A stretch of DNA of 64,000 bases from Collinsella provencensis. GTDB taxonomy: Bacteria > Actinomycetota > Coriobacteriia > Coriobacteriales > Coriobacteriaceae. Made by a program: the position numbers and the translations under genes. Each line of letters starts with the position of its first letter. The first letter of the stretch is position 1. The stretch is taken from NCBI RefSeq assembly GCF_900199705.1, contig NZ_LT904908.1, positions 736,530 to 800,529 of the forward strand, read 5' to 3'. The notes below the pieces were generated by a model, which was not told where the DNA came from, searched no databases, and saw only the letters and a list, made by a program, of their open reading frames with translations. Positions 1 through 64,000 of this stretch are shown here, in pieces.

Positions 1-243
1 GGTAACCGGCACGTGGAACATATGCTTCTTGGCGTCGATGGACGCCTTGGAGATGGCCAGGGGCACCTCAGCGGACTTGCCCATGCCCAGGCCAACGTTG
101 CCCTTGCCGTCGCCCACGACCACGAGGGCCACGAGGCTCATGCGGCGACCGCCCTTGACGGTCTTGGCAACACGGTTGATGAAAACGACGCGCTCCTCGA
201 ACTCGGAGGCCTCGCGCTGCTGCTTCTGCTGATTACGAGCCAT
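1..243 (-). CDS. rpsE: 30S ribosomal protein S5, N-terminal part (runs off window)
   Basis: Reverse translation from the ATG at 241-243 gives 81 residues with the S5 dsRNA-binding fold signature, including [20 protein letters not shown] and the [14 protein letters not shown] loop. S5 is a 30S protein involved in translational accuracy. The C-terminal half lies outside the window. An AGGAGG-type ribosome-binding site (reverse of the bases at 250-256) precedes the start. It follows rplR with an 11 bp gap, in the usual spc-operon order. The identification is secure; only the end is missing. Confidence 0.95.
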
Positions 244-254
244 GCTCTTACCTC

Positions 255-617
255 CTAGAATTCGAGACCGGCGGCGCGGGCACCGTCGGCGAGGGCCTTG
301 ACGCGACCATGGTAGATGCGGCCACCGCGGTCAAAGGAAACGGTCTTGATGCCGGCTTCGAGAGCGCGCTCGCCAATGAGCTTACCGACCTTCTCGGCGG
401 CCTCCTTGTTACCGGTCTTGGTGCCCTTGAACTCGGCCTCGAGCGTGGAGGCGGAGACGAGGGTGTGACCCTTGAGGTCGTCGACGATCATGGCGTAGAT
501 GTTGGCGTTGGAACGGACTACGCGCAGACGCGGACGCTCGGGGGTGCCGAAGATCTTACCGCGGACACGGCGCTGACGACGCTTGAGGCCGGCGCGCTTT
601 GCCTGTTGCTTGTTCAT
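255..617 (-). CDS. rplR: 50S ribosomal protein L18
   Basis: The 120-residue product matches the L18 length and pattern: a basic N-terminus ([20 protein letters not shown]), the [19 protein letters not shown] core and the C-terminal [20 protein letters not shown] motif. L18 binds 5S rRNA together with L5, also encoded here. It lies between rplF and rpsE in standard spc order, with no internal promoter visible. An AAGGAG site precedes the ATG. Confidence 0.97.
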
Positions 618-686
618 GTGAAAACTCCTTTTATGAGTCCTGCCAGCACCTGACGGGGTGCTGGTCTTACGACGTGGAAACGCCTA

Positions 687-1223
687 CTACTTGGCGGCCT
701 TACCCAGCTTGCGACGGATGTGCTCGCCCAGGTAGTGGATACCCTTGCCCTTGTAAGGCTCAGGCGGACGCTTGCCACGGATCTCGGCGGCAACCTGGCC
801 GACCTGCTGCTTGTCGATGCCCTTCACGTGGATGTGCGTGTTGTCGGGGCACTCGAACGTGATGCCCTCGGGGGCCTCGTACAGCACCGGGTGGGAATAG
901 CCGAGGGAGAGGTCGAGCGTGTTGCCCTTGAGGGCGACACGGTAACCAACGCCCGCGAGCTCGAGGACCTTGGTGTAGCCCTCGGACACGCCGGTGACCA
1001 TGTTCTGGATCAGGGCGCGGGTGAGGCCGTGACGGGCACGGGTCTCACGCTCGTCGTCGGGGCGGGAGACGGTCAGCACGCCGTCGGCAACCTCGATGGT
1101 GAGCTTCTCATAAAAATCAGCCTCAAGAGTACCCTTGGGGCCCTTAACGGCAACGTGCGTGCCGTCGACTGTCACTTCGACTCCGGCGGGAATCTGGACA
1201 GGCTTCTTACCGATACGAGACAC
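687..1223 (-). CDS. rplF: 50S ribosomal protein L6
   Basis: 178 residues beginning [15 protein letters not shown], the typical L6 start, with two repeats of the L6 fold. The C-terminal signature [19 protein letters not shown] is present. L6 sits at the base of the L7/L12 stalk near the sarcin-ricin loop. The start has an AGGAGAA site. It is separated from rpsH by 33 bp and from rplR by 69 bp, consistent with a single transcript. Confidence 0.97.
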
Positions 1224-1256
1224 GGTGTTCTCCTTTCCTTCTACTCGCCGAACGAA

Positions 1257-1655
1257 TTACCAAACGAGAGCGATGACCTCGCCGCCGATGCCCTTGTTGC
1301 GAGCATCGCGGTCGGCCATAACGCCCTGGCTGGTGGAAACGATGGCAGTGCCCAGACCACCGCGGACGCGGGGAAGGTCCTTGCAACCGGCGTACTTGCG
1401 CAGACCCGGCTTGGAGTAGCGCTTGATGCCGTTGATGACCTTGGTCTTCTTGGGGCCGTACTTAAGGGTGATGTGCAGAGTCTTGGCGGGAGTGGTGTCC
1501 TCGACGGTGTAACCCTCGATGTAGCCCTCCTCGCAAAGGACGCGAGCGATCTCGACGAGCTTCTTGCTGCTCGGCATCGAGACCTCGGCCTTGTTCGCAG
1601 CATTGCCGTTGCGGATGCGCGTAAGCATGTCTGCGATCGGGTCAGTGAGATTCAT
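1257..1655 (-). CDS. rpsH: 30S ribosomal protein S8
   Basis: 132 residues starting [18 protein letters not shown], a textbook S8 N-terminus, and ending in the [20 protein letters not shown] region with a C-terminal VIALVW. S8 binds 16S rRNA helix 21 and in many bacteria represses its own operon translationally; no S8-binding mimic was identified here. The start is preceded by GAAGGAGAA. Length is normal for the family. Confidence 0.97.
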
Positions 1656-1784
1656 GCGGATTCTCCTTCGTTCTTGATGAGTCCGTGCCTACGGTACTCC
1701 CCTGCCCATAACAGGGAAGCCTATAAGACACGTCTTCCTTGCGCGCCAACTGAGCGTGTGCCCAGGGCGCACGCTGGCAGTGAC

Positions 1785-1970
1785 TTACCAGCTGGCCTTC
1801 TTGATGCCGGGAAGCTCGCCCTTGAGTGCAAGCTCACGGAAGCAGACACGGCACAGGCCGAACTTGCGGTACACAGAGTGCGGACGGCCGCAGCGCTGGC
1901 AGCGCGTGTACTCGCGGGTCGAGAACTTCTGCTTGCGATTGCACTTGACGATCATCGATGTCTTAGCCAC
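1785..1970 (-). CDS. rpsN: 30S ribosomal protein S14, zinc-binding (type Z)
   Basis: 61 residues, the size of the short S14 form, with the paired CxxC motifs RCQRCGRP and CRVCFRE that bind one zinc ion. The longer zinc-free S14 type lacks these. Zinc-type S14 is usual in Gram-positive bacteria. It is placed between rplE and rpsH as in Firmicutes and Actinobacteria. An AGGAGGAAATAAGTGG leader provides the ribosome-binding site. Confidence 0.96.
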
Positions 1971-2058
1971 TTATTTCCTCCTCACATGGCATATTTGAGC
2001 TCCGGGAAGGCGACGCGTGATCTGCGCGCGCCGCCCTTGTTCCCCGGGGCGCAGGTTA

Positions 2059-2613
2059 CTACTTCTTGAACGGGAAGCCGAAGGCGTCGAGAAGGGCCTT
2101 AGCCTCTTCGTCGGTCTTCGCGGTGGTGACGATGGTGATGTCCATACCACGGGTGTGGTCGACGGAGTCGAAGTCGACCTCGGGGAAGATGAGCTGCTCG
2201 GTCACGCCCATGGAGAAGTTGCCACGGCCGTCGAAGCTCTTGGGGGAGATGCCGCGGAAGTCGCGGATACGGGGGATCGCGACGGCGGTCAGACGGTCGA
2301 AGAACTCCCACATGCGGTCGCCGCGCAGGGTGACCTTGGCACCGATGGGCATACCGGCACGCAGCTTGAAGGAAGCGATGGACTTGCGGGCGCGGGTCAC
2401 CATGGGCTGCTGACCGGTGATGGTGCGCAGGTCGCGCACGGCACCGTCGATGGCCTTGGAATCAGTGGCGGCCTCGCCGACGCCCATGTTCACGACGATC
2501 TTCTCCATCTTGGGGATCATCATGACGTTGGGGTAGTTGAACTTGTCCTGGAGGGCCTGCTTGACCTCTTCGTTGTACTTGGTCTTCAGACGCGGGACGT
2601 ACTTCTCAGCCAT
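2059..2613 (-). CDS. rplE: 50S ribosomal protein L5
   Basis: From the ATG at 2613 the product is 184 residues, starting [17 protein letters not shown] and containing the L5 signature around [17 protein letters not shown]. This start, not the ORF start nine codons upstream, follows AAAGGAG at correct spacing. L5 holds 5S rRNA and contacts P-site tRNA. It is the first spc gene here. The usual upstream partners rplX, rplN and rpsQ are absent, replaced by a 344 bp gap and ispD. Downstream order is normal. Confidence 0.96.
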
Positions 2614-2957
2614 GTTTAACTCCTTTGGGGTTTTAAGCACGGGGTTGGCCTCGTGAACGAACCTAGCACCTGACCTTGCCCTTCAATCATCGGTCGCCGC
2701 ACACAAGGCGTGCTTCCTCCTCTTTTAGGGCAATCTCAGACACTCGGTTCGCCCGACCACTACGGACGGGTTAGCCTCGTGCCTCCTGACGTCCGCATGT
2801 ACGCAACAGGCTGAGTCGCGACATGACAAATGGACAGCAGGAGCCGACACAACAGTCGTTACTATACGCCCAAACGCGTTGGATTGTTTCGGAAACTTTA
2901 TCTATGCAGGCAACTCCACAACTGGGGGCGTGGAGCGGAAGTCCCCTCGCCTGCAAT
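2614..2957 (-). promoter_or_regulatory. Leader/promoter region of the truncated spc ribosomal cluster
   Basis: 344 bp without a gene between the ispD stop and rplE. On the minus strand a TATAGT hexamer (2861-2866) could be a -10 box, though no good -35 is seen. It would give an unusually long leader of about 240 nt. The leader contains a CGGACG/CGTCCG inverted pair enclosing AGGAGG (about 2763-2797) and a second AGGAGG not followed by a start codon in a convincing ORF. This could be a ribosomal-protein-binding leader, but I recognise no known family. Confidence 0.3.
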
Positions 2958-3725
2958 CTAACCCATGCGGGCGCGCAAAACTGCCTCGACCGGGGGAACG
3001 TCCTCGGGCAGGGTCACCTTGAGGTTGTCGCGCGGCGCCTCAAAGCCGCGAACACGGCCACCCGCACCCTCGACAAGCGACGAATCGTCGGTGCCTACAA
3101 AACCGGTTTTTTCCACCCAGGCGTACGCGCGCTGAAGCGCGTCGACCCAGAAGATCTGAGGCGTCTGAACAGCCCAATAGCGGCTGCGCTGCGGCGTCTC
3201 AAGAAAAACGCCCTGCTCATCGACGATCTTGAGTGTATCGACCGCCGGTTGTCCACACACCATACCGTCCAAGACATGGCTGGAAAGCCCCTGTCCGGCA
3301 GACGCGTCGCTCTGCTCTCCCCCGTCGGCGGCGACGAGCGCCTCGAGGGCGGCGTCGATGGTCTCGGACAAGATGAGAGGACGGGCACCGTCGTGCACGG
3401 CGATGATTTCAAAACCCTCGGGCACTGCGTTCATGCCGTTGCGCGTCGAATCTTGGCGCTCCGCTCCTGAAGGGGCGAAGGTGATGGGCGTCTCGAAGGC
3501 ATACTCCGAAAGCACCTCATCGCACACATGGAGCTCGCGATCGGGCGGGCACACCACCACGATATGGTCCACATGGCGGGCTCGGTCAAAAGCCTCAAGC
3601 GTCCACGCAAGCAGGGGCTTTCCGGCAATGACGATAAGCTGCTTGCCCTCGGGGTTGCCAAAACGCTGGCCCGCCCCGCCGGCGACGATGACCGCGCACG
3701 TGCGCGGGAAGCCCTGTGCACTCAC
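2958..3725 (-). CDS. ispD: 2-C-methyl-D-erythritol 4-phosphate cytidylyltransferase
   Basis: IspD joins CTP to MEP in the non-mevalonate isoprenoid pathway. The N-terminal nucleotide-binding loop AVIVAGGAGQRFG, the conserved VHDGARP motif and the C-terminal DDSSLVEGAGG segment are all present. I place the start at the GTG at 3725 because AAGGGA lies 7 bases upstream and the disA stop is at 3736-3738; this gives 255 residues. Longer starts would overlap disA. The next pathway kinase IspE is also in this window (14536-15468), but no ispF partner is adjacent. Confidence 0.93.
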   Translation of the reverse strand: MSAQGFPRTCAVIVAGGAGQRFGNPEGKQLIVIAGKPLLAWTLEAFDRARHVDHIVVVCPPDRELHVCDEVLSEYAFETPITFAPSGAERQDSTRNGMNAVPEGFEIIAVHDGARPLILSETIDAALEALVAADGGEQSDASAGQGLSSHVLDGMVCGQPAVDTLKIVDEQGVFLETPQRSRYWAVQTPQIFWVDALQRAYAWVEKTGFVGTDDSSLVEGAGGRVRGFEAPRDNLKVTLPEDVPPVEAVLRARMG

Positions 3726-3735
3726 AACGATTCCC

Positions 3736-4800
3736 TTAAGCCTCGCGCTTGCTGCCGTGCATGCGCGCAAGCGAATCGGCGAGAATCGCGGGGTTGTTCA
3801 CGCCGAAGTTGCCCAGGCGATCGGGGTCCTTCTTGATGTCGTCCATGAGGTCCTGCAGCGAGCCGTACTCGTCCACGATGCGCTCGGCCACGCCATCGCG
3901 CACCACGGACACGCGCGTGAGGGTGCGCAGACCTAACGGGGACATGACGGAATCCTCGTCGAGGTCGTCGTAACCCAAAACGGCGGCGATTTTGCTGGGG
4001 TTGGCGAGGTCCTGGGCGGACATGTTCGAAAACTCGTCACGGATGCGTGCGGCGTTTTCCTCGCTCGCCACGGCGGCGTAGTCGCGGATCATGAGGTTGT
4101 ACTCGGTCTCCATGCTCGTACCCGCAAGCTGTTCGAGCTGCATCTGCACGATCTTGCCCTGTGTACCCAGCTCCATGATGCAGCGCTGCAAGTCGAGCTT
4201 TGCCTGCTCCATGATCTCGAAGCTCGAGAAGATGCTCGTGATGTCCGCCAGGGTGACGTAGTCGTCGAGCTCGAGGGCGGTCAGGCGCAGCAGCGAGCGG
4301 TCGAGCGAGGAGCGCGTGGTCTGCAGCGTGGAAACGAGCTGCGTCACCGAGCTCATGATCTCAGTGACCGGCTTGATCTGATACGACTTGCCGTCTACGT
4401 AAACGTTCACCACGCCGCGGCGTTCGGAAACCGAAATGATGGTGGAGTTGGTGAGCACGCTCATGCGCGCGGCGGTGCGATGGCGCATACCCGTCTCGCT
4501 CGTGGCAAGCGACGGATCGGGATTGAGATGGAAATTGGCGCGCAAGATCTTGTTGAGTCCGCCGTCGATGACGATGGCGCCATCCATTTTGGACAGCTCG
4601 AACAGTCGGTTGCTCGTAAAGGAGATATTGAGAGGGAAGCCGTCGTTGCCGGCGGACAGCACGGTTTCGGTGTCGCCCACGCAGATGAGGGCTCCGATGT
4701 GGCCGGCGATGATCATGTCGAGGGCTGTGCGGAGAGGCTGTCCCGGTGCAGTGAGGCGAACCGCCTCTTTCATACGCTCTTCGGTGCTTTTCACTTCCAC
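3736..4800 (-). CDS. disA: DNA integrity scanning diadenylate cyclase DisA
   Basis: DisA condenses two ATP to cyclic di-AMP and scans DNA for branched structures. The DAC catalytic motifs are visible: DGA near residue 73 and RHR near residues 106-108 (GMRHRTAARMS). They are followed by a helical linker and a C-terminal helix-hairpin-helix region around LGYDDLDEDS. The GTG at 4800 is preferred because AGGAGG sits 6 bases before it, giving 354 residues, close to the usual 357. The frame continues upstream, but without family similarity. It is closely coupled to ispD (10 bp gap). Confidence 0.95.
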   Translation of the reverse strand: MEVKSTEERMKEAVRLTAPGQPLRTALDMIIAGHIGALICVGDTETVLSAGNDGFPLNISFTSNRLFELSKMDGAIVIDGGLNKILRANFHLNPDPSLATSETGMRHRTAARMSVLTNSTIISVSERRGVVNVYVDGKSYQIKPVTEIMSSVTQLVSTLQTTRSSLDRSLLRLTALELDDYVTLADITSIFSSFEIMEQAKLDLQRCIMELGTQGKIVQMQLEQLAGTSMETEYNLMIRDYAAVASEENAARIRDEFSNMSAQDLANPSKIAAVLGYDDLDEDSVMSPLGLRTLTRVSVVRDGVAERIVDEYGSLQDLMDDIKKDPDRLGNFGVNNPAILADSLARMHGSKREA

Positions 4801-4923
4801 GTCAGTCCTCCTTTTCATACGCCCGCTGTATTTTCGCACGAAATCGAAGTCTCCCACAGATTTGTACAAAAGTTTCGCGAAGGAAGGCGGCGCATTGCGA
4901 TGGCTTGGCAATCGAGCGCATCG

Positions 4924-5094
4924 CACTTTGGGCTGTTATTCGCCCGCTAGCTCGGACGGTCGAGCACCCCCACACACTTTGGGCTGTTATTTGGCATAAG
5001 CTCGAGGCGACTGTCGTGCGCACCGCACTTTGGGCTGTTATTTGGCATTTGAAAGCTTGAAACAGGAGACAAACGCCTAAAAACAGCCCAAAGT
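4924..5094. repeat. Three direct repeats at an exact 51 bp period plus one inverted copy
   Basis: The 17-base core CACTTTGGGCTGTTATT occurs at 4924, 4975 and 5026, exactly 51 bp apart. Copies 2 and 3 are identical for 23 bases (to 4997 and 5048). The sequence between copies differs. A partial inverted copy (AACAGCCCAAAGT) lies at 5082-5094. It is in the gap between disA and the clpC terminator. No function is known to me. The inverted copy could let the region fold, and repeated protein-binding sites are an alternative. Confidence 0.75.
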
Positions 5095-5171
5095 TCGCAC
5101 GACAAGAGACTGAGGCACGAACGCCACGCACCATATGCACTGCCACTACAAACTGCGAAGTCCCTGAAAGC

Positions 5172-5199
5172 AAAGGGACGGCCCGAAAACCGTCCCTTT
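5172..5199 (-). terminator. Rho-independent terminator after clpC
   Basis: AAAGGGACGG and CCGTCCCTTT form a perfect 10 bp stem with an 8-base loop, located 145 bp beyond the clpC stop on the minus strand. The T-rich tail is short (TTTGC), so termination may be partial. Confidence 0.65.
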
Positions 5200-5343
5200 G
5201 ACGTGCCCTCTGTAGGTGCCGATATGCACCTCCTAGCTGCTGGCCGCATGCGCCTACCGGACGCTGGCGGCGCAAGCCAACCGAGCTGCGGTATCCGTGT
5301 GACACGCCACGGCGATACCCTGCGGCCCCGGCCCGTGCCTCGC

Positions 5344-7971
5344 CTATTGAGCCCCGGCACCCATCTGGGTCAAACCGCCCGAGGTGCGCGAAACGCGCGG
5401 CGCAGCGGTTGCGTTGCGCGGGGCAGGCGCGTCAAAACTCGCACCCAGCTCACCATGCGAGCGCGGTGCGGGAATCTCGCCTGCCGTGTGGCTGAACACG
5501 AACTTGTCGTCGGCCACATCGCACAGTACGGTGTCGCCCGCCTTCCACTCCCCTGCCAGCAGCTCCTCGGACAACGGGTCCTCGATGAGCTTTTGGATGG
5601 CGCGGCGCAGCGGGCGGGCACCGTTGGTGAGATCGGTGCCCTCGGCCACGATCTTCGCGATTGCGGCATCGGTGAGCACGATGTTCATGCCGTTGGCAAT
5701 CAAGCGCTGACGCAGGTCGTCCACGAGCAGCTCCGCGATTCTGGTGAGGCTCTCGCCGCGCAGCTTCTGGAACACCACGATGTCATCCACACGGTTGATG
5801 AACTCGGGACGGAACAAGCGCTTGAGCTCGCCCATCGCGCGGCCCTTGATCTCGTTTGCCGTAAGGCCGCCCTCGCCCGTGGTGCCAAAGCCCACGGTCG
5901 CGTCCTGCGCGATTTCGCGCGCGCCCACGTTCGAGGTCATAATGACCACGGTGTTGCGGAAGTCGACCGTCTTGCCCTGGCTGTCGGTGAGACGACCCTC
6001 ATCGAGCACCTGCAGCAGGATGTTGAAGATGTCGGGGTGCGCTTTCTCGATCTCGTCGAACAGCACGACCGAGTACGGGTTGCGACGCACGGCCTTGGTG
6101 AGCTGGCCGCCCTCCTCGTGGCCCACGTATCCCGGAGGCGAACCGATGAGCTTGGATACTTCGTACTGGCTGGAGAACTCGGACATGTCGAAGCTGATGA
6201 GAGCGTCCTTGCTGCCGAAGAGGTACTCGGCGAGCGTTTTGGCGAGCTCGGTTTTACCCGTGCCGGTAGGACCGAGGAAGATGAACGAACCACCGGGGCG
6301 ACGCGGGTCTTTGAGCGGCGAGCGCGAACGGCGGATGGCCTTCGCCACAGCCGCAACCGCTTCGTCCTGACCGATGATGCGCGTCTTGAGCACGCTTTCG
6401 CAAGCGAGCAGACGACGAGATTCGTCCTCGGTGAGGTCGCTCACGGGCACGCCCGAAGTCACCGACACGATGTCGGCGATCTGCGGCACGTCGATGATGA
6501 GCGGCGCTGCCTCGAGCTCGGCATTCCATGCGGCACGGGCCTCGCCCACCGCAATCTCGGCAGCCTGCTGCTGCTCCTTGAGCTCGGCAGCCTTGTTCAT
6601 ATCGTCGTCTTCCGTGGCTTTCTCAACTGCAGCCTTGAGCTCGGAAACCTTCTTCTCCGCCTCGCGCACGGACTCGGGAGCCCTGTTGCGCGCGATACGT
6701 GCACGGGCACCGGCCTCGTCCATGAGGTCGATAGCCTTGTCGGGCAGAAAGCGGTCCTGGACATAGCGGGCCGACAAGCTCGCCGCAGCCTCGAGCGCGG
6801 CAGGCGTGTAGCGTACGTGGTGGTGCTCTTCGTACTTGGGCGCAAGCTTGTTGAGAATCGCAACGGTATCCTCGATGCTCGGCTCTTCGATGTCGATGGC
6901 CTGGAACCTGCGCTCAAACGCCGGGTCCTTGGCAAGGTACTTGCGGAACTCCTCTGCCGTGGTGGCGCCGATGATCTGGAACGAACCGCGCGCGAGCACG
7001 GGCTTGAGCATGGAACTCGCGTCGATGGAGCCCTCGGCGGAACCGGCGCCGATGAGCGTGTGCATCTCGTCGATGAACAGGATGATGTCGTCGGCCTCAG
7101 TGGCCTCGGCGATAACGCGCTTGAGGCGCTCCTCGAACTCACCGCGGTACTTGGCGCCCGCCACCAAACCTGGCAGGTCAAGCGTCCACACGTTCATGTT
7201 CATGAGATTTTCGGGCACGTTACCGGCAGCAATTTCCTGTGCCAGGCCCTCCACGATGGCGGTTTTGCCCACGCCGGGATCGCCCAGGATCAGCGGGTTG
7301 TTCTTGGTGCGACGCGAGAGGATCTCCATCATGCGGGAGATTTCCTTGGTGCGTCCAATCACCGGGTCGAGTTTGCCCTTACGCGCCTCCTCGGTGAGGT
7401 TGGTGCCGAACTGCTCGAGCATCGTGCCGGCCTGTCCCTGCGCACCGGCGCCCGTGCCGCCGAAGAACGGCAGGCCCGCGCCGGGGCGACCAGAACCGGC
7501 ACCCGCCATGGGGCGCTGCTTGCCCTGGTCTTTTTCCGTGAGCTTTTCCACGGCAGAACGGACGCTCGCGGCAGAAACGCCCAGGCGACGCAGGATATCC
7601 ATGGCAACGCCATCGGTCTCACTCACCACGGCGAGGAGCAGATGCTCGGTGGAAACGTAGGTCTGGTTGTTCTCGCGCGCAATGCGGAAGCTCTTTTCCA
7701 TGGTGGAAATCACGAGCGGCGTGAACGCGAGTTTCGCGTCCTCGGGCTCAGAACCTGCAGGGTTTGCCTCACGGATGCCTTTGAGCTCCGCCATAATATC
7801 GTCGTAAGAAATCTCGAGGCTACGCAGCGCCTCGGCAGCGATACCCTCGTCTTCTTTTGCAAGCGCAAGCAGGAGATGCTCGGTACCCACCTTGGTGGTG
7901 TGAAGGGCTTTCGCTTCTTCCTTGGCAAGCGACATGACCTTACGTGCGCGGTCGGTAAATCTATCTAACAT
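5344..7971 (-). CDS. clpC: ATP-dependent Clp protease ATP-binding subunit ClpC
   Basis: 875-residue Hsp100 unfoldase that feeds substrates to ClpP. Order: double Clp-N domain (about 1-145, from [13 protein letters not shown]), first AAA domain with Walker [14 protein letters not shown], a UVR-type coiled-coil insert with [14 protein letters not shown], second AAA domain with Walker [13 protein letters not shown], and a C-terminal D2 domain followed by a flexible alanine/arginine-rich tail. A VGF tripeptide in domain 2 is a likely ClpP-docking loop. ATG with GAGG upstream. No ctsR, mcsA or mcsB accompanies it and no CtsR box was found, so regulation probably differs from Bacillus. Confidence 0.96.
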
Positions 7972-8069
7972 GCGTCAACCTCGTCTATGCTCAATATTTG
8001 GTGTCGAAACCCCGTGTACCCAATGGCGCACTATCATAACCGATTCAGGTAAAAACGCGAGATTGTGGA

Positions 8070-8846
8070 TTAGAAACGCAGAGACAGGCAGGAGAGGCCA
8101 CCGTCGACCTTGCGGTACTCGGAGGTGTCGACAACAAGCGTCTTGTAGCCAAGATCCTGCACGGCCTTGAGCACGGCGGGGTAGCCCTCGGCCACGATGA
8201 CGGTGCCGTTGACCCAGATGCAGTTGGCGCCGTACGCCTCGTCCTCGGGCACGACGACCTTGTTGTACCGGGCGAAGTCGGGCTTGTCGATGAACTCGCC
8301 GGAGACGAGCATGTTGTTGTCCTCGATGTAGTTCACGCCCGTCTTGAGGTGCAGGACCTCCTCCAGCGGGACCTCGGAGCCCTCGAGGCCCCAGCCCTCG
8401 AGGATCTCGCAGAACTGGCGGATGCCCTCCTCGTTGGTGCGGGCGGAGCGGCCGACGTAGAAGTGGTCGCCGACCATCATGACGTCGCCTCCGTCGAGCG
8501 TGCCGGGGGAAACGATGTGCTTCACATGCCCGTCATCGAAGAAGCGACGGACGACCGGCTCGATCTCGTCCTTCTCGCCGTTGCGGGAGGCGGCTCCCGG
8601 GTTGGTGATGACGGCGCCGCAGCGGGTGATGACCGCCGGATCCTCCACAAAGCAGCTGTCGGGATACTGCTCGAGCGCCGGCAGCACGGTGACATCTACG
8701 CCGCACTGCTCGAGCGCGTGCTCGTAATCGTAGTGCTCCTCGACGGCGCGCTCGTAGATGGGCTGGCCGAGCTCGGGAGCGCTCGTGATGCCGTTACTCA
8801 GAGACTTGCCGGGACGGCGGATGATAACGTGGCTGAACTTGGTCAT
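8070..8846 (-). CDS. Dimethylarginine dimethylaminohydrolase / arginine deiminase family hydrolase
   Basis: 258 residues from the ATG at 8846, which follows AAAAGGGGGA. The guanidino-group-modifying fold is indicated by FVEDPAVI, LDGGDVMMVG, the histidine segment HLKTGVNYIED and the C-terminal GGLSCLSLRF that carries the nucleophilic cysteine. DDAH enzymes hydrolyse methylated arginine to citrulline plus amine; related enzymes act on arginine itself. Length favours DDAH over classical ArcA (about 400 residues). No arc genes are nearby, so substrate is open. An operator-like palindrome with an adjoining TATAAT-like hexamer lies about 60 bp upstream (see 8902-9106). Confidence 0.85.
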   Translation of the reverse strand: MTKFSHVIIRRPGKSLSNGITSAPELGQPIYERAVEEHYDYEHALEQCGVDVTVLPALEQYPDSCFVEDPAVITRCGAVITNPGAASRNGEKDEIEPVVRRFFDDGHVKHIVSPGTLDGGDVMMVGDHFYVGRSARTNEEGIRQFCEILEGWGLEGSEVPLEEVLHLKTGVNYIEDNNMLVSGEFIDKPDFARYNKVVVPEDEAYGANCIWVNGTVIVAEGYPAVLKAVQDLGYKTLVVDTSEYRKVDGGLSCLSLRF

Positions 8847-8901
8847 GGAGTCCCCCTTTTGATAGCAAAGCTGAAAGTTTTTTCGCAAACAAGGTCCAAA
8901 G

Positions 8902-9106
8902 TGGCAACTTTTGCCAGATTATAAGCTCTCGTGAACGTGCGCCCGTGGCGCAACGGCACCTCAGGAAGTTAATGGAAAAGCGCACACCCTCGATACCTGC
9001 GGTTCTGTAAAACTGGCATCACCTCACGGCAACGCTGCAATAGCAAGTGAGCGCAAAACTCGCTTTCGAGCAGATTCCAAACCTTACAATCTGGCAAAAA
9101 TTGCCA
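8902..9106. repeat. MITE-like element 1 with 24 bp inverted terminal repeats
   Basis: Two 24-base sequences in opposite orientation bound a 205 bp segment: 8902-8925 and 9083-9106, differing at two positions. Each contains a palindrome of the form TGGCAAnnnTTGCCA and a TTAYAAT segment. A second pair of the same motif occurs at 26474-26646. The interior has no ORF. It could be a non-autonomous transposable element, or paired operators with a built-in -10 box. The matching arrangement at two unlinked places favours the first. Confidence 0.6.
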
Positions 9107-9128
9107 CTATCTGGCTTGAATTGCAGAA

Positions 9129-9160
9129 AAGTGCCCCGCAACAAGAGCTGCGGGGCACTT
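9129..9160 (-). terminator. Terminator after pepD
   Basis: AAGTGCCCCGCA and TGCGGGGCACTT form a perfect 12 bp stem; on the minus strand it is followed by TTTTC. It lies 50 bp past the pepD stop. Confidence 0.85.
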
Positions 9161-9210
9161 AGGAGCTCAAAATGAGTCGCGAAACACTACGTGCGTATCA
9201 ATCGCGCTTT

Positions 9211-10668
9211 CTACGCGGCGAGACGCTTGAGAACGTCGACGAGCAGCGTGTAGAAGTGCTCGGCAGACTTGAGGTCCATGCGCTCATCGGGCGTGTGGAC
9301 GTCGTAGAGCTGCGGGCCCACGGCGATGGCATCAAGGCCGTCAAGAGCGGCCGCGAACAGTCCGCACTCAAGACCGGCGTGGATGGACTCAATCTTGAGC
9401 TCGGTACCGAAGAGACCGAGGTAGCTCTCCTTGAAGACGTCGCGGACGGCGGAGTGCTCAGCGTAGCTCCAGCCCGGATACTCGTACTCGAACTTGGCAT
9501 TGAAGCCAAGAGTGTCGGCGAGCGTCTGGATGCGGTCCTTAACATCGTCCTGAAGCGAGGTGATGGACGAACGCGGGGAAAGCAGGATCTTGATCTCGTC
9601 GTCAGTCGTGGCGACCACGCCGATGTTGGAGGAAACCTCAACGGCACCATCGGCGGCAACGTTGCGACGCATCACGCCATTGGGGGCGAGACGCAGGGCG
9701 CGAATCATGGCAAGGCCATCGGCCTCGGACATGGCGTCGACCTCGGCACCGTCTGCCACGGTGATGGCGCAAGTGAAACCGGGGTCGAAGACCTCGAGCT
9801 CAGCGGTAATCTGATCGACAACGTTCTTAGCGATCTCGGCACCCGCCTGTGCAGCTGCAGCGTCAGCATACGCGACGACAGCCGTGCACTCGCGGTTGAT
9901 GGCGTTGTCCTTGGTGCCGCCGTTGAAGCTCACCAGACGAGCATCACCCGCGGCCATGAGGCGCTCGATGATGCGAGCCATGAGCAGGTCGCCGTTGCCG
10001 CGCTCCAGGTGGATGTCAGCGCCGGAGTGACCGCCGAGCAAGCCGGAGATCTCGAGCGTAAGCGTGCTGCCCGCGATGTGCTCGCGCGTAACCGCACGCG
10101 TGATGGTGGCAACCACGCCGCCAGCACAGCTCACCGTGGCAACGCCCTCTTCCTCGGAGTCGAGGTTGATCATGATGCGAGCATCGATCTGGGACTTGTC
10201 GAGCGTCTCGGCACCAACCAGGCCGGTCTCCTCATCCGTGGTGAACACGCACTCGAGCGCAGGATGAACCAGCGTGTCATCGTCGAGAATCGCCATCATA
10301 AGTGCGACGGCGATACCGTTGTCGGCGCCCAGCGTGGTGCCGTTGGCGGTCAGCATGCCGTCGACGACCATCAGGTCGATGCCGTCCTTCTCGAAATCAT
10401 GCTCAACGCCGGCGAGCTTGTCGCACACCATGTCGATATGGCCCTGCAGCATGACAGCCGGAGCGCCCTCGGCGCCGGCAGATGCGGGCTTCTTGATGAT
10501 GACGTTGTTGACCTCGTCCTGGTACACCCAAAGACCGCGCTCATTGGCAAAAGCAACAAGGAAATCGCTGATCTGCTTCTCCTTGCCCGACTCGCGCGGG
10601 ATCGCACTGATGTCCTCGAAGAAGTGGAAGAGCTTCTCGGGCTGATAACCAGTGATCTTGTATTCCAT
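9211..10668 (-). CDS. pepD: Aminoacyl-histidine dipeptidase (peptidase D, M20 family)
   Basis: 485 residues from the ATG at 10668, preceded by AAGGAGGAACC. This is the M20C metallopeptidase that cleaves Xaa-His and other dipeptides in the cytoplasm with a di-zinc centre. Metal and catalytic residues are seen in LQGHIDMVCD, TTLGADNGIA, TTDEETGL, INLDSEEEG and the late SIHAGLECG. The lid/dimerisation domain lies between. It is monocistronic: its own terminator follows and the lysS terminator precedes it. Confidence 0.94.
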   Translation of the reverse strand: MEYKITGYQPEKLFHFFEDISAIPRESGKEKQISDFLVAFANERGLWVYQDEVNNVIIKKPASAGAEGAPAVMLQGHIDMVCDKLAGVEHDFEKDGIDLMVVDGMLTANGTTLGADNGIAVALMMAILDDDTLVHPALECVFTTDEETGLVGAETLDKSQIDARIMINLDSEEEGVATVSCAGGVVATITRAVTREHIAGSTLTLEISGLLGGHSGADIHLERGNGDLLMARIIERLMAAGDARLVSFNGGTKDNAINRECTAVVAYADAAAAQAGAEIAKNVVDQITAELEVFDPGFTCAITVADGAEVDAMSEADGLAMIRALRLAPNGVMRRNVAADGAVEVSSNIGVVATTDDEIKILLSPRSSITSLQDDVKDRIQTLADTLGFNAKFEYEYPGWSYAEHSAVRDVFKESYLGLFGTELKIESIHAGLECGLFAAALDGLDAIAVGPQLYDVHTPDERMDLKSAEHFYTLLVDVLKRLAA

Positions 10669-10860
10669 GGTTCCTCCTTGATGTATTCGAACCGAATACC
10701 TTACAGACAGCTCATATATTCCCAAAGTTGCTTGCGCCCAGCCAGACAAATACGCCAGTTGCGCCGTTCTGCCTGGGAACGGACTCTGAGTATGCAGAAC
10801 TTCTCAATTCCTATACAAATGAACGACGCTCATCGCGAGAGAAAAGTCCCGCTAGTCACA

Positions 10861-10894
10861 AAAAGGGCGCCACGCACAACGCGCGACGCCCTTC
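10861..10894 (-). terminator. Terminator after lysS
   Basis: Inverted repeat AAAAGGGCGCCACGC / GCGCGACGCCCTT with a short loop; on the minus strand the stem is followed by TTTTTG. It is 117 bp past the lysS stop. The interval 10669-11010 holds nothing else recognisable. Confidence 0.75.
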
Positions 10895-11010
10895 GATTGC
10901 AACTTAAGGCACAGAACCCGGATGCCTGTAGGCACGATCAATGCAATGCCGCAGGCAATGGAAAGCAAGCTCAACCGCCGGACACTTAAAAGAGCAATGC
11001 CCGAAAACCC

Positions 11011-13008
11011 TTAGTAGAGCTTGGCTCCCGCGGGGATGGAATCATCCACGATGAGCACGTTCAGACGCTCGGATGCGTCTTCGCCCCCCTGCTCGGCATG
11101 AACCGCGGAGATGATCATGCCACAGGACGGGATGCCCATCATCTTGCGCGGCGGCAGGTTGGTGATGGCGATAAGCGTCTTGCCAATCAGGTCCTCCGGC
11201 TCGTAGTAGTCGTGGATGCCGGAAAGGATGGTGCGGTCCTCGCCCGTACCGTCGTCAAGCGTGAAGTTGAGGAGCTTCTTGGACTTGGGAACGGCGACGC
11301 AATCCTTGACCTTGACGGCGCGGAAATCGCTCTTGGAGAACGTATCGAAGTCAACGAAGTCCTCGAACAGCGGCTCGACGACCACCTTGGAGTAGTCAAT
11401 CGTGGGCTTGGCGGGCTTCACGAACGGAGAAGCAGCGCCCTCGGACTCGGCGAGCTGGGCAGCGCGGGCCGCGGCAGCACCCGACTTGAATCCCTTCTCG
11501 GGCTTCATGTGCGGGAACAGCAGCACGTCGCGGATGGAGCTGGAGTTGGTGAGCAGCATGACCACGCGGTCGATGCCGATGCCGATGCCGCCCGCCGGAG
11601 GCATGCCGTACTCAAGTGCGCGCACGTAATCCTCGTCGTATTCCATGGCCTCGTCGTCGCCGCCGGCCTTCTCCTCCATCTGCGCGGCAAAGCGCTCAGC
11701 CTGGTCAACCGGATCGTTGAGCTCGGAGAACGCGTTGGCGTACTCGTGCGCGGCGATGAACAGCTCAAAGCGGTGCGTCAGGCGCGGGTCATCCTCGTGG
11801 CGCTTGGCCAGCGGAGACACCTCGACCGGATAGTCGACCACGAAGGTCGGGTTGATGAGCGTGGCCTCGCCCAGCTCGTCGAACAGCTCGGCGACGAGCT
11901 TGCCGGCGGTCCACTCGGGCTTGTACTCGATGTCGTGCTCGGCGCAGGCGGCGCGCAGCTCCTCGATGGGCGTGTCGAGCGTGATCTCGCGGCCCAAAAC
12001 GTCGGAGACGACCTCGGTCATGGAACGGCTGGCCCACGGCGAGAACAGGTCAATCTGCATACCCTGGTACTCGACCATGCCCTCAAGGCCGATGGCGCGC
12101 GCGGCGGCGGTGATCACGCCCTCGGCGAGCTCCTTCATGCCGTCGAGATCGGAGTAGGCGCGGTAGGCCTCCATGGTGGTGAACTCGGGGTTGTGCGTGA
12201 GGTCCATACCCTCGTTGCGGAAAATGCGGCCGATCTCGAACACGCGCTCATAGCCGCCCACAATCAGACGCTTGAGGTGCAGCTCGGTGGCGATGCGCAG
12301 GTAATTCTCCTGGTTAAGCGCGTTGAAGTGCGTGATGAACGGTTTTGCCGTGGCGCCGCCCTGGATGGTCTGCAGGATGGGCGTCTCGACCTCCATGTAG
12401 CCGTTGTCCTCCATGTAGCGGCGGAAGGTGGAGATGATGGTGGAGCGCTTGCGGAAGGTTTCGCGCACATCCTCATTCACGATGAGGTCGACGTAGCGCT
12501 GACGATAACGAGTCTCCTTGTCGGAGAGGCCGTGGAACTTCTCGGGAAGCGGACGCACCGCCTTGGAGAGCAGGCGCAGCTGGCGCGGGGCGACAGAGAT
12601 CTCGCCACGCTTGGTGCGCGTAACAACGCCGGTGGCCTGGACGATGTCGCCCAGATCGAGCTTCTTGAGCACCGCCCAAGATTCCTCCTCCACGTCGTTC
12701 ACGCGGCAGAACAGCTGGATGTCAGCAGAAGGATCGCGCAGGACGAGGAACATGATCTTGCCCTGGCCGCGCTTGGCGACCACACGACCGCCAATGGTCA
12801 CGGTTTCGTCGGCCGTCTGCTCGTTCTCGAGATAAGCATAGCGCTCGAGAAGGTCGGCGGCGTGATCGGTGACGTCGGAATGCTCAGGATAGGGATTCTC
12901 GCCCGCGGCATACAAGGCGGCGCGGTCGACCAGACGACGGGCGCGCTCGTCGTTGAGCGTGTTGGCAGACTCGGCAGTCTCAACGGTTGCAGAGGTGTTC
13001 TCGGCCAT
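11011..13008 (-). CDS. lysS: Lysyl-tRNA synthetase (class II) with C-terminal tRNA-binding domain
   Basis: 665 residues from the ATG at 13008 (AGAGGACA upstream), about 160 longer than ordinary bacterial LysRS. Parts in order: N-terminal OB fold that reads the anticodon (around TIGGRVVAKRGQGKIMFLVL), class II catalytic core with motif 2 RNEGMDLTHNPEFTTME and motif 3 GIGIGIDRVVMLL, a linker rich in alanine, then from about residue 555 a second OB fold of the EMAPII/Trbp111 type (FRAVKVKDCVAVPKSKKLL, LPPRKMMGIPSCGMI). The latter domain is normally found at the end of MetG. It presumably raises tRNA affinity. Confidence 0.94.
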   Translation of the reverse strand: MAENTSATVETAESANTLNDERARRLVDRAALYAAGENPYPEHSDVTDHAADLLERYAYLENEQTADETVTIGGRVVAKRGQGKIMFLVLRDPSADIQLFCRVNDVEEESWAVLKKLDLGDIVQATGVVTRTKRGEISVAPRQLRLLSKAVRPLPEKFHGLSDKETRYRQRYVDLIVNEDVRETFRKRSTIISTFRRYMEDNGYMEVETPILQTIQGGATAKPFITHFNALNQENYLRIATELHLKRLIVGGYERVFEIGRIFRNEGMDLTHNPEFTTMEAYRAYSDLDGMKELAEGVITAAARAIGLEGMVEYQGMQIDLFSPWASRSMTEVVSDVLGREITLDTPIEELRAACAEHDIEYKPEWTAGKLVAELFDELGEATLINPTFVVDYPVEVSPLAKRHEDDPRLTHRFELFIAAHEYANAFSELNDPVDQAERFAAQMEEKAGGDDEAMEYDEDYVRALEYGMPPAGGIGIGIDRVVMLLTNSSSIRDVLLFPHMKPEKGFKSGAAAARAAQLAESEGAASPFVKPAKPTIDYSKVVVEPLFEDFVDFDTFSKSDFRAVKVKDCVAVPKSKKLLNFTLDDGTGEDRTILSGIHDYYEPEDLIGKTLIAITNLPPRKMMGIPSCGMIISAVHAEQGGEDASERLNVLIVDDSIPAGAKLY

Positions 13009-13150
13009 GGTGTCCTCTCTTAGAACTCTTATTCCAGCCCGAAAGAAGAGCTGGTAGATATACGGATACGGCGTGCATGAAAGCGGGTGTACATGCGCAA
13101 AGTCGAAGCACGGGGTTCGAACGATAGCGGCTTGAGCAAGGCTTGAACAG

Positions 13151-13194
13151 GGGCTCAAACGTGACTCAAACGAGGGCTTAAACGGGGCTTAAAC
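13151..13194. repeat. Short tandem repeat GGGCTYAAAC
   Basis: Four imperfect copies of a 10-12 base unit (GGGCTCAAAC, GACTCAAAC, GGGCTTAAAC, GGGCTTAAAC) directly before the greA terminator. No function is apparent. Confidence 0.6.
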
Positions 13195-13233
13195 AAAAAC
13201 CGCCCCCTCGCGCCATGCGGCGCCAGGGAGCGG
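13195..13233 (-). terminator. Terminator after greA
   Basis: On the minus strand a GC-rich stem (CCGCTCCCTGGCGC with GCGCGAGGGGGCGG) is followed by TTTTTG. It lies 35 bp past the greA stop. Confidence 0.8.
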
Positions 13234-13267
13234 ATGCGCGCTAGGATTTGGACGAAACTCACAAACC

Positions 13268-13738
13268 CTAGCGCGTGATCTTGGCGATGGTGTAAATGCG
13301 CTTGGAACCGTTGGGCAGCGTGACCTCGACGGACTCGCCCTCGACATGACCGATGATGGCACGGCCGACCGGGGACTCGTTGGAGATCTTGTGCTGCAAA
13401 ACGTTGGTCTCGGTGGTACCCACAATGGCGAAGTCGGTGGCCTCCCCCTCCTCGTCGACCAGCGTCACCACGGAGCCGATGGACACAATTTGGTCGGAGC
13501 CGGTAGTGGCATCCTGAGCGTTGGCGAGCGTAGCACGGATCTCGGCGATGCGAGCAGCGTTCTTGGCCTGCTCTTCCTTAGCCGCATCGTACTCAGCGTT
13601 CTCGGAAAGGTCGCCGAACGCGCGGGCTTCCTTGATATGCTCGACGATCTCCTGGGACTTCTCGCCCTCGAGATATGCGAGCTCTTCCTCGAGCCTCTTG
13701 CGGCCTTCAGCGGTCAGTACGATCTGGCTTGCATCCAT
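13268..13738 (-). CDS. greA: Transcription elongation factor GreA
   Basis: 156 residues from the ATG at 13738, with GGAGGAG upstream. GreA stimulates RNA polymerase to cleave backtracked transcripts. The N-terminal coiled coil carries the acidic tip ARAFGDLSENAEYDAAKEEQ, and the FKBP-like C-terminal domain has the NESPVGRAIIGHVEG motif. Length is typical. A terminator follows. The upstream tatA has its own terminator, so the gene is probably transcribed alone. Confidence 0.95.
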   Translation of the reverse strand: MDASQIVLTAEGRKRLEEELAYLEGEKSQEIVEHIKEARAFGDLSENAEYDAAKEEQAKNAARIAEIRATLANAQDATTGSDQIVSIGSVVTLVDEEGEATDFAIVGTTETNVLQHKISNESPVGRAIIGHVEGESVEVTLPNGSKRIYTIAKITR

Positions 13739-13782
13739 GTGGCAAACTCCTCCATACAAAACGTGTGGGAATAACAGCAAAA

Positions 13783-13816
13783 GCGACCGGCTAGCCCCAG
13801 CGGGTCAACCGGCCGC
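13783..13816 (-). terminator. Terminator after tatA
   Basis: Stem of GCGGCCGGTT with AGCCGGTCGC on the minus strand (one mismatch), followed by TTTTGC; 22 bp beyond the tatA stop. Confidence 0.7.
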
Positions 13817-13837
13817 GATCAACCCTTTGCAAGTGGG

Positions 13838-14089
13838 TTACTCGGCGTCCTTGGCCTCTTTACGAGCCTTGGCAGCGGCGAGCTTGGCCTCGAGCTCGGC
13901 GACCTCGTCGTCCTCATCCTCGACGACGTCGGCCTCGACCTCATCGGGAGTGTCGTCGCCGGCCATACCCTCGCGGATGTTCTTGACCGTGGAGCCAAGC
14001 GACTTACCGAGCTTCGGAAGATTCTTGGGGCCAAAGATCAGCAGGGCCACGATGAGAATGACAATCCATTCCATACCCTTGGGCATCAT
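13838..14089 (-). CDS. tatA: Sec-independent protein translocase TatA/TatE family
   Basis: 83 residues from the ATG at 14089, chosen because GGGAGG lies 8 bases before it. A single N-terminal membrane helix (MEWIVILIVALLIFGPKNLP) carries the hallmark FGP hinge, then an amphipathic helix (KLGKSLGSTVKNIREGM), then a very acidic C-terminal tail. TatA polymerises to form the Tat channel for folded proteins. No tatB or tatC is nearby. Confidence 0.92.
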   Translation of the reverse strand: MMPKGMEWIVILIVALLIFGPKNLPKLGKSLGSTVKNIREGMAGDDTPDEVEADVVEDEDDEVAELEAKLAAAKARKEAKDAE

Positions 14090-14198
14090 AATGATTTCCT
14101 CCCGGAATAACGTCGATTTGCGGACGTGGCGCTCGGTGCGCGCACTACAGCTCGGAAGAGTATACCCCGCCACAGCGGCTCTGCACAACACTAACGCA

Positions 14199-14224
14199 AA
14201 AGGGTCACCTACTGGTGACCCTCT
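14199..14224 (-). terminator. Terminator after tRNA-Pro
   Basis: AGGGTCACC TACT GGTGACCCT hairpin followed on the minus strand by TTTTGCG, 10 bp past the tRNA 3' end. Confidence 0.85.
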
Positions 14225-14233
14225 TAAGCGCAA

Positions 14234-14310
14234 TGGTCGGGTTGACTGGATTTGAACCAGCGACCCCTGCGTCCCGAACGCAGTGCTCTACCAAACTGAG
14301 CCACAACCCG
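14234..14310 (-). tRNA. tRNA-Pro (anticodon CGG)
   Basis: 77 nt including an encoded CCA. The acceptor arm CGGGTTG pairs with CAACCCG, the anticodon stem CTGCG/CGCAG encloses the loop TTCGGGA (anticodon CGG), and the T arm contains GGTTCAAATCC. Position 73 is A. Confidence 0.95.
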
Positions 14311-14535
14311 ATAGCTCGATTATCCTATCAAAACGTTTTGCAGAATGCCAGACCGCTGCCGAGGATATCGAAAACCCTACGCACGGCTTATGCCTACACG
14401 CAGCTCATGTTGAATGGAAATGCTGTAGCGAGGGACACCTCATATGCAAGCGCCACCGTTACAACGTCGCGACACAGCGCTGCATCAACACGCACGCCAA
14501 CACCATCTCGCCAACGACCGCACCTACAGCCGCGC

Positions 14536-15468
14536 CTACTCCACGATGGACGGACCGCGCTCCCCCATCTTGGCAGCGTATGACCACCATCCATGCGCGT
14601 CCGCAGCGGCACTCACGGCTTCAGCCGCCTCCTGCGTCTCACAGATGGCAAAAACCGTCGCGCCAGATCCACATACATTGGCAACGCGCACGCCAGACTG
14701 CTGACGCATCCAATCCAAGATCTCGCCAATCTCGGGAGCAAGACCGCAGGCCGCGGGGGCAAGGTTGTTCTCGACGCGCGCGAGCACCTCGTCATCATTG
14801 TGCGCGCGAAGCGCCTCGAGCATCGGCTCAAGCGGCGGAAGCGCAACCGGGTTCTCGTCAAAACGACGATAAGCCTCGATCGTAGACACGCGGCTCGACC
14901 AGGGCTTGACCAACGCAACGGGTGTACCCGTGAACGGCTGGAATGTCTCACACATAACGTCGCCGCAGCCGCCCAAATACGTCGGCATCCCATACAGGAA
15001 AAACGGCACGTCAGCGCCAATGGATCGCGCCACGCCAAGAACACGCTCATCGTGTGGGTCGATGCCCCAAAACTGGCACAGCGCCACGATGGTCGCAGCG
15101 GCATCGGTGGACGGACCGCCCAGGCCAGCGCACATGGGAATGTGCTTGTCAATGAGGACGTTAAAGTGCGGCTCACGGCCAAAGACCTTCCCCATCGCAA
15201 CAGCCGCCTTATATGCGGTGTTGTGCTCCTGAGGAAAATCGGTCTGAGGAACCGTGCGCACCGTCAGGGCGTCAGACGGCCTTACCGTAAGTGTGTCGGC
15301 AAGATCGAGCGCGATCATCACGGTATCGACCAAGTGATATCCGCGTGCATCCTTTTGCGCGTGAACACCCAGGTAGAGGTTAATTTTTGCGGGGGCGGAA
15401 ATGGTCAGAGCGTCATCCGTCGAGCACGTGGCCGCACGCGACCCGTCCGCCGAAGAGACCCTGCTCAT
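14536..15468 (-). CDS. ispE: 4-diphosphocytidyl-2-C-methyl-D-erythritol kinase
   Basis: 310-residue GHMP kinase of the MEP isoprenoid pathway, phosphorylating CDP-ME. The substrate segment APAKINLYLGV and the ATP-binding loop PMCAGLGGPSTDAA are present; the usual GGGSSDAA is slightly changed. The C-terminal VCGSGATVFA motif is intact. The ATG at 15468 directly abuts the TAG of veg, so the two are translationally coupled. The veg-ispE pairing is also known in Bacillus. Confidence 0.94.
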   Translation of the reverse strand: MSRVSSADGSRAATCSTDDALTISAPAKINLYLGVHAQKDARGYHLVDTVMIALDLADTLTVRPSDALTVRTVPQTDFPQEHNTAYKAAVAMGKVFGREPHFNVLIDKHIPMCAGLGGPSTDAAATIVALCQFWGIDPHDERVLGVARSIGADVPFFLYGMPTYLGGCGDVMCETFQPFTGTPVALVKPWSSRVSTIEAYRRFDENPVALPPLEPMLEALRAHNDDEVLARVENNLAPAACGLAPEIGEILDWMRQQSGVRVANVCGSGATVFAICETQEAAEAVSAAADAHGWWSYAAKMGERGPSIVE

Positions 15469-15765
15469 CTAGTCTTGCTCGAGCTCGGTGTTGAGCGGCG
15501 TGAATATATACTCGCCGGTCTCGGGGTCGAACAGCTCGACCGTTCCCGTGAGGACATCGACGTACTGATACGACTGGCGCGACTTGCGGCCGCGACGCTC
15601 TTCAACCTCAACGATGAAAACGGCGGGGTGAACGGTTTTGATAACGCCCATGCGCTCGATGACGCGTGTGCGGCCCATATTGGCCTTAACCTTGATGCGC
15701 TCACCGACCAGAGTGGTCAGCTTTTCCTGAATCTCAGCTACGTGGTTAACTTCCAGCTCTTCCAT
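15469..15765 (-). CDS. veg: Veg family protein
   Basis: 98 residues. The central stretch with LVGERIKVKANMGRTRVIER matches the Veg family of small SH3-like proteins, which in Bacillus stimulates biofilm gene expression by an unclear route. GGAGG is placed 8 bases before the start. It is immediately upstream of ispE as in many Gram-positives. The stop is TAG, which shows that amber codons terminate translation in this organism. Confidence 0.88.
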   Translation of the reverse strand: MEELEVNHVAEIQEKLTTLVGERIKVKANMGRTRVIERMGVIKTVHPAVFIVEVEERRGRKSRQSYQYVDVLTGTVELFDPETGEYIFTPLNTELEQD

Positions 15766-15923
15766 GCCATTTGCCTCCTGCAGGGAGCATCGACAGCGAT
15801 CCCCAATGTACGTGAACTGCGCTAGTGTAGCAGGCTCACTACGCTATTGTCTGAGGTCTGAGCTGAATCACATCATATTTCGATATGGGGCGCGCTGCGT
15901 GCGGGTACACGCAAGCACAACGT

Positions 15924-16370
15924 TTACAACTCGTCGGTATCCAGCACGATGGTGAAGGGGCCGTCGTTAATAAGTTCTACCTGCATGTATGCGCCGAAGC
16001 GCCCCGTGGAAACATGCTCCACATCCTGACGAACAAGGCTCACGAAATACTCGTAGAGCTCGGTGGCGTGATCGGGAGCGGCAGCGTCGACAAACGACGG
16101 GCGACGACCCTTTTTGCAGTTCGCGTACAGCGTGAACTGGGAGACCACCAAGACCTCACCCTTGATGTCGTCGAGCGAGAGATTGGTCTTGCCGTCCTCG
16201 TCTTCGTTGATGCGCAGCGCGTGGAGTTTCGACCAAAGTTTATCCGCCTCGGCACGCGTGTCGTCATGACCAACACCGAGCAAGATGAGGTAGCCCGCGC
16301 CGATGGCGCCCGCAATCTCGTTGTCGATAGTCACGCTCGCGCGCGAAACGCGCTGGACAACCGCGCGCAT
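15924..16370 (-). CDS. dtd: D-aminoacyl-tRNA deacylase
   Basis: 148 residues beginning MRAVVQRVSRASVTID with the catalytic SQFTLYANCKKGRRPSF motif and the NDGPFTIVLDT C-terminal motif (Gly-cisPro equivalent NDGPF). DTD recycles D-aminoacyl-tRNAs. One base separates it from the preceding rdgB stop, so the two form a tight operon. Confidence 0.95.
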   Translation of the reverse strand: MRAVVQRVSRASVTIDNEIAGAIGAGYLILLGVGHDDTRAEADKLWSKLHALRINEDEDGKTNLSLDDIKGEVLVVSQFTLYANCKKGRRPSFVDAAAPDHATELYEYFVSLVRQDVEHVSTGRFGAYMQVELINDGPFTIVLDTDEL

Positions 16371-16371
16371 A

Positions 16372-17076
16372 CTAGCGGTCCTCGTCGGCGCTCACCGGGG
16401 TGTCTTGCACAGGAACGCCAGCATGAGCAAAGACATCCGCGATCTCATGAAGTTGCGACGCAAGGTCCTGGAGTGCGTGGAAGCGGTGACTGATGGCGTT
16501 TTTCTCCTCGGGTGTGAGCTCGGCCATGGTCTTGCCCGGCGTGTCAACAGGAAGGAACAGCGGGTCGTAACCGAAGCCGAACTCGCCACGACCCTCATGT
16601 CCAATCACGCCTTCGCATGCACCCGTACCAGTGAAAACGAAGCCGTCCGCGTTGATGAGCGCAACCACGCTCATGAAGCGCGCCGTGCGATCTGCATCGG
16701 TAACGTCCGCCATCTCATGCAACAGCTTTTCATTGTTGGCGGCGTCATTGCCATGCTCGCCCGCATAGCGCGCGGAATAGACACCCGGCGCCCCGCCAAG
16801 GGAATCGACCACGAGACCGGAGTCGTCGGCAATTGCGGGTAGGCCCGTTGCCTCGACGGCCGCCTGAGCTTTGATAAGCGCGTTGTCGCGGAACGTTTCG
16901 CCGTTTTCTTCGGGATCCTCAAAGTCTCCGAGCTGGCCCAAGGCGACAAAACGAACCTCCGGCAAAACGGAGCCCAAAATCGTCTGAATCTCGGTGAGCT
17001 TATGGGCGTTGCCGGTCGCTACCACGATGGTGTTTTGCGGGTTCAGCGTATTGATGTCGATCTTTTCGAGTGCCAT
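16372..17076 (-). CDS. rdgB: Non-canonical purine NTP pyrophosphatase (RdgB/HAM1)
   Basis: 234 residues from the ATG at 17076 (GGGGAG 6 bases upstream; a TTG seven codons earlier is weaker). The family motifs TIVVATGNAHKLTEI, ENGETFRDNALIKA, IADDSGLVVD, GVYSARYAG and FGFGYDPLF are all present. The enzyme removes ITP and XTP from the nucleotide pool. It is about 35 residues longer than usual because of N- and C-terminal extensions. It is followed by dtd; both are housecleaning functions. Confidence 0.94.
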   Translation of the reverse strand: MALEKIDINTLNPQNTIVVATGNAHKLTEIQTILGSVLPEVRFVALGQLGDFEDPEENGETFRDNALIKAQAAVEATGLPAIADDSGLVVDSLGGAPGVYSARYAGEHGNDAANNEKLLHEMADVTDADRTARFMSVVALINADGFVFTGTGACEGVIGHEGRGEFGFGYDPLFLPVDTPGKTMAELTPEEKNAISHRFHALQDLASQLHEIADVFAHAGVPVQDTPVSADEDR

Positions 17077-17200
17077 TGCGCGCTCCCCATTCCTCAAAGT
17101 TGTCCGCTCGTAATCAAAAGCTGCTTGCTGTCAATTCCTCAGACTGCCTGCCGCTTCATTCAAAAGGTTTCTCGCCTCTAGCTCAAAAGGCTGCTCGCCC

Positions 17201-17935
17201 CTAATCCCTAAACGCCGTCACTTCGTTTTGCAGGGCGATGAGCTGCGCAATACCCGCGTCGCCCAGGTCAAGCAAGCGGCCCAAGCGCTCACGACTGAAC
17301 GGCGTGCGCTCGCCCGTCCCTTGAAGCTCGATGATCTCACCCGTATCGGTCGCCACAAGGTTCATGTCAACCTCGGCGTGGCTATCCTCAACGTAATCGA
17401 GATCGAGCAGCTCGCAACCATCAACAAGGCCCATGGACACCGCCGCGACCTGGCCGGTGAGGGGCAGGCGCGCGATCTTGCCCGCCTCGACCCACTTCAT
17501 AAGCGCGTCGTGCAAAGCGACCCAAGCGCCCGTGATGCTCGCCGTACGCGTGCCGCCGTCGGCCTGCAACACGTCGCAATCCACGGTGACGGTGTACTCA
17601 CCCAGGGCTTTCATGTTCACCACCGTGCGCAGGCTGCGGCCGATGAGGCGCTCAATCTCCATGGAGCGACCCTTGCGGCTTCCGGTTTCGCGCTTCGTGC
17701 GACGGTTGGTCGACGCCGGCAGCATCGCATACTCCGCCGTCACCCAGCCGGCATGACTCGCCTTGCGCCAACCCGGCACGCCTTCCTCAATGGTGGCGGC
17801 GCACAGCACTTTGGTGTCGCCGAACTCCACCAGGCACGAACCCAACGCGTTCTTCATGACCTCGCGCGTTAGATTGACCGGGCGCATCTCGTTGGCAGCG
17901 CGTCCATTCGCGCGGTTTATCTCCATGTATTCCAT
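17201..17935 (-). CDS. rph: Ribonuclease PH
   Basis: 244 residues. Phosphorolytic 3' exoribonuclease that trims tRNA ends. Seen: RPVNLTREV near the N-terminus, the [20 protein letters not shown] region, [18 protein letters not shown] at the active site and the late [14 protein letters not shown] segment. AGGAGAGGA precedes the ATG. The 124 bp gap to rdgB has nothing visible, and co-transcription with rdgB-dtd is likely, as the rph-rdgB pairing is common. Confidence 0.95.
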
Positions 17936-18153
17936 AGGTGTCCTCTCCTACTCAATTGCGTGCCGTTCGTATTCCCACGAAAGCACACATGTAACCACAG
18001 CGATACCGGTGCACGTGCGCGCACCTGCAACGATGCACAGGCGCGGTAACCGATGCTCAGGCTCGATAACGATAGCGGCATGCGTGCGTGCATATGCGTT
18101 TACCGCTCATCGCTCGCCCTGCGCCACGGCACACCGCCCGGCTTGACCTTTCC

Positions 18154-19032
18154 CTAGCGCTCGGAAAGGTCGTCCAGGCTGACGTGCTCAATGGACTGCA
18201 GCGGCTGTCCAAAAATGAAGCTGCCCGCCGCGGCGAACTCGGCAATGTTATCCGAAGTCGTAGCGAAACGATGCATCGGCACGGTGTCGTCCGACGCGAG
18301 CAGTTCGCGGCGACGCAGGATGTCCTCAAGTTCACGGGTCGTTTCCTCTGCCGAGGAAACCACGCGGACATCCGGGCCCAAAGCATGGCGAATGGGACCT
18401 GCGAGCAAGGGGAAATGCGTACAACCCAGCACGACGGTATCCACCTGGACTCCTCCACTGATAAGCGGCGCGAGCGTGCGTTCGACCTCCATGCGATTTT
18501 CGGGCGTGTCGAAAACATCGCCGTTTTGCAACCAGCGTTCCTGCAGGTGCGCACCCGTAGCCAGCTCCTTTTCAACCATCTCAACAAAACTCGGCGCAGG
18601 ACAGCCGTATACGTCCACGCCGGCATCCAGATCTTGGATGGCACGCGTGTAAGCACCGGAGCGCACCGTGAGACTCGTGGCGAGCACGCCCACTTTGCGC
18701 GTGCGCGTGGAGTTGATGGCGGCGCGGGCACCCGGCGCGATGACGCCGATAACCGGAACGGGCAGCATCTGCTGAGCGATGCGCAGACCCGCCGCGGTCG
18801 CCGTGTTGCAGGCGATAATCATGATCTTGATGTTGCGCGCAGAAAGCCAGCGACCGGCTTGCAGCACAAAGGAGCGCACTTCCTCCTCAGAGCGAACGCC
18901 GTAGGGACAGCGCTTGGTGTCGCCCAGGTAGTAGATGGACTCATGGGGCAGCGACGTGGCGATGCAACGGGCAACGGTCAGGCCGCCCAGTCCGGAATCA
19001 AATACACCGATGGGGCATTCGTTGTCGAGCAT
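18154..19032 (-). CDS. murI: Glutamate racemase
   Basis: 292 residues. MurI makes D-glutamate for peptidoglycan. The two catalytic cysteines lie in IIACNTATAAG and VLGCTHFPLL; IGVFDSGLGGLTV and YYLGDTKRCPYG form the substrate site. An AAGGGGACA site precedes the ATG. It lies upstream of rph in the same direction, a known arrangement in Gram-positive bacteria, with 218 bp of featureless sequence between. Confidence 0.95.
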   Translation of the reverse strand: MLDNECPIGVFDSGLGGLTVARCIATSLPHESIYYLGDTKRCPYGVRSEEEVRSFVLQAGRWLSARNIKIMIIACNTATAAGLRIAQQMLPVPVIGVIAPGARAAINSTRTRKVGVLATSLTVRSGAYTRAIQDLDAGVDVYGCPAPSFVEMVEKELATGAHLQERWLQNGDVFDTPENRMEVERTLAPLISGGVQVDTVVLGCTHFPLLAGPIRHALGPDVRVVSSAEETTRELEDILRRRELLASDDTVPMHRFATTSDNIAEFAAAGSFIFGQPLQSIEHVSLDDLSER

Positions 19033-19215
19033 GCCGTGTCCCCTTTCAACCAGTACATCCCGTAAGTCCCCCGGCCAGCGCCCTTAGCCTTTAGCCGGCT
19101 GCTCAACCGACTCCTTTGTCGACCTTTCAATCGGTCATTCGGCCGGCGCCTTCGGCAAATGCCTCGCTGAACACCTCGGAAATCGGGCTTCAGCCAGCGC
19201 TTTCGTACACGCAGA

Positions 19216-20142
19216 TTATGCCCGCGCCGCGAGCACCGCGCGAGCCATGTACATCCAGCCGTCCACGATCTTGCCGCGGGCGACATACACATTATCGTTA
19301 CCTGCGATGAGCGCGGGCGCCGCAGGGTCCTTCAGCGCATTTTCCACGCATACGAACGTGCCCACATGCGGGGCCATGAGGAAATCCGATTCCGAATCGC
19401 CGATGGCAAGCGTTTGCGCGCGATCGATACCGCGCAGCTCGCAAAAACGCTCGATGCCCTTGCCCTTGTCCAGGCCCGAAGGCATGACGATGTACGGCCG
19501 CGCGGCGCCGATCTTGTCCAAGTCGAGCGTCGTGGGCATGGAGATATGCGTGAGGAATCCGTTGTTCGCCCACACCAAGCCCAACCCGGCTTCGTCGAGC
19601 ATCGCTTGCGCCTCGGCATCGTCGACCTCGCCGCGCATGCCGATTGTGACCTCGCGGTGCTTGTAGCCGGTAGACATGTCGTTGTGGTATTCGATGCGCT
19701 CGGGCCAACGGTCGATGATTTGCTGGCACACGTCTGCACGCTCGATGACCTGGTGTGGCGTGAGACCACACGCCGGATCGTAAGGCATGTCGGCGGTGAA
19801 GTACTCCCATTTACCTGCCTTCAGATCGAGCATAAGCAGGCCGCCCATCTCGCCGATATAGGAATTGAAACCGAGAATGCGGGCGTCTTCCTGCAGCATC
19901 GCGCGATTGCGACCGGAGCAGGGAATGATCTCGATGCCCGCGCGTTTGAGCGCAACCACGGTTTCGAGCAGCTCGGTGCTGGGATTGCCCTCGTTATCGC
20001 TCAGGGCACAGGAACCGGGAGCCAGCATCGTGGCGTCGAGGTCGGTGAAAATGTACCGCACGTCGGCGAGCTGTTCGCGCAGCTCTCCGGTTGGATGTGC
20101 AGGCAAGACCGGACAGCCTGACAGGTCGAACTCTTCGCTCAC
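19216..20142 (-). CDS. HAD-superfamily hydrolase, Cof-like subfamily
   Basis: 308 residues from the GTG at 20142, chosen because AAGGAG sits just upstream. HAD motif I is YIFTDLDATML (DxD with an unusual A), motif II PCSGRNRA, motif III lysine near DKGKGIERF and motif IV AIGDSESDFLM. The large cap between motifs II and III fits type IIB sugar or nucleotide phosphatases. Substrate cannot be inferred. It stands alone. Confidence 0.8.
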   Translation of the reverse strand: MSEEFDLSGCPVLPAHPTGELREQLADVRYIFTDLDATMLAPGSCALSDNEGNPSTELLETVVALKRAGIEIIPCSGRNRAMLQEDARILGFNSYIGEMGGLLMLDLKAGKWEYFTADMPYDPACGLTPHQVIERADVCQQIIDRWPERIEYHNDMSTGYKHREVTIGMRGEVDDAEAQAMLDEAGLGLVWANNGFLTHISMPTTLDLDKIGAARPYIVMPSGLDKGKGIERFCELRGIDRAQTLAIGDSESDFLMAPHVGTFVCVENALKDPAAPALIAGNDNVYVARGKIVDGWMYMARAVLAARA

Positions 20143-20378
20143 AAGGGCTCCTTTCGCGGACGCGCCACGCGTATGGCGGATTGCATGCCATCCATCATAC
20201 CGCGTTACGGTTTGCCAGCATAAAAGACCATGCAACCCGCAGCAACACGCACGCGAATATCTACCCCGAACGCCTTAGTATCACGCCTCCGACGTTTGAA
20301 ACCAGACCATTGTTACATTCCCAAAATGAAACCAGACGGATGCTGCGTGTTTTTTGGTTGCGTACGTTTTGAACCAGA

Positions 20379-20781
20379 TTGCCTATGGTTTTCTGCCCTT
20401 TGCAGCCTTTATTGCGCAGAGAATCATAGGTAACGCTATGAGACCGCAGTTGACGGCATGAAAAACCCAAATCCCGGAAGAGGGGTTTGGATCGCATTGC
20501 GATGGTGGGCGATGAGGGATTCCGGGGCTTGTGGGCAAGCCCCGACGCGCTGCGGCGCCTGCCGGCGCCTCGCGAGCTCCACTGGGCAACGCTTGCGCGT
20601 TGCCGCAGCTCCGCGCCCTCGCGGGTTCGAATCCATGAAAGATTGCCGTTGCCTATGGATTTCTTCCTTTTGAAGCTCTGAAAGTGCAGGAAATCACAGG
20701 CAACGGGAGAACGGCACGAAAAAGCCCGGTCACCGAAGTGGCCGGGCCAATCAAAACCAACGGGTGGGCGATGAGGGATTC
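20379..20781. repeat. Diverged tandem duplication next to tRNA-Val
   Basis: Two related blocks: 20379-20522 and 20649-20781, about 260-270 bp apart. Each begins TTGCCTATGG, continues with a shared diverged stretch and a GCACGAAAAA-type segment, and ends in the tRNA-Val 3' end (19 identical bases at 20504-20522 and 20763-20781). In the first copy the tRNA remnant breaks off after GGGATTC and is followed by a GC-rich palindrome-filled insert (20522-20625), then GGGTTCGAATCC. This looks like an att-type duplication from integration or excision at the tRNA. Confidence 0.65.
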
Positions 20782-20837
20782 GAACCCCCAGCCTTGTGCG
20801 TGTAAAGCACCTGCGCTAACCGTTGCGCCAATCGCCC
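20765..20837 (-). tRNA. tRNA-Val (anticodon UAC)
   Basis: 73 nt, no encoded CCA (the next bases are CCC). Acceptor GGGCGAT/ATCGCCC, anticodon loop TTTACAC (UAC), T arm GGGGGTTCGAATCCC. Position 27-43 of the anticodon stem is mismatched, but the rest pairs well. Confidence 0.9.
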
Positions 20838-20905
20838 GTGAGGGTACAGTATAACCGATTGCACCGCAGCGGCAAGCACAAATGTCCCGTTCCCGGAGGT
20901 ATCCC

Positions 20906-22810
20906 ATGCGCAGCAAAACCTCATTTGACCAGCAGGCACCATCGGTCCCGCGGGACTTCGACGTCTTGGTTGTCGGCACGGGCATCGCGGGCATTGTCGC
21001 CGCCATTGAGGCAGCACAAACGGGCGCACGAGTCGCAATCGCCTGCAGTGGCAACCTGTTTGGAGGCTCCAGTTTCTACCCTGGTACCTGGGGACTCGGC
21101 CTTATCGGACCCCAAAACGAGGCAGACGAGGATGACCTTATCGAGACAATCCTCTCCATTGGCGGAGGCGTCGCGAACCCGGATCTCGTTCAATCGTTTG
21201 TGCGAGGAATCCTGCCATCCATTGCCTGGCTTGAAAACGAGCTGGGCGTCCAACTAAAGCGCCCGAGCGATGAGCATGCCAGCGACAGCACCTATATCCC
21301 CTGCTTCGACCACAAACTGCGCCTGTGGCGCGGAATCGAACGCGACGTTTTTGTGTCCGCTGCACAGCGCGAAATCGAACGGTTAGACATTGCGGTTTTT
21401 GAGCAATGCGAGCTTGCGCAACTGGTTAAAAACGACTGCCAAGCAGTTGCGGAAGAAGCGCCTGCGGAAGAACCGGTTACGGGAGCCATCCTTTACCAGC
21501 AAAAACGCGATTCCTTCGTCCAAATCAATGCCATGGCGTCCATCCTCGCTGCAGGAGGAACGAGCGGTATCTTCGCCCGAAAGCTCACTTCAAATGACGT
21601 GTTGAGCTCCGTCCATGGCATTGCGCTCGACGCGGGCTGCACACTCACCAACATCGAGTTTATGCAGATGATGCCCGGATTGGTCGCTCCGGCATACGGC
21701 GTGGTTTTCAACGAGAAAACGTTCCGCTACGTGCGCTTTCGTGAAGACGCGAAGACGCCTTCCCACGGCGACGCATCCCCAGCCGAATGTAATCCCAGCT
21801 CCACCCAACGCGTGCCCGCAGATATTCTTCCCTGCAATCCCCAAGATCTCGAAAACCTGTTGGAAGCACGTTCCGGTCACGGTCCCTTTACCGCTCGTTT
21901 GAGAGATGAAACAGTAGATTTGGCTATCGACGCCGCAGGCAACGAGGGGCTCTCCCTGTCCTATGCCTTCCCCCAGCATGACATTCCGGAATTTGTGCAA
22001 GCCTTTGCCCAATGGCTCAAAGGCACGTATGGAATCGATCCTAGCGACACCCTGCATGTTGCGATGTTCGCCCATGCGTCGAACGGCGGCATCCGCATCG
22101 ACGTGAACACCGCGACGGGCGTCCCGGGGCTTTTTGCTTGTGGCGAGCTCACAGGCGGCATGCACGGTGCCGACCGCTTGGGCGGTTTGTCGAGCGCCAA
22201 CGGTCTGGTGTTTGGTAGACGAGCAGGAGCGAATGCGGCTGAATATGCGCGGTTCCATGCGGGCAATAAGGCGGCGATGCATGGGACCGATGTCAACTTG
22301 CCCGTTGCGACAATTCATCTACCTGCAGAAACTCCCGCATTTACCGATGTGCGTGCAAAGGAGCTCACCGCAAAGCTGCAAAATACCATGAGCACCTACG
22401 CCATGATCAACCGAACGGAAGCGGGACTCTCCGCCGCACTTGATGTGATCGGTACGTTGGAGCGTGAACTTTGTTGCGCGAAGGAAATGCGAACAAACGA
22501 CGTGACCGAGCTGCGCTCGCAAGCTGGTAACGCTCCTGCACCGCAGGGGCAGGCCGACAACGCTCCCGCACCGCAGGGGCAGACCGACAACACGCCCGTG
22601 CCCCAGAGGCAGGTCGACGACACGCCCTCACCGCACCCGCAAACCCGCAGCATACGCGCACCACGCGAACTCATGAACGGCATCCGTCTGCGTTCCCAGC
22701 TTGCCCTTGCACGCTCCATGCTCGAGGCAATGCAAACACGGAAAGAAAGCTTGGGCTCGCATTATCGCGCGGACTACCCGCCCGACAGGTCGTGCCCGCA
22801 GGGCCGTTGA
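20906..22810 (+). CDS. FAD-dependent oxidoreductase, L-aspartate oxidase / fumarate reductase flavoprotein-like
   Basis: 634 residues from the ATG at 20906 (CGGAGG upstream). N-terminal Rossmann motif DVLVVGTGIAGIVAAIEAA, then GSSFYPGTWGLGL, and near residue 410 the FAD-closing GVPGLFACGELTGGMHGADR. This is the architecture of L-aspartate oxidase and fumarate reductase flavoproteins. No nadA/nadC or sdh/frd partners are adjacent, so the substrate is unknown. Oddity: residues about 540-580 are a tandem ten-residue NAPAPQGQAD-type linker encoded by 30 bp DNA repeats (about 22526-22640). It precedes a C-terminal helical tail. Confidence 0.75.
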   Translation: MRSKTSFDQQAPSVPRDFDVLVVGTGIAGIVAAIEAAQTGARVAIACSGNLFGGSSFYPGTWGLGLIGPQNEADEDDLIETILSIGGGVANPDLVQSFVRGILPSIAWLENELGVQLKRPSDEHASDSTYIPCFDHKLRLWRGIERDVFVSAAQREIERLDIAVFEQCELAQLVKNDCQAVAEEAPAEEPVTGAILYQQKRDSFVQINAMASILAAGGTSGIFARKLTSNDVLSSVHGIALDAGCTLTNIEFMQMMPGLVAPAYGVVFNEKTFRYVRFREDAKTPSHGDASPAECNPSSTQRVPADILPCNPQDLENLLEARSGHGPFTARLRDETVDLAIDAAGNEGLSLSYAFPQHDIPEFVQAFAQWLKGTYGIDPSDTLHVAMFAHASNGGIRIDVNTATGVPGLFACGELTGGMHGADRLGGLSSANGLVFGRRAGANAAEYARFHAGNKAAMHGTDVNLPVATIHLPAETPAFTDVRAKELTAKLQNTMSTYAMINRTEAGLSAALDVIGTLERELCCAKEMRTNDVTELRSQAGNAPAPQGQADNAPAPQGQTDNTPVPQRQVDDTPSPHPQTRSIRAPRELMNGIRLRSQLALARSMLEAMQTRKESLGSHYRADYPPDRSCPQGR

Positions 22811-22943
22811 GTTTCCCACCCAAACCGCACCGCTCGTCCGTCATCAAGACGTGCCCCAAAGCGCACAGAAAGTCGACCTCATCCGCGAAAACATCCGCGC
22901 GCGGTATACTGTCTCTTTACTTTTGACCCGAAAGGAGGACCGC

Positions 22944-24035
22944 ATGGCATTTGACCCCAGACAAGAAGATTGCCTGCGGCTCGTCCTCTCCGCCATGAAG
23001 CGCGACCGCATCTATCCGCTTAACGACGCAGCGTACATCGAGCGCACCATGCTCGCCTATCAAAACGACCCCGCGTCGCTCATCAAAACCGACCGAGACC
23101 GCTCGTTTCATCTGGTGTGCCTCGCAACGGAACTCATCGACTATCAAATGCCCTTCCTTGCCAGCGAAGATGAGATCAACAAGCTCATCGAGCGCGTGGA
23201 ACGCTACCTAACCGAAGCGGTGCGCATCGACGAACATAACTGGGACGCCAAGCGCATGCTCTTCACTGTGCAGTCCCAATCCGATGACGAGCTGGTGACG
23301 TATCTGCTCGACAACCGTGCAGACGTTGCCGCCGAGGCAAAGCGCCTTATCGACGAGGCGGACGACCCGTATGCGCGCGAATTCGCCAACGACCTCGGGC
23401 AGCACCCCTACCAGCGCTGGCTTGCTTCCCTCGCATCTCGTCAGTTCATCGCAGGCCAATATCGTTGCGCGCTTGCCACCGTTGAGGAATGTCTCGCCAT
23501 CGCTCCGCTCGACTGGGCGGGTGCGCGCCACACCGGTATGCTCGCTCTTGCCAAGCTTGAGGTCGACCGCGCCGAGCTCCAGGAATTCCGCACTCGCCAT
23601 GCGTTGGCGTACCAGGGGCTCGTCCCCTTTGCGGCAAACCAGCCCAATGCACAGGCGGACTCGCAGCCCCTCGATCCGTGGAGCCTCATCGCCGAGATGA
23701 GCCTCGCGTATCGTGCCTTCGATTACGAGGGCGCCACCGAAACGCTCCGCGAAATCCTACGTCTCTTCCTGCACGCTCCCCAAACGCTGTTTGTTCAGGC
23801 GGAGTTCCCTGAAGGGATGTTCTCCCGCGTGCACATCATGCCCGGCAGCGACGACGAACTCGTGGTGGCGCTTTCGGAAGCAACGCCGCTGCTCCAAGAG
23901 GGAATGGGCACGCCCGACTCAGCGAGCTTTGCGCTTTGGATCGCCGAGCACGAGCTGGTTCAGGCGGCGCTGAGCGAACAGGACCTCCAAATGCTCGAGC
24001 AAATGGGCGGCATGGCGACGGGCGGAGGTGCGTAA
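22944..24035 (+). CDS. Helical-repeat (TPR-like) protein of unknown function
   Basis: 363 residues from the ATG at 22944, which follows AAAGGAGGACCGC. A TATACT hexamer (22905-22910) may be the -10 of its promoter. The sequence is nearly all helical with acidic/basic surface and TPR-like spacing (for example YQRWLASLASRQFIAGQYRC and SLAYRAFDYEGATETLREIL). No signal peptide or membrane helix. The stop TAA overlaps the next start (TAATG), so the two products are translationally coupled and may work together. I do not recognise a named family. Confidence 0.75.
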   Translation: MAFDPRQEDCLRLVLSAMKRDRIYPLNDAAYIERTMLAYQNDPASLIKTDRDRSFHLVCLATELIDYQMPFLASEDEINKLIERVERYLTEAVRIDEHNWDAKRMLFTVQSQSDDELVTYLLDNRADVAAEAKRLIDEADDPYAREFANDLGQHPYQRWLASLASRQFIAGQYRCALATVEECLAIAPLDWAGARHTGMLALAKLEVDRAELQEFRTRHALAYQGLVPFAANQPNAQADSQPLDPWSLIAEMSLAYRAFDYEGATETLREILRLFLHAPQTLFVQAEFPEGMFSRVHIMPGSDDELVVALSEATPLLQEGMGTPDSASFALWIAEHELVQAALSEQDLQMLEQMGGMATGGGA

Positions 24036-25102
24036 TGGACCCTTCGCAGTATGTCCCAGCGTATTTGGAGCACTGTTACCTGCGGGAACACGCCGATCTT
24101 ACCGACGCGGCACGCGCGTTGGTGCACGACCAGATTTCCCTTGATGCAGAGCGTTATGCCACCACACCCCATGCCCAGGCGCTCGTTTCGTACATGCGCG
24201 TGCATGCTGCGCTCATGAGCGGGCTTTTTCGCATGGAGGAGCTGCCCGATGACGAGTTTGAGCGCGAGCGTATCAAGCTGTTCAGTCAGACGCGCAAGCA
24301 GCTCCACGCTATCGTTCAACAGGACGAACGCTGCATTGACGCGCAGCTGGTGAGCATTCAGCTTGCGGATGTTCCGCTGGACGCCTGCTTGAGCGACATG
24401 CTTCAGCTCGAGCAGCGCACGCGCACGTATTTGCTGGAGACCCGTCCGGGTTTTGATCCCGAGGTTGACGGGCTGTGGCGCGTGGATGCAGCGGACGAGC
24501 AGGATGGTGCGGGCAGCCAGGACGTAGCATCTGAGCTGGACACCCTCGATTCTGCTACATGCACCATGTGCGACCCGGATGTGATCGGCTGGCTTCACAC
24601 AGTTGAGGCCCTGGCGCAGGGCTGCATCTTCACCGCTCGCTATCGTGCGGCGGCCCAGTATGCCCGCATGGTCATGCGCGCAAAGGGCTATCCCAATCTC
24701 GCTGTGGGAACGCTGCTGCTCGCACTTGCGCGCCTTGAGGATGAGGACGCGTTTTTCGAAGCCGCGCGCGAGGCGGGCGAAGGCACCGAGGATCTTCCCT
24801 GGTTTTTGCTCGGGCGCACGTTGCTGCTCTACAAGCTCGGCCAAAAGCGCAGCGCTCGACGTGCCCTGCGCGACTTTGCGAACCGTTGTGACGGCGGGGC
24901 GTTTTTCCTGCTCAACCCCACATTTCACAATCCGTATCTGCCGGTTCGCCCCGCTGTGGGCGAAGCGTGGGAGCTCACGCATCAAGCCGTGTGGGAGGCC
25001 GACGGCATCATTTCCGACACGCCCGATTTCGCCGCATGGGCAGAAGGCGTTGAGGGTATTCGCGAGATTTCCGAGGACTTCGCGCTGCGTCACGGGTTTT
25101 AG
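24035..25102 (+). CDS. Second helical-repeat protein, coupled to the preceding gene
   Basis: 355 residues, starting at the ATG that overlaps the previous stop; GGAGGTG serves as ribosome-binding site. Mostly helical, with TPR-like C-terminal parts (YRAAAQYARMVMRAKGYPNL, LLLYKLGQKRSARRALRDFA). A low-complexity acidic insert with two cysteines (TCTMC) sits mid-protein. It shares size, coding bias and style with its partner, so a paralogous pair is possible. No known family recognised. Confidence 0.75.
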   Translation: MDPSQYVPAYLEHCYLREHADLTDAARALVHDQISLDAERYATTPHAQALVSYMRVHAALMSGLFRMEELPDDEFERERIKLFSQTRKQLHAIVQQDERCIDAQLVSIQLADVPLDACLSDMLQLEQRTRTYLLETRPGFDPEVDGLWRVDAADEQDGAGSQDVASELDTLDSATCTMCDPDVIGWLHTVEALAQGCIFTARYRAAAQYARMVMRAKGYPNLAVGTLLLALARLEDEDAFFEAAREAGEGTEDLPWFLLGRTLLLYKLGQKRSARRALRDFANRCDGGAFFLLNPTFHNPYLPVRPAVGEAWELTHQAVWEADGIISDTPDFAAWAEGVEGIREISEDFALRHGF

Positions 25103-25272
25103 CGTCGGAAGCTGCATCTCAACGACTCTCCAACCATATGCCCGAACGTGACGCACGCCCAAGGTTTTGACCGCGTGAGCTGCTGCGGGTTTTAGTCATT
25201 TTCTGCTTCTACGGTCTTCTCGCAATGGACCATGGCGAACGGCGGAGTTTCTGCTATACTCTTCTCCGCCGT

Positions 25273-25349
25273 GTCCCCATCGTCTAGCGGCCAAGGACGC
25301 CACCCTTTCAAGGTGGATATCACGGGTTCGAATCCCGTTGGGGGCACCA
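25273..25349 (+). tRNA. tRNA-Glu (anticodon UUC)
   Basis: 77 nt with encoded CCA. Acceptor GTCCCCA/TGGGGGC, anticodon stem CCACC/GGTGG around loop CTTTCAA (UUC), T arm CGGGTTCGAATCCCG. A TATACT box at 25255-25260 is close to the 5' end (12 bases) and is a likely -10. Confidence 0.95.
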
Positions 25350-25360
25350 CTTGAGTTTGA

Positions 25361-25394
25361 AGCCCGGTTTCCCTCGCGAAGCCGGGCTTTTTCT
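25361..25394 (+). terminator. Terminator after tRNA-Glu
   Basis: AGCCCGG and CCGGGCT stem with a loop of about 15 bases, followed by TTTTTCT, 11 bp past the tRNA. Confidence 0.85.
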
Positions 25395-25418
25395 ATCCCG
25401 TGCCGGGATTCGGACCTT

Positions 25419-25451
25419 CCGGTACGTGAGCCGCCAGCGCTCACGTACCGG
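25419..25451. repeat. Perfect 12 bp inverted repeat
   Basis: CCGGTACGTGAG (25419-25430) and CTCACGTACCGG (25440-25451) with a 9-base loop, no T tract. It follows a GGGATTCGGACC stretch resembling a tRNA T arm, as at 20515-20530, so it may be a tRNA-associated palindromic insert of the same kind. Confidence 0.55.
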
Positions 25452-25607
25452 CAAGATTAAAACCGTTCCCATTCTCCAAATAAAACAAAGGCATGAAATT
25501 CAGTTGGTTATTATCTGTTGGTCACGCAAGTTGCAACCAGGCGCTCCTGCAGAGTTGTACACTCGCAAGGTACGTTTTGCGGCACTGTGATGGAAAGGAA
25601 TCCCGCA

Positions 25608-26294
25608 ATGGCACAGGAACTCGTGTATTCCGGCAAAACCAAGGACGTCTTCGCCCTTGAGAACGGTAACTACCTGCTCAAATTCAAGGATGACTGCACC
25701 GGCAAAGACGGCGTCTTCGATCCGGGCGAGAACTCCGTGGGCCTGACCATCGAAGGTGTGGGCGACGTCAACCTTCGCATGTCCATCTATTTCTTCGAGA
25801 AGATCAACGCTGCCGGCATCAAGACCCATTACGTGTCCGCCAACCTCGACGACACCACCATGGAGGTCCTGCCCGCCACCGTCTTCGGCAGGGGCCTCGA
25901 GGTCATCTGCCGCAACAAGGCCGTGGGTTCCTTCTATCGTCGCTATAAGCAGTACTGCAACGAGGGCGACGACCTGCCGTCTTACGTCGAGACCACCTTC
26001 AAGAACGATGAGCTGGGCGACCCGCTGGTCACCAAGGACGGTCTCGTTGACCTGGGCATTATGACCGCCGAGCAGTACGACTCCCTCAAGGACATGACCC
26101 AGAAGATCACCAAGATCGTCGCCGACGACCTGGCCGAGAAGGGCCTCGTGCTTTACGACATCAAGTTCGAGTTCGGCTACGACGCCGACGGCAACGTCAT
26201 CCTCATCGACGAAATCGCTTCTGGCAATATGCGCGTCTACAAGGACGGCGAGTACATCGAGCCGATGACCCTCTCCGAGCTGTTCTTCGCGTAA
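25608..26294 (+). CDS. purC: SAICAR synthetase-family protein (divergent PurC)
   Basis: 228 residues from the ATG at 25608 (GGAAAGGA upstream). PurC joins aspartate to CAIR in purine synthesis. The N-terminal [10 protein letters not shown] and the [16 protein letters not shown] segment fit. The active-site loop, usually SPDxxR after IDE, is [10 protein letters not shown] here. I recall this variant as a recurring subfamily, so purine function is likely but not certain. It stands alone rather than in a pur operon. Confidence 0.8.
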
Positions 26295-26343
26295 TCAAAC
26301 ACGCTTGAAGCGGATTTGACCGCGGCCCAAACGCTTTGAAGTT

Positions 26344-26390
26344 AAGGCGTTCGTCTTACAGCACTTATGTGCTCGGACGAACGCCTTTTT
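26344..26390 (+). terminator. Strong terminator after purC
   Basis: AAGGCGTTCGTC pairs perfectly with GACGAACGCCTT, with an inner AGCAC/GTGCT hairpin, followed by TTTTTCTTT. Confidence 0.92.
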
Positions 26391-26473
26391 CTTTGCGAAA
26401 AGTGTCTTTGTGCGACATGTAAACAACTTGAAAAGTAACTTGATATAGGTTTTTCTTCCAGCGGGGCGAATTA

Positions 26474-26646
26474 TGGCAAAAAATGCCAGATTGTAAGGTC
26501 CGACGTAACCCGCGAGGGCATAACGAGTTAATCCACTCCGCGCTCAACTGGGATTTCTTAGTTGAAAACGCCGTTGCGATGCCCTCGATGCCCAAAAAGC
26601 GACTGCCGTGCGCTTCTCAGACCTTACAATCTGGCAAAAATTGCCA
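26474..26646. repeat. MITE-like element 2 with 24 bp inverted terminal repeats
   Basis: The 24-base motif of the 8902-9106 element recurs here as an inverted pair (26474-26497 and 26623-26646) bounding 173 bp without an ORF. The right-hand copies of the two elements are identical over 25-26 bases. It fills the gap between the purC terminator and the convergent cysK end. Confidence 0.6.
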
Positions 26647-26748
26647 TTGGAACCGTCATTTTTCAAAAAAAGACCCTGCATCCTCGCGAAGGAGTGCTTT
26701 TCGACGGTCTTTTCGATTGCCAGACGTATCACAAGGTGCGTGTAGCCG

Positions 26749-27720
26749 CTACTCCTCAACCGAAAGGTAGCGCTCACCGGTGTCGGGGAGAATCGCGACG
26801 ATGGTCTTCCCTGCAAACTCGGGGCGCTGAGCAAGCTGCAGCGCTGCCGCAACAGCTGCACCAGCAGAAATGCCCACAAGCAAACCGGCCTTCCGCGACA
26901 AATCCCGCTTGACGTCCATCGCATCGCTCGACGCAATGGGCAGAACCTCATCCACAACCGATGCGTCATAGTTGCGTGGGACAAATCCCGCGCCGATACC
27001 CTGAATTCCATGGGCGCCCGGCTCACCGCCCGAGAGCACCGCACTCTCCGCGGGTTCCACCGCCACCACGTAGACCTCGGGTTTTTGCTCTTTGAGGTAC
27101 TTTGCCGTGCCGGAAATCGTTCCACCCGTACCTGCGCCGGCAACCAGCACGTCAACAGTGTCTTCGGTATCGTTCCAAATCTCGGGACCGGTGCTCTCGT
27201 AATGTGCCTGCGGATTTGCCGGATTATCGAACTGCCCCGCGATAATCGAACCCGGAATGCTTTTGTGCAGCTCCTCCGCTTTGGCAATAGAGCCACTCAT
27301 ACCCTCAGCGCCCGGAGTAAGCACAATTTCCGCCCCATATGCGGCGGCGAGCTTGCGTCGCTCAATGGACATGGTATCCGGCATGGTGAGAATGAGTTTA
27401 TAGCCGCGCTGCGCCGCGATCATGGCCAAGCCAACTCCGGTGTTTCCGCTGGTAGGCTCAATGATGGTACCTCCCGGGGCAAGGCTTCCCGAAGTCTCGG
27501 CAGCATCGAGGATGGCGAGGGCAACGCGGTCTTTAATCGATCCACCGGGGTTGGTTGCCTCGTATTTGCCCAAGATGATTGCGTTGTTGCAAGCGTCAGC
27601 GGCGTGCACATCTTCGCAAGCATCTGAGCCGACAGACGGCTCGCAGTCATTCTGCAAGGCCGACAAATCAATCAGCGGCGTAGAGCCAATCAGATCTTCA
27701 ATCCTGTGAGCAACGCGCAT
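26749..27720 (-). CDS. cysK: Cysteine synthase (O-acetylserine sulfhydrylase A type)
   Basis: 323 residues, PLP fold type II. The Schiff-base lysine is in NPGGSIKDRVA; the substrate loop PTSGNTGVGLA and the PLP-phosphate loop AGAGTGGTISG are intact. It makes cysteine from O-acetylserine and sulfide. AGGAGGTGCGCC precedes the ATG. The YbaK-like gene lies 33 bp upstream, so they probably share a transcript. A short insert (DCEPSVGSDACEDVHAADAC) after residue 24 is unusual. No CymR or SAM/T-box leader was seen. Confidence 0.94.
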   Translation of the reverse strand: MRVAHRIEDLIGSTPLIDLSALQNDCEPSVGSDACEDVHAADACNNAIILGKYEATNPGGSIKDRVALAILDAAETSGSLAPGGTIIEPTSGNTGVGLAMIAAQRGYKLILTMPDTMSIERRKLAAAYGAEIVLTPGAEGMSGSIAKAEELHKSIPGSIIAGQFDNPANPQAHYESTGPEIWNDTEDTVDVLVAGAGTGGTISGTAKYLKEQKPEVYVVAVEPAESAVLSGGEPGAHGIQGIGAGFVPRNYDASVVDEVLPIASSDAMDVKRDLSRKAGLLVGISAGAAVAAALQLAQRPEFAGKTIVAILPDTGERYLSVEE

Positions 27721-27753
27721 GGCGCACCTCCTGTTACCGCTCCAACAATCTGG

Positions 27754-28227
27754 CTACTCCCCCGGCAGCTTGCACACGTCAACCCACGTGCTGCCCGGCG
27801 TTGCCTGTTCGAGCTCCTCGAGCGTGAGCCGAACAGCGCTGTTCGCACTGCCGCACGCGGGGTACATCACCTCAAAGCGGCGCATCGACGTGTCGAGATA
27901 CACGTCGCAACCCTCGTTTACGCCAAATGGGCAGACTCCACCAACGGCATGGCCGATGCGCTCTTCTGCTTCCTCGGCCTTGAGCATCTTGGGTTTGGTA
28001 TGGAACACTGCCTTGAATTTGGGATTGGAAACACGCGCGTCGCCAGCACAAACAACGAGCACGACGCGGTCATCTACGGCAAATGAGAGTGTCTTTGCGA
28101 TGTGTGCGGGCTCGCATCCAACGGCCTCAGCGGCAAGGTCGACCGTGGCACTCGACGTATCAAATTCCATGATGCGCTCGGTCAAACCGAAGCTCTCCAG
28201 GTGGTTTTTCGCTCGCGAAAATGACAT
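27754..28227 (-). CDS. YbaK/EbsC-family aminoacyl-tRNA deacylase
   Basis: 157 residues from the ATG at 28227. The prolyl-tRNA editing fold is recognisable in AAEAVGCEPAHIAKTLSF, DARVSNPKFKAVF and the GGVCPFGVNEGCDVYLD region. Members hydrolyse mischarged Cys-, Ala- or Pro-tRNA. Its position directly before cysK would suit a Cys-tRNA(Pro) deacylase, but this is inference. The ribosome-binding site is weak (GGGGGC). Confidence 0.82.
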   Translation of the reverse strand: MSFSRAKNHLESFGLTERIMEFDTSSATVDLAAEAVGCEPAHIAKTLSFAVDDRVVLVVCAGDARVSNPKFKAVFHTKPKMLKAEEAEERIGHAVGGVCPFGVNEGCDVYLDTSMRRFEVMYPACGSANSAVRLTLEELEQATPGSTWVDVCKLPGE

Positions 28228-28477
28228 CGTAAGCCCCCAGCATTCATTGGTTTCACGCAATAGTCCGTGCGTCTCAACGCGGCTGCGCACAGGCGAAATA
28301 CGGCGTGTTATCTTGCAAGTTTGAGCATGAGTATACGGCGCTCGCCGAAGCTTGGGCAGAAGAAGGCTCCGTGTGTCTGAACCGTTACGCAATGGAACCC
28401 GTTGTGCCGTGCAAGCCCTACCACATCGTGCGAAGATGCTCTTGCTACGCAATGGTGACCTTTCGCGCCGCCCGACT

Positions 28478-29575
28478 CTAACGTATCGCGCGGAGACGCT
28501 CTTTCATTTCAGATGAGATGCGACGGCTTTCAATCGCCTTTTGAATCGCTTTGCGGCGGGTCCATTCGTCCAATAGCGCGTCGTCTCCCTTGCGCTCCAA
28601 ATACGGAAGCGTTGCAGCTTCCTGCTTGGCCAGCGCCTCGGCAAAGTACCAGGCACGCATCATGTCCACGTAGTAGATGTCGTCATCCGTGGCGGGCACG
28701 TCCCGCGTACCGAGCGCACCACCCCCCGTGTAAGCGCTTGCCGCAGCACTCGCGCCATCCCGCCCGTCCGCTGGCATACGTGCGGCCGCAACCACATCAA
28801 GGAAGCACGACTCAAATCGCCCGTCCAAAAACAGACGCATGAGCACGCCGATACCGAAGCGGATGGTGTAGCAATGCCCCGAAGCAAGCCACGCATCCAC
28901 CTGCTGCAACGTACAATCGGGGTCCTTTGCCAACACCTTTACCGACAGCTGGTCGCACGTGGCCCAATTGTCTACGTAAGGCAGAAAACGGTTGTAAAGC
29001 TTGAGAGCCTTGTCGTAGTCGCGCTCAAGCGCAATGACAAACGCGTGGACCTGATTCTCCTCAAACAGGCGATGCGGCAAGGCGCGCAAAAACGTTTGTG
29101 CGTCATCGCGACGAGCAAGATCCTTCGCGATAGCGCGCAAGGCTGGTGTGCGAACGCCGACCATCCGCTTGGGATCGACCGTGGGCGCAAGCTTTGCCAT
29201 AAAGTCGCGGTACGCCGGATCAACCTGATCCGCAAGGCGACGGTCAACAAACTCGCAAGCAGAATCCTCGCCGAACCCTGGAAGCTCACGGCAGAGCACG
29301 TCTTCAAACAGCTCCGCGGCGGCCATCGCCAAAAGCGCATCTTTGCGAGCGCGCGGCAACTTTTTGAATAACGCCTCCGCACTCATGGCTCGCTGCTTGG
29401 AATAGAAGCGAGCCTGCACAATCAGACTCACGGGTGCATGCGACTTGGTGTACTTGGCGCCACGCCCCGACTGATGCGTCGCAAGGCGCGCGGAAACATC
29501 GGTGGTGTAGCCCGTGTACAGGCTGCCATCTGCGCATTTCAGCACGTACAGATAGTGTTCAAAAGGCGAAGCCAT
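28478..29575 (-). CDS. GIY-YIG nuclease fused to AlkD-like DNA alkylation repair domain
   Basis: 365 residues in one frame. Residues 1-80 form a GIY-YIG nuclease of the UPF0213/YhbQ type ([17 protein letters not shown], then [17 protein letters not shown]). From about residue 85 to the end the sequence matches the DNA alkylation repair HEAT-repeat family: [45 protein letters not shown] and [15 protein letters not shown]. AlkD proteins remove N3/N7-alkylated bases without base flipping. A nuclease/glycosylase fusion would cut near the lesion. A low-complexity alanine/glycine loop lies near residue 290. Confidence 0.8.
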
Positions 29576-29588
29576 GACATCCGTCCTG

Positions 29589-30002
29589 CTAAAGCACCAT
29601 TGCCAAAGTACCCGCGGTAATCAACAGGGCACCGACGACGGATTTCCACGTGAATTGCTCGTGCAAAAAGACGAACGCCAAGATAAGCGTAAACACAACG
29701 CTGAGCTTGTCGATTGGCACGACTTTTGACGCCTCACCCAGCTGCAGGGCTTTGTAATAGCAGAGCCAAGAAGCACCCGTCGCGAGTCCGGAAAGGATGA
29801 GAAATAGCCAGCTTTTTGGCGAAATGTCAGCGATTCCACCTTGAGCGCTGGTAATGAACACCATGCCCCATGCCATGAAAACGACAACGACGGTGCGAAC
29901 GGCAGTCGCTAGGTTGGAATTCACGCCGTCAATGCCAACTTTGGCAAGAATGGACGTCAAAGCAGCAAACACTGCCGACAGCAATGCAAGTAGCAACCAC
30001 AT
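29589..30002 (-). CDS. Small EamA-family membrane transporter (half-size DMT)
   Basis: 137 residues from the ATG at 30002 (GAGGGG upstream). Five hydrophobic helices, starting [20 protein letters not shown]; the final helix is [12 protein letters not shown]. One EamA repeat instead of the usual two, so the protein must dimerise to form a ten-helix carrier. Substrate unknown. It is 13 bp upstream of the GIY-YIG/AlkD gene, in the same direction. Confidence 0.82.
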
Positions 30003-30613
30003 GTGGTTTCCCCTCGTAAACACGCTGGTTTTCGAAGCATCGAAATTCACGATCGCTCTCCCTCGAAAATCGCTTTCCCCGAATTTGTTGAGATCAGTTC
30101 CAGGCATTTTCTTGGCGTTTTTCTCAGCACTTCCAGTGTAGCCGTTATTTGACCGTGCCGTAGCGTTGCGAGATTTGCATGTGTAGGTGGGGTTCACGAG
30201 ACTTGCCAGCGCACGTATACAGGAAGCATACAGGAAGCAAGTCCCATCCTGCCGCCTTCGTCGGGTTTTATACATTACCGGTGGGCCCTCGATGCGCAAT
30301 GAGGCAGGGTTCTTGCATTGCCTCCCGCTTTTGCCGAGTACACCGGAAGACCGGCAAATAAAGCCGCTGGTAGAAGCGCCGTCGTTTTTCAAAAAGAGGC
30401 CGTCTGCTCCGGATTATGCCGATACGATGCAAAAACCCTGCTGAATTGTGCAAATCGCCTTCGGAAAGAGCGCCGAATCGCCTAAAACTCCCCTGTCAAT
30501 TCATGTCGATGTGAAAAACTCCAGAGCGAGTGGGGACAGAAACCCATTGGGGCGTAGGGGCAGCACCTCAATCGAGGAAAGGCTATACAATGAGGACGTT
30601 CTAAGGGGGTAAA
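30003..30613. other. 611 bp non-coding junction before the restriction island
   Basis: No ORF of credible length. It marks the change from core genes to the defence island. Near the right end a TACAAT hexamer (30586-30591) could be the -10 of the restriction gene. Nothing else recognised. Confidence 0.5.
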
Positions 30614-32077
30614 TTGAGCTCGTATCAGTTTCATTGCACATGGGTCGATCTTGAGAAAAAACTTGAAGGCAGCCTTGAAAAAACGCTGGGCGAAGTTGAT
30701 TCCAAGAACGTCTTTGCCCGCACGCTTGAAAACCCCAAGGTGACTGGAATCGCCGGCGATGTTATCGAGCAATCAGTAATTGGATACCCCGCAAACTCGA
30801 GCCAAGAACCCGATTTGGTAATCGACAACATTGAAACTGAGCTCAAGACAACCGGCCTACGAAAGTCCAAAAAAGGAAAGGGCTTTGAGGCAAAAGAGCC
30901 CATGTCCATCACTGCCGTCTCCTTAGACTCGATAGCTGGCGAAGAATTTGCAACCTCGAATTTCTGGCACAAGGCACAACGGCTGCTTATCGTCTATTAC
31001 CTGTACGACTCGGAAAAAACCGTTCCCGCTGCAGGTTATGCCAACTTCCCCATCAAGGGCTATCAGCTCCATCAGTTCAGTGATGCGGAAATCGAAACTC
31101 TGAAATCCGACTGGACCCTGGTCAGAAACTTCATCAGAAAGATTCAAGAAGACTATCCCGACGAAAACGAACGCAAACAACACTATCCAAAACTATCGAG
31201 CGCCTTGCGAAAGAACTTGCTTCTCATTGATACCGCTCCGAAATACCCTCATCCACCTCGCTTTAGGCTCAAGCGCTCGGCCGTCACAACGATGGTAAAG
31301 AAAAACTTTGGTGATAATCTCACGCAACTTCCCAAGAGCTACACGAGCTACACCTCAATTGATTTTGAGCTGCATCAGATTGCTAAGAAATACCAAGGCA
31401 AAACGCTTGGCGAAATTGCTGACGAAATGGGCATTCCTTACGACCCGTGCAAGCAAAACAAGAATCTTGCTGAGCAATTTGTCACGAGGGCATTTGGCGC
31501 TGGCGGAAAGATGAGCTCTATTGAACTTTTCGCGTCAATTGGACTCAAACCAAAAACAATCACGCTTACAAAATCAGGTGCTCGCACAGAAGACATGAAG
31601 CTATTCACTATCGACTTCGAGGAGTTCGTCGATGACGCCCTATTCGACGAATCGCTCTTTTTCGAATACTTCAACAACAACCAGCTTTTGTGCATGGTAT
31701 TCAATGAACCAAGCCATGGTGCTCCACTGACTGAAAATACCTTCCTTGGGTTTAAACGAATGGCATTTGATGATGAGTTCATCGACGCTCAAGTGTCACG
31801 CGTCTGGCACGCAATCAAGAGACTCATCGTGAATAACGAGCTCGTTGATGTTGTCTCGTATGACAAGGCTGGAAAACCAATTATTAACGGGACCGGCGTA
31901 ATTAGAAGCGCGCCGAACTTTCCTAAATCTAGTGAAGGCGTTGTCTTCGTACGCGGAACAAGCAGCAATAGCACTCACAAGCCGGAATGCGTTAACGGCA
32001 TCTCGATGTACAAACAGCAAATCTGGATTAAGGGCTCATACGCCGCTAAACGCATGGAAGAAGAGGATTGGATTTAG
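30614..32077 (+). CDS. Sau3AI-like type II restriction endonuclease
   Basis: 487 residues, almost the length of Sau3AI. The start is TTG at 30614, seven bases after AGGGGG; no ATG fits. The N-terminal MutH-like catalytic domain shows the D...ExK signature in DLVIDNIETELKTTG. A second, MutH-related allosteric domain follows in Sau3AI, which fits the C-terminal half here (from about residue 250). Sau3AI cuts before GATC. The cytosine methyltransferase gene directly downstream completes the system. Recognition of GATC is inferred from family and was not tested. Confidence 0.88.
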   Translation: MSSYQFHCTWVDLEKKLEGSLEKTLGEVDSKNVFARTLENPKVTGIAGDVIEQSVIGYPANSSQEPDLVIDNIETELKTTGLRKSKKGKGFEAKEPMSITAVSLDSIAGEEFATSNFWHKAQRLLIVYYLYDSEKTVPAAGYANFPIKGYQLHQFSDAEIETLKSDWTLVRNFIRKIQEDYPDENERKQHYPKLSSALRKNLLLIDTAPKYPHPPRFRLKRSAVTTMVKKNFGDNLTQLPKSYTSYTSIDFELHQIAKKYQGKTLGEIADEMGIPYDPCKQNKNLAEQFVTRAFGAGGKMSSIELFASIGLKPKTITLTKSGARTEDMKLFTIDFEEFVDDALFDESLFFEYFNNNQLLCMVFNEPSHGAPLTENTFLGFKRMAFDDEFIDAQVSRVWHAIKRLIVNNELVDVVSYDKAGKPIINGTGVIRSAPNFPKSSEGVVFVRGTSSNSTHKPECVNGISMYKQQIWIKGSYAAKRMEEEDWI

Positions 32078-32177
32078 CAGTTTATTCATTGGCGGAAAAT
32101 CGCATAAAAGGTATTGATCATTTATTGTCCTCATGAGAAAATACACTCTTGGTTCAATGAATGCGAAGGAGCACCCC

Positions 32178-33461
32178 TTGACCAAGAAGATAAGAGTTGC
32201 TGAGCTATTTGCGGGAGTAGGCGGTTTTCGTTTGGGTCTCGATGGGTTCCATGACCCTGACCATCCTGAATTCGACATGCCCTCCGCGGGCCCGTTCGAA
32301 ACCATCTGGGCAAACCAATGGGAGCCCGACGGACGTGATAGCAAGCAGTTTGCATGGCGCTGCTACGAAGCTCATTTTGGTGCAGGTAGCTGCGTAAACG
32401 AAGACATCAATAAGGTTCTTGACGAATACGAGGCAGGAACGCGCGAGATTCCTGACTTCGAAATGCTCGTGGGCGGTTTCCCTTGTCAGGACTATTCCGT
32501 AGCCAAGCCGCTCTCAATGGCAGGTGGCATTGAAGGCAAGAAAGGTGTTCTTTGGTGGGACATCTATCGCATGATTAACTTCAAAAAGCCAAAATACATC
32601 CTGCTAGAGAACGTCGATCGACTTTTGAAAAGCCCTTCGAAGCAACGCGGGCGCGACTTCGCCATCATCCTCTCCTGTCTCTCCGAACAGGGGTACTCCG
32701 TAGAGTGGCGCGTCATCAATGCCGCTGAATACGGAATGCCGCAAAAACGGCGCCGCGTTTATATCTATGGAGAGCTCACGGATAAAACCTGGGATCTTAA
32801 AGCCAGGGTAAAAGAAGAAGGCGTCATGAGTGATGCCTTCCCTATCACTAGCTCAATTGAGCGTATTGCCACTGTTGACGTTTCTGATGACCCGTACGAT
32901 GTCACCCAAAATTTCGCTGCCGACAGCCCAAAAACGAGCGTATGGCAAAACGCCGGTGCAATGCAAAACGGAATTGCCTTCACATGTAAGGTCAATCCCG
33001 CATACAGCGGACACGTAAAAACGCTTGAAGAGATTAGGGTTCCTGACGCAGAGGTTCCTGCGGAGTTCTTCATCAGCGATGCTGATATTCCAAAATGGGA
33101 AGAGCAGCGGGCGGCAAAGAAAATTGAACGCACTACGGCGGAAGGTTTCACGTACCTTTACAGCGAAGGCTCCATGCCTTGGCCCGATCCCATCGACAGT
33201 CCAGCGCGTACCATCCTCACAGGTGAAGGTGGCAAAGGCGCAAGCCGCATGAAGCATGCAATCCGTTCAGAAAGTGGAAGGATTCGAAGGCTGGTGCCCG
33301 ATGAGCTGGACCAAATCCAAATGTTCCCCAAAGGTTGGACCGCGTCCGAAGGTGACAAAACCATGAGCGATGGACATAGGGCGTTTTGCATGGGTAATGC
33401 ACTGGTAGTTGGCATTCCGCATGCCATCGGAAAGACAATCGCGAAGTTTGCGGAGAAATAG
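32178..33461 (+). CDS. DNA (cytosine-5) methyltransferase, M.Sau3AI-like
   Basis: 427 residues from the TTG at 32178, chosen because AAGGAG is 6 bases before it; upstream ATGs at 32133 and 32157 lack sites. Motif I is AELFAGVGGFRLGLD, motif IV GGFPCQDYS with the catalytic Cys, motif VI LLENVDRLL, motif VIII PQKRRRVYIYG and motif X GNALVVGIP. It protects host DNA against the adjacent nuclease. Both genes using TTG starts could hold expression low. Confidence 0.9.
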   Translation: MTKKIRVAELFAGVGGFRLGLDGFHDPDHPEFDMPSAGPFETIWANQWEPDGRDSKQFAWRCYEAHFGAGSCVNEDINKVLDEYEAGTREIPDFEMLVGGFPCQDYSVAKPLSMAGGIEGKKGVLWWDIYRMINFKKPKYILLENVDRLLKSPSKQRGRDFAIILSCLSEQGYSVEWRVINAAEYGMPQKRRRVYIYGELTDKTWDLKARVKEEGVMSDAFPITSSIERIATVDVSDDPYDVTQNFAADSPKTSVWQNAGAMQNGIAFTCKVNPAYSGHVKTLEEIRVPDAEVPAEFFISDADIPKWEEQRAAKKIERTTAEGFTYLYSEGSMPWPDPIDSPARTILTGEGGKGASRMKHAIRSESGRIRRLVPDELDQIQMFPKGWTASEGDKTMSDGHRAFCMGNALVVGIPHAIGKTIAKFAEK

Positions 33462-33501
33462 GACCCGCCTTTCACGCGGATACAACTTATTTGAAAACAT
33501 G

Positions 33502-33544
33502 CACGACGGCGGCGAGTCCAATCAGAGAGTTCGTCGCCGTCGTG
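33502..33544. terminator. Bidirectional hairpin between the methyltransferase and the XRE gene
   Basis: CACGACGGCGGCGA pairs with TCGTCGCCGTCGTG (one mismatch), followed by TTGTTTC on the plus strand. The two flanking genes converge here. Confidence 0.8.
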
Positions 33545-33603
33545 TTGTTTCAAACGGAACGGCAAACGCGAATATACAGATATGCGCTATCTGCAAAGCA
33601 AAA

Positions 33604-34248
33604 TCAACCTAGGAAAATAAAGTCGCGAATGTACTTCGCAATGATCTCGAAAATCACAATCGCGATGAGCGCGAAAAGCGCACCCGAACACACCTTGAAA
33701 ATAGAAGAAACAATGGGGTGTTTGCGGCCCAAGGCGTTTTCATCCCTAGCCTCATCTGCAGGAATGCCCTTTTCGAATGCAACGATTTCGCGGAAGGTCA
33801 CCAGGTTGTTCTGATGCTTGAGCACCTCGGCCCAAACCGCCGCCGCAAATGCGCAAAGGAAAAAGACACCTGCAAGTATCAGCGAAATCGTCGAAGCAAC
33901 GCTGATGTCGTCTTGAGTCATGGGGCCCACGTCGCGCACAACAATGGCAACGCCGCCCGAAACCAGCGCCGCAACGATAAAGCCGAGCATCGCCCAGCCA
34001 AGGCGCCCCAACGTGCGCGAATCGTTCCTGATCTTGTCCTCCATTGACACCACGTCTCCTTTCAGAAGTTCATCCACGGAGACGCCAAAGAGGTTCGAGA
34101 GCAACAACAAACTGCTGATATCGGGGTAGGTTTTGCCCGTTTCCCAATTCGAAATGGTTTGGCGCGACACGTAAATGCGCTGCGCCAGGTCTTCCTGAGA
34201 AAGCCCGATGCGTTGACGGTTCGCCTTGAGTTGCTCTGGAAACTCCAT
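33604..34248 (-). CDS. XRE-family regulator with C-terminal membrane domain
   Basis: 214 residues from the ATG at 34248 (AAGGGAGGCATC). Residues 3-60 are a helix-turn-helix (RQRIGLSQEDLAQRIYVSRQ). The rest has three membrane helices (around GWAMLGFIVAALVSGG, ISLILAGVFFLCAFAAAVWA and SGALFALIAIVIFEII). Such fused regulators often respond to envelope signals. Targets unknown. It converges with the restriction operon but is not obviously its controller. Confidence 0.8.
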   Translation of the reverse strand: MEFPEQLKANRQRIGLSQEDLAQRIYVSRQTISNWETGKTYPDISSLLLLSNLFGVSVDELLKGDVVSMEDKIRNDSRTLGRLGWAMLGFIVAALVSGGVAIVVRDVGPMTQDDISVASTISLILAGVFFLCAFAAAVWAEVLKHQNNLVTFREIVAFEKGIPADEARDENALGRKHPIVSSIFKVCSGALFALIAIVIFEIIAKYIRDFIFLG

Positions 34249-34405
34249 GATGCCTCCCTTCCAAAATGAGCATGGCGCATGTGGCATCACCGTACCACCG
34301 AATGTGTTTGACGGGCGCGTTTTTCGCTGCGGCGGGCGTGTCAAAAGTCTTTGACACGGGGAGGTTGGCTGCGCGGGTCGCCCGGAGACTACCGTTTGAG
34401 GGCAG

Positions 34406-34759
34406 TTACCTCCACAAAAGCGCAGCGTGCACATCCTGCTCGAGGAGCATGTCGCGAAGCTCGTTCAACTCGTCTTTGTAGTCGTCGGGATTGATTGACT
34501 CGTCGCGGTAGTCGAGCGTTTCGAGAACTTCCACGCGGAAGGCGTCCTCGCCGTGGGTTTTCCAAAGCTCCAGGAGGTGGCGATTGGGGTGATAGCCCGT
34601 ATTGAGCTTGAATTTCACGCCGTTGGTGTCGGCGGGAATGTTGCGCGAGGCGAGCAGGAAGCGCTCACCCGTGGGCTCGCAGCAAAACGACAACACGCCC
34701 ATGGGAGGCAGGGTGTTGCAAGCTTTTTCCTTCAGCTCCTTTTTGCGTTGTGTGTCCAT
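34406..34759 (-). CDS. Degenerate GIY-YIG-like protein
   Basis: 117 residues from the ATG at 34759. The pattern GVLSFCCEPTGERFLLASRN, then NTGYHPNRHLLELWKTHGED and FRVEVLETL, follows a group of GIY-YIG relatives common in Gram-positives. The Tyr pairs and catalytic Arg of active nucleases are not all kept, so activity is doubtful. It stands alone between the XRE and Fic genes. Moderately sure of family, not of function. Confidence 0.55.
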   Translation of the reverse strand: MDTQRKKELKEKACNTLPPMGVLSFCCEPTGERFLLASRNIPADTNGVKFKLNTGYHPNRHLLELWKTHGEDAFRVEVLETLDYRDESINPDDYKDELNELRDMLLEQDVHAALLWR

Positions 34760-34858
34760 TGCAGACCTTTCTGGTGGTGTCTGATACTTTTCACTTTTGT
34801 GCAATTGAAGACAGGTATCCAAGAGCACACTAGGTTTCGGTTCAACGAGTGAGAAATC

Positions 34859-35905
34859 CTATCTCGCTGCCTTATACGCGGTGGACCTTGCGGCACCTAC
34901 CTTCTCCACGATGCCCTCGGTTTGAAGCTTAGAAAGGATACGTTCCAAAGTACGTCGGCTCATACCGGGATTGGCGTCCATAATCTCTCGTTTAGTCGCG
35001 GTGCCGATAAGCTTGTCGAAAAATGCCCTGACTGATTCCTCGTTACCAGACGGAACTGCCACAATGAAGAACCTGTCATTGAGCTCCTTGTAGCATGCCG
35101 TCACGACGCCCAGCATGTAGGTGACGAAGGGCACGTAGTCGTTTTTGCCCTCCCTCCAGCCGTTGGAACTTGCTGCCAAGGCCTCGTAATAGGTTTCTTT
35201 TGTACGCTCAATCTCCTTCTCAATGGAAACGTACTTTCCCACGTCATAGCCACTGCGGTACATGAGCAGCAGCGTCAATAGCCTGCTCATACGGCCGTTT
35301 CCGTCGTTGAAAGGATGGATACTCACAAAGTCGAAAACGAAAATAAGCGACACCAACAACGGATCATAGGTGCTTGCCTTGATTTGCACGGCGTACTCGG
35401 AGCAGATTTGTTCGACCGCCGACGGCGTTTCGACAGCAGAGGTCGGAACGAAGCGTGCCACCATTTTGCCATCATCGGTTCGCTCGGCGATTACGTTGTC
35501 CGAATCCTTCCATCTACCAGCAAAGCTGTCATCCGTGAAGCGATATAGGTCCCTGTGAAGTTGGAGGATTACGCTTGGAGTGGCTGGGATATCGTCATGG
35601 CTTTCGTGCACCATGTCCAACACGTAACGATAGCCGGTAATCTCCCTCTCGTCCCGATTCCTAGGTTCTACCTTGTCCAACATGAGCTCGCGCAGGCGCC
35701 TATCTGAGGTAGAAATATTCTCAATCCTGTTGGAGGCGCTGGTGCTCTGAATCTTTGCAACCTCAACCAAGGCGGCAAAGACCTCAGGGCTTGTCTCGGA
35801 GAATGAAGCTGTTTTGCCCTTGAGCTCTCGAATGTCGCCCAGAGCGGACACGACTTCTGGAACCATCAACTTGGCTAGAATGCTCTCGTAGTCGAACTGT
35901 GCCAT
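34859..35905 (-). CDS. Fic family protein (class II, with inhibitory motif)
   Basis: 348 residues from the ATG at 35905; an ATG 18 codons further up is also possible. The catalytic Fic motif is HPFNDGNGRMSR, matching the AMPylation consensus HxFx(D/E)GNGRxxR. The N-terminal SNRIEN segment fits the (S/T)xxxE(G/N) inhibitory helix, so the enzyme is auto-inhibited. A C-terminal winged-helix (MDANPGMSRRTLERILSKLQ) suggests DNA or partner binding. Target proteins unknown. Confidence 0.88.
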   Translation of the reverse strand: MAQFDYESILAKLMVPEVVSALGDIRELKGKTASFSETSPEVFAALVEVAKIQSTSASNRIENISTSDRRLRELMLDKVEPRNRDEREITGYRYVLDMVHESHDDIPATPSVILQLHRDLYRFTDDSFAGRWKDSDNVIAERTDDGKMVARFVPTSAVETPSAVEQICSEYAVQIKASTYDPLLVSLIFVFDFVSIHPFNDGNGRMSRLLTLLLMYRSGYDVGKYVSIEKEIERTKETYYEALAASSNGWREGKNDYVPFVTYMLGVVTACYKELNDRFFIVAVPSGNEESVRAFFDKLIGTATKREIMDANPGMSRRTLERILSKLQTEGIVEKVGAARSTAYKAAR

Positions 35906-36217
35906 AGAACCTTCGTCACCCTTCGTGTATCTTCGCCATTCCGCATATATCTTCGTCATACCAGCTCAATTTGTCGAGGATATTTTACTATTGGCGAGGA
36001 TAGTTGTGGGCTGGGAGATACGTAAACGGGTGGACGCCTTATTCCAAATAGGTTGAAGGGCGTTTTTACAAGCCCGAGAAGACCTGTGCGCCAAAACAAT
36101 TCAAGAGCAGTGCAAATACATATGTCCTTGGCCTGAACAGATAGCCGGGACGTTTGCGCGAAGACGAAGGGGCGGCAAGAACAGTTCATCGCGCAATATC
36201 GATCGAAGCGCACAAGA

Positions 36218-36952
36218 CTAATTCTCCTCCTCTAGATTCACCTCTATTGCCTCGACCGTCTTGAGCTCTTCTTCGCTCACCTGCTCGCCTGTAGGTTCCT
36301 CGCCCGCAATAAAAAGCTTGATAGCGTTCTTGGCAATGACCATGGTGGCGGCGGCGTCAAAGCCGCCACCTATTACTCCACCTGCAAGTGGAATCATCTT
36401 GCCAAGGTTCACAACTCCGGACTGACCGAACTTGGTAAGCAGACGAAAGCCGACACGCTGGTTAATCTTTACAAGTGCCGTAGCGGGCATTTTCTTGAAC
36501 GCCGCGTTGAGCGTCTTGACGCCAATTTGAATGCCTGCCTCCTTCGCCACATCCGAAATGGCTGTACCTGTAAGGCACATATATACGAAAGTTTGCACCT
36601 GATCACTACGGACATCGTAGCCGCCCATCTTCGCGATGGCAGCGACCATGCGCATCTGTACATAAAGAACGCTTCCCAAGTTGGCGGGAATGGCAACGGG
36701 CAGTGTGATGAGACCACCAAGACCAGTAATAAAACCGTCCGTACCGCATTTCAAGACCTGATACTTAGCGAGCGCTTTGGCCGCCTTCTCGCGTGTCGCA
36801 TAGCGACCAAGATAGTCATCCGCCAATTCCTCAACTGGATGGCTGACCTTGGGTACGCCATCGATAGCCTTCTTGTATTTTTCGGACAGAATGCCAGCGG
36901 CCTTTTCACCCGTCATGTTCTCCGCGCTGCAGTTTGCAGTTGCTTCCGACAT
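36218..36952 (-). CDS. EcsC family protein
   Basis: 244 residues from the second of two adjacent ATGs (AAGG 6 bases before). Glycine-rich hydrophobic stretches (FITGLGGLITLPVAIPANLG, KMIPLAGGVIGGGFDAAATM) and the general layout match EcsC-family proteins, which are membrane-associated and of unclear function. The tail is very acidic (EEPTGEQVSEEELKTVEAIE). Placed among defence genes but with no proven defence role. Confidence 0.75.
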   Translation of the reverse strand: MSEATANCSAENMTGEKAAGILSEKYKKAIDGVPKVSHPVEELADDYLGRYATREKAAKALAKYQVLKCGTDGFITGLGGLITLPVAIPANLGSVLYVQMRMVAAIAKMGGYDVRSDQVQTFVYMCLTGTAISDVAKEAGIQIGVKTLNAAFKKMPATALVKINQRVGFRLLTKFGQSGVVNLGKMIPLAGGVIGGGFDAAATMVIAKNAIKLFIAGEEPTGEQVSEEELKTVEAIEVNLEEEN

Positions 36953-37336
36953 CATTTACCTTACCAAAAGCAGACACGTTAGTTTTTCAGACAGTATTAC
37001 GCAGCAATCTTCTAAAGGCGTTCGATGCAAACCATATCGCAGTCGATTCGATAAGTTCGATTCTAGGAAAGCGATAGAATTCAGCAGCCAGAAAATGTAT
37101 TTCCTTGCCTGAAAAATCGTCACATACTTTTCGATAAGTTCAAGCCATTACCGATTTCAACAAAACACCTGGTAATACCTAAAACAAATTCAGCATAGGG
37201 GCATAAAAGCCCATGCTGCACAAAGGCGGAACACTGGGTTCAATGCGAAAAATGGACACCCAGGAGGCCAGGTCTGCGATAGCGCTTAGAATAGGGGTAA
37301 CATTTGTAATGCTGGAAAGAAACGGCTGGGCAAAAC
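36953..37336. other. 384 bp intergenic, AT-rich
   Basis: Between divergent EcsC and GmrSD genes, with base composition lower in GC than the core region. It must hold both promoters, but I could not pick confident boxes. Confidence 0.4.
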
Positions 37337-39124
37337 GTGGCAAGTTCAATAGAAGTAAACAAAAAGAAAGTCTGCGACTTCCTCGCCGAGGGCAAAGAGC
37401 ATAAGTTCGTTGTTCCCGAATACCAAAGGCCCTATGAGTGGACCGAAGAGCAGGTGGACACGCTCTTCGACGACCTATGGGAGTTCTCGGCCAGCAATAA
37501 GGATGAGAACGAGGACTACTTCTTAGGATGCATTGTTTTCTACGAGAATAACGGAGAATATGAAATCATCGACGGCCAACAAAGGCTCACGTCGCTGTTC
37601 TTATTCCTCAGGGCGATTTACGGCTCTCTCGAAAAGGGTGAGGAGACTCCCGAGTCGAAAAACTTCATGTCAAAAATCGAGAAATCAATATGGCCTGAAG
37701 ACGAAATGACTGGAAAGGTAATCAAAAGCCAAACGCTTCTTGAGTCCAGAGTCGTCGACTCCCAGTACGGCGATGTTCTGGCGGATATCCTCACCAGCGG
37801 ACAGGCTCCAGAGGAACATGAAGACCACTATTCCGTGAACTTCAGAAGATTTCAAGAGCGGTTCCAGCAGGCTTCTGCCAAGAACAGCCTCTCGATTTAC
37901 AGGTTCCTACTTGACGTCACAAAACACGTAATCATCTTTCCAATCCAGGCCGACACTCAGGAAACGGCGCTGAGAATTTTCTCCACTCTGAACGATCGCG
38001 GTCTTCCACTGTCCGATGCCGATATCTTCAAAGCGAAGATCTACGGCTTCCTGGAATCTGAGAAGCAGAAAGAAGGGTTCATCGAACAGTGGAAAGCACT
38101 TGACGAAAGAGCCAATGAATCGGAAGAGAGCATCCAGAAACTATTCCAATATTACATGTTCTACCTCAGGGCCAAAGATGGCGATACACAAACGACCACT
38201 CCGGGCGTGAGGCGATATTACGCTGAGAACAAATTCAGTAAGCTCAAAAACCCTAAAATAATGGAAGACCTCGATGCACTCATGGATGTGTGGGAGGTCG
38301 TAAACGCCCGCATGGAGTCAAACGATCTCCCTTGGACGAGTAATCCAGAAATTCGCAAGCAGCTCGACCTGCTGAACATGTACCCGAACGAGTTTTGGAA
38401 GTATCCAGTCGGCGTTTTCTATCTCACGCATAGGGACAAAGAGGATTTCGAGGGAAAGTTCCTACGCTTCCTGAGAAAATTCGCTTCAGAGATGATTGCG
38501 AAGTTCCTGAAGACTCCCACCGTCAGCACGGTCAAACCGGGCGTTATGAAGCTCAACACCGCAATATTGGAAAGCGATACACCCGGCTTCGAGTTTGGCG
38601 ACGTCAATTGGCAAAGTCTGAGAGAGCAGGTTAAACTGCCCAACAAGCGCTCTTTTAGAATGCTTTTGGCCTTGTATGCTTACACCCAGCAGGATGATCT
38701 GCTTCCAGCGAAATGGGAAATCGAGCACATATTCCCGAAAAAATGGCAATCAAGCCATTTTCCCGAATACAGTGATTCTGTCGTCAACGAAAGAATCGAG
38801 CATCTAGGAAATAAGGTCCCATTCGAGAAGAAGCTCAACATCGTTGCAAGCAACGGATACTTCGAAAGGAAGCAGAAGGAATACGCAAAGTCTTCGATAG
38901 CCGCCACGAAAGCGCTGGCCAAAAAGAGCCCCGCCACTTGGGAACTCTCTGATATCGATGAGAGAGGCGTACGTGTAACCGACGTTATTATCGAAACGCT
39001 AAGGCAATGGGGCGCTGACTACGCGTCTGAGCAAGAAAACGTAACGCTTCAAATTTCGGAAGAAGACGCGGAGCTCGTCAAAGCGCTTAAAGAGAAGTAC
39101 GGGGATTCGATACTCGGGTTATAA
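37337..39124 (+). CDS. GmrSD-type DUF262/HNH nuclease
   Basis: 595 residues starting at GTG 37337; the ribosome-binding site is poor, so the exact start is uncertain. N-terminal DUF262 with VVPEYQRPYEWTEEQ and the nucleotide-binding IIDGQQRLTSLFLF; C-terminal DUF1524 with the HNH motif WEIEHIFPKKW and the following asparagine-containing ERIEHLGNKVPFEKKLN. GmrS and GmrD halves are fused in one chain, as in GmrSD/BrxU proteins that cut glucosylated or otherwise modified phage DNA. Confidence 0.85.
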   Translation: MASSIEVNKKKVCDFLAEGKEHKFVVPEYQRPYEWTEEQVDTLFDDLWEFSASNKDENEDYFLGCIVFYENNGEYEIIDGQQRLTSLFLFLRAIYGSLEKGEETPESKNFMSKIEKSIWPEDEMTGKVIKSQTLLESRVVDSQYGDVLADILTSGQAPEEHEDHYSVNFRRFQERFQQASAKNSLSIYRFLLDVTKHVIIFPIQADTQETALRIFSTLNDRGLPLSDADIFKAKIYGFLESEKQKEGFIEQWKALDERANESEESIQKLFQYYMFYLRAKDGDTQTTTPGVRRYYAENKFSKLKNPKIMEDLDALMDVWEVVNARMESNDLPWTSNPEIRKQLDLLNMYPNEFWKYPVGVFYLTHRDKEDFEGKFLRFLRKFASEMIAKFLKTPTVSTVKPGVMKLNTAILESDTPGFEFGDVNWQSLREQVKLPNKRSFRMLLALYAYTQQDDLLPAKWEIEHIFPKKWQSSHFPEYSDSVVNERIEHLGNKVPFEKKLNIVASNGYFERKQKEYAKSSIAATKALAKKSPATWELSDIDERGVRVTDVIIETLRQWGADYASEQENVTLQISEEDAELVKALKEKYGDSILGL

Positions 39125-39306
39125 ATCCGCATCGATAATCAACTGAAGCGACTCTTGGATTGTGTTTGATGAGCCGATGAGTTTGTCGCGGTGGCTATCC
39201 CGTGTCAAATCATGGCCGCCTCGCAAAGCAGGCGGTTTCCTCGCGTCGCATCACGAGTCCCGCAGGGTTGATGGCCCTTGAAATCAAAGCAGATTTGTAA
39301 ATCGGC

Positions 39307-41097
39307 TCATGAAGGTCTAGCCTTCTTCATCCTCAATCTTCGGCAGTTTGGACAAGACCCACCTGTTAGAAGAGTTTCAGCCTTCGGCGACCACTCGTAA
39401 CCGCATGTTTTGCACAGCACAAGAATAACGGTGCTGGAGCTCTTGTACTCTCCGAGTATCTCAATATCAGGGTGCTTTTCCGAAACTTCTCTGACGAACT
39501 GATCCTGAGTGCGTCTTAGGACGCCGGCACACTTTGGACACCCATGCCCGCGAAGCAGACTACTGGCAAACGGGCTCCATTCGTGCCCACACACCATGCA
39601 CCTTACATTGACTCTTTTCGAATTGCCTTTATACCCGCCAACGTACTCTATGCTGGGATTTGATTCTTCCAGACGATCTTTGAACTCCGTCTCCGTCAGC
39701 TTTAGAGCACCTGCACACCGGGGACATCCCGAACCCCTGACTAAGGACTGCGCGATGGGTTTCCATTCGTGACCACATACTCGACACCGCACTAAAATCC
39801 GGTTCTTCTTATACGTATACCTGCCAACAACCTCGATATCAGGGTTTATCCCATGCAGTTCCTCGACGAATTCGTCATGGATCATCCTCTGTGATTTCGA
39901 GCTGGCAGAACTGAAAATTGCAGCGGTCTCCTGTGGACTGAAACAGCAGGTGATACCGTACTCCGACATTATGTCCGCCACGATACGCTCAAGGTCGCGC
40001 TCGTTGGAGCCGGCACTGACGACACCGTTAATCGTCAGACAATCCCGATCAAACGGGGGCTCCGCGCCATCTGGATAATCATCATAGATTGTGATTAATC
40101 GTATTCCAGCTTGGGCACAAAGGGATCTCTTATCAGCATCGCTATGCAGCTTGTCCTTGTGCCAGAACCACGACCCCGGCTCAAAAGCAAGAGACAAACT
40201 AGGAATGTAAATGTCCAGCTCTTTTCCTATTGCGCTCCTATCACGCGACAGAACCTTATCTTTCCCGAGAACCAACCTAAGAGATTCGAGAAAAAACTGC
40301 TCCATGTACGATGTGCCACTCCTAGCGCATACAGGACAGCCGGCACCTCGTAGCAAGTTGTTAGGAATCCCCATCCAATCATTCCCGCATTTTTTGCAAT
40401 GTACTTTTACGGGTTTTGACGCAGTCGTGTAGGTTCCCTTCACAGCGATATTGGAATTTACCGCGCAAAGCTTACTCTCGAACTCACTTTTCGACATTCT
40501 CTGACGGGCAGAGGACTCTGTTTTCTTACACTCTGGACACCCATAACCCGCCGTTAAGCTGTAGGCACTTGGAGCCCACACATGACCGCACTTCAGGCAC
40601 CTGACACGAATGCGGCTGCGTGCATTGGTGTAGTCTCCCAAGACTTCAACCGAGGGATTCACATCTGCAAGTCGGGACACAAACTCTTCCTGTGTAAGGG
40701 CAACGCGACCACTACATTTTGGACATCCGTAGCCGCTTATAAGACTCTGCGCGATGGGAGGCCACTCGTAGCCACACGTTCGGCATTTTGCTCTGATGCG
40801 CTTCTCGGATCCCTCGTATATCCCAACCACCTCGACGGTTGAATTCGTCGCAGCAACCTGCGCAACAAACTCCTCGTGGGTTTTCCTGTGCGCTGCCTCG
40901 CATGCACGGTGTCCGCATTTGGGGCATCCGTGTCCGCGATAGATATTCTCGGGTATTGGATCCCACTCATGCCCACATTTCCTGCATTTCACATGGACTT
41001 TCGTTCTTGAGTTTACATACGTTCCCAACACCTCGATATTAGGGTTGATTGCGTCGACATCAGCGACAAATTCATCTTGCGTCTTACGCCTTGACAT
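39307..41097 (-). CDS. Seven-zinc-ribbon protein with central Vsr-like nuclease domain
   Basis: 596 residues from the ATG at 41097 (GGAAG upstream). Seven repeats of about 60 residues, each with two CxxC pairs in the form CxxCGHEW...GCPxC: four before and three after a central domain at about 260-400. The centre reads YMEQFFLESLRL, GKELDIYIPSLSLAFEPGSW, then IRLITIYDDYPDG, resembling Vsr/homing-type PD-(D/E)xK nucleases that are often tethered to such ribbons. The usual EYDG is FEPG here. The ribbons probably bind DNA. No partner gene is evident, and the role is unknown. Confidence 0.7.
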   Translation of the reverse strand: MSRRKTQDEFVADVDAINPNIEVLGTYVNSRTKVHVKCRKCGHEWDPIPENIYRGHGCPKCGHRACEAAHRKTHEEFVAQVAATNSTVEVVGIYEGSEKRIRAKCRTCGYEWPPIAQSLISGYGCPKCSGRVALTQEEFVSRLADVNPSVEVLGDYTNARSRIRVRCLKCGHVWAPSAYSLTAGYGCPECKKTESSARQRMSKSEFESKLCAVNSNIAVKGTYTTASKPVKVHCKKCGNDWMGIPNNLLRGAGCPVCARSGTSYMEQFFLESLRLVLGKDKVLSRDRSAIGKELDIYIPSLSLAFEPGSWFWHKDKLHSDADKRSLCAQAGIRLITIYDDYPDGAEPPFDRDCLTINGVVSAGSNERDLERIVADIMSEYGITCCFSPQETAAIFSSASSKSQRMIHDEFVEELHGINPDIEVVGRYTYKKNRILVRCRVCGHEWKPIAQSLVRGSGCPRCAGALKLTETEFKDRLEESNPSIEYVGGYKGNSKRVNVRCMVCGHEWSPFASSLLRGHGCPKCAGVLRRTQDQFVREVSEKHPDIEILGEYKSSSTVILVLCKTCGYEWSPKAETLLTGGSCPNCRRLRMKKARPS

Positions 41098-41279
41098 CTT
41101 CCGTCTTCCCATCTTTTGCCGACATGCAAGAGTATATGCAACTCACTCGATCATCGCGTGTAGCTTGCTCGTGACAAAGGCCCATGGAAAAAACTGCCAG
41201 CACACAAATGGCCAATTTCGTGGATAGGCAACCCCTCCCCTTAAAACGAGCGAGAACCCCACCATCCCTCTTCTGCGAT

Positions 41280-42200
41280 TTACTGTCTATATTCGAGCGG
41301 AATATCGTTTTCGTCCGTATACATTGCATTAAGCGACTCCGGACTGATAGCACCTCTGAACATTTCCACTTTATCGAATATCCTATCCGTCATTTCACCC
41401 GCCTCGCGATTTGGGAGCACGATTGCAAGCGCGTTGAGTAGATGGTCGAAACCATGCCCCTTCACCCGCGTGCAATACAAGCGCTCATCATGCGCGCATA
41501 TGTTTCTAAACCCAACGAGAATGGTTATCACATTGAGTAGTTCCCTCGCGCCGATTCGCCTCCCATTTTCGTTGACTTCAGAAATGATTCGGCACGTTTG
41601 ATTCTGGACGCCGCGCTTCTGCAATTGGTAAAAATGCGAGATGTTACCGAACATCAAATCATTCTGCAGCACCCATAACGGTATGCCACCATGCTTTTCT
41701 ATGTAATGAATCTCATATTGTTTAGACCGATTGCTCAGCTTGTTCTTTTTGCGAAGTATTTCAATCAGCTTATTAAGGTTCTTATCGTGTTCGACCTTTT
41801 TATTTCCCTTGAACCCCGACGGAACAAGCATATCTTTCGAGCTGACATAATTTTCTTCGCAAAGGTAATCGAGCATTCCGCGGTGATTGTCACAAAACGC
41901 ATACACGACTGCACTCTTTACGATTGTTTCTGCCGACATAATGTACGGCATTATGGATTGTCTAAGCTCCCTGTCGAATAGATACAGAACAAATATATCG
42001 TTGAACGACGTCCCCGGTTTGTAAACGTCCCCTTCCGACTTCTTCATAGCCTGATGGTCGAGAAACGAATCCTTGTAGCCGTTCACGACGGCATAGTAAC
42101 TCTCCCGTTTGAGGATTGCCGACGTGTTTTCATCGGTCTTCACTCCTCTCGACTCGAGAATATGAACGAGCTCTTCTATAGTTTTGAAGTCTTTTGCCAT
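41280..42200 (-). CDS. Abortive infection protein, AbiD/AbiF (Abi_2) family
   Basis: 306 residues from the ATG at 42200 (AAGG 8 bases upstream). The Abi_2 N-terminus (VHILESRGVKTDENTSAIL, YYAVVNGYKDSFLD) and the HEPN-type RxxxxH motif in GFRNICAHDERLY are clear. Members are phage-activated RNases that arrest growth. It is a single gene, as in other AbiF systems, which in some hosts depend on an adjacent ncRNA; none was identified here. Confidence 0.85.
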   Translation of the reverse strand: MAKDFKTIEELVHILESRGVKTDENTSAILKRESYYAVVNGYKDSFLDHQAMKKSEGDVYKPGTSFNDIFVLYLFDRELRQSIMPYIMSAETIVKSAVVYAFCDNHRGMLDYLCEENYVSSKDMLVPSGFKGNKKVEHDKNLNKLIEILRKKNKLSNRSKQYEIHYIEKHGGIPLWVLQNDLMFGNISHFYQLQKRGVQNQTCRIISEVNENGRRIGARELLNVITILVGFRNICAHDERLYCTRVKGHGFDHLLNALAIVLPNREAGEMTDRIFDKVEMFRGAISPESLNAMYTDENDIPLEYRQ

Positions 42201-42218
42201 TTCAGCCACCTTAAATCA

Positions 42219-42254
42219 AAAGGGCCGCTGCCGATTACCCGACAACGACCCTTT
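42219..42254 (-). terminator. Terminator after the DUF4236 gene
   Basis: Imperfect stem AAAGGGTCGTTGTCG/CGGCAGCGGCCCTTT on the minus strand, followed by TGATTT, directly upstream of the Abi gene. Confidence 0.65.
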
Positions 42255-42373
42255 CTTTGTCCCCGATTCGACGTAGATTAGGGGGGACTGCATCACTGCT
42301 GTAACTATACCCCATAGACACGGCAGGACAACGAACTTTCACATTAACCCAGCAACCTCAGCCGCACCCATGG

Positions 42374-43597
42374 TTATTCGGAAATACTAAACGGTTCGAT
42401 TGCTTTGAAAATCTTGGTCTTTGTCACATTACAACGGTTTTCGCTTGCCAGGCAAAGCTCTTCTGCGCTGTCGTTGCTCCGCACCGCCTCACATACTGTC
42501 TCCCTCGCAAACACAACGGAAAGAAGGTAATCATCGGAATAATTTCCAAACTTGTTTTCACGGAGAGCGTGAGCGGAACAGGCCACCTCTTCCATCGAAG
42601 GGCTGACATCAAACGTGCGAGCAGCGATGTACGCAACAAGATTGAATACGTACTGGGCATATTCCTCGCGCATAGACTTCTGAGTTTTTTCCTTTTCTTT
42701 AACCGTCCCATCTTTACGTACCAGTCGCTCCGTAGTTGGAAAAACAAAAGCCGGTGGTAGCGCTATATCAATGGAAACCATTCCGCTTTCGCAAGTAGAA
42801 GTACATTTAAGATTCTGCGAAAACGGCACGTCCAACCCCCTCAGCATCGCCTGAATCTCTGGATAGACATACTCTAGATCGCCATCGATTCGAGACCGCA
42901 GACGCTGTTTTTGCTCCTCGCACTCCTTGATAAATTGCTCGTTTGCAGAGCGCTCTCGCTCGCTCTCCGCTTCAAAAAACTCGTTGCGCTCCTGTTCCCA
43001 AGCGCTATACAACTCCTCGTAACGCTCCTCCGCATGCGCTTTTACATACTCGTCCTTGAGACGGTAGACTTTCCAAAATGCACGTTCCTTTACCGCATCA
43101 TCCGCCTCGCGAGACAAGCACTCCTCTAGCGTCTCCAAACTAGGCGCCGATTTTAAAAAATCGCTCGGAACATACCGCTCTGGCTGAAGCGCATCGATCT
43201 CACGTTTGAGCGAATCAACCGTCGACAGCCCCGCAACGGAAAGCCAGAGTCCTTCCATGGCGGAAGAAGGATGCAGTTGACCCTCCCTCTCCTCGCGACT
43301 CGTCGACAAGGGTTTGGAATCAGGTTTGCGGGATATCGTTTCCACACCTTTCGTACGCGAGCTATTTTGAGGCGTTCTACCAGTCGATTTTGAGCGGCTC
43401 TTTTTCGCTGAACCCGAACCGATCTTGTCTCGCCGATATAGCCCCGTGCCGGGAATGGAAACGTTCCGATACACACCACGCTTGCCGATATTAAACGACA
43501 GGCCCTTCTTGCCCACCGTTGTACTGACCCCCGATTTCGACAGATTCAATCGAACGCCAGGAGCCACTTTGATTGATTTCCTCAGCCGCCATCCCAT
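42374..43597 (-). CDS. DUF4236 domain-containing protein
   Basis: 407 residues from the ATG at 43597. The N-terminal 60 residues match DUF4236: MGWRLRKSIKVAPGVRLNLS, then KSGVSTTVGKKGLSFNIGKR. Next is a basic serine-rich linker, then a charged helical, probably coiled-coil region (EERYEELYSAWEQERNEFFE), then a globular C-terminal part. No enzyme motif visible. The domain is of unknown function and frequent in mobile or phage-related contexts. Confidence 0.75.
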   Translation of the reverse strand: MGWRLRKSIKVAPGVRLNLSKSGVSTTVGKKGLSFNIGKRGVYRNVSIPGTGLYRRDKIGSGSAKKSRSKSTGRTPQNSSRTKGVETISRKPDSKPLSTSREEREGQLHPSSAMEGLWLSVAGLSTVDSLKREIDALQPERYVPSDFLKSAPSLETLEECLSREADDAVKERAFWKVYRLKDEYVKAHAEERYEELYSAWEQERNEFFEAESERERSANEQFIKECEEQKQRLRSRIDGDLEYVYPEIQAMLRGLDVPFSQNLKCTSTCESGMVSIDIALPPAFVFPTTERLVRKDGTVKEKEKTQKSMREEYAQYVFNLVAYIAARTFDVSPSMEEVACSAHALRENKFGNYSDDYLLSVVFARETVCEAVRSNDSAEELCLASENRCNVTKTKIFKAIEPFSISE

Positions 43598-43714
43598 GAC
43601 ACTCACCCCATACGCAAAATGGCTGTCCGCCTTCGGTATAATATATCGGATTATTTAATCAGAATATATCGACTCGTATTAACGAGATGACATCAAAACG
43701 TTAACGGAGAAGCA

Positions 43715-44875
43715 ATGGGGCTCATCAAAAAACAAAACAGACCCGAAGAGGCAAGTGAAAACACTGGCGGGAAGCTCACAGCGAATGAACTTGCACAAGC
43801 CTCCTATTGCCTCCCTTCTGGAAAGAAGTATTCAATCCCCTTGATACTTGCCGGAGCAGCTCTTTTCTTCGGAATGGCCGGAAGCGCCATGCCGTTCGTC
43901 GGCGCTCTTCTTGGAGTTGCGGCAATCATTGTGCGTCAAAAAGCCGGAATTGCACCATCTCGGCAAAAGGCGCCACGGGCAACTGTAGCGCTGGCGGTTG
44001 CCGGCATTGCTTTTTCTCTTCTACTTTCCTTTTACCAGCCCAAACCTGGTGTCATCACCGTACGCATTGATGCCCCCGAATGGCAAGAGTCCTATGGGGC
44101 GGTAACGGTTAACGTAAAGGGAACAACCGAAGAGGGAGAAAGTTTCCGCGATACGTTTAAAGTAACTCCGGGCTCAAAGCAGGTGCTTGACGATTACCCC
44201 GTAGGAACTTATACGTTTTCTGTCGACGCAAAGAATTTAGAGCAGGACGATGCGTTGTTCAAGGTCACCTCGAAAGACCTTACATGCAAACTGGAAAACG
44301 AAAAAGACGAAACGGTTGAAATTAGCCTTGCATTCGTACCCGAGGACGGAAAGCTGACGGTCAAATTCTCAGACGGAATTGATCAGCTGAAACATGTTGA
44401 AGCGTTCACCGTCAAAGTTGAAGGCAGCCTGAAGAGCGGCGAAGCATTCTCTGATTCTTTTACACTTGCCTACGGCTCGATGAAAGACCTGTCCTCGTAT
44501 CAAAAGGGCGACTATACGTTCTCGGTTGAACCGAATAGTGTCACAGTAGACGATACGGTTTACTCCATCAGCAGCAAGTCGTGCTCGTTCAATAAACGAG
44601 ACGACGCCAAAGTAACCCTTGACATCAAGGTTGACGAACAAGCAACACGAGAACTTGCCGAACAGCGTGCAGCCGAGGAAGAGGCGGCACGGGCTGCAGC
44701 TGAGGAATCACAAGCGCAGCCCCAGGAAACAACGGTTTACATTACGAATCAAGGCAGCAAATACCATAGAGCAGGATGCAGATACCTCAAGAGCTCTTGC
44801 ATTGAGACAACACTCTCAAGCGCACTGGGCATGGGCTATGAACCCTGCAAGGTGTGCAACCCGCCAACGCAATGA
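43715..44875 (+). CDS. Membrane protein with two extracellular beta repeats and a Cys-rich tail
   Basis: 386 residues; GGAGAAGCA before the ATG. Three membrane helices at about 40-75 and 88-106, then two related repeats of about 95 residues (GVITVRIDAPEW..., GKLTVKFSDGID..., each with a YTFSV strand and a following KS/SKSC turn). A helical alanine/glutamate linker leads to a C-terminal module YHRAGCRYLKSSC...GYEPCKVCNPP, whose cysteines and histidine could bind metal. Probably surface exposed. Family unnamed to me. Confidence 0.7.
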   Translation: MGLIKKQNRPEEASENTGGKLTANELAQASYCLPSGKKYSIPLILAGAALFFGMAGSAMPFVGALLGVAAIIVRQKAGIAPSRQKAPRATVALAVAGIAFSLLLSFYQPKPGVITVRIDAPEWQESYGAVTVNVKGTTEEGESFRDTFKVTPGSKQVLDDYPVGTYTFSVDAKNLEQDDALFKVTSKDLTCKLENEKDETVEISLAFVPEDGKLTVKFSDGIDQLKHVEAFTVKVEGSLKSGEAFSDSFTLAYGSMKDLSSYQKGDYTFSVEPNSVTVDDTVYSISSKSCSFNKRDDAKVTLDIKVDEQATRELAEQRAAEEEAARAAAEESQAQPQETTVYITNQGSKYHRAGCRYLKSSCIETTLSSALGMGYEPCKVCNPPTQ

Positions 44876-44920
44876 CGCTTGAGATGCCATTGCGTGCAAA
44901 ATAGACAAATTGCTGCAGGT

Positions 44921-44965
44921 TTATGGGGGTATTTCTTGCAAGAAACGCGATTTATACCCCCATAA
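44921..44965. repeat. Perfect 12 bp palindrome
   Basis: TTATGGGGGTAT (44921-44932) and ATACCCCCATAA (44954-44965), 46 bp after the membrane-protein stop. It could be a terminator, but there is no T tract. It sits 16 bp from an att-like sequence. Confidence 0.6.
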
Positions 44966-44980
44966 CTGGCTAATTTCCCT

Positions 44981-44994
44981 ACTCCCACTCGATA
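44981..44994. other. Attachment-site-like core resembling the guaA 3' end
   Basis: ACTCCCACTCGAT is the reverse complement of the codons for the IEWE end of GMP synthase. guaA is a classic integration target, but the gene itself is absent. Similar cores recur at 48108, 59348, 59451 and 62741. This copy lacks the downstream GTCCC block. Confidence 0.45.
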
Positions 44995-45142
44995 TGCCAT
45001 TTCGTATCACCAGTAGCTACGTGAATCACCTCATGCCGCTTCGCCTCAGGTGCTCCCTCTCACCGGCATGCGTTCGATACCCACTTGATGCCCGATTCCA
45101 CGCCACCCGCCTGCTATCCGCCATAAGACCTTTCGCATGCCG

Positions 45143-45631
45143 TTATTCGAATCCGAACGCTCGCCCTTCCCCGATCAGCTCTGTCACGTTCTCGTGCACG
45201 ATGCCGCTCCGCCTCTGAATAGGATCGTTGCGCGTGATGACAAATTTGGGCCAGTTATCTTTTATTTGTTCTAGTGGGCGGTACTCGCGATCCTCGGTCG
45301 CGCGGTCGTTCATTATGGTCATCGCCACCTGAATATAGGCATACTCCATTTCGGGCGACCGTACGATAAAGTCGCACTCGAACTTCCCGATGCGCCCCAC
45401 GCTCACCTCGTAACCCAAGCTCCTCGCGTAGCTATACACGATATTCTCAAGCACCGGTCCATAATTGATGCGGTTGTCGGTATTGAGCGCGAAGTAGAAG
45501 CTTAAATCAGCGAGATAGTACTTCTGCTCGCCCCTCAAGGACTTGCGAGATTTCATATCGAAACGTTCGCATTTCCGGATAATCTTGGCGTCTTCGAGAA
45601 TCTTGAGGTAGCGATTGAGCGTTTCGTGCAT
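45143..45631 (-). pseudogene. C-terminal fragment of a DUF4143 ATPase
   Basis: 162 residues matching only the second half of AAA_14/DUF4143 proteins: MHETLNRYLKILEDAKIIRK (winged-helix), then GPVLENIVYSYARSLGYEVS, the nuclease-like FECDFIVRSPEMEYAYIQV, ending NDPIQRRSGI. The Walker A half is missing and the upstream sequence is in another frame. The complete relative lies next door at 45752-46954 but is clearly diverged from it. Confidence 0.75.
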
Positions 45632-45751
45632 GCCATACGCCCCAAACTGGTGCCGCAGCGCCCCGCTGATGCCCGATAGCTATCCCGGCATCGATACCCA
45701 ATCGGTACCCGCTCGGTGTCCAAGCCTGCAAATATCCTTATTGCAACGCCG

Positions 45752-46954
45752 CTATAACGACTGCAGGCCCAAAAGCCAGTGCGGGATATCCAGAATCTTT
45801 ACCCCCTCGATGCTGTATGGCTCATGTCTTGTACGTGCCAAAATAATCTTCGGATAGCCATCCTTGATCGAGAGCAATGGCGCCATTTCGCGTTCAAGTG
45901 TTTTCTCCGATCCAACGTCATCGCTCACCTGGATGTAAACTTGGTCCGATCCCCTCCTCGCAACGAAGTCGACCTCCTTCTGGTAGAGCTTGCCAACGTA
46001 GATTTCCCATCCCCTGCGTTTCAACTCCAAATAGACTAGGTTTTCATACATCCTGCCCCAGTCCATATTCCTCGTTCCCAGTAAGGCATATCGCATGCCG
46101 CTGTCACACGCATAGTGCTTCGCCTGCGTCTGAAGGTATTTTTTGCCCCTTATGTCGTATCTCCTTGCCTCATAAAACAGGAAGGCATCCCTCAGGAACG
46201 ACATGTATTTTCCGATGGTAACGTGGTTTGTTGGAGTTTTGCCCGCCTTGAGCGACTCTGCGATGTTATTCGGGGAGTTGAGGTTGCCTATGTTGTCCAT
46301 CATGAACTCAGAAAGTCGCTCGAGGACCTGCGCATCGGCAACGGAGAACTTCTGGACCAAATCACGCGTCAATATCGTTCTGCAAATATCTCGAATGTAG
46401 CCATATGCTTCCTCATCGGTTTTATATGCATACGAACCGGATAGTCCTCCGCGTCTCACATAGCCGTCGAACGCATCGTCAACGGCACTCTCGACATTGA
46501 AAAACTGACAGTATTCCTCGAAGCTAAACGGTAGGACATGGACCTCCCGCTGCCTTCCTGTGAAAAGCGTAGCCAAATCGGAGCTTAAGAGGAAGGCGTT
46601 TGATCCGGTGAGGTAAATGTCCCACTCACCCCGTGCGTGCAGGCTGTTGACCGCCTTCTCGAAACCTGAACACAGCTGAACCTCATCGACAAAGAGACGG
46701 TTTTGCGCCCCGCCAACATGGCGGCCCCTTATGTACTCGTGCAGCCTGTGATATTCGAGAAGCGGTTCATTATCGAGGTCAAGGAGGTCGATATAGACGT
46801 TGTTCGACGTCGGGTCCTCCGCGAACAGCTCATCGCAAAGCATCTTTATGAGCACCGATTTACCGGAACGGCGAACTCCCGTTATCACCTTGATGTCGGG
46901 CGTTCCCACCATTGTTTTGAGACGACTAAGATAACGTTCACGTCGGACGAGCAT
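45752..46954 (-). CDS. AAA ATPase with DUF4143 (AAA_14 family)
   Basis: 400 residues, complete. Walker A GVRRSGKSVLIKM, Walker B RLFVDEVQLC, sensor YLTGSNAFLLSSDL, then a winged-helix and a DUF4143 nuclease-like fold (ENLVYLELKRRGWEIYVGKL, KEVDFVARRGSDQVYIQVSD). GAAGGG is 8 bases before the ATG. These stand-alone ATPases are abundant in gut bacteria, and their role is unclear. A shorter tail copy at 45143 and another at 63266 show repeated gain and decay of the family here. Confidence 0.88.
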   Translation of the reverse strand: MLVRRERYLSRLKTMVGTPDIKVITGVRRSGKSVLIKMLCDELFAEDPTSNNVYIDLLDLDNEPLLEYHRLHEYIRGRHVGGAQNRLFVDEVQLCSGFEKAVNSLHARGEWDIYLTGSNAFLLSSDLATLFTGRQREVHVLPFSFEEYCQFFNVESAVDDAFDGYVRRGGLSGSYAYKTDEEAYGYIRDICRTILTRDLVQKFSVADAQVLERLSEFMMDNIGNLNSPNNIAESLKAGKTPTNHVTIGKYMSFLRDAFLFYEARRYDIRGKKYLQTQAKHYACDSGMRYALLGTRNMDWGRMYENLVYLELKRRGWEIYVGKLYQKEVDFVARRGSDQVYIQVSDDVGSEKTLEREMAPLLSIKDGYPKIILARTRHEPYSIEGVKILDIPHWLLGLQSL

Positions 46955-47058
46955 CTCGGTTTTCCCTTCGCTTTCGAAATTTAAATTATTTTACACTTTC
47001 GAAAGCGATAGGAGAAGGGAGGCCCCAAAAGCAAACCAGGACCTTTTCTCCGGACCTA

Positions 47059-47619
47059 GTGGCGGAGATAGAAGGTGCTGAATCGCCAATGCGCACCGTA
47101 AATGCTGCCCATTTCCAGTCGACACGCCTGCTCGGCCTTCAGACTCGCAACAGCGCTGCCTACAAAGGGGTCATGGCGCTCGTATTTCGCGAGAACTGCC
47201 TCGACTTCGTTGACGGCGCAACAATGACCATGGTGAAGTCGATGGAAACCCCACCGGACATCCACCACATTTTCCCGCGCGCGTACTGCGAGAGGAAGGG
47301 GCTCGACCGGACGAAGTGGAACTCCATCGTGAACAAAACCCCACTCATCGCGCGCACGAACCGAGAAATCGGAGGCATCGCGCCCTCGAAGTACCTACCA
47401 AAGATAATGAAGGATGAGCAGGTCGACGGAGCAGAGCTTCGCAAGCGCGCGGAATCTCACCTCATCGACTACGATGCGCTTGCCAGTGATGATTTCGATA
47501 CGTTCTTCCTTGATCGCGCGAGAAGGCTCCTCGATGCCATCGAGGAGGCAATGGGCAAGGAGGTGCCCGATCGGGCGTCTGACGAGACGGCAGCAGCGTT
47601 CGGGAGTAAGCTGTGCTGA
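47059..47619 (+). pseudogene. C-terminal fragment of a DUF262/HNH nuclease
   Basis: 186 residues from a GTG with no ribosome-binding site. The HNH motif PPDIHHIFPRAYCERKG and the following SIVNKTPLIARTNREIGG match the end of DUF262/DUF1524 proteins, but the DGQQR half is missing. It is not the same subtype as the intact gene at 37337 (WEIEHIFPKKW). Truncated, hence pseudogene, though a small HNH protein cannot be excluded. Confidence 0.65.
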
Positions 47620-47746
47620 TTAATTCGCATACACTGCTAGCGCTAGATGTTCAGTGCTGAAACGTTCTCCTCATCCTGAGGATGAGGAATAGGAACGGCT
47701 CACGCATGCGGCAAGTTGTCGAGATTCATGGCCTGAGGGCCGACCC

Positions 47747-48061
47747 GTGCCACAGCATCTTAACGCAAGACCCACCCCGAGAAAGCAGAGGGCACTCGCC
47801 CCCCACATTGAATCAAGCCAGGTGGCGTCGCCGAGGAGAGACGCCGCCCAGCACGTTGGCAACTGGGAGACCAAGACTTTCAACTACGACCGAGGCGCCC
47901 GTCTGCTCGCAGACGTCGTGGACATCGAGAAGGCCAGCGTGCTCGACTGCTTCGTGGAAGCAGGAAGCAAGCTTCAACGCACGCAGGTGGTGCCCGAGAC
48001 CGGTGACGCCATCAAAAACAACCCGGGAATTCCACCAACTCGGTATCACGGTCGATATTAA
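47747..48061 (+). pseudogene. Possible phage major-capsid fragment
   Basis: About 60 residues of coding quality at the end (ETKTFNYDRGARLLADVVDI, then EASVLDCFVE-like text and LQRTQVVPETGDAI) resemble the DRG...D...E..RTxVVPE pattern of phage coat proteins. The first half is out of frame or random. It ends 50 bp before an att-like block. The family call is tentative. Confidence 0.35.
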
Positions 48062-48107
48062 AAAGAGAACGCCCCACGCTAGCAAGGCGTTTCCGAAAAT
48101 ACTGTCT

Positions 48108-48290
48108 ATTCCCACTCTTTCACGCTCGTTTGCCGCCGCGTCATTCCAGTTGACTCCAGTTGGCTCGTCGATTTTGACCGTCATACCGCCGAATCCCTCC
48201 GCGTGTCCTCGCGTAGGCGTTTGGGACAAACCCTGGGACAAATCCGCGAACTATTTCGAAACCGCAAGCCCACAGTTTCATTTTTGTCCC
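48108..48290. repeat. att-like block B (guaA-type core to TTTTTGTCCC)
   Basis: ATTCCCACTC core at 48108-48117, a CCAGTTGACTCCAGTT element (48144-48160), TTGGGACAAACCCTGGGACA (48221-48240) and GTTTCATTTTTGTCCC (48275-48290). The same elements in the same order and similar spacing occur at 59451-59624 and 62741-62927. No gene is visible from here to 48548. Confidence 0.6.
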
Positions 48291-48548
48291 GGGGACAAAA
48301 CGGGTTGGTTTTGAGGTCCGAAATCGCTCGAAAGGGATGCCAAAACGGCTGTTTTCCCTCTTTGGCGCCTGTTTGGCGAAGTGAATCGTAGCCAGTGGCT
48401 TTATCGTCTTGCGTTCCCGCAGGTCAGGAGGGATATGCAAGAGCGATGACTGAAAGAATCGTCGCAGGCGGCTTCGCGCATGCCCCTAATCACGCTTCGG
48501 CACAGCTCGATAAGGCTCCTTCGCTTCACTTCATGAACAGAGGAGCCC

Positions 48549-49238
48549 TCAGTGGATCGGAGCTCGAAAATCAACGATTCCCCAAGTCAGGTACTCCCAT
48601 TTTCCTTTCTCCTTATCGAGCTCAGGATACTCGCTCAAAAACCTTTCAACGCCCCTTTCCATGCGCGCAAGCAGGGCAGTTAAGTTGATGTTGATCTTTA
48701 TGCGGCAGTCGTTCTCAACCCCATCCGGCTCTGGTGAGCTGGTGGATCCGTATCCGACGACCAGCTGGCTGTCGTTGTCGAAGACCTGTATGCCGATCGA
48801 ATGGAACGGCGAGTATTTTGCCCCCGCGCCGTCAACGACCGAAGATCCAGTATGGAGCACGGCGTTTCGCAGCTGGCAGAAATCGGATGCGGTGAAGTTG
48901 TCTTCCCGCATGAGCGCGTTCATCGTTCGCTCGATATGGTCTCGACTTTGCTTGCGAGATCTGTCGATGTCGTCAACCACAGGGGTGCCAGGAAACCCGA
49001 GATACCTCGTGCACCAATTTCGCTGTCCATCTCTATTGCTAGAGTCAATCAAGTTTGAACAAACATCTGGAATGGTAACTAGAACCGTAAGGCATGAGAT
49101 TAGCAGCCCAGCATCGAACGCCAAGCGAGCCTCTCCGATGAGATTTCTCGGCGAGCGCTCAATGGTTCGCGGGGCGCCCTGGGGCGCGCCCGCGTCGTTT
49201 TCGGTATCAGGAAGCGACAGGTCAAGCTCCGAGTCCAT
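48549..49238 (-). CDS. HEPN-like protein
   Basis: 229 residues. The RNAVLH sequence in DFCQLRNAVLHTGSS fits the RxxxxH motif of HEPN RNases, preceded by helices (ARLAFDAGLLISCLTVLVTI). The C-terminal half is unassigned. The start overlaps nothing and is 3 bp after an HTH pseudogene, as in antitoxin/toxin or regulator/effector pairs. Function is inferred from the motif only. Not a recognised named family. Confidence 0.55.
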   Translation of the reverse strand: MDSELDLSLPDTENDAGAPQGAPRTIERSPRNLIGEARLAFDAGLLISCLTVLVTIPDVCSNLIDSSNRDGQRNWCTRYLGFPGTPVVDDIDRSRKQSRDHIERTMNALMREDNFTASDFCQLRNAVLHTGSSVVDGAGAKYSPFHSIGIQVFDNDSQLVVGYGSTSSPEPDGVENDCRIKININLTALLARMERGVERFLSEYPELDKEKGKWEYLTWGIVDFRAPIH

Positions 49239-49241
49239 CGG

Positions 49242-49460
49242 TTAACCCTCGATCTCTATACTCTCGCCGCCATCGTTCGGAACCAGCTTCACAGAGTAAT
49301 TGAGCTGCGCCGCCGTTTGGCACAAGGTCTCCACTTTCATAGTCTACGACTTTAGGCGCTGGTCTAGCGCCTGCGGGGTGAGACCGAGATCAATGGCAAG
49401 GGAGCGTTGGGGACGGCCTTGTCCCTCGAGTATCGACTTGATGGCATCTGCGGATCTCAT
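49242..49460 (-). pseudogene. Small HTH regulator interrupted by one amber codon
   Basis: From ATG 49460: 38 codons (MRSADAIKSILEGQGRPQRS, LAIDLGLTPQALDQRLKS) then TAG at 49344-49346, and in the same frame TMKVETLCQTAAQLNYSVKL to TAA at 49242. Read through, it is a 72-residue helix-turn-helix protein of common type. The single stop is probably a recent inactivating mutation. Its ATG overlaps the TGA of the preceding fragment; the HEPN gene follows by 3 bp. Confidence 0.7.
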
Positions 49461-50120
49461 TGCTGTAACATCCCCTGATAGAAGGTCGACGGGAACATAA
49501 ACTCGCGGTCTTTTTTCTTTTTGTCGTCATCGAAACGAACGGCAATTCTGTCGCTGCCGATTGAGACGACCTCACCGCAGCCGAAGCTCTTATGGAAAAC
49601 CTGGGTTCCCTCCTCGATCTTGGAGAGGTCCGCTTCGGTGATGGCCGGCTCTTCGGAGCTCTAAAGCCTTGGGCTCGGACTTCTTCGGATAACCGGAGAG
49701 CCACCAGCCGGCCTTGAAGTTCGTTGCCTTGCCGCCTTCCGGCATGTAGGTGAACTGTGCGCCGTTTGCGGCAAGCTCGTTCATAACGGCGTCGAGCTCA
49801 CTGCCGCCGATGGCCCAGAGGCTTCCGCCCTTGGGGCGGCGATCGACGATGCGGACGTTATGGGACTCGAGTACGCCGATGACCCAGTCCTTCTTGACGG
49901 GAGCCTCTCCAAGCATCGTTGCTTTCGCAGTCGACCTTGAAACGCTCGATGCCGACGGTTTGACCGAGGGTTTTACTGCAACAGCAGGCGACGGAGCTTC
50001 CGCCTTAGCGCCGTTGCCCAGAGCGGAGCCGTCGGGAGCCACCATCGACTCCTGTTGCTTCGCGTAGAGGTAGTCGTAATTGGACAGGGACGTGTCGTAG
50101 AGGCCGACCGGTCGTGGGGC
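49457..50120 (-). pseudogene. C-terminal fragment of a helicase-like protein, frameshifted
   Basis: Two segments in different frames. The first (50120 down to about 49662) encodes a linker and then KKDWVIGVLESHNVRIVDRR, PKGGSLWAIGGSELD and FKAGWWLSGYPKK, which I associate with the tail of large SF1 helicase-like proteins. After a frame change near 49662 comes SKIEEGTQVFHKSFGCGEVV, a tudor-like end as in PcrA/UvrD, stopping at 49457. The N-terminal bulk is gone. Confidence 0.45.
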
Positions 50121-50232
50121 GGTGCGGACTCCTAGTCGGACCTATTCGGTCCACCTATTTGTCCGCACTCCCCCATCGGAAAAGCCACCGTTATGGTCGT
50201 CACTTACGATTCAACGACCATCTCCTGTCATC

Positions 50233-50268
50233 TTTATGGCGATATAAAGTCTTATGTCATCATATAAT
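50233..50268 (+). promoter_or_regulatory. Promoter and operator-like palindromes before gntR
   Basis: A TATAAT -10 (50263-50268) lies inside a palindromic TTATGTCATCATATAA (50252-50267). A second site, TTTATGGCGATATAAA, lies at 50233-50248. Both resemble the palindrome in the PTS promoter (56513-56530), suggesting autoregulation by GntR. No strong -35. Confidence 0.55.
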
Positions 50269-50330
50269 TACGAAAACAGTGGGCTACCTAGAACGCCCTT
50301 ACTATCACCACTCGAGTCATCGGAGACGTC

Positions 50331-51089
50331 ATGGTATCTAACAACGACGCAAGACCCGACCTGCTCTACTCACAGGTAGAAAACAATCTCCGTCAGCAAA
50401 TCATCTCTGGAGAGCTCGGCGTGGGCGAGAAGATTCCGACCGAGTTCGAGCTCTGCGAACGCTATTCGGTGAGCCGCATTACCGTCCGAAGAGCTGTCCA
50501 GAATCTCGTGGATGAAGGCCTGATCTACCGGCTTCGCGGAAAGGGCTCCTTTGTCTCCGTCCCCAAGCGAGTCATCCGAAAAGGATCGCCTAACAACTTT
50601 GGCTACCACGCCTTTTCCGATATTAGCGGCAAGAACCATAGACGGGTCCTGGAGCGGTCCTCCCTCGAAGCCACCCCTGCCCTCGCAAACGCGCTGGACA
50701 TAAAGGTCGGCGATACCGTTCTGATGGCAAAGAGGCTCGTGTTCGAAGACTCCATCCCTATCGCGCTCGACTCCGTCTATGTCTCGGAAAGGTCTTTCCC
50801 GAGCTTTCTTGACGACCTAAGCGAGGATATGAGCCTCTATGGCCTCTTGTCGGAAAACTACGGCATACATCTGGGGGTCGAGGAGCTTGTCATAGACGTT
50901 TCAACCGCGCGTGAGGATGAGGCCAAGCTCCTCTCTTGCATCATCGGGTCGCCCATCTACGTGCTATCCAAGATAACCAAGGACAGCGAGGACAATCCCC
51001 TTCACTATTCAAAATCCCTGCTCAGGGGAGACAGAGCGTCGTTCCGCTTCGTGATTTCGCCGGAGGGAAAAATCCTTACCGAAGCATAA
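50331..51089 (+). CDS. GntR-family (HutC/UTRA) transcriptional regulator
   Basis: 252 residues. N-terminal winged helix (EKIPTEFELCERYSVSRITV, RRAVQNLVDEGLIYRLRGKG) and C-terminal UTRA effector domain (from about 90, ending LHYSKSLLRGDRASFRFVI). It likely senses a sugar phosphate and controls the PTS operon ahead of it; its promoter and the PTS promoter carry similar palindromes. It converges with gldA and is separated from it by a hairpin. Confidence 0.88.
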   Translation: MVSNNDARPDLLYSQVENNLRQQIISGELGVGEKIPTEFELCERYSVSRITVRRAVQNLVDEGLIYRLRGKGSFVSVPKRVIRKGSPNNFGYHAFSDISGKNHRRVLERSSLEATPALANALDIKVGDTVLMAKRLVFEDSIPIALDSVYVSERSFPSFLDDLSEDMSLYGLLSENYGIHLGVEELVIDVSTAREDEAKLLSCIIGSPIYVLSKITKDSEDNPLHYSKSLLRGDRASFRFVISPEGKILTEA

Positions 51090-51101
51090 GCACATAAAAG
51101 A

Positions 51102-51136
51102 GGCCGCAAGCGGAGTTCGAGCTCCGCTTGCGGCTC
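51102..51136. terminator. Hairpin between convergent gntR and gldA
   Basis: GCCGCAAGCGGAG and CTCCGCTTGCGGC form a perfect 13 bp stem with a short loop. No long T tract; it likely serves both directions. Confidence 0.7.
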
Positions 51137-51167
51137 TCAGCTTTCGTTTCTCGAGGAGGGACGTTAC

Positions 51168-52271
51168 TTACTCTTGCGCGATCCTCCGCCCAAGGGCGTC
51201 AGTTGCCTTGAGAATGTCCACGACTTCCGCGTCGCAGAGTCTCACGGGGCTCGCACCCCAAGACTCGGCCTGCATTGCCGCCTGCGCAACCTTGCGAAGG
51301 TCGTCATCGCTGGGCGCAAGCGAGAGCTCCGAGAAGGTTGTCGGAACACCGCAGTCCCTGCAGAAGCGCGCCACTCGCTCGACTTCCTCACTCGGGTAGT
51401 CCTCGGCAATCATGAGGCTCAGCGTCGAGAAACCCACCCTCTCGCCATGCATGGATTTCTCGCCGTCGGGGAGCACCGTCATCGCGTTGCCCAGACCGTG
51501 GGCAAGAGAGCATCCGACATTCTCGAAACCAATGCCGCTCATGAGGATGTTTGCCTCAATCACGTTCTCAAGCGCCGGCGTAACAGTGCTCTGCTCACAT
51601 GCCTTGACGGCAGCGCGACCATCCCTCTCGAGCGTTTCCATGCATGCGCGAGCAACCGCGCGACCCGCCGCAGTGCTAACCGCCTGCTCGCTTTGGCACC
51701 AAACGTAGTTGGCATGACCAGTCTTCCAGTTGGACTCGCCCTCATAGTAGGTCGAGAGGGCGTCTCCTATCCCCGCCGAGAGAAATCTCGTTGGGGCGTT
51801 TGCGATGACCCTGGAGTCCACCAGAACGAGATCGGGATTCTTCACATGGAGGACAATCTCGTTCATCTCCCCTTCATCGCTATAGAGGATGGACATGGCG
51901 CTCGTGGGAGCGTCCGTCGCCGCAATCGTCGGGCACACGACGAGCGCCGCGCCACTTTGAGCGGCAACCATTTTGGCCACGTCGATGACTTTCCCGCCAC
52001 CTACGGCAACGATGACGTCAAACTCACCCCCAGCTTCGTTGACAAGCCTTGATATGCTCTTGCGGCTTATCTCGCCCTCAAATGTCAGGGTCCGATACGT
52101 GCATCCATCCAAAGAGGGGTAGGCACCATAGAGCCCCTCCCCCAGCATCTGGCACACGAAGCTGTCCACAAGGAACAGGTGGTTTTTGCCAAACATCGAC
52201 GCATACCGGCCCACTCGCCCAATAACATCAACGCCCTGCAGATAGTGGCCAACAGAACACCAAGCTCTCAT
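51168..52271 (-). CDS. gldA: Glycerol dehydrogenase family protein
   Basis: 367 residues from the ATG at 52271 (GAAAGGGG). Iron-type alcohol dehydrogenase fold with NAD-binding FDVIVAVGGGKVIDVAKM, PTIAATDAPTSAMSILYS and the zinc histidines in SLAHGLGNAMTVL and SMHGERVGFS. It interconverts dihydroxyacetone and glycerol. Next to an FSA-type aldolase, as in the E. coli fsaB-gldA pair, it would dispose of dihydroxyacetone. The fsa terminator lies upstream, so it may be partly independent. Confidence 0.9.
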   Translation of the reverse strand: MRAWCSVGHYLQGVDVIGRVGRYASMFGKNHLFLVDSFVCQMLGEGLYGAYPSLDGCTYRTLTFEGEISRKSISRLVNEAGGEFDVIVAVGGGKVIDVAKMVAAQSGAALVVCPTIAATDAPTSAMSILYSDEGEMNEIVLHVKNPDLVLVDSRVIANAPTRFLSAGIGDALSTYYEGESNWKTGHANYVWCQSEQAVSTAAGRAVARACMETLERDGRAAVKACEQSTVTPALENVIEANILMSGIGFENVGCSLAHGLGNAMTVLPDGEKSMHGERVGFSTLSLMIAEDYPSEEVERVARFCRDCGVPTTFSELSLAPSDDDLRKVAQAAMQAESWGASPVRLCDAEVVDILKATDALGRRIAQE

Positions 52272-52325
52272 TTCGCGCCCCTTTCTTCTGGCCCGGTTAC
52301 CAGGCCTGCGGCTTGCTCCCAGCCG

Positions 52326-52355
52326 AACGGCCCCACCGTCTCCGGCGGGGCCGTT
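52326..52355 (-). terminator. Terminator between fsa and gldA
   Basis: AACGGCCCC...GGGGCCGTT stem (one mismatch) 28 bp past the fsa stop; T-run is weak, so readthrough to gldA is possible. Confidence 0.7.
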
Positions 52356-52382
52356 CATATCCCTTGCTTGACGGCGGAAATC

Positions 52383-53081
52383 CTAAGCGACCATGTCGAC
52401 GATGCGGACGCCCTCGCCGAACAGGCCTTCCCAATCAGACTTGAAGGTCTTAAGCGTGCCCTCGGTCATGGGGTGGACCGCCAGGGCCTCAAGCATCTCA
52501 AGGTCAACGGTGACGTTATCGGCACCGGCCTCGATGGCCTCTTGGAGTGAGAGCGGAGTCTTGAGGGAGGCCGCGCTGACCACGCAGTCGATGTTGTGGG
52601 CAACGAAGGCCTGCTTGATGCGGCGCACGACCTCGATGCCGTCACCGCCGTTCTTGTCGAGCCTGCTCACGTAGACGGCAACGTATGAGGCGCCCGCCAT
52701 GGCCGCGAGCATCGCCTGGTTGAAGGTGTAGACGGCAGTGCAAGAGGTGGCAATGCCGGCATTCTTGAGCTCGCGAATTGCCTTGAAACCCTCCGGACAT
52801 GCCGGAATCTTCACAAAGGTGTTGCCTGGAACAGCCTTGACCATTGCCTTGGCGTCCTCCACGAGCTCCTCTGCAGTGTCTCCCATGGCCTCAAGGAAGA
52901 AAGGAGTTTCCTCACCGATGACGCCACGGATGTCCAGCGCATTCTGCACGAAGGACTTGCCGGTACCCTTGAGGCAGTTGACGGCAATGGAGGGGTTCAT
53001 GCTGAAGCAGTTAACGGGATAGATGCTACTGGCGGTCTTCACCATTTCAAAGTCGCCGGTATCGAGACAAAATTCAAGCAC
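52383..53081 (-). CDS. Fructose-6-phosphate aldolase / transaldolase-like protein
   Basis: 232 residues, the short transaldolase (FSA/TalC) class. The Schiff-base lysine is in NTFVKIPACPEG; the GIATSCTAVYTFNQAMLAAM and YVAVYVSRLDKNG motifs follow. FSA cleaves fructose-6-phosphate to dihydroxyacetone and glyceraldehyde-3-phosphate. Genes upstream deliver a sugar phosphate and gldA downstream would use dihydroxyacetone. It is 9 bp after the IID gene. Confidence 0.88.
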   Translation of the reverse strand: MLEFCLDTGDFEMVKTASSIYPVNCFSMNPSIAVNCLKGTGKSFVQNALDIRGVIGEETPFFLEAMGDTAEELVEDAKAMVKAVPGNTFVKIPACPEGFKAIRELKNAGIATSCTAVYTFNQAMLAAMAGASYVAVYVSRLDKNGGDGIEVVRRIKQAFVAHNIDCVVSAASLKTPLSLQEAIEAGADNVTVDLEMLEALAVHPMTEGTLKTFKSDWEGLFGEGVRIVDMVA

Positions 53082-53090
53082 TAGATTCTC

Positions 53091-53912
53091 CTAACCGAGG
53101 ATTCCGACGGCCCCAAGCGCGACGCCAAGGACCATGATTGCGATGATCTGCACGAGGACGTTCACGCCCTTCTTGTTGAGGGCATACAGGATGCCGAACG
53201 CCGCCACCGGAAGGAGCTTCGGGAAGATAGAGTCGAGCGTGTCCTGAAGCGAGAACGCGGTGCCGCTGATATCAAAGGCGATGGGAGTCGTGATGGCGAC
53301 GTTCGTCGCAATCATGCCGCCTATGACCATGAGACCGACGATGGAGAGCGCGCAAGTAAGCTTCTGCATGGTGCCGGGATCGGAAACCTTGGAGATGATA
53401 TTCTCGCCCAGGCCGTAGCCATATTTCACGCCAAGGCAGCGCAGAGCAATGTTGACCGCGTTGAAGATAAGCAGAAACAGAAGCGGGCCGAAGGGAGAAC
53501 CCGCCATGCACAGACCGCCCGCAATGCCGGTGGCGATGATGCGCAGGGTGCCGCCGATGAGGGAGTCGCCGATGCCCGCAAGGGGTCCCATGAGGGCGAC
53601 CTTCATGGAGCTGATAGAGGAGGTGTCGAACTCCTCGTTGTTGGCGTTCTCCTCCTCCATGGCACAGACGATACCGCCGATGAGGGGTTGCATGGTCGTG
53701 TGGCAGTTGTAGAACTCGAGGTGACGCTGGTAGGCGGCAATCCTGTCCTCGGGCCGGTCATAGAGCTTCTTGATCGCAGGGATCATCGACCAGCAGAAGG
53801 CCATGTGCTGCTGGCGCTCGAAGTGCCATGCGTGAGACGTCGAGAAGGACCTGAGGAAGAGGCTCCGGAGTTCCTTCTTGCCAAGCTTCTTCGTTGCATC
53901 GCTAGAACTCAT
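53091..53912 (-). CDS. PTS mannose-family transporter subunit IID
   Basis: 273 residues. Signature SFSTSHAWHFERQQHMAFCW near the N-terminus, then VALMGPLAGIGDSLIGGTLR and several membrane helices near the C-terminus. With IIC it forms the sugar channel. Its start overlaps the IIC stop by 11 bases. Substrate cannot be deduced from sequence. Confidence 0.94.
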   Translation of the reverse strand: MSSSDATKKLGKKELRSLFLRSFSTSHAWHFERQQHMAFCWSMIPAIKKLYDRPEDRIAAYQRHLEFYNCHTTMQPLIGGIVCAMEEENANNEEFDTSSISSMKVALMGPLAGIGDSLIGGTLRIIATGIAGGLCMAGSPFGPLLFLLIFNAVNIALRCLGVKYGYGLGENIISKVSDPGTMQKLTCALSIVGLMVIGGMIATNVAITTPIAFDISGTAFSLQDTLDSIFPKLLPVAAFGILYALNKKGVNVLVQIIAIMVLGVALGAVGILG

Positions 53913-54681
53913 TGTCGTCCTCGCCTTCCGTCATAAAAACCGAGCCCTGGCTGGGCATAAAGATGTGTGCCATAAAGAGAATCCCGACTATCACAACCGC
54001 GAAACAAACAATGCCCAGGACCGGAACGCCAAGATACGCCGCGAGGACAAAGCCCAACAGGAGGAAGACCGCGGTCTCCTTAGAGGCAATCATGGTCACA
54101 AGCTGGGCAAAGCCGAGCGCAGGGAGAATGCCGGTCGCGATGGTGATGCCAGCGGTGAGCCACGCCGGAATCGAAGCGACAAAGGCGGATACCGCGTCGC
54201 CGCCGAACATGAACGCCACAAAACCGATGACACCAAAAGTCACGTCAAAAAGAAAACCGTTGGCAAGAAACACCGCGGAGATGCCCTTATCATTGTCTTC
54301 GGCGGCAAACTTGTCTGCCATTCGAGCCATAAGCGGGGTAATCACGCCATAGAAGAGGTTCACCACAAAGGCAGAGAGAATCGCCGCAGGCATCGCGATG
54401 GTGACCGCCGTGTCGATGCCGTTGCCCGTGCTGATGGCGAAGGCGGTGCCCAGCACCGAGCCAACGATCATGTCAGGCGGAATGGATGCGCCGATAGCCT
54501 GCATGCCCATAAAGACAAGCTCCAGCTGGAAGCCGATGATCACTCCCTGAGACACGTCGCCCAGCGCAATGCCGACGAGCATGCCAAGGACCAAGGGTCT
54601 GCCCAACATTGCCGTGCCGACGAAGTAGTCGGCCTTTCCCACAAAGATAATCAGAGCGATAAGAAACGCTTGAAAAGCCAT
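53902..54681 (-). CDS. PTS mannose/fructose/sorbose family subunit IIC
   Basis: 259 residues, about eight membrane helices, with GRPLVLGMLVGIALGDVSQG and FQLELVFMGMQAIGASIPPD typical for the family. AGGGG lies before the ATG. The C-terminus is acidic (TEGEDDNEF) and its codons overlap the IID start. Confidence 0.94.
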   Translation of the reverse strand: MAFQAFLIALIIFVGKADYFVGTAMLGRPLVLGMLVGIALGDVSQGVIIGFQLELVFMGMQAIGASIPPDMIVGSVLGTAFAISTGNGIDTAVTIAMPAAILSAFVVNLFYGVITPLMARMADKFAAEDNDKGISAVFLANGFLFDVTFGVIGFVAFMFGGDAVSAFVASIPAWLTAGITIATGILPALGFAQLVTMIASKETAVFLLLGFVLAAYLGVPVLGIVCFAVVIVGILFMAHIFMPSQGSVFMTEGEDDNEF

Positions 54682-54712
54682 TGCCCCTCCTTCAACTTAC
54701 TGACCGTCACAA

Positions 54713-55186
54713 TCAGAGGTCCTTCTCGGAAAGAACGACCTTCTTGTCCTTTGCTACCTGCCTCACCTCGACTTCCACACCATCGCGGACGAGGCCGCGG
54801 ACGACCTCTACCTCTTCACCGGTTAGATGGACCGCACTGCCGAAGCTGCGGGTCGTCTCGGAGCTCTTTACGGTGCCGCCCAGATTCAGCGAGGAAATGC
54901 CGCACTCGCGGACCAGCCTCTCGGCATCCGCAATGCTGCCGGTAACGATGAGCAGGCGATATTTGTCGGTTACGCCGCTTTTGATTGCCTTGATGGAATC
55001 GTCGACGCTTTTGATGACCAGCTTTATGCCCACCGGCTTTGCCAGTCGCATCGTCTTCATGCGGACCTCGTTGGATGCCACTTCATCAGAGACGATAAGA
55101 ATGGCATCGGCTCCCAGGGCATGGCTCCAGGAGAATGCGACCTGGCCGTGGAGCAACCTGTGGTCCACCCTGCATAGCTTGATCAT
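54713..55186 (-). CDS. PTS mannose-family subunit IIB
   Basis: 157 residues. MIKLCRVDHRLLHGQVAFSW contains the phosphorylated histidine (HGQV, residue 14). It passes phosphate from IIA to the incoming sugar. AAAGGAAAAG precedes the ATG. Gap of 31 bp to IIC. Confidence 0.94.
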   Translation of the reverse strand: MIKLCRVDHRLLHGQVAFSWSHALGADAILIVSDEVASNEVRMKTMRLAKPVGIKLVIKSVDDSIKAIKSGVTDKYRLLIVTGSIADAERLVRECGISSLNLGGTVKSSETTRSFGSAVHLTGEEVEVVRGLVRDGVEVEVRQVAKDKKVVLSEKDL

Positions 55187-55219
55187 TTCTTTTCCTTTCC
55201 TTGGTTAATGCACGCTTGG

Positions 55220-56053
55220 CTAAATCGTTTGAAGGCACTTCTCGAACAGGGCTTTTGTCTCGGCTAGATACCCTGCCGGATCTTGGAAGCTCATTGGGTG
55301 CACGTACTCAAGCGAGAAGCCCCCTTTGTAACCGGCTTTCTTGAACGAAGCGAGAATGCCTCGCATGTCCAAGTTGCCATGACCCCAAGGCATGTGTCCC
55401 GTGGGAGTACCGTCCACGAAATGGCAGTGCGCAATGTCGCTGCCGAACGCGTTGAACCAATCGTCGACAGTCTCGCCCGCGTCGCTCATGGCGCCAAGGT
55501 CAAGCGTGAGCTTCAGGCTGTCGCTATTCACTGCATCCTTGATGTTGGCAATCTGCGCTATCGTTGGCGCGACCTGGGAGGATTTACTCCAGATGCTCTC
55601 AAGCACGAGAGTGACCCCCCGAGCATGCGCGTAGGCCGAGAGCTCCCTCAGCATGTCGATGCTTCGTGCGCGCGCTTCATCGACCTTCTCGTCAAAGTAA
55701 TTCCAGCCGGGGGTCACAAGAACCTTCGGGCAGTCAATGGCCCCAGCAAGATCAATCACCCTACGGAAGTAGGAGCGCGTATTGCCAACGAGGAGTTCGC
55801 CGCGAGCCGCCATGTTGTTGGGCTTTGGATTGTTCTGCTCGCCACAGAGGCACTTGATCTGAACCCCATACTCGCGCATGAGAGCCTTGAGCTTTGAAGG
55901 GTCCTCCGAGAACTGCCCGTTGATAAGGAAGTGCTGGGGACAAAGCCAGATCTCTGCATTATGCAGACCTGTTTTCGCGCAGGACTCAAAGAACTTCTCG
56001 AGGCCGTAATACCTGAACGAGATGTTCATCGGGTAAAGGGACTGGATATCCAT
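55220..56053 (-). CDS. Sugar phosphate isomerase/epimerase (xylose isomerase-like TIM barrel)
   Basis: 277 residues from the ATG at 56053, which lies one base after the IIA stop (TGACATG). AP-endonuclease-2-like barrel with metal ligands in VLESIWSKSS, KLTLDLGAMSDA, IAHCHFVDG and FSLEYVHPM. It probably converts the incoming sugar (or its phosphate) toward a ketose such as fructose-6-phosphate. Substrate unknown. Embedded between IIA and IIB, so co-regulated with uptake. Confidence 0.85.
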   Translation of the reverse strand: MDIQSLYPMNISFRYYGLEKFFESCAKTGLHNAEIWLCPQHFLINGQFSEDPSKLKALMREYGVQIKCLCGEQNNPKPNNMAARGELLVGNTRSYFRRVIDLAGAIDCPKVLVTPGWNYFDEKVDEARARSIDMLRELSAYAHARGVTLVLESIWSKSSQVAPTIAQIANIKDAVNSDSLKLTLDLGAMSDAGETVDDWFNAFGSDIAHCHFVDGTPTGHMPWGHGNLDMRGILASFKKAGYKGGFSLEYVHPMSFQDPAGYLAETKALFEKCLQTI

Positions 56054-56054
56054 G

Positions 56055-56465
56055 TCAGAAATCCTCGCCGCAGTCCCGGCCGGCATCGAGCAGGTCGTTG
56101 CAGACCATGATGGAGTCCTTGCAAGAGTCGACCGCCACCCTTACGGCCGCGAGGTCGGGATTTGCGTCAGAGAGAATCTCGACGAGCAGGGGCATGTTCA
56201 TGCCGCAGACGAGCGTAAGGTCATTCTCGGCAAGGGCGGCCATGAACTCGTTGTTCACGCTGCCGCCAAAGAGATCGGTAACGACGAGCATCTCCTCGCC
56301 GGGAACCTTACGCGCCAGCACGTCTTTGACCTGCTGGGCTAAGGTAACGTCTGGGTCGACGTATGCGCAGAGCGCTGTCAGGTCCGGCAACTCCCCAAAA
56401 ATGATGCCTAGGGTATCTTTCATTCCCTCAGCAAGACGACCGTGCGATGCCAGAACTACCTGCAT
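56055..56465 (-). CDS. PTS mannose-family subunit IIA
   Basis: 136 residues. MQVVLASHGRLAEGMKDTLG carries the phosphorylated His8; VVTDLFGGSVNNEFM is the second family motif. First gene of the operon IIA-isomerase-IIB-IIC-IID-fsa. The start is 46 bases after the -10 of a good promoter. Confidence 0.93.
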   Translation of the reverse strand: MQVVLASHGRLAEGMKDTLGIIFGELPDLTALCAYVDPDVTLAQQVKDVLARKVPGEEMLVVTDLFGGSVNNEFMAALAENDLTLVCGMNMPLLVEILSDANPDLAAVRVAVDSCKDSIMVCNDLLDAGRDCGEDF

Positions 56466-56511
56466 ATCGAGACTCCAAACTTTGTTATCCGATGTAATAT
56501 TGTCAGTACTG

Positions 56512-56539
56512 ATTATATGACGTGATATAACAATTACAA
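56512..56539 (-). promoter_or_regulatory. Promoter and operator of the PTS operon
   Basis: On the minus strand: -35 TTGTAA (56534-56539), 16 bp spacer, -10 TATAAT (56512-56517). The palindrome TTATATGACGTGATATAA (56513-56530) covers the -10 and spacer. It is similar to the sites in front of gntR, so repression by that GntR protein is likely. Confidence 0.75.
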
Positions 56540-56545
56540 GACAAA

Positions 56546-57548
56546 GAGGACATTTCTGCTTGCAGCGCCGCGAACGGTCGCAAATGACCGGCGAATGGGT
56601 TTAAGCCCGACGCAGTACCTGAAGTAGCTGCCGTCTGAAGCTCGGAGGCTGTCCGCAAAGTCCGAGTTGCATGGAGGAGCAGAGCCGTAAGGCGACCGAG
56701 GCAGTCGGGCGCTCGGCGGCCTTCATTGACCGAATATCATCTCGCCGTGTCCAGGGACACGACCCTCGTGGTCGAACTGCTCAATTATCGTGACCACGAG
56801 GGCCAATTCTTGGTAAATATCGACGCGCGATCTGCCCAGCGTGTTCAAAGACCGGCTTGTTCGCGGGCGTGTCGAGCTCGCGACAATCGCCGAGGGCAAC
56901 CACTCGTATCCTAGAAAGAGTAGATGCAGCTGGTTTAATGCGATGCCGACGACATGTGCCAGCTCTCCCCCTCGGGAAGCAATTGCGCGATATCGTTGAT
57001 AAGGACTTGTACAAAGACGCCGATGCGGCGCATTTCCGGAAGCCTCACGGCTCCGGCATGCACGATTTGTCGCAGACTCTTGTGGTTGGGTCGAGTCAGA
57101 TTGCCTCGTCCGCCAATGGGCTTACCATGCAAATAATTATCAAGGCCTTCGACCTCGACAAAGCGCTTGAGATTCTGGACAGACAGAGGCTAAGGATTCA
57201 AGACCCTACCTGCTGTTTGGGAAATACGGCGGCGCGTTGCACGAAGGCCTATTGGCCAGCTAAGACCACTTGAGCGCAGCGGATTTCGAATCCGAGAAGC
57301 AGTTTTCCCAAAGGCGTGGGCACTATTTGGGTCTACTTGGTTTAGATAGTTCTAGTAGTGAAGCGCCAACTGTAATGTACCAATGGGGTACTCATGCCTG
57401 AACGATAACTACTAGGAAGGTCCCTACCAAGCCGCGAGTTATCTAGATTCCCAGCAAGAAGAGGGCTTCCCTGCCCCGCAATGCTCATCTCCCAGGAGTT
57501 CGAAAGACAACGCACAATATTGTGCAACGATACCGTTGAATTTGATAG
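56546..57548. other. About 1 kb with no recognisable gene
   Basis: ORFs here (the longest 56857-57273) show no family resemblance I can name and have no ribosome-binding sites; probably decayed sequence. It contains a perfect 11 bp inverted repeat (CCCTCGTGGTC 56763-56773 and GACCACGAGGG 56792-56802). Confidence 0.5.
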
Positions 57549-57578
57549 AAGGCGCCGGGATGAAGATCCCGGCGCCTT
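57549..57578. terminator. Hairpin after the S8 peptidase remnant
   Basis: AAGGCGCCGGGA and TCCCGGCGCCTT, perfect 12 bp stem, 6-base loop, 31 bp past the remnant's stop. Confidence 0.7.
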
Positions 57579-57608
57579 CTCGTTGTCTAATATTGCCGCC
57601 GCCAACGG

Positions 57609-58346
57609 CTACTCGCACTCCACCTCGACCTGACTGCGTTCACACATCTTGAGCTCATTGTCAATTTCAACCCGTTCGACTATCCAGCCTAGCGCAGCAC
57701 GCTGTCGAATAAACGCATCGATTCGGTTCTCGCCTCTGAGGTTGTGGATAGTGACCACTACGCCAAAACGTTGAGGTTCATGGGAGCCCCTTTGATATCT
57801 CGACGACTTACGTATCATCATGCCCCATAGCGGGTTGGCGTACACCTTTTTTGGTTTACTGCGTCTGGTTAGCGGTTCCGCTATATGCTTGGCGTTGTCC
57901 CATTTGCGCAGCTTTTTCGAGCCTTCTCTTCATCGGTTGTGCAGTCTTCCTCGCCTTGGTTGTTGGGCAATAGCGACTTGATTCGCCCATCGTTTCCGAT
58001 CCGCCCAAAATGTAAATCGAGCTCGGTGTCCGTATAGTCGACGCCTTGGTTTCTGTTGCACCTGGGGAAGTAACACAAGGTCGCCCTCGCTACAGATAGG
58101 TATGATGTGCCCGAAACGGGGATAGAAAAGTTGAAGTTGCAATTCTCGCGTTCGGTAGCCACACCGCTCAGCATAAATCGAATCTCGTCGTTGCCAGTTT
58201 CGAGAATCTGTTCAATTTTGACGGGTACAATGCCATAGCTAAGCTGATCCATGTCTTCGGGAGTTGTCCACGCGCACGCCGCATCGATCAGCGGCGCTTT
58301 GGCAAGCTCGCAGCTCAAGTGCATCTTGTAGATGAGGTAGGCAGCT
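57609..58346 (-). pseudogene. C-terminal remnant of an S8 (subtilisin-like) peptidase
   Basis: Text from about 58346 down: AAYLIYKMHLSCELAKAPLI, then DMDQLSYGIVPVKIEQILET and NFSIPVSGTSYLSVARATLC, to GEEDCTTDEEKARK. Near 57907 a one-base indel in an A run changes the frame, after which KLRKWDNAKHIAEPLTRRSK, YANPLWGMMIRKS and FGVVVTIHNLRGENRIDAFI end at 57609. This matches the tail of S8 peptidases often paired with AAA ATPases in possible defence cassettes. The catalytic N-terminus is gone. Confidence 0.65.
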
Positions 58347-59085
58347 TTTCTCGCAATTCACCACGTTAATGGCGTAGCAGTCGCTCTCCTTGGCATCTAT
58401 GGTGCCGTTGCCAGTGATGGTCACCTTGGCGCCATTCGTGATGGACAGGATCGCGTTGGCATTATCGCTCCAGATGTCTTCCGTGTTCTTGATGGTCTTG
58501 CCGTTCAGCTCCAGCGTGATGTCCTTGTTGATGGCCAGCTGGGTGTTCTGCTCAACATCCGCCAGCAAAGTAACGGTCTTGCCCTTCGCAGCCAGACGAA
58601 TCGCATCAGCCAGCGTCTCCTACTTCTTGCTGCCGACCTGGGCAATATAGATGCCCTCCTTGACGCCATAGGTGCCATCCGCGTTCTTGGTGGGGATGAA
58701 GCCATCGGAGCAGCAGCAATCGGGAATACTCTTGTTGAAGGTGCCGCCCGAGACCTCGAAGCTATCATCAGCCTGAGCAGGACTCAAGTGATGGAAAACG
58801 TTGTTGTCATTTCCGTTGAACGTACCGCCCTTGATACAGGTGACGGAGTCATAACCGTCTACCTTGCCGGTCACAACAACCCTTGCACTCGGGCTGGTAC
58901 TCTTTTCGTTAAACGTACCGCCAGTAATAGTTGTTGTGCCGTAAACCAGAACAGTCCTCGTTGTTCCCCATCTCGGAGCCGCCGTCCGCGTAAACGCGCC
59001 GCCGCTGATGTTCAGCGTCGTGCCTTCCTCACTCTTGACCACGTTCAGGCCACCGGCGTAGGCACCGCTGGCGAAACCGATTTTC
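58347..59085 (-). pseudogene. Surface beta-helix protein fragment with in-frame amber
   Basis: Repeats of the type GGTFN/GGAF and TLELNGKTIKNTEDIW, ITNGAKVTITGNGTIDAKES are typical of secreted right-handed beta-helix adhesins. One frame runs from about 59085 to 58347 but is broken by TAG at 58620-58622, between GSKK and ETLADAIRLAAKGKTVTLLA, where related proteins usually have Tyr. Both ends are cut: att-like repeats on one side, S8 remnant on the other. No signal peptide or anchor remains. Confidence 0.65.
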
Positions 59086-59885
59086 GCGTTTTATTATTCC
59101 CGTTTGTTGACCTGGGCAAATGCAATTGAAAAGGGTTGAATCCGCCTCGCAGTTTCAACTCAGTTTCAACTGTTCGAAATCGGCCCTCCGGGGACCCGAA
59201 TTTTGAATTATTCCCGCAGGGCCTAATTATTCCCGTACCGCCGAGTACTCCGCCGTGCCGCCCAGTAGGGATAGACGGGAATAATTGGGTCGTTTTCCAG
59301 GTAGAGATGCAAAAAGAAAGCCTCCGAACCAAAGGGTTCGGAGGCCGTTATTCCCACTATTTCGCTGGTGGCTTTGCGCTATGGCGACGCCGAAACAGCA
59401 TCAGGCGGTACTCGGCGGTACTGAAACGCGAGTTCAGAAGCCAGTTCTCGCTACTCCCACTCTATGAATCGAAAGTGCGGGCATTTCCATGTCGTCTAGT
59501 ATTTTATACGGAAAACGAACGTGGCGATACACGGCGATACTCAACGGCACAAAAGTGAGACAAAACTGCTCTGATAATCGAAACTCAAATGAAACTCAAG
59601 GGTGTTGAGTTTCATTTTTGTCCCAGTAGCAAAAAGGGCAGGGTAGAGCGGCCAAATCCTCCCCTTTTCAGGTGATCTGAAGCGGCATCACATGCAAGCC
59701 ACCAGCGACAATTGCAAACCTATAGTTAAAAACTCTCTCCAGTTTGCTCCGGTTTGTCGCAGTTTGTTCTAGTTCGCCCAATTTATACCCAGTCTCAAAA
59801 ATTGCCGAAAATCCATGGGGTCAAATTTGAGTCACGGATATCCATACGATTTTGGTCATTCTCTGGGGTCACGCTGGGTCACGGC
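59086..59885. repeat. Pile of att-like and ATTATTCCCG repeats, including block D
   Basis: ATTATTCCCG occurs at about 59091, 59210 and 59229, with an inverted CGGGAATAAT near 59277. TTATTCCCACT lies at 59348-59358 and CTACTCCCACTC at 59451-59462; GAGTTTCATTTTTGTCCC is at 59607-59624. A run of CCAGTTTGCTCC-like elements follows near 59736. The segment 59451-59624 parallels blocks at 48108 and 62741. No gene. Confidence 0.6.
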
Positions 59886-60149
59886 CTAACCGGAGATCCA
59901 ATCGGAAAGAAGCGCTGCGGTCTCGTTGTTGGCGGAGTAGTGCATCCAGCGGCCATCCTTTCGACAGCTGACCAGCCCGGCGGCGCAGAGTTGCTTCACA
60001 TGGTGGGAAAGGGTGGGCTGGGTGATGTCCATCTGCTCAAGGATGTTGCACGCGCAGATATCGTCCTTGTCCTTGATGACCTGGTAGATGCGCAGGCGCG
60101 TGGGGTCGCCCAGCGCCTTGAACGCCGCCGCGAGGCTCTCGTTGTCCAT
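59886..60149 (-). CDS. ArsR-family metalloregulator
   Basis: 87 residues from the ATG at 60149 (AGGAGGAAACC). Winged helix with FKALGDPTRLRIYQVIKDKD, the metal-site-like DICACNIL (cysteine pair as in ELCxC sensors), and recognition helix MDITQPTLSHHVKQLCAAGL. It probably releases DNA on binding arsenic(III) or another thiophilic metal. Divergent from the permease operon, with two palindromes between. Confidence 0.9.
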   Translation of the reverse strand: MDNESLAAAFKALGDPTRLRIYQVIKDKDDICACNILEQMDITQPTLSHHVKQLCAAGLVSCRKDGRWMHYSANNETAALLSDWISG

Positions 60150-60196
60150 GGTTTCCTCCTGTCTGTCTGGCAGCTTCAGTATATCACGCAAATTTA

Positions 60197-60265
60197 TATA
60201 TTGACATGCGTCTATGTGTCTCCTATATTGCCCTTATACATAGATATATATTGATACGTCAATAT
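60197..60265. promoter_or_regulatory. Divergent promoter region with two ArsR-type operators
   Basis: Plus-strand promoter TTGACA (60201-60206), 17 bp spacer, TATATT (60224-60229), driving the permease. Perfect palindrome ATATTGATACGTCAATAT at 60248-60265, and an imperfect copy at 60197-60215 covering the -35. A minus-strand -35-like TTGACG overlaps the second site and would drive arsR. Confidence 0.8.
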
Positions 60266-60278
60266 GGAAGGAGCGCCA

Positions 60279-61280
60279 ATGGAATCCATCGGAATGTTCA
60301 TCTTGGACCAGGTGCTGAAGATGCAGTGGCTGAGCGAACTGATCGCCGCCTTGTTGGGTGCGCTCGGCATTGACACAGCGGGCCAGTGGGGCGGCACGCT
60401 CCACTTCTTCATCTATGACACGGTGAAGATCGTCATCCTGCTGTGCGTGCTCATCTTCGCCATCAGCTACATCCAGAGCCACTTCCCGCCGGAGCGCAGC
60501 CGCAAGATAATGGGCCGTTTCAAGGGTGTCTGGGGCAACGTGGTGGGAGCGCTGTTGGGAACGGTGACGCCGTTTTGCAGCTGCAGCTCCATCCCGCTGT
60601 TCATCGGGTTCACCCGCGCGGGCCTGCCGCTGGGCGTCACGTTCAGCTTCCTCATCAGCTCGCCCATGGTGGACCTGGGCAGCCTGGTGCTGATCATGAG
60701 CATCTTCGGTCCGGGTGCGGCCGTGGCCTACACGGTGGTGGGCCTGCTCATCGCCATCGCCGGCGGCGCCATCATCCAGAAAATGGGCATGGAGGGACAC
60801 CTGGCCGACTTCGTGCGCGGCGACGCGCCGGCGGACGCCGAGCTTTTGTCCATGACCGTGGCCGAGCGCCTGGCCTACGCCCGCAAGGAGACCTGGGGCA
60901 CGTTCAAGAAGGTGTTCCCGTACATCCTGCTGGGCGTGGGAATCGGCGCCTTCATCCACAACTGGATCCCCGCCGAGTGGATCGAGCTGGTCCTGGGCGA
61001 CGGCAACCCCTTCGCCGTGGTGCTGGCCACCCTCGTCGGCGCGCCCATCTACGCCGACACCTTCGGCGCCATCCCCATCGCCGAGGCCCTGTACTACAAG
61101 GGCACGGGCCTGGGCACGGTGCTGGCCTTCATGATGAGCGTCACCACGCTGTCCATCCCCAGCCTGACCATGCTCTCCCGCGTCATCAAGCCCAGGCTGA
61201 TGGTGACGTTCGTGGGGCTGTGCATCGTCGGCATGTGCATAAGCGGCTACGTGTTCAACTTCCTGCAGCCGCTGTTCTAA
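60279..61280 (+). CDS. Permease of the DUF318/ArsP family
   Basis: 333 residues from the ATG at 60279 (AAGGAG upstream; an earlier ATG at 60264 overlaps the operator). Eight or so membrane helices; the cysteine motif TVTPFCSCSSIPLFIGFTRA is the family hallmark and appears in organoarsenical and thiol-metal exporters. The second half carries the repeat-like GAPIYADTFGAIPIAEAL. First gene of a four-gene plus-strand operon under ArsR control. Confidence 0.9.
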   Translation: MESIGMFILDQVLKMQWLSELIAALLGALGIDTAGQWGGTLHFFIYDTVKIVILLCVLIFAISYIQSHFPPERSRKIMGRFKGVWGNVVGALLGTVTPFCSCSSIPLFIGFTRAGLPLGVTFSFLISSPMVDLGSLVLIMSIFGPGAAVAYTVVGLLIAIAGGAIIQKMGMEGHLADFVRGDAPADAELLSMTVAERLAYARKETWGTFKKVFPYILLGVGIGAFIHNWIPAEWIELVLGDGNPFAVVLATLVGAPIYADTFGAIPIAEALYYKGTGLGTVLAFMMSVTTLSIPSLTMLSRVIKPRLMVTFVGLCIVGMCISGYVFNFLQPLF

Positions 61281-61328
61281 CCAGTTAGGAGCCCGCACGG
61301 TGCGGGCGCGTCGAAAGGAGAAATTGTC

Positions 61329-61670
61329 ATGGGATTGTTCGGGTTCGGAAAAAAGAAGGAAGAGAAGGCGGCCGCCCCCTGCGCATGCGGCGAGGACGCC
61401 CCTCAGATGAAGGCGGAGCCCTGCGGCTGCGGAGGCGCCCGCCAGTTGAAGGTGCTGGGAGCCGGCTGCAAGAAGTGCCACGAGCTCAACGAGAACACCC
61501 AAGCGGCCATCGCCGAGCTGGGGCTCGAGGCGGAGCTTGAGTACATCACCGACATGGACCGCGTCATGGGCTACGGCGCCATGAGCCTGCCAGCGCTGGT
61601 CGTCGACGGCAAGGTCGTGTCCGCTGGCATGGTGCTCACGCCGGCGGAAGTCGCAGCGTACTTGAGGTAG
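61329..61670 (+). CDS. Thioredoxin-like redox protein with Cys-rich N-terminus
   Basis: 113 residues (AAAGGAG before the ATG). The C-terminal 75 residues are the small thioredoxin_3 fold with a GAGCKKCHELNENTQAAIAE active site (CxxC) and cis-Pro MSLPALVVDGKV. An N-terminal extension adds PCACGE and PCGCGGA, perhaps a metal or electron hand-off site. It commonly neighbours DUF318 permeases. Confidence 0.88.
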   Translation: MGLFGFGKKKEEKAAAPCACGEDAPQMKAEPCGCGGARQLKVLGAGCKKCHELNENTQAAIAELGLEAELEYITDMDRVMGYGAMSLPALVVDGKVVSAGMVLTPAEVAAYLR

Positions 61671-61678
61671 GAGGAATC

Positions 61679-61882
61679 ATGGAGATCAGATCGACCCGAA
61701 GCAACGCCATCCTGTTCTGGAAGGTCGCAGACGGCGATACCGTGGAGGCCGGGCAAGTAGTTGCTTCCCTCGAGCAGGGCAAGGGCACGATGGAGGTCGT
61801 GGCACCGTGCGCTGGAAAGATCGAAATTGCCTGCAAGGGCGGCATGGTGTCTGAGGGCCAGCTCCTGGCGACGGTGGACTGA
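61679..61882 (+). CDS. Free-standing lipoyl/biotinyl-domain carrier protein
   Basis: 67 residues, a single barrel-sandwich hybrid domain: WKVADGDTVEAGQVVASLEQ, then GKGTMEVVAPCAGKI, then GGMVSEGQLLATVD. Lys35 (QGKGT) aligns with the lipoyl-lysine of E2/GcvH. TAGGAGGAATC forms the ribosome-binding site, 9 bp after the thioredoxin gene. The lipoate ligase start overlaps its stop (TGATG), pointing to lipoate rather than biotin as cofactor. No E2, GcvH or Hdr enzyme is nearby. Confidence 0.82.
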   Translation: MEIRSTRSNAILFWKVADGDTVEAGQVVASLEQGKGTMEVVAPCAGKIEIACKGGMVSEGQLLATVD

Positions 61883-62502
61883 TGCTGAACGTCGTGAAGA
61901 GCCCCTACCGCACCGCTTACGAGAACCTCGCCTTCGAGCAGGAGCTTCTTCGCACGGGCACGCCCTTCCTTTTCACCCACCGGGACGCCCCCTGCGTCTC
62001 GGTGGGCTTCAACCAAGACATTGAAGCGGAAGTCGACGCCGCACTTGCTAAGGAGCTGGGCGTCGACATCGTCCGGAGGCAAAGCGGCGGCGGGGCGGTC
62101 TACCGCGACGAGGGGTGCGTGGCATTCTCGATGGCGGTGCCGCGTGATTTACTTCCGCGCGCCATGGAGGTTCCCGAGCGGGCCCTGATGGCCCTGGGCG
62201 CGCCGGCCGTCCGAAACGACCGCAACGACGTCTACGTCGCCGGTCGCAAGGTATGCGGATGCGCATGGCAAGACGCTGGCGACCTGGTCGTGTTCCACGG
62301 CAGCGTGTTGTTCGATGTGGACCTGGACGCGATGGATCGCCTGCTTGCCCCCGGCAAGAGAAAGTACTGCGGCACCGCCATGAGGTCTGTTTTCGCCCAC
62401 GTGAGGAACATCAAGGATTTGGTTCCGCAGATGACAGCTGACGAGTTCCAGGGAGCACTCGAGAGAGCGCTCCTCGCCTCCGTTTCCTTGGGTGCAATGT
62501 GA
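61882..62502 (+). CDS. Lipoate-protein ligase family protein
   Basis: 206 residues. The catalytic signature RRQSGGGAVYRDEG and the lysine region GRKVCGCAWQDAGDLVVFHG are present, as is SVLFDVDLDAMDRLL. Short: the extra C-terminal LplA domain is missing, as in enzymes that need a partner or use preactivated lipoate. It overlaps the lipoyl-protein stop and is probably dedicated to it. Last gene of the operon. Confidence 0.85.
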   Translation: MLNVVKSPYRTAYENLAFEQELLRTGTPFLFTHRDAPCVSVGFNQDIEAEVDAALAKELGVDIVRRQSGGGAVYRDEGCVAFSMAVPRDLLPRAMEVPERALMALGAPAVRNDRNDVYVAGRKVCGCAWQDAGDLVVFHGSVLFDVDLDAMDRLLAPGKRKYCGTAMRSVFAHVRNIKDLVPQMTADEFQGALERALLASVSLGAM

Positions 62503-62610
62503 TTTCCGCCGGTCTCTTTCACGTGTGCCTCCGTCAGCTCCCTGACCGTGAGAAGCCTAGGGATGCGATCGCAATAAGAAAACCCCAGTTAACCGTGAAG
62601 TCATGAAAAA

Positions 62611-62664
62611 GGCCCGTGATGCCGATTTGAAGCTTGTAAAATGTTCAAATCTTTGTCACGGGCC
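62611..62664. terminator. Stem-loop after the lipoate operon
   Basis: GGCCCGTGA and TCACGGGCC with an inner TTTGAA/TTCAAA pair; 109 bp downstream of the ligase stop. No T tract, so terminator function is uncertain. Confidence 0.5.
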
Positions 62665-62740
62665 GATTGTTCAACCAGTTAGAAATAAGTAAAACCGCAG
62701 GTCAGAGGCTGTTTTTCATAACCTGTAAACCACTATGGCC

Positions 62741-62927
62741 TTACTCCCACTCGGTGGTTATAGTTTTGCCGTCTCGTCACTCCAGTTGCACCCAGTTTTC
62801 GGCGGCATCTCGAAGTGAGTGCCGCTGAATGACGCGACGTCGCGTTTCATCGGCTTCGGGGACAAAAGCTGGGACAACTTCAAAAACCATTTTCAAACTC
62901 AGAGTATTGAGTTTTTATTTTTGTCCC
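62741..62927. repeat. att-like block E
   Basis: TTACTCCCACTC core (62741-62752; on the minus strand it reads like a C-terminal TEWE and stop), CCAGTTGCACCCAGTT at about 62781, GGGGACAAAAGCTGGGACAA near 62857-62876, and GAGTTTTTATTTTTGTCCC at 62909-62927. Same order as blocks at 48108 and 59451. Nothing codes from here to 63265. Confidence 0.6.
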
Positions 62928-63265
62928 AAGGGGCACGGAGAGCCGCCTTTGGAGGCTCGATATCGCCGAAAAACGCCCGTTTTGAAACTCAACCGCCTTT
63001 GAGCCTGCAAACCACCAGCTTCAACAGTAAGTGAGTCGACGCGGGTGGCTTACGAGCCGTTCACAAAACCGCAGGCCACAGGTCTTTGTCAACGATAAGC
63101 AAAGTGAATAGTCTCAGGTGGCTTGCCCATGAGTTGGCGTAAGCCTGTTTAGCAAAAGGCTAATCGGACACGACAGGCCGCCCGCATGGCGACGGCGTTT
63201 CCCGTGCGGGCACAAACAGCCCTGCGTGCCCTGTCGCGCGATATCCCAATGCGACGTTCAGAACC

Positions 63266-63444
63266 CTACCCGCCAAGCAGCCACCTCGCGAAATTCAGCA
63301 CGAGCACGCCCTCCCGGGTATGGGGCTCATGCCTCGTGCGAGTGATGAGAATCTTCGGGAATGCATCCCCGATGGATAGAATCGGCGCAATCTCCCTCTC
63401 GAGCGTCGAATCGGCGCCGATATCGTCGCTCACATACACTTTCC
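63266..63444 (-). pseudogene. Terminal fragment of a DUF4143 ATPase
   Basis: About 58 residues (KVYVSDDIGADSTLEREIAP, then FPKILITRTRHEPHTREGVL, ending LNFARWLLGG) align with the last part of the ATPase at 45752, with a two-codon deletion. Upstream sequence is unrelated. Remnant only. Confidence 0.7.
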
Positions 63445-63837
63445 TTCCCGGTTTCGAAACTTGGAAGGCAGTATGCGCAAGGATGCGTCGAGGTGCGATC
63501 CCAGTCGTACCATGCCAGCAGAGATGTCGAGGCACATTCGTTCATGCTGCAATGCGGGCATCGGAGATGAAAAACAGCCCGTCGGGTAGTCATGGGCGTG
63601 CGGGAGCCCGCATCAGTAACCTGCCTCCTCGGTTGTCCCTTCTTTGCATGGTCGTCTACATAAAGGAGGAACCAGCCATGCAGATCAGCATGCTTGCCCT
63701 TCTTGGGTCACGGACCGGGGAGGCGAGGGCCTCCGTCGGGACCGCCCCGAGCAACCGGCATATCCAAGGAATGACAAGGCTCGATCGCTGTGCTGGTCAG
63801 GATGCCGAAGCGGGCCGTCCGCCAATCGGAATGCGGG
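63445..63837. other. About 390 bp without a recognisable gene
   Basis: An ATG at 63678 with AAAGGAGG upstream looks like a gene start (MQISMLALLG), but the reading frame soon loses any family resemblance. Probably debris. Confidence 0.4.
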
Positions 63838-63999
63838 TCAGGATGCTGCAACGTGATTCCAGCTGCAGGATACGGCTCCTTTGCGGTTGCCGCAAAACCT
63901 GCTGGCAACATTCTTACTATCCGAATGATGTACGCATCCCTTGGGATCGTTTCGCCTGACCAGGGCCATCTTCAGCGCCTCATCGGCCAGCTCGGCAGG
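63838..63999 (-). pseudogene. IS3-family transposase fragment
   Basis: Minus strand: PAELADEALKMALVRRNDPK then GCVHHSDSKNVASR, matching the rve integrase core of IS3 transposases (…HHSDRGSQY…), where the usual GSQY after HHSD is changed. It runs off the window edge. The stop at 63838 and poor end suggest decay. Confidence 0.6.
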
Positions 64000-64000
64000 C

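Follow-up and report, generated by a model that had tools for sequence, protein, structure and literature searches.

The locus analysed here raises the question of what a protein with zinc ribbons on both sides of a nuclease-like core does in a bacterial defence island. Its gene lies in a stretch of 64,000 nucleotides of the Collinsella provencensis chromosome (the window), between genes for a GmrSD-type protein (37337–39124, plus strand; GmrSD_N, PF03235, 2.9e-39, and GmrSD_C, PF07510, 2.1e-12) and an Abi_2/AbiD protein (41280–42209, minus strand; PF07751, 6.6e-34; PADLOC AbiD, 5.5e-41). This position had been noted in an initial reading of the letters alone (the sequence-only reading), and both neighbours are confirmed here. 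Further genes near it encode a Fic protein, an EcsC protein (PADLOC PDC-S29) and a MutH-domain protein beside a C5-cytosine methylase (30614–33461, the methylase at 32133–33461), which likely form a restriction-modification pair. Elsewhere in the window we observed a single protein matching both GIY-YIG (2.8e-12) and DNA_alkylation (8.1e-15) at 28478–29575, a 186-residue protein at 47059–47619 that shares 45% identity with the C-terminal part of a GmrSD_N protein adjacent to one of the relatives discussed below (L072), and an Azaaromatic (yjdF) riboswitch at 63557–63656 (48.4 bits, gathering score 45).

The whole open reading frame occupies 39307–41112 on the minus strand and combines a ribbon array, an EDxHD/Vsr-like core and a second ribbon array. 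The frame is real, on a strand that the sequence-only reading did not name, and its length is 601 residues from the first ATG; the 596 residues given previously (39307–41097) correspond to an internal ATG at 41097, and either ATG may be the start in use. Fourteen CxxC knuckles form seven CxxC-16-CxxC ribbons, four before the core and three after it, exactly as had been read. Those on the N-terminal side span residues 43–66, 110–133, 172–195 and 239–262 (40915–40986, 40714–40785, 40528–40599 and 40327–40398, minus strand), with CxxC pairs starting at 43/63, 110/130, 172/192 and 239/259. Those on the C-terminal side span residues 443–466, 505–528 and 567–590 (39715–39786, 39529–39600 and 39343–39414, minus strand), with pairs starting at 443/463, 505/525 and 567/587. 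When the protein was shuffled 20,000 times, this pattern occurred 0.005 times on average and at most twice. Three Pfam families matched above their cut-offs, namely DUF4379 (E=3.8e-39, seven stretches), CapR (E=1.5e-32, six stretches) and DUF723 (E=8.6e-13, three stretches). HypA and DUF7836 likewise exceeded their cut-offs, presumably via the CxxC knuckles. The full-length model (pLDDT 80.8, pTM 0.40) predicts the modules, but at this pTM not how they sit relative to each other. Its search against BFVD gave 240 matches at E <= 0.001; the rmsd was high and TM-scores were at most 0.4 among the matches listed, and the likeness is therefore one of modules only. Giant-virus proteins (Klosneuvirus, Barrevirus, a Marseillevirus) were among the best of these matches, some of them named zinc-ribbon or treble-clef proteins. 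Searched for an intron, the stretch 38800–42400 gave no Rfam match up to E=5, and no repeats flank the gene; just a 17-nt repeat and one short palindrome were found, both inside the coding region. Predicted terminators were rarer than in shuffles, and promoters about as frequent.

The central domain (residues 265–412; 39877–40320, minus strand) had been called Vsr-like, with a profile search suggested as a check. That assignment is supported by a profile match, an AlphaFold2 model and fold comparison. The profile built from 13 related cores (A3) gave as its best PDB match the catalytic domain of the homing endonuclease I-Bth0305I (3r3p, E=3.2e-4; runner-up E=0.15), in an alignment that spans model positions 43–94 and hence includes neither E271 nor D300; the residue opposite H318 in the deposited chain is Ala. 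The model of the core, built on the same profile, has a pLDDT of 91.7. With VIA-align, in which we treated rows less than 1 Z apart as tied, it resembled 3r3p (Z 8.8, rmsd 2.8, 95 residues aligned) and the Vsr endonuclease 1cw0 (Z 8.5, rmsd 2.9, 101 aligned). Foldseek found nothing in the PDB at E <= 0.001, and its top rows were apparently unrelated. Among phage families, PHROG 3339 ('homing endonuclease') and PHROG 559 ('HNH endonuclease') matched the window core at 1.7e-10 and 4.2e-6, and both of these as well as PHROG 9902 matched all 13 cores at E<=0.1. The window core had no significant Pfam match (best DUF1155, E=0.13); related cores matched MTES_1575 (4/13), DUF2726 (3/13) and DUF559 (1/13). 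Both its Vsr-like catalytic fold, related to that of I-Bth0305I, and its catalytic residues are as in the EDxHD family: all 13 cores have E271, D300 and H318, at least 90% have D325, and these four we take to be the E, D, H and D of the family name.

Beyond these residues, T267, S268, E298, E311 and L339 are invariant in the 13 cores, and K328, like D325, is kept in at least 90% of the rows. The motif FEPG is present in the window core as F310-E311-P-G, at the start of the stretch EPGSWFWH (residues 311–318; 40159–40182, minus strand), which holds the conserved Glu and His and the signature of a clade. E311 aligns with the conserved Glu of EYDG/EYNG-type cores, from which EPGSW differs directly after this Glu. 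EPGSW also occurs in relatives from Ruminococcaceae, Saccharibacteria and Spirochaetaceae. The motif reads EPGSWFWHKDK in L020, L021 and L022, EIGSWHWHKN in L023, EYGSWFWHKN in L072, EPGSWVWHGN in L073, EPGTWAFHKN in L078 and FEPGSWFWHKA in L074. In a tree of 17 cores, from which the broken L074 was omitted, the eight EPG-type rows fell on one side of a single branch (96/93) that extends across several phyla, with partly weak inner branches. The window core paired with L020 from Ruminococcaceae (89/86) and not with L023 or L072, which come from its own order, a pattern as expected from horizontal transfer. Two of the nine EPG-type genes, L023 and L074, are spread over several reading frames; the L074 copy (9686–11507), which adjoins a Fic protein gene, is apparently a decayed gene. 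Homing genes pass through a cycle of invasion, decay and loss, and the two split copies fit such a cycle.

The ribbons vary in number and arrangement among these relatives. Where the window protein has four ribbons ahead of its core and three behind it, L020 has five and three, L022 two and five (the last lacking one cysteine), and L073 one and three plus one incomplete ribbon. L023 carries two ribbons in a first frame and two, the core and three in a second, overlapping frame, and the 1108-residue L072 has eight CapR and five DUF4379 stretches, some of which may represent the same ribbons twice. L021 ends in a NUMOD1 domain (34.3 bits, cut-off 22.8), and the C-terminal end of L023 has a NUMOD-like stretch resembling that of I-HmuI, below threshold (21.8 against 27). 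Six positions (Y, W and four C) are invariant over 35 ribbons, and several between the knuckles are highly variable. For six proteins, with L021, L072 and incomplete ribbons left out, identity was 38.0% between ribbons at equal positions (67 pairs), 37.2% at unequal positions (434 pairs) and 38.9% within one protein (94 pairs); equal and unequal positions in different proteins did not differ clearly (permutation p=0.10). This pattern hints at re-assortment of ribbons, but saturation would fit equally well. In phage mEp021 (L113, 2495–3982) the domain that follows the same ribbons is T5orf172/MUG113, another nuclease-like domain, as expected for a transferable DNA-binding module. Two genomes from the genus of the window, G012 and G018, encode ribbon-only proteins of 210 residues that have no nuclease core (L025, 7666–8298, and L026, 8047–8679).

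The distribution is patchy. Matches to the full protein, mostly partial, were obtained in 4 of 58 relatives and, across the phylum, in 11 of 396 genomes, and at full length it is confined to its own genome among 35 genomes of the genus; across the class, the core profile matched 9 of 296 genomes (own genome included in all four counts). In the phylum of the related genome G672, the core profile matched 6 of 398 genomes, G672 included. Among phage records, 962 matched the full protein and 39 the core; many of the latter are annotated as homing endonucleases, with 31–46% identity among the matches listed. One plasmid matched the core, and one viral-contig locus matched the full protein (27%); in viral contigs, none of 41 pattern matches was confirmed as an EPG-type copy by alignment scan. 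A relative in Bacillus phage AR9, also annotated as a homing endonuclease, lies inside a split RNA polymerase beta' gene.

Mobility is indicated most strongly by empty sites, and these concern two relatives, not the window copy. The flanks of L073 (genome G583) are about 1.8 kb apart, and the gene between them is the endonuclease; in the same-genus genome G505 the same flanks (77–79% identity) are about 180 bp apart. The ends of this insertion are not definable to the base. It adjoins an aldolase-type gene, named by eye, on one side and an antiporter gene on the other. In the L023 locus (genome G308) the flanks end at 8752 and resume at 12468, leaving about 3.7 kb for the split ribbon endonuclease gene and a second gene, which encodes a YhcG/DUF1016 PDDEXK protein. 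One edge lies at the prfB stop codon (the product has PCRF and RF-1 domains), and the other just upstream of a transketolase gene. This site is empty in all eight same-genus loci that were fetched, with the flanks either directly joined or separated by no more than 231 bp and 94–96% identical in the closest locus. A 9-bp repeat, CTATTGGTT, occurs near both ends, at 8758 and 12468. For the window copy, no empty site could be defined in 43 genomes of the genus (own included) that were searched with its 6.8-kb surroundings. Nine other genomes matched these surroundings, and all matches listed were short and inside the Abi gene. In the stretches around the Abi homologues of G003, G019, G023, G002 and G013, 14 other window proteins that were compared had no match (E<=1e-5). 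GmrSD homologues are present in 15 of the 43 genomes (own included), the best outside the own genome being 35% identical.

Could the enzyme have lost its activity, or act on something other than DNA? The sequence-only reading had supposed that FEPG, standing where active relatives have EYDG, may alter activity. A decayed or binding-only core would accord with the difference right after the Glu and with the split L023 and L074 genes, which show that copies do decay. Against this, all 13 cores retain the Glu, the His and the remaining active-site residues, a single clade (96/93) spanning several phyla unites the EPG-type rows, and the window frame is unbroken. We reject FEPG as a mark of decay, since the motif is clade-wide and the Glu retained; EPGSW is instead the signature of a clade, and we regard altered or lost activity as extremely unlikely. 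It is also very unlikely that the protein acts on RNA, with ribbons that bind RNA and a Vsr/RAP-like core that binds or trims it. Such an enzyme would account for the proximity to 3r3p, in the VIA-align comparison with the core model, of two Toxoplasma mitoribosomal chains (Z 9.1 and 9.0) and the RAP module of FASTKD4 (Z 7.4), and for a weak match (E=0.095) to mt-SAF33, a mitoribosome-associated protein named after DUF4379. However, sequence comparison ranks a homing endonuclease that acts on DNA first in the PDB, the acidic residues and the His of the catalytic site are conserved, and relatives carry NUMOD1 or occupy chromosomal sites that are empty elsewhere.

The genomic setting suggests yet another function, that of a domesticated anti-phage nuclease whose ribbons read a conserved phage sequence and whose core cuts incoming phage DNA, and which selection, not homing, keeps in the defence island. 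The flanking GmrSD and AbiD proteins favour it, as do PADLOC matches among the scanned neighbours of L023, L072 and L074. L023 has a PDC-S02 neighbour; L072 has an AriA/PtuA-like ATPase at a distance of about 5.6 kb and, two genes to its 3' side, a GmrSD_N protein; L074 has PDC-S72, a Fic protein and PDC-S27. The HNH homing endonuclease of one phage is, moreover, known to inhibit a competing phage (PMC11620839). Defence-like neighbours were found at four of the nine clade loci, the window included, as a raw count of scanned neighbours only; the PADLOC scans covered the window and neighbours of L020, L022, L023, L072 and L074. Yet the window protein itself had a single weak PADLOC match (Cas12f, E=0.0058), too weak to class it as a defence protein, the one neighbour each of L020 and L022 that was scanned had no match, and L073 sits between housekeeping genes. 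A MobA-type relaxase and a NikA-like protein are encoded near L020, and a recombinase beside L021; NUMOD1 and the intron-borne kin also point toward homing. In the Saccharibacteria assembly that contains L021 (3397–8008), an EYDG-type ribbon nuclease is followed by the EPGSW-type protein with NUMOD1 and then by a serine recombinase. The defence island around the window gene is real, and some of its relatives stand in other settings. Kinship with homing endonucleases explains this set of observations better than a defence role, which we consider improbable.

From our analyses, we conclude that the window gene is probably a free-standing homing endonuclease of the EDxHD/Vsr kind whose ribbons bind DNA. 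We base this on the top PDB profile match of the core to I-Bth0305I and its PHROG homing and HNH matches, on the invariance of E271, E298, D300, E311 and H318, on the AR9 relative in the split beta' gene and the NUMOD1 of L021, and on the empty sites of L073 and L023, the split copies and the published domain combination. The treble-clef zinc ribbons, four and three in number, would bind DNA as tandem modules and hold the protein on a long target that extends to either side of the cleavage site; the earlier suggestion that such an array reads a long stretch is plausible. The central core would cleave using E271, D300, E311, H318 and D325, and the break in a gene-less allele would be repaired from the gene-bearing allele, whereby the gene is copied, sometimes together with a neighbouring gene. 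For the window copy, zinc binding, DNA binding, cleavage, homing and activity itself are predicted properties. Several points count against this conclusion: the window copy has neither an empty site in the genomes searched nor an intron recognisable with Rfam, the 3r3p chain has Ala at the position of H318 in an alignment that falls short of E271 and D300, the mitoribosomal chains score as high as 3r3p, and Foldseek alone gave no PDB match at E <= 0.001. The second gene and the 9-bp repeat of L023 also go beyond what simple homing needs.

A broader reading, which we put forward as speculative and rather doubtful, is that EPG-type endonucleases are the mobility engines of bacterial defence cassettes, in which the flanking ribbons make up an array that reads the target and can be re-assorted, the core cleaves the chromosomal site where it is empty, and through repair the endonuclease is copied along with defence cargo. 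In L023, that cargo would be the YhcG nuclease found at the stop codon of prfB; in the window, it might be the gene for GmrSD or for AbiD. Should endonucleases move along with such cargo, homing would be one route by which defence islands grow. Were the ribbons to obey a readable code, the array would be the zinc-based equivalent of TALE repeats. The two occupied/empty pairs provide short DNA stretches that would hold the cut, and what the ribbons read thus becomes directly testable.

The combination of ribbons with an EDxHD/Vsr-like domain has already been published, in 2025, for phage introns (PMC12350094). In the part of that work available to us, four phage group II introns encode EDxHD/Vsr-like nucleases that carry three to five CapR/DUF4379/DUF723-like domains on their N-terminal side, DNA binding by the CapR-like domain is proposed, and such ribbon nucleases are considered a large unrecognised outgroup with thousands of UniProt hits; ribbon-EDxHD endonucleases are numerous and mostly unannotated. 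The window protein, with tandem CapR, DUF4379 and DUF723 matches and an EDxHD/Vsr-like nuclease, has the features of this outgroup. The intron enzymes and the window protein share the ribbon families and the kind of nuclease domain. The former, however, have three to five repeats and a C-terminal nuclease and are intron-borne, whereas the latter has a central nuclease between four and three ribbons, is encoded by a free-standing gene on a bacterial chromosome and carries the EPGSW signature. We count its arrangement as a variant, because the published set consists of four intron copies. That part of the work contains no description of the EPG clade, a central core or bacterial empty sites. In the literature searched, mainly open literature, we recognised no paper on this clade, which does not imply its absence from print, and found no target for it.

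Among individual systems, AR9_g146 of phage AR9 is like the window protein in its CapR/DUF4379 repeats and EDxHD-like core, but has three repeats before the core, a C-terminal part without ribbons and the motif EFNG. Vsr, which repairs T:G mismatches and is associated with a C5 methylase, shares the core fold and has no ribbon arrays; the window, too, contains a C5 methylase, at 32133–33461. Homing genes of phages have been described near essential genes (PMC10448857, as far as available to us). I-Bth0305I, a long, dimeric, multi-domain enzyme with a target of nearly 60 bp (PMC3943268, likewise), resembles the window core in fold and in part of its sequence, with EVNG at the place of EPGS; since 3r3p is its catalytic domain only, the comparison covers the catalytic part of the enzyme.
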